NCBI GenBank assembly: GCA_900299205.1
Contig: OMIW01000099.1
Location: 1-5,537 of the forward strand
Source: Pseudomonadota bacterium
GTDB lineage: Bacteria; Bdellovibrionota_C; UBA2361; OMIW01
Reading direction: 5' to 3'
DNA length: 5,537 nucleotides
Below, piece after piece: positions 1-5,537 of this stretch. Under the pieces are notes generated by a model. That model did not search any database and was not told the origin of the DNA. It saw nothing but the letters and a program-made list of their open reading frames with translations. The position numbers and the translations under genes are program-made. How positions within the stretch are numbered: the stretch's first letter is position 1; each line of letters opens with the position of its first letter.

Positions 1-355
1 CCCCCTTACTTCGCCCCACCCGCCGAATGGGGACGTTACCTCCGACCAGCGGAAATGCAACATTGTCAAACACGGAGAGGGAATCAAAGAGCGCTCCCTC
101 CTGAAACATCAAGGCAAGGAGAACTTTGCCGTTATGCTTCGTCGATAAAGCAACCGAACCCGATGAGGGGGAGACGATTCCCGCTATCGTTTTGAGTAAG
201 ACACTCTTCCCTGAACCACTCGGTCCTATCAGACCCCACGATTCACCCATACCGAATGAGCACGAAACTCCCCGAAGCACAGGGCCCAGCTGAAAATCAA
301 CCCACAGATTCTCCACGACAATCGAGGATGGCGTATGGGGAACTAATTCAGCCAC
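1..355 (-). CDS. mlaF: MlaF-like ABC transporter ATP-binding protein (N-terminal part, runs off the window)
   Basis: The minus strand is open for 118 codons from a GTG at 355-353 to the window edge. The Walker A motif GPSGSGKS is at residues 44-51. The Q-loop glutamine is Q85, in MFQEGALFDSL followed by SVFDNVAFPL. This Q-loop wording is typical of the MlaF/Ttg2A/Mkl ATPases. They power the MlaFEDB inner-membrane complex, which moves phospholipid between the inner membrane and the periplasmic carrier MlaC. The signature motif, Walker B and H-loop lie outside the window. The GTG at 355 is chosen because it overlaps the dus stop (GTGGCTGA) and has GAGAGG just upstream, though the spacing of about 4 bases is short. 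A second GTG at 318-316 (residue 14) has no such site. The overlap suggests translational coupling to dus. An mlaE-like permease would be expected further left (inference). Family assignment is strong. The exact transported lipid is unknown. Confidence 0.88.
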   Translation of the reverse strand, partial: MAELVPHTPSSIVVENLWVDFQLGPVLRGVSCSFGMGESWGLIGPSGSGKSVLLKTIAGIVSPSSGSVALSTKHNGKVLLALMFQEGALFDSLSVFDNVAFPLVGGNVPIRRVGRSKG

Positions 356-1403
356 ACAGCCTCTCGCGAGTCTCTTCTTCACCGATGATATCACCTAATC
401 TGGATACCTCCTCACTCCCGAAACTCCCATCCAAAACCCGCGCCAGCACCTCCTCTTGTTCCGCTAATCCTTGCGCCCGGCAGAACGTTTTTGACCATGA
501 ATATCCCTTTGCCATCTGTGAGGCGAGCTGTTTGAGCCTTCCCACGACCGACAAGGTGGGACGACCACTCCCGAGTAAGAGATCGCGATATCGCAAAAGG
601 ACCCTCACCATTCTTTCCGGGTCCTGCCGCAGTCCGCACGGCTGCCCCGTGACGATATCGGTAAACACTAGGGGATTAAAGATAGCGGCGCGACCGACGT
701 AGAGCCCGACAACCCCCGATTGGAGCCGCTCAGCAGCCGACGCCGCATCACACACATCACCGCTCCCACACACCGGGATTCGCACCGTCTCAACAACCTG
801 ACGCACAATCTCATAATCAGCACTTCCGCGGTATAATGCGGCCCGGGTGCGTCCATGCACCGTAACTCCCTCAACCCCCTCACTCTCAGCGATTCGAGCA
901 ATTTCGGGGGCATTTCGCGAGCCATCATCCCACCCCGAACGCATCTTTATGGTAAGCGGAATTGAGACCGCCTTTCTTACTTCTCGGAGCATCGCCCCGA
1001 GGTGGAGCGGTTGTCTCATTAATTCACACCCCCCACCACGACGAACGACCTTCGGAGCGGGACACCCACAATTAATATCAACGAGGTCTGCTCCGGCCTG
1101 CTCAACCATCTTAGCTGCATCCCGCATTCGGTTGATATCATAACCGAAAATCTGAATCCCCACCGGTCGCTCCATCTCAGCGAACCGCATCATCTCAAGG
1201 CTCCGTCGCCCCTCCCGGGTTAAACCCTCAACAGAGATGAACTCACTAACGACCAACCCAAGAGCCCCTGGATTTAGCTCACGGAGAAGCTGGCGGAACG
1301 CCGAGCAGGTCACTCCACTCATGGGAGCCAACACAAGACCGGGAGCGACTCGCAGGTCACGAATTGAATAAGCGGGTATCATACCGTCAAACGAAAAGGC
1401 CAT
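348..1403 (-). CDS. dusB: tRNA-dihydrouridine synthase, DusB-like
   Basis: This cytoplasmic flavoenzyme reduces uridines of the tRNA D-loop to dihydrouridine with FMN and NADPH. The 351-residue length fits the family. The N-terminal TIM barrel starts with LAPMSGVT (25-32). The catalytic motif DINCGCPAPKVVRRGGG (109-125) holds the presumed proton-donor Cys114 and Asn111. FMN-contacting residues are expected at K153 (KMRSGW) and H183 (VTVHGRTRA). The phosphate-binding end is GSGD (213-216) and VGRAAIFNP (236-244). A helical tRNA-binding domain should fill about 250-351. KVVRRGGG and HGRTRA point to the DusB group rather than DusA or DusC. Small deviations are GSGD where GNGD or ANGD is usual, and GVVGLYVGR where an aspartate normally precedes the last strand (GADALMIGR in E. 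coli DusB). ATG 1403 is the first start after an in-frame stop, and no clear Shine-Dalgarno precedes it. It follows the kinase gene by 46 bases, and its stop overlaps the ABC gene, so one transcript is likely. Confidence 0.95.
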   Translation of the reverse strand: MAFSFDGMIPAYSIRDLRVAPGLVLAPMSGVTCSAFRQLLRELNPGALGLVVSEFISVEGLTREGRRSLEMMRFAEMERPVGIQIFGYDINRMRDAAKMVEQAGADLVDINCGCPAPKVVRRGGGCELMRQPLHLGAMLREVRKAVSIPLTIKMRSGWDDGSRNAPEIARIAESEGVEGVTVHGRTRAALYRGSADYEIVRQVVETVRIPVCGSGDVCDAASAAERLQSGVVGLYVGRAAIFNPLVFTDIVTGQPCGLRQDPERMVRVLLRYRDLLLGSGRPTLSVVGRLKQLASQMAKGYSWSKTFCRAQGLAEQEEVLARVLDGSFGSEEVSRLGDIIGEEETRERLCG

Positions 1404-1449
1404 ATGAGAATAACTAACTACCTTACTGGTTCATTTTCCTGAAAAAGCA

Positions 1450-3003
1450 CTAGTCGCCATCCAGACACTCACGCACTCGCGACCCAAGTTCCTCCAAAGT
1501 GAACGGCTTTTGCAGAAACACACTCCTCCCCGAATTGAGAAGTTCCTCCACCTGAGTGGCTCGGCTGAATCCACTCATTACGAGGATTTTCATGCAGGGG
1601 TGAATAGAACGAATCTCCGAGAAAACTTTGTCACCCGTGACATTCGGTAGCACCATATCGAGGAGGACCAAATCAAAAGGAACTCCGCTCTGACATGCCG
1701 CAATCGCTGCCTCTCCCGAATCAACTGCCGTGACTGAATAGCCAAGCTGCTCGAGTCCGAGAGCAACGACATCTCGAACCGCCCGATCATCATCCATGAC
1801 GAGAATGCGTTCGCGCCTCCCGACTGTTCCCATCACTGATACATCCAGCTGCGGACGTCGACCGAGGAGGTGGCCCTCTCTGACACTCCCCTCGGGGACG
1901 CTCGAAAACCCTCCCAGAGACAGAGCCGCATCCGGCACGCACCCCGAAAATAGAAAGGTGACCGCGAACTCACCGTCGCCCCCTCCCATTGCCCCAGGGA
2001 TCATTTCTGTTACTGAAACAGACACTCCGCCGGAGAGGTTAACAGCTGACTGTGACCGAGGAGTGAGCGAATCGACAAGGCTCGCAATCCAATCCGGCCA
2101 TCGAACATCCCACCCGCAACATCGAACTCTCACCAACAACCTCATGTCAGTGGAGGGTTCTCCCAATTCCCCCTCGACTATAGGATCTATTCCTGGACTG
2201 ATGAGCGAGAGCGTTAGCATTCTCACCTTCATCCCCGATCCGCCAAGACCAAGGCAAAAGTATAACGGATATTCAGCAATTCGTCTATCTTGACCTCCTA
2301 TCCAGAGAGGATTCGAGGGGAGATCGACCTCAATCACAACTCCGCGGGGGAGCACCGACTCCATCAAGCCAGTCGCCTGACGAATGAGTACTCGAGCATC
2401 ACTGGGATCGAGCGAAAGACACTCCCTCGGTTGCGCGATATAACCGAGATTGGCGATCAGTACACCGACCTGACGCGCTCCTCTCTCGATTGCGTGAAGC
2501 GACTCGCGATGCGCTCCTTGCTCCGCTAGTATCATCCTCAAATAGGCAACGTGTCCCAGGATTCCAGTGACCCCGTTATTCAGATCGTGCACGACTCCCG
2601 TCGTTACCCGCTCGAGAAGGCTCACCCGAGACGGACTTGTAGGCTCATTATGAACTCGCGAACCCTCACCTCTCGCTCCTCGAGCAACAACTTCACTTTC
2701 CGCCCGATAGCAACAGAAGCCAGAAATTGTGCCTCCAAGTCGGCGAACAGTCAGTTCAATAGGGGATTTCGATAACTCGACAGGGTGAATCGTGCAGTTA
2801 ATCGGAAAGTCAGCTCGATTTGCACTTAAAATCGCCTCGGCCAGCTCTGGAATGGCGAGAGATAATCGAATCCCTGACCTTTCAGCAGTTCCGGATTGCT
2901 CTCCTCCAAGCCACTTTAAAGCCTCTTCGGAGGCGAACTGCACCAGCAAGCTCTGGTCAGTCACCACAATCCACCCAAGGCCATCTCCTCTCGTTGTTTT
3001 CAC
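1450..3003 (-). CDS. Hybrid sensor histidine kinase with degenerate ATP-binding domain and C-terminal receiver
   Basis: The predicted protein has 517 residues. Residues about 8-103 look like a PAS sensor fold (WIVVTDQSLLVQFASEEALKW opens it). The dimerisation and phosphoacceptor helix pair covers about 125-192, with H139 in VVHDLNNGVTGILGH. Residues about 198-356 sit where the HATPase domain belongs and keep its start (lead strand VVIEVDLPSNPLWIGGQDRR). The N box, the DxGxG box and the GTGLGL box cannot be found there. The C-terminal receiver covers 398-517, with acidic pocket D404-D406, phosphoacceptor D449 (LLDMVLP), S477 and K499 (LQKPF), all intact. No membrane segment or signal peptide is seen, so the protein is likely cytoplasmic. 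The GTG start has GGGAGAAG upstream and an in-frame TAG a few codons before it. A possible role is a phosphotransfer or scaffold protein fed by another kinase (inference). It is the first gene of the presumed operon with dus and the ABC ATPase. Domain calls are firm and the signal is unknown. Confidence 0.9.
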   Translation of the reverse strand: MKTTRGDGLGWIVVTDQSLLVQFASEEALKWLGGEQSGTAERSGIRLSLAIPELAEAILSANRADFPINCTIHPVELSKSPIELTVRRLGGTISGFCCYRAESEVVARGARGEGSRVHNEPTSPSRVSLLERVTTGVVHDLNNGVTGILGHVAYLRMILAEQGAHRESLHAIERGARQVGVLIANLGYIAQPRECLSLDPSDARVLIRQATGLMESVLPRGVVIEVDLPSNPLWIGGQDRRIAEYPLYFCLGLGGSGMKVRMLTLSLISPGIDPIVEGELGEPSTDMRLLVRVRCCGWDVRWPDWIASLVDSLTPRSQSAVNLSGGVSVSVTEMIPGAMGGGDGEFAVTFLFSGCVPDAALSLGGFSSVPEGSVREGHLLGRRPQLDVSVMGTVGRRERILVMDDDRAVRDVVALGLEQLGYSVTAVDSGEAAIAACQSGVPFDLVLLDMVLPNVTGDKVFSEIRSIHPCMKILVMSGFSRATQVEELLNSGRSVFLQKPFTLEELGSRVRECLDGD

Positions 3004-3316
3004 CCCACTTCTCCCACGTTGCTATCAACCCCATGCCGGGCAAATTATCCCCGACGAGACATTCTCGACATCAGGAGCAAAGTACGGGGTGAAGCATCCT
3101 CCTGCAACCACCTCTCCAAAATCTCCGTCTCACACAATCGCTAAAAATGGCCTTTCAGTCGTGTTTATCCAACCACACAACCCATTCGCTTGCATACCTT
3201 GCGAAATTCCTCAGGGTAAATACCTCACCCCAAGAATTTATGCTGGACATTAGTATCGACCTTTGCATTAATAGAACTTCGTAGGCGGACGTCACCCTCG
3301 ATATGTAAGGGTATGG
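3004..3316. other. Divergent intergenic region upstream of the hybrid kinase
   Basis: These 313 bases hold no convincing gene. Short open frames exist on both strands, but none has a recognisable product. The minus strand should carry the 5' leader of the kinase mRNA, and the right end may carry promoters for both directions. An imperfect pair GTAAG (3305-3309) and CTTAC (3321-3325) sits at the right border, next to a perfect inverted repeat just beyond it. Confidence 0.6.
3268..3295 (-). promoter_or_regulatory. Possible sigma-70-type promoter for the kinase operon
   Basis: Read on the minus strand, GTGACG (3295-3290) is followed by 16 bases and then TATTAA (3273-3268). Each hexamer matches four of six consensus positions. 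A start near 3261 would give a leader of about 258 bases before the kinase GTG. On the plus strand an overlapping and even weaker pair, TTCGTA (3278-3283) and TATGTA (3302-3307) with an 18-base spacer, could serve the csp side. Both are inspection calls only. Confidence 0.2.
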
Positions 3317-3541
3317 ATGACTTACGTTACCGTTGGTAACAAACAATCAGCGGCGAGGGGACAGCATCGGAAGGTACTGAAAGGAGCCATAGTCGGAGGA
3401 GTGCTCCAAGGCCATCAGCTGATGCATCATACACATGAGCCTCGGCTTGCTCGGTGCTCACGAAGATTTCCCCTCTCCGTGGTTAATGCGTCTTTTTCAA
3501 AGGGGACCTGCGGTAAGCCATCGGGAGAAGTTTTGATGTGA
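3317..3541 (+). CDS. Possible small basic protein, first of two tandem small ORFs before csp
   Basis: This 74-codon frame starts with ATG preceded by AAGG at a good distance (6 bases). It encodes a basic, His-rich peptide beginning MTYVTVGNKQS with a GAIVGGVL stretch, and it resembles no family I know. Its TGA overlaps the GTG of the next small frame by 4 bases (GTGA), a spacing typical of coupled genes. There is no gene on the opposite strand to make it a shadow. However, frames of this length arise by chance, and the same DNA carries several palindromes, so a non-coding structured leader is equally or more likely. Confidence 0.25.
   Translation: MTYVTVGNKQSAARGQHRKVLKGAIVGGVLQGHQLMHHTHEPRLARCSRRFPLSVVNASFSKGTCGKPSGEVLM
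3326..3340. repeat. Perfect inverted repeat GTTACC-GTT-GGTAAC
   Basis: Two 6-base arms are separated by 3 bases. It lies at the csp-side border of the divergent region, directly after the weaker GTAAG/CTTAC pair. It could be a repressor operator or an RNA hairpin near the start of the first small ORF. No AT-rich or T-run context marks it as a terminator. Confidence 0.55.
3413..3429. repeat. Two overlapping palindromes
   Basis: CATCAGCTGATG (3413-3424) is a perfect 12-base palindrome. It shares bases with a second perfect 10-base palindrome, TGATGCATCA (3420-3429). Only one can form at a time as a hairpin, and both have very short loops. As DNA they could be binding sites for dimeric proteins. 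A further TGAGC/GCTCA pair (3436-3440 with 3456-3460) follows. Confidence 0.45.
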
Positions 3542-3723
3542 GCTGTCGAAGTGCAGTGGCGATCGTCGCGATGAGCGGTGCGCGACTTGGAACTGTACAA
3601 GAGAAGTCCTGGAAAAATACATCAGGGGTAAAAAAGTCAGGTAGCCGTAGAGAATGGTGGCGTCACAGGCACGAGGTACTGGGGCAGAGTGACGTAGAGA
3701 GTTTAGTCGCTTTTGAATGGTAG
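3538..3723 (+). CDS. Possible small basic protein, second tandem small ORF
   Basis: This 61-codon frame begins with GTG, overlaps the preceding TGA by 4 bases and has GGGAGAAG upstream at a usable distance. Its TAG at 3721-3723 lies only 6 bases before the csp ATG. The peptide is basic with a Trp-rich patch (REWWRHRHE) and matches no family I recognise. The tight packing supports a real coupled gene. The GC-rich hairpin inside it and the cold-box-like element near its end support a regulatory leader instead. Codon use gives no clear answer by eye. Confidence 0.22.
   Translation: MSCRSAVAIVAMSGARLGTVQEKSWKNTSGVKKSGSRREWWRHRHEVLGQSDVESLVAFEW
3565..3586 (+). other. GC-rich hairpin in the csp leader
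   Basis: GTCGCG (3565-3570) pairs perfectly with CGCGAC (3581-3586) around a 10-base loop. A competing hairpin, GCGA-TCG-TCGC (3560-3570), uses the same bases, so two exclusive folds are possible. No T-run follows, so it is not an intrinsic terminator. A role in controlling csp translation or stability is inference. Confidence 0.4.
3690..3700 (+). promoter_or_regulatory. Cold-box-like element upstream of csp
   Basis: TGACGTAGAGA differs by one base from the E. coli cspA-family cold box TGACGTACAGA, which lies at the 5' end of long cold-shock mRNA leaders. Here it sits 29 bases before the start of a cold-shock-domain gene. The position differs from E. coli, where the box is far from the start codon. 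A chance match is possible but not expected in so short a region. Confidence 0.4.
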
Positions 3724-3729
3724 GATGTT

Positions 3730-4101
3730 ATGTCGGAGACGCTTCGAGGGGTTGTTAAGTGGTTCAATGATGCGAAGGGATTCGGGTTCATTGAACATAA
3801 AAGTGGGAAGGACGTGTTTGTTCATTACTCTGTTATCCAGTCAGAGGGGTTCAAAACCCTAAAAGATGGTGAGACCGTCGAGTATGAGCTTCAAGAGGGG
3901 GATAAAGGCCTCAATGCAGCCAGAGTCTACAGGCTTGTCTCAAACGAACAGCGGCCTGCCTCCGAATTAAAGGTCGAGGTTACCGTTGAAGAGCCACGAG
4001 GGATATCGGCGGCATCAAGTCTAACCGTAGGCGCATCAGCGCTTCGGGTGGAAGGAGCCGACGGCATCGAAAGAGCTGACTCTGGCACATTTGACAGCTA
4101 G
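3730..4101 (+). CDS. Cold-shock-domain nucleic-acid-binding protein with C-terminal extension
   Basis: Residues 1-69 form a complete cold-shock domain: [16 protein letters not shown] with RNP1 at KGFGFI (16-21), RNP2 at VFVHY (29-33), then [14 protein letters not shown] and a closing strand near [10 protein letters not shown]. Such domains bind single-stranded RNA or DNA in the cytoplasm and act as RNA chaperones in cold shock or general translation. The usual length is about 65-70 residues, but this protein has 123. The extra 54 residues are rich in Ser, Ala, Glu and Gly with alternating charge, look disordered, and match no domain I know. The ATG has AGGA 4 bases upstream. A leader of uncertain length precedes it, with a cold-box-like site and hairpins, which would suit temperature control. 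Two possible small ORFs lie directly upstream. The domain call is secure. Cold inducibility is inference. Confidence 0.95.
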
Positions 4102-4141
4102 GAGTGTCCCGTATCCCCTCGCTCAGCGGAGGAGCCTTCTC

Positions 4142-4168
4142 AAAGAGCGCTATCTTGGGTTGCTCTTT
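4142..4168 (+). terminator. Possible weak terminator hairpin after csp
   Basis: AAAGAGC (4142-4148) pairs perfectly with GCTCTTT (4162-4168) around a 13-base loop, 40 bases after the csp stop. The descending arm ends in TTT, but the next bases are ATG, so there is no real T-tract. It may end csp transcription or protect the mRNA 3' end. Confidence 0.35.
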
Positions 4169-4295
4169 ATGAGCCACCGCTAGTGAGGGCCGTACGGTGA
4201 TCGATAGCCCTTTCAGATAATCTTACTAAGCCCCAGTGTCGTTTCCCTTTACGGCGAACGAACCCGCTCGTTGATCGCGTCTGCGCGTACTCAAC

Positions 4296-4329
4296 TCTCT
4301 CTGGCACAACAGTCTCTCTGGCACAACAG
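4296..4329. repeat. Perfect 17-bp tandem duplication
   Basis: The unit TCTCTCTGGCACAACAG occurs twice without a gap, at 4296-4312 and 4313-4329. Both copies are identical. It lies in non-coding DNA about 115-150 bases before the ATG of the Thr/Pro-repeat gene, where it could be a recent slippage event or a doubled binding site. Confidence 0.85.
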
Positions 4330-4442
4330 GCGGCAATCTTCTCCCTGACACCTGCCCGAGATAGGGATTCCTGTCGTCCCTGGGGGTAAAGCCTCAAGCT
4401 TCCCCCTGTGCCAGTGTATCTAGTACTCAGCACCGGCCCCTC

Positions 4443-5537
4443 ATGACCCCCCTCAACATCACCTCCCTTGTGAGCCGTATTCTTGCCCTCTCTGCGGTCG
4501 GTATGACGATCATGCTCACCGGCGTTCCTCGCCCGATAATAGGCACCAACGACGGAACTATATCTCTCTCCTTCGCCGACCTCAGGGATACCTTTTCCTC
4601 TGATAGTCAGTGTTCAAAATCCGTTGAAGTTGATGGTTGGCATTACTTGCTCGACAGATCGCGTGATGCCGTGAGAGCGGGCAACGAAGATACAGCGAGG
4701 GAACCTCGAGGAATTGCCCTCAAAAATACCTCCTCACGAACGATCATTGTCATAGCGAAGCACCCTCGATCGCAGAGGATACCAAGGTCTCGAAGAAACT
4801 CGTCTTGGGGAGATCTCTTCATCAATACGAGTAAACTCTCGCTCTCAGAGGCAAGCGACGTTCGCCGCCTTTGCGGTATTCGATTCGCGCGAAAAAACGG
4901 CGCCGGAGTTGGTCGTTTAGGGGTTTACGGGGATGTGAATGCAAAAGGAGCCTCGGCTTCTCGGCGAGCTTTTGGGACTAACAAAACGAGCGGTCTGGCC
5001 CTTAGTGTGCGAACGAGATCCGCATCCGTCGGAGCTTGGTGTCGCTCAACGGCTTTTTTAGCCCGGTCCCACCGTTCACTCTATCCAACTGTTATCGGAC
5101 GAGGGACATATCTGGGCCCGATCTCTCGCCTCTCTGAAGAGCGAGTATTCGCAGAGGGTTTTGATCGGAGAAGGTTTCCACGCAGCACCCTCATCGCCTT
5201 TTCTTTTGACAAAACTCTCCTCGATAGTGCCTCTGGGTGCTCAATCCCCGAGGGGGCGATCCCCTCCGCAAGACTGGTGGTCACGCCAACTCCAACAGCT
5301 ACCCCTACCGCTACTCCCACGGAAACTCCGACACCGACTCCCACGGAAACTCCCACACCGACCCCGACAGAAACTCCGACACCGACCCCAACGGAAACTC
5401 CCACACCGACTCCCACGGAAACTCCGACATCAACCCCTACGGAAACTCCGACTGCAACAGCAACTCCGACTGCCACTCTTACCCCGACAAGGACTCCCAC
5501 CCCGTCACCCACGGTAACGGTAACTCCTTCCCCCCAA
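4443..5537 (+). CDS. Putative exported protein with Thr/Pro-rich repeat tail (C-terminus beyond the window)
   Basis: The frame from ATG 4443 has no stop for all 365 codons to the window end. Residues about 9-28 ([20 protein letters not shown]) are hydrophobic behind a short N-terminus and may be a signal peptide or anchor, although no clear AxA cleavage site is visible. Residues about 35-280 form a region I do not recognise. It is rich in Arg and Ser, has four cysteines (57, 144, 200, 266) that could make disulfides outside the cytoplasm, and has a strongly basic stretch at 106-118. From residue 281 the sequence becomes Thr/Pro-rich, with six 8-residue units based on TETPTPTP (293-340) and then looser TP repeats. 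Such tails usually act as extended, possibly glycosylated, linkers in surface or secreted proteins. No Shine-Dalgarno site is evident before the ATG. The start could instead be ATG 4503 or 4512, which would shorten the hydrophobic segment. Function is unknown. Confidence 0.75.
5319..5462 (+). repeat. 24-bp tandem repeat, six units, coding TETPTPTP
   Basis: Units start at 5319, 5343, 5367, 5391, 5415 and 5439, each beginning ACG or ACA, then GAA ACT CC. The first four encode TETPTPTP. The fifth ends TSTP and the sixth TATA. Differences among the first four units are only at third codon positions (CCG/CCC/CCA, ACT/ACC, ACG/ACA). The exact 24-base period keeps the reading frame. Confidence 0.9.

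Follow-up and report, generated by a model that had tools for sequence, protein, structure and literature searches.

A hybrid histidine kinase orthologue lacking recognizable ATP-binding boxes, with its phospho-acceptor histidine and receiver pocket retained

RetS has a degenerate HATPase domain without G boxes and does not autophosphorylate; it accepts phosphate from phosphorylated GacS (GacS-P), keeps GacS from autophosphorylating, and is a transmitter phosphatase (PMC5992135). PhyT, Spo0B, and ChpT are described as phosphotransferases whose kinase domains have degenerated (PMC5898713; PMC9981736): the account of PhyT in PMC5898713 has it transferring phosphate from SdrG to PhyR, and the CA domain of ChpT is functionally degenerated (PMC9981736). 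The protein described here has the features of a RetS-like hybrid pseudo-histidine kinase, by the definition taken from PMC5992135: a retained H-box, a degenerate HATPase domain, and a receiver.

The locus and its relatives

The window (the whole stretch of DNA analyzed) is one entire 5.5 kb contig from a 206-contig draft genome, 90% complete. The frame of interest has 517 codons, open throughout as the first-pass annotation had stated, with the domain order DHp-CA-REC; its start codon as listed is GTG, although the true start may differ. The features discussed below are:

1450-3003, minus strand: putative hybrid pseudo-histidine kinase, 517 aa, open frame; orthologue of a class-wide hybrid kinase
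2632-3003, minus strand: N-terminal region, residues 1-124, PAS-like in relatives only
2434-2631, minus strand: DHp domain, residues 125-190, with the invariant motif H139-D140-L141-N142-N143 (HisKA, 21 bits)
2587-2589, minus strand: codon for H139, the presumed phospho-acceptor, an invariant alignment column
1924-2412, minus strand: degenerate CA (HATPase) domain, residues 198-360, without HATPase_c; 4 of 30 near-invariant columns retained
2233-2277, minus strand: former N box, AEYPLYFCLGLGGSG, by alignment with 33 relatives (which have xQxxxNLxxNARDAx)
2107-2139, minus strand: former G1 box, LLVRVRCCGWD, by the same alignment (relatives, e.g., LxVxDNGxGMx)
2002-2043, minus strand: former G2 box, VNLSGGVSVSVTEM, by the same alignment (relatives GTGLGLxTV)
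1462-1809, minus strand: receiver (REC), residues 399-514, with D404/D405, D449, S477, and K499 (Response_reg, E 7.5e-22)
1657-1659, minus strand: codon for D449, the presumed REC phospho-acceptor, an invariant alignment column
348-1403, minus strand: tRNA-dihydrouridine synthase (dus), the downstream neighbor, adjacent in several relatives (Pfam Dus, E 4.3e-68)
2-394, minus strand: ABC transporter ATPase, cut by the contig end (Pfam ABC_tran, E 2.1e-12; synteny)
3730-4101, plus strand: cold-shock-domain protein, divergently transcribed neighbor (Pfam CSD, E 9.8e-27; synteny)

Some 700 bases (3004-3729), with no evident gene and no Rfam match, separate the kinase gene from the divergent cold-shock gene; relatives also show gaps of several hundred bases. 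At the other end of the window, an open frame without a Pfam match (4443-5537, plus strand) runs off the contig. It ends in a 24-base tandem repeat (5316-5452) encoding TPTPTE units, and its codon score is weak outside the repeat; the sequence suggests a product that is secreted or on the cell surface and carries a Pro/Thr linker.

The family profile matches 43 of 45 genomes of the class at E 1e-60 or better, a count that includes genomes whose best match resembles a different kinase (G005, G008, G041, and G044 among those inspected). With the window's N-terminal and DHp region as query, exactly one match is found in 23 of 28 genomes of the order, and in 13 of the 13 of good quality. The window protein itself matches the whole-length profile of the class-wide hybrid kinase over DHp and REC, with 223 bits when the profile is built without it and E 8.9e-137 when the alignment includes it. 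Several relatives share the gene order (divergent cold-shock gene, kinase, then dus and/or the ABC ATPase), which places the window gene at the same locus as their hybrid kinase. Judged by similarity and gene order, it is positionally orthologous to a hybrid kinase that occurs throughout the class. The window genome is the sole representative of its family in this comparison; a search of genome contigs gave no close relatives, just two distant matches. A second intact copy was sought within the genome (90% complete, as noted), and distant kinases were all that was found.

Loss of the ATP-binding boxes

A Pfam scan of the window protein finds Response_reg (residues 400-510, E 7.5e-22) and, below threshold, a HisKA match (residues 131-186, 21 bits), with no HATPase_c even at E 10; an identical scan of two intact relatives finds HATPase_c at 75-80 bits. 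The N, G1, F, and G2 boxes are present in 33 of 33 aligned orthologues and absent from the window protein, in agreement with the first-pass reading that the N-box asparagine, DxGxG, and GTGLGL motifs are missing. With a CA profile built from 29 relatives, the segment from the window reaches 9.4 bits, vs. at least 186 for the relatives, while 200 shuffled versions of it do not exceed 5.0. What homology remains is limited to approximately residues 203-249, and the box region lies mostly downstream of this; beyond approximately residue 249 no sequence homology to CA could be detected (a control segment from the N-terminus gave a probability of 1.6). A hidden frameshift was also considered: the window's other five frames, read through stops, contain no CA relic matching the profile. 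The weak score in frame and the empty other frames together indicate that the boxes are truly gone rather than hidden by a frameshift.

Of the features expected of an active HisKA kinase, the H-box with its phospho-acceptor histidine is present (H139 in HDLNN, invariant), and the HATPase_c domain is missing, along with its N, G1, F, and G2 boxes. Without these boxes, ATP binding is not expected. Since every aligned relative has them and the window protein has none, the comparison strongly supports the proposed loss of autophosphorylation, and it can be inferred that this protein is unable to autophosphorylate. That it is a real kinase-dead hybrid histidine kinase appears well supported by these sequence comparisons. 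The loss was not seen in any of the 33 aligned orthologues, nor in the further genes inspected, including that of genome G011, examined outside the alignment, whose boxes are intact. Among the genomes compared, the window genome alone is without them.

With an alignment, AlphaFold2 (mean pLDDT 76, pTM 0.69) retains CA as an alpha/beta sandwich whose lid is disordered. In residues 198-360 it predicts a helix, a strand, a long helix, two strands, another helix, and two further strands. Most of this has pLDDT 75-92, but confidence is low at the positions of the ATP lid and G2 loop and toward the end of the domain; REC is mostly at 78-98. This alignment consists of 47 distant, intact kinases from contigs with related loci, on which the CA model depends, and from the single sequence no usable model was obtained (pLDDT 36), so that a CA-like fold is only suggested. 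With the alignment-based model, the top Foldseek match is ShkA, a full-length hybrid kinase (E 1.1e-11), and the kinase ZraS is also listed, in a receiver-dominated list with large rmsd; the VIA-align list spans REC only and is uninformative on CA.

Constraint, decay, and possible roles

REC is by far the best-kept domain, with 30 of 36 near-invariant columns retained, compared to 14 of 24 for DHp (where relatives retain 97%) and 4 of 30 for CA. H139, D404, D405, D449, S477, and K499 are invariant columns in the alignment and are all kept by the window protein, as the first-pass annotation had proposed for the histidine and the receiver pocket; the pocket thus has its full set of acidic pair (D404/D405), phospho-aspartate (D449), Ser/Thr (S477), and lysine (K499). 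D140, N142, and N143 are also among the columns retained. The accompanying claim that the first and last domains are well conserved holds for REC. It does not extend to DHp, nor to residues 1-124, where mean identity to relatives is 13% (19% among the relatives themselves) and Pfam detects no PAS domain, such matches being found in relatives only.

All three domains have changed rapidly. Tip lengths for the window protein, in substitutions per site, are 1.35 for DHp, 5.84 for CA, and 0.99 for REC, against medians of 0.12, 0.52, and 0.27 (11x, 11x, and 4x). A generally fast-evolving organism does not account for this: the tips of the neighboring genes are near their medians (0.56 vs. 0.44 for dus, 0.68 vs. 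0.50 for the ABC ATPase), making the acceleration specific to the kinase gene. In a neutral simulation starting from the CA core of an intact orthologue, a stand-in for the ancestor, approximately 1% of runs still had an open frame at the observed identity, with indels uncounted; 30-46 of these would be expected under neutrality at an assumed rate of one per ten substitutions. The in-frame CA codons score higher than 98.9% of wrong-frame stretches from this genome's genes, at the 17th percentile of real genes, although in the box region alone (residues 240-340) the codon signal is near zero. Overprinting is not indicated: the antisense ORF covering most of the degenerate CA domain (1796-2293, plus strand, 165 codons) scores -0.20 per codon, like non-coding sequence. 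The simulation, the codon usage, and the non-coding character of the antisense frame favor a protein that has long been translated and under constraint, possibly with a recent relaxation toward a pseudogene.

One could suppose that the gene is decaying, this lineage having lost the kinase function while the frame is still unbroken; the acceleration of every domain, the weak codon signal in the box region, and the single genome known would all fit. However, the CA domain has diverged far past the point at which neutral drift usually leaves a frame open, the catalytic residues of both DHp and REC are all retained, and the neighboring genes have ordinary rates, making decay an unlikely explanation. 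The first-pass argument against simple decay is thus supported by the neutral simulation, the coding potential, and the active-site residues, if short of proof. An artefact of assembly, frameshift, or mis-binning might be suspected in a 206-contig draft where the window is a whole 5.5 kb contig, but is very improbable and largely refuted: there is no CA relic in any other frame, gene order and composition match the genome and its order, and the flanking genes are ordinary.

Alternatively, the protein may be no more than a scaffold or phosphate sink. Its REC domain would then take phosphate or bind partners, while DHp would merely dimerize, or heterodimerize with another kinase, in the way that DivL and the ChrS pseudokinase modulate partner kinases. 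The better preservation of REC (30 of 36 near-invariant columns, vs. 14 of 24 in DHp) is in keeping with this, and modulation through a heterodimer with a pseudokinase has been proposed for ChrS. Set against it, H139, D140, N142, and N143 have all been retained while ten other DHp positions drifted, which suggests that the histidine is used; a pure scaffold or sink seems rather doubtful, if less so than decay.

The reading that seems somewhat better than even is that a single-copy hybrid kinase, kept intact elsewhere in the class, has here given rise to a pseudo-histidine kinase moving or removing phosphate by way of H139 and D449. The DHp dimer would carry a CA remnant that binds no nucleotide; phosphoryl groups from another kinase or receiver would reach H139 and/or D449, and would then be passed on or removed, in a mode like that of RetS, PhyT, ChpT, or Spo0B. 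In HisKA kinases, the asparagine four residues beyond the histidine (H+4) is the phosphatase position, which here is occupied by N143. With the ATP-gripping part gone and both phosphate-carrying sites kept, the protein probably passes or removes phosphate rather than making it, and the retained phospho-histidine, the asparagine four on, and the receiver pocket point the same way. Among the roles first suggested (relay, scaffold, or phosphatase), relay or phosphatase is favored, since H139, N143, and the receiver pocket all survive and characterized degenerate kinases act so; a function in moving or removing phosphate is moderately supported. One argument for caution is that DHp is itself accelerated and has lost 10 of 24 near-invariant residues, which makes its competence for phosphotransfer uncertain.

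No partner gene is encoded next to the window kinase. Elsewhere in the genome there are 15 HATPase_c domains above the cut-off and many receivers as possible donors. There is also a free-standing HPt-like frame of 126 aa (G000:C40:13409-13606), a candidate phosphorelay partner. The genome's other kinases, its receivers, and the HPt-like protein are possible donors or partners.

More tentatively, and with rather less confidence than for phosphate transfer or removal as such, one lineage may have turned a class-wide, otherwise intact kinase, in place, into a phosphotransferase or phosphatase dedicated to that role, with the receiver kept and no intact copy left. If so, some other kinase must have taken over as the source of phosphate for the pathway. 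The loss also implies that a signaling pathway common to the class is driven in another way in this lineage. With many orthologues intact and one kinase-dead at a single locus, there is a clean before-and-after pair, which shows directly which parts of a hybrid kinase stay and which go once autokinase activity is lost.

Comparison with known systems

The intact class orthologues (e.g., L019 and L012) resemble the window protein in length, domain order, HDxNN and receiver signatures, and, where checked, gene neighborhood; they differ in having N, G1, F, and G2 boxes in all cases. ChpT and Spo0B do not derive from this kinase family. Neither is known to have an attached receiver. Among solved structures, the intact relatives are best matched by PDB 5idj, “Histidine kinase” (E 1.4e-53 over DHp-CA), which is the DHp-CA portion of CckA (PMC9981736); CckA has the same DHp-CA-REC order, but its CA domain works while that of the window protein is degenerate. 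ChpT (Caulobacter/Brucella) and Spo0B (Bacillus) are described as dimeric phosphotransferases consisting of DHp and a functionally degenerate CA-like domain (PMC9981736; PMC5898713), whereas for the window protein a CA-like sandwich is predicted by the alignment-based model but not by the single-sequence one (pLDDT 36). PhyT/PhyP (Sphingomonas) are phosphotransferases that likewise keep the DHp histidine and have a degenerated ATPase domain; they are membrane-bound, with an HRxxN-type DHp, and the PhyT/PhyP passages of PMC5898713 do not describe a receiver domain. RetS of P. aeruginosa is like the window protein in being a hybrid with the DHp H-box kept, the HATPase domain degenerate and without G boxes, and a receiver attached (PMC5992135). 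RetS differs in carrying two REC domains, against one in the window protein, and in having GacS as its known partner; the likeness is one of domain features. Kinase-dead sensors are already a known functional type, to which this protein adds without forming a new one; what is new, as judged by sequence comparison, is its class-wide orthology, with box loss in the window genome only among those compared.
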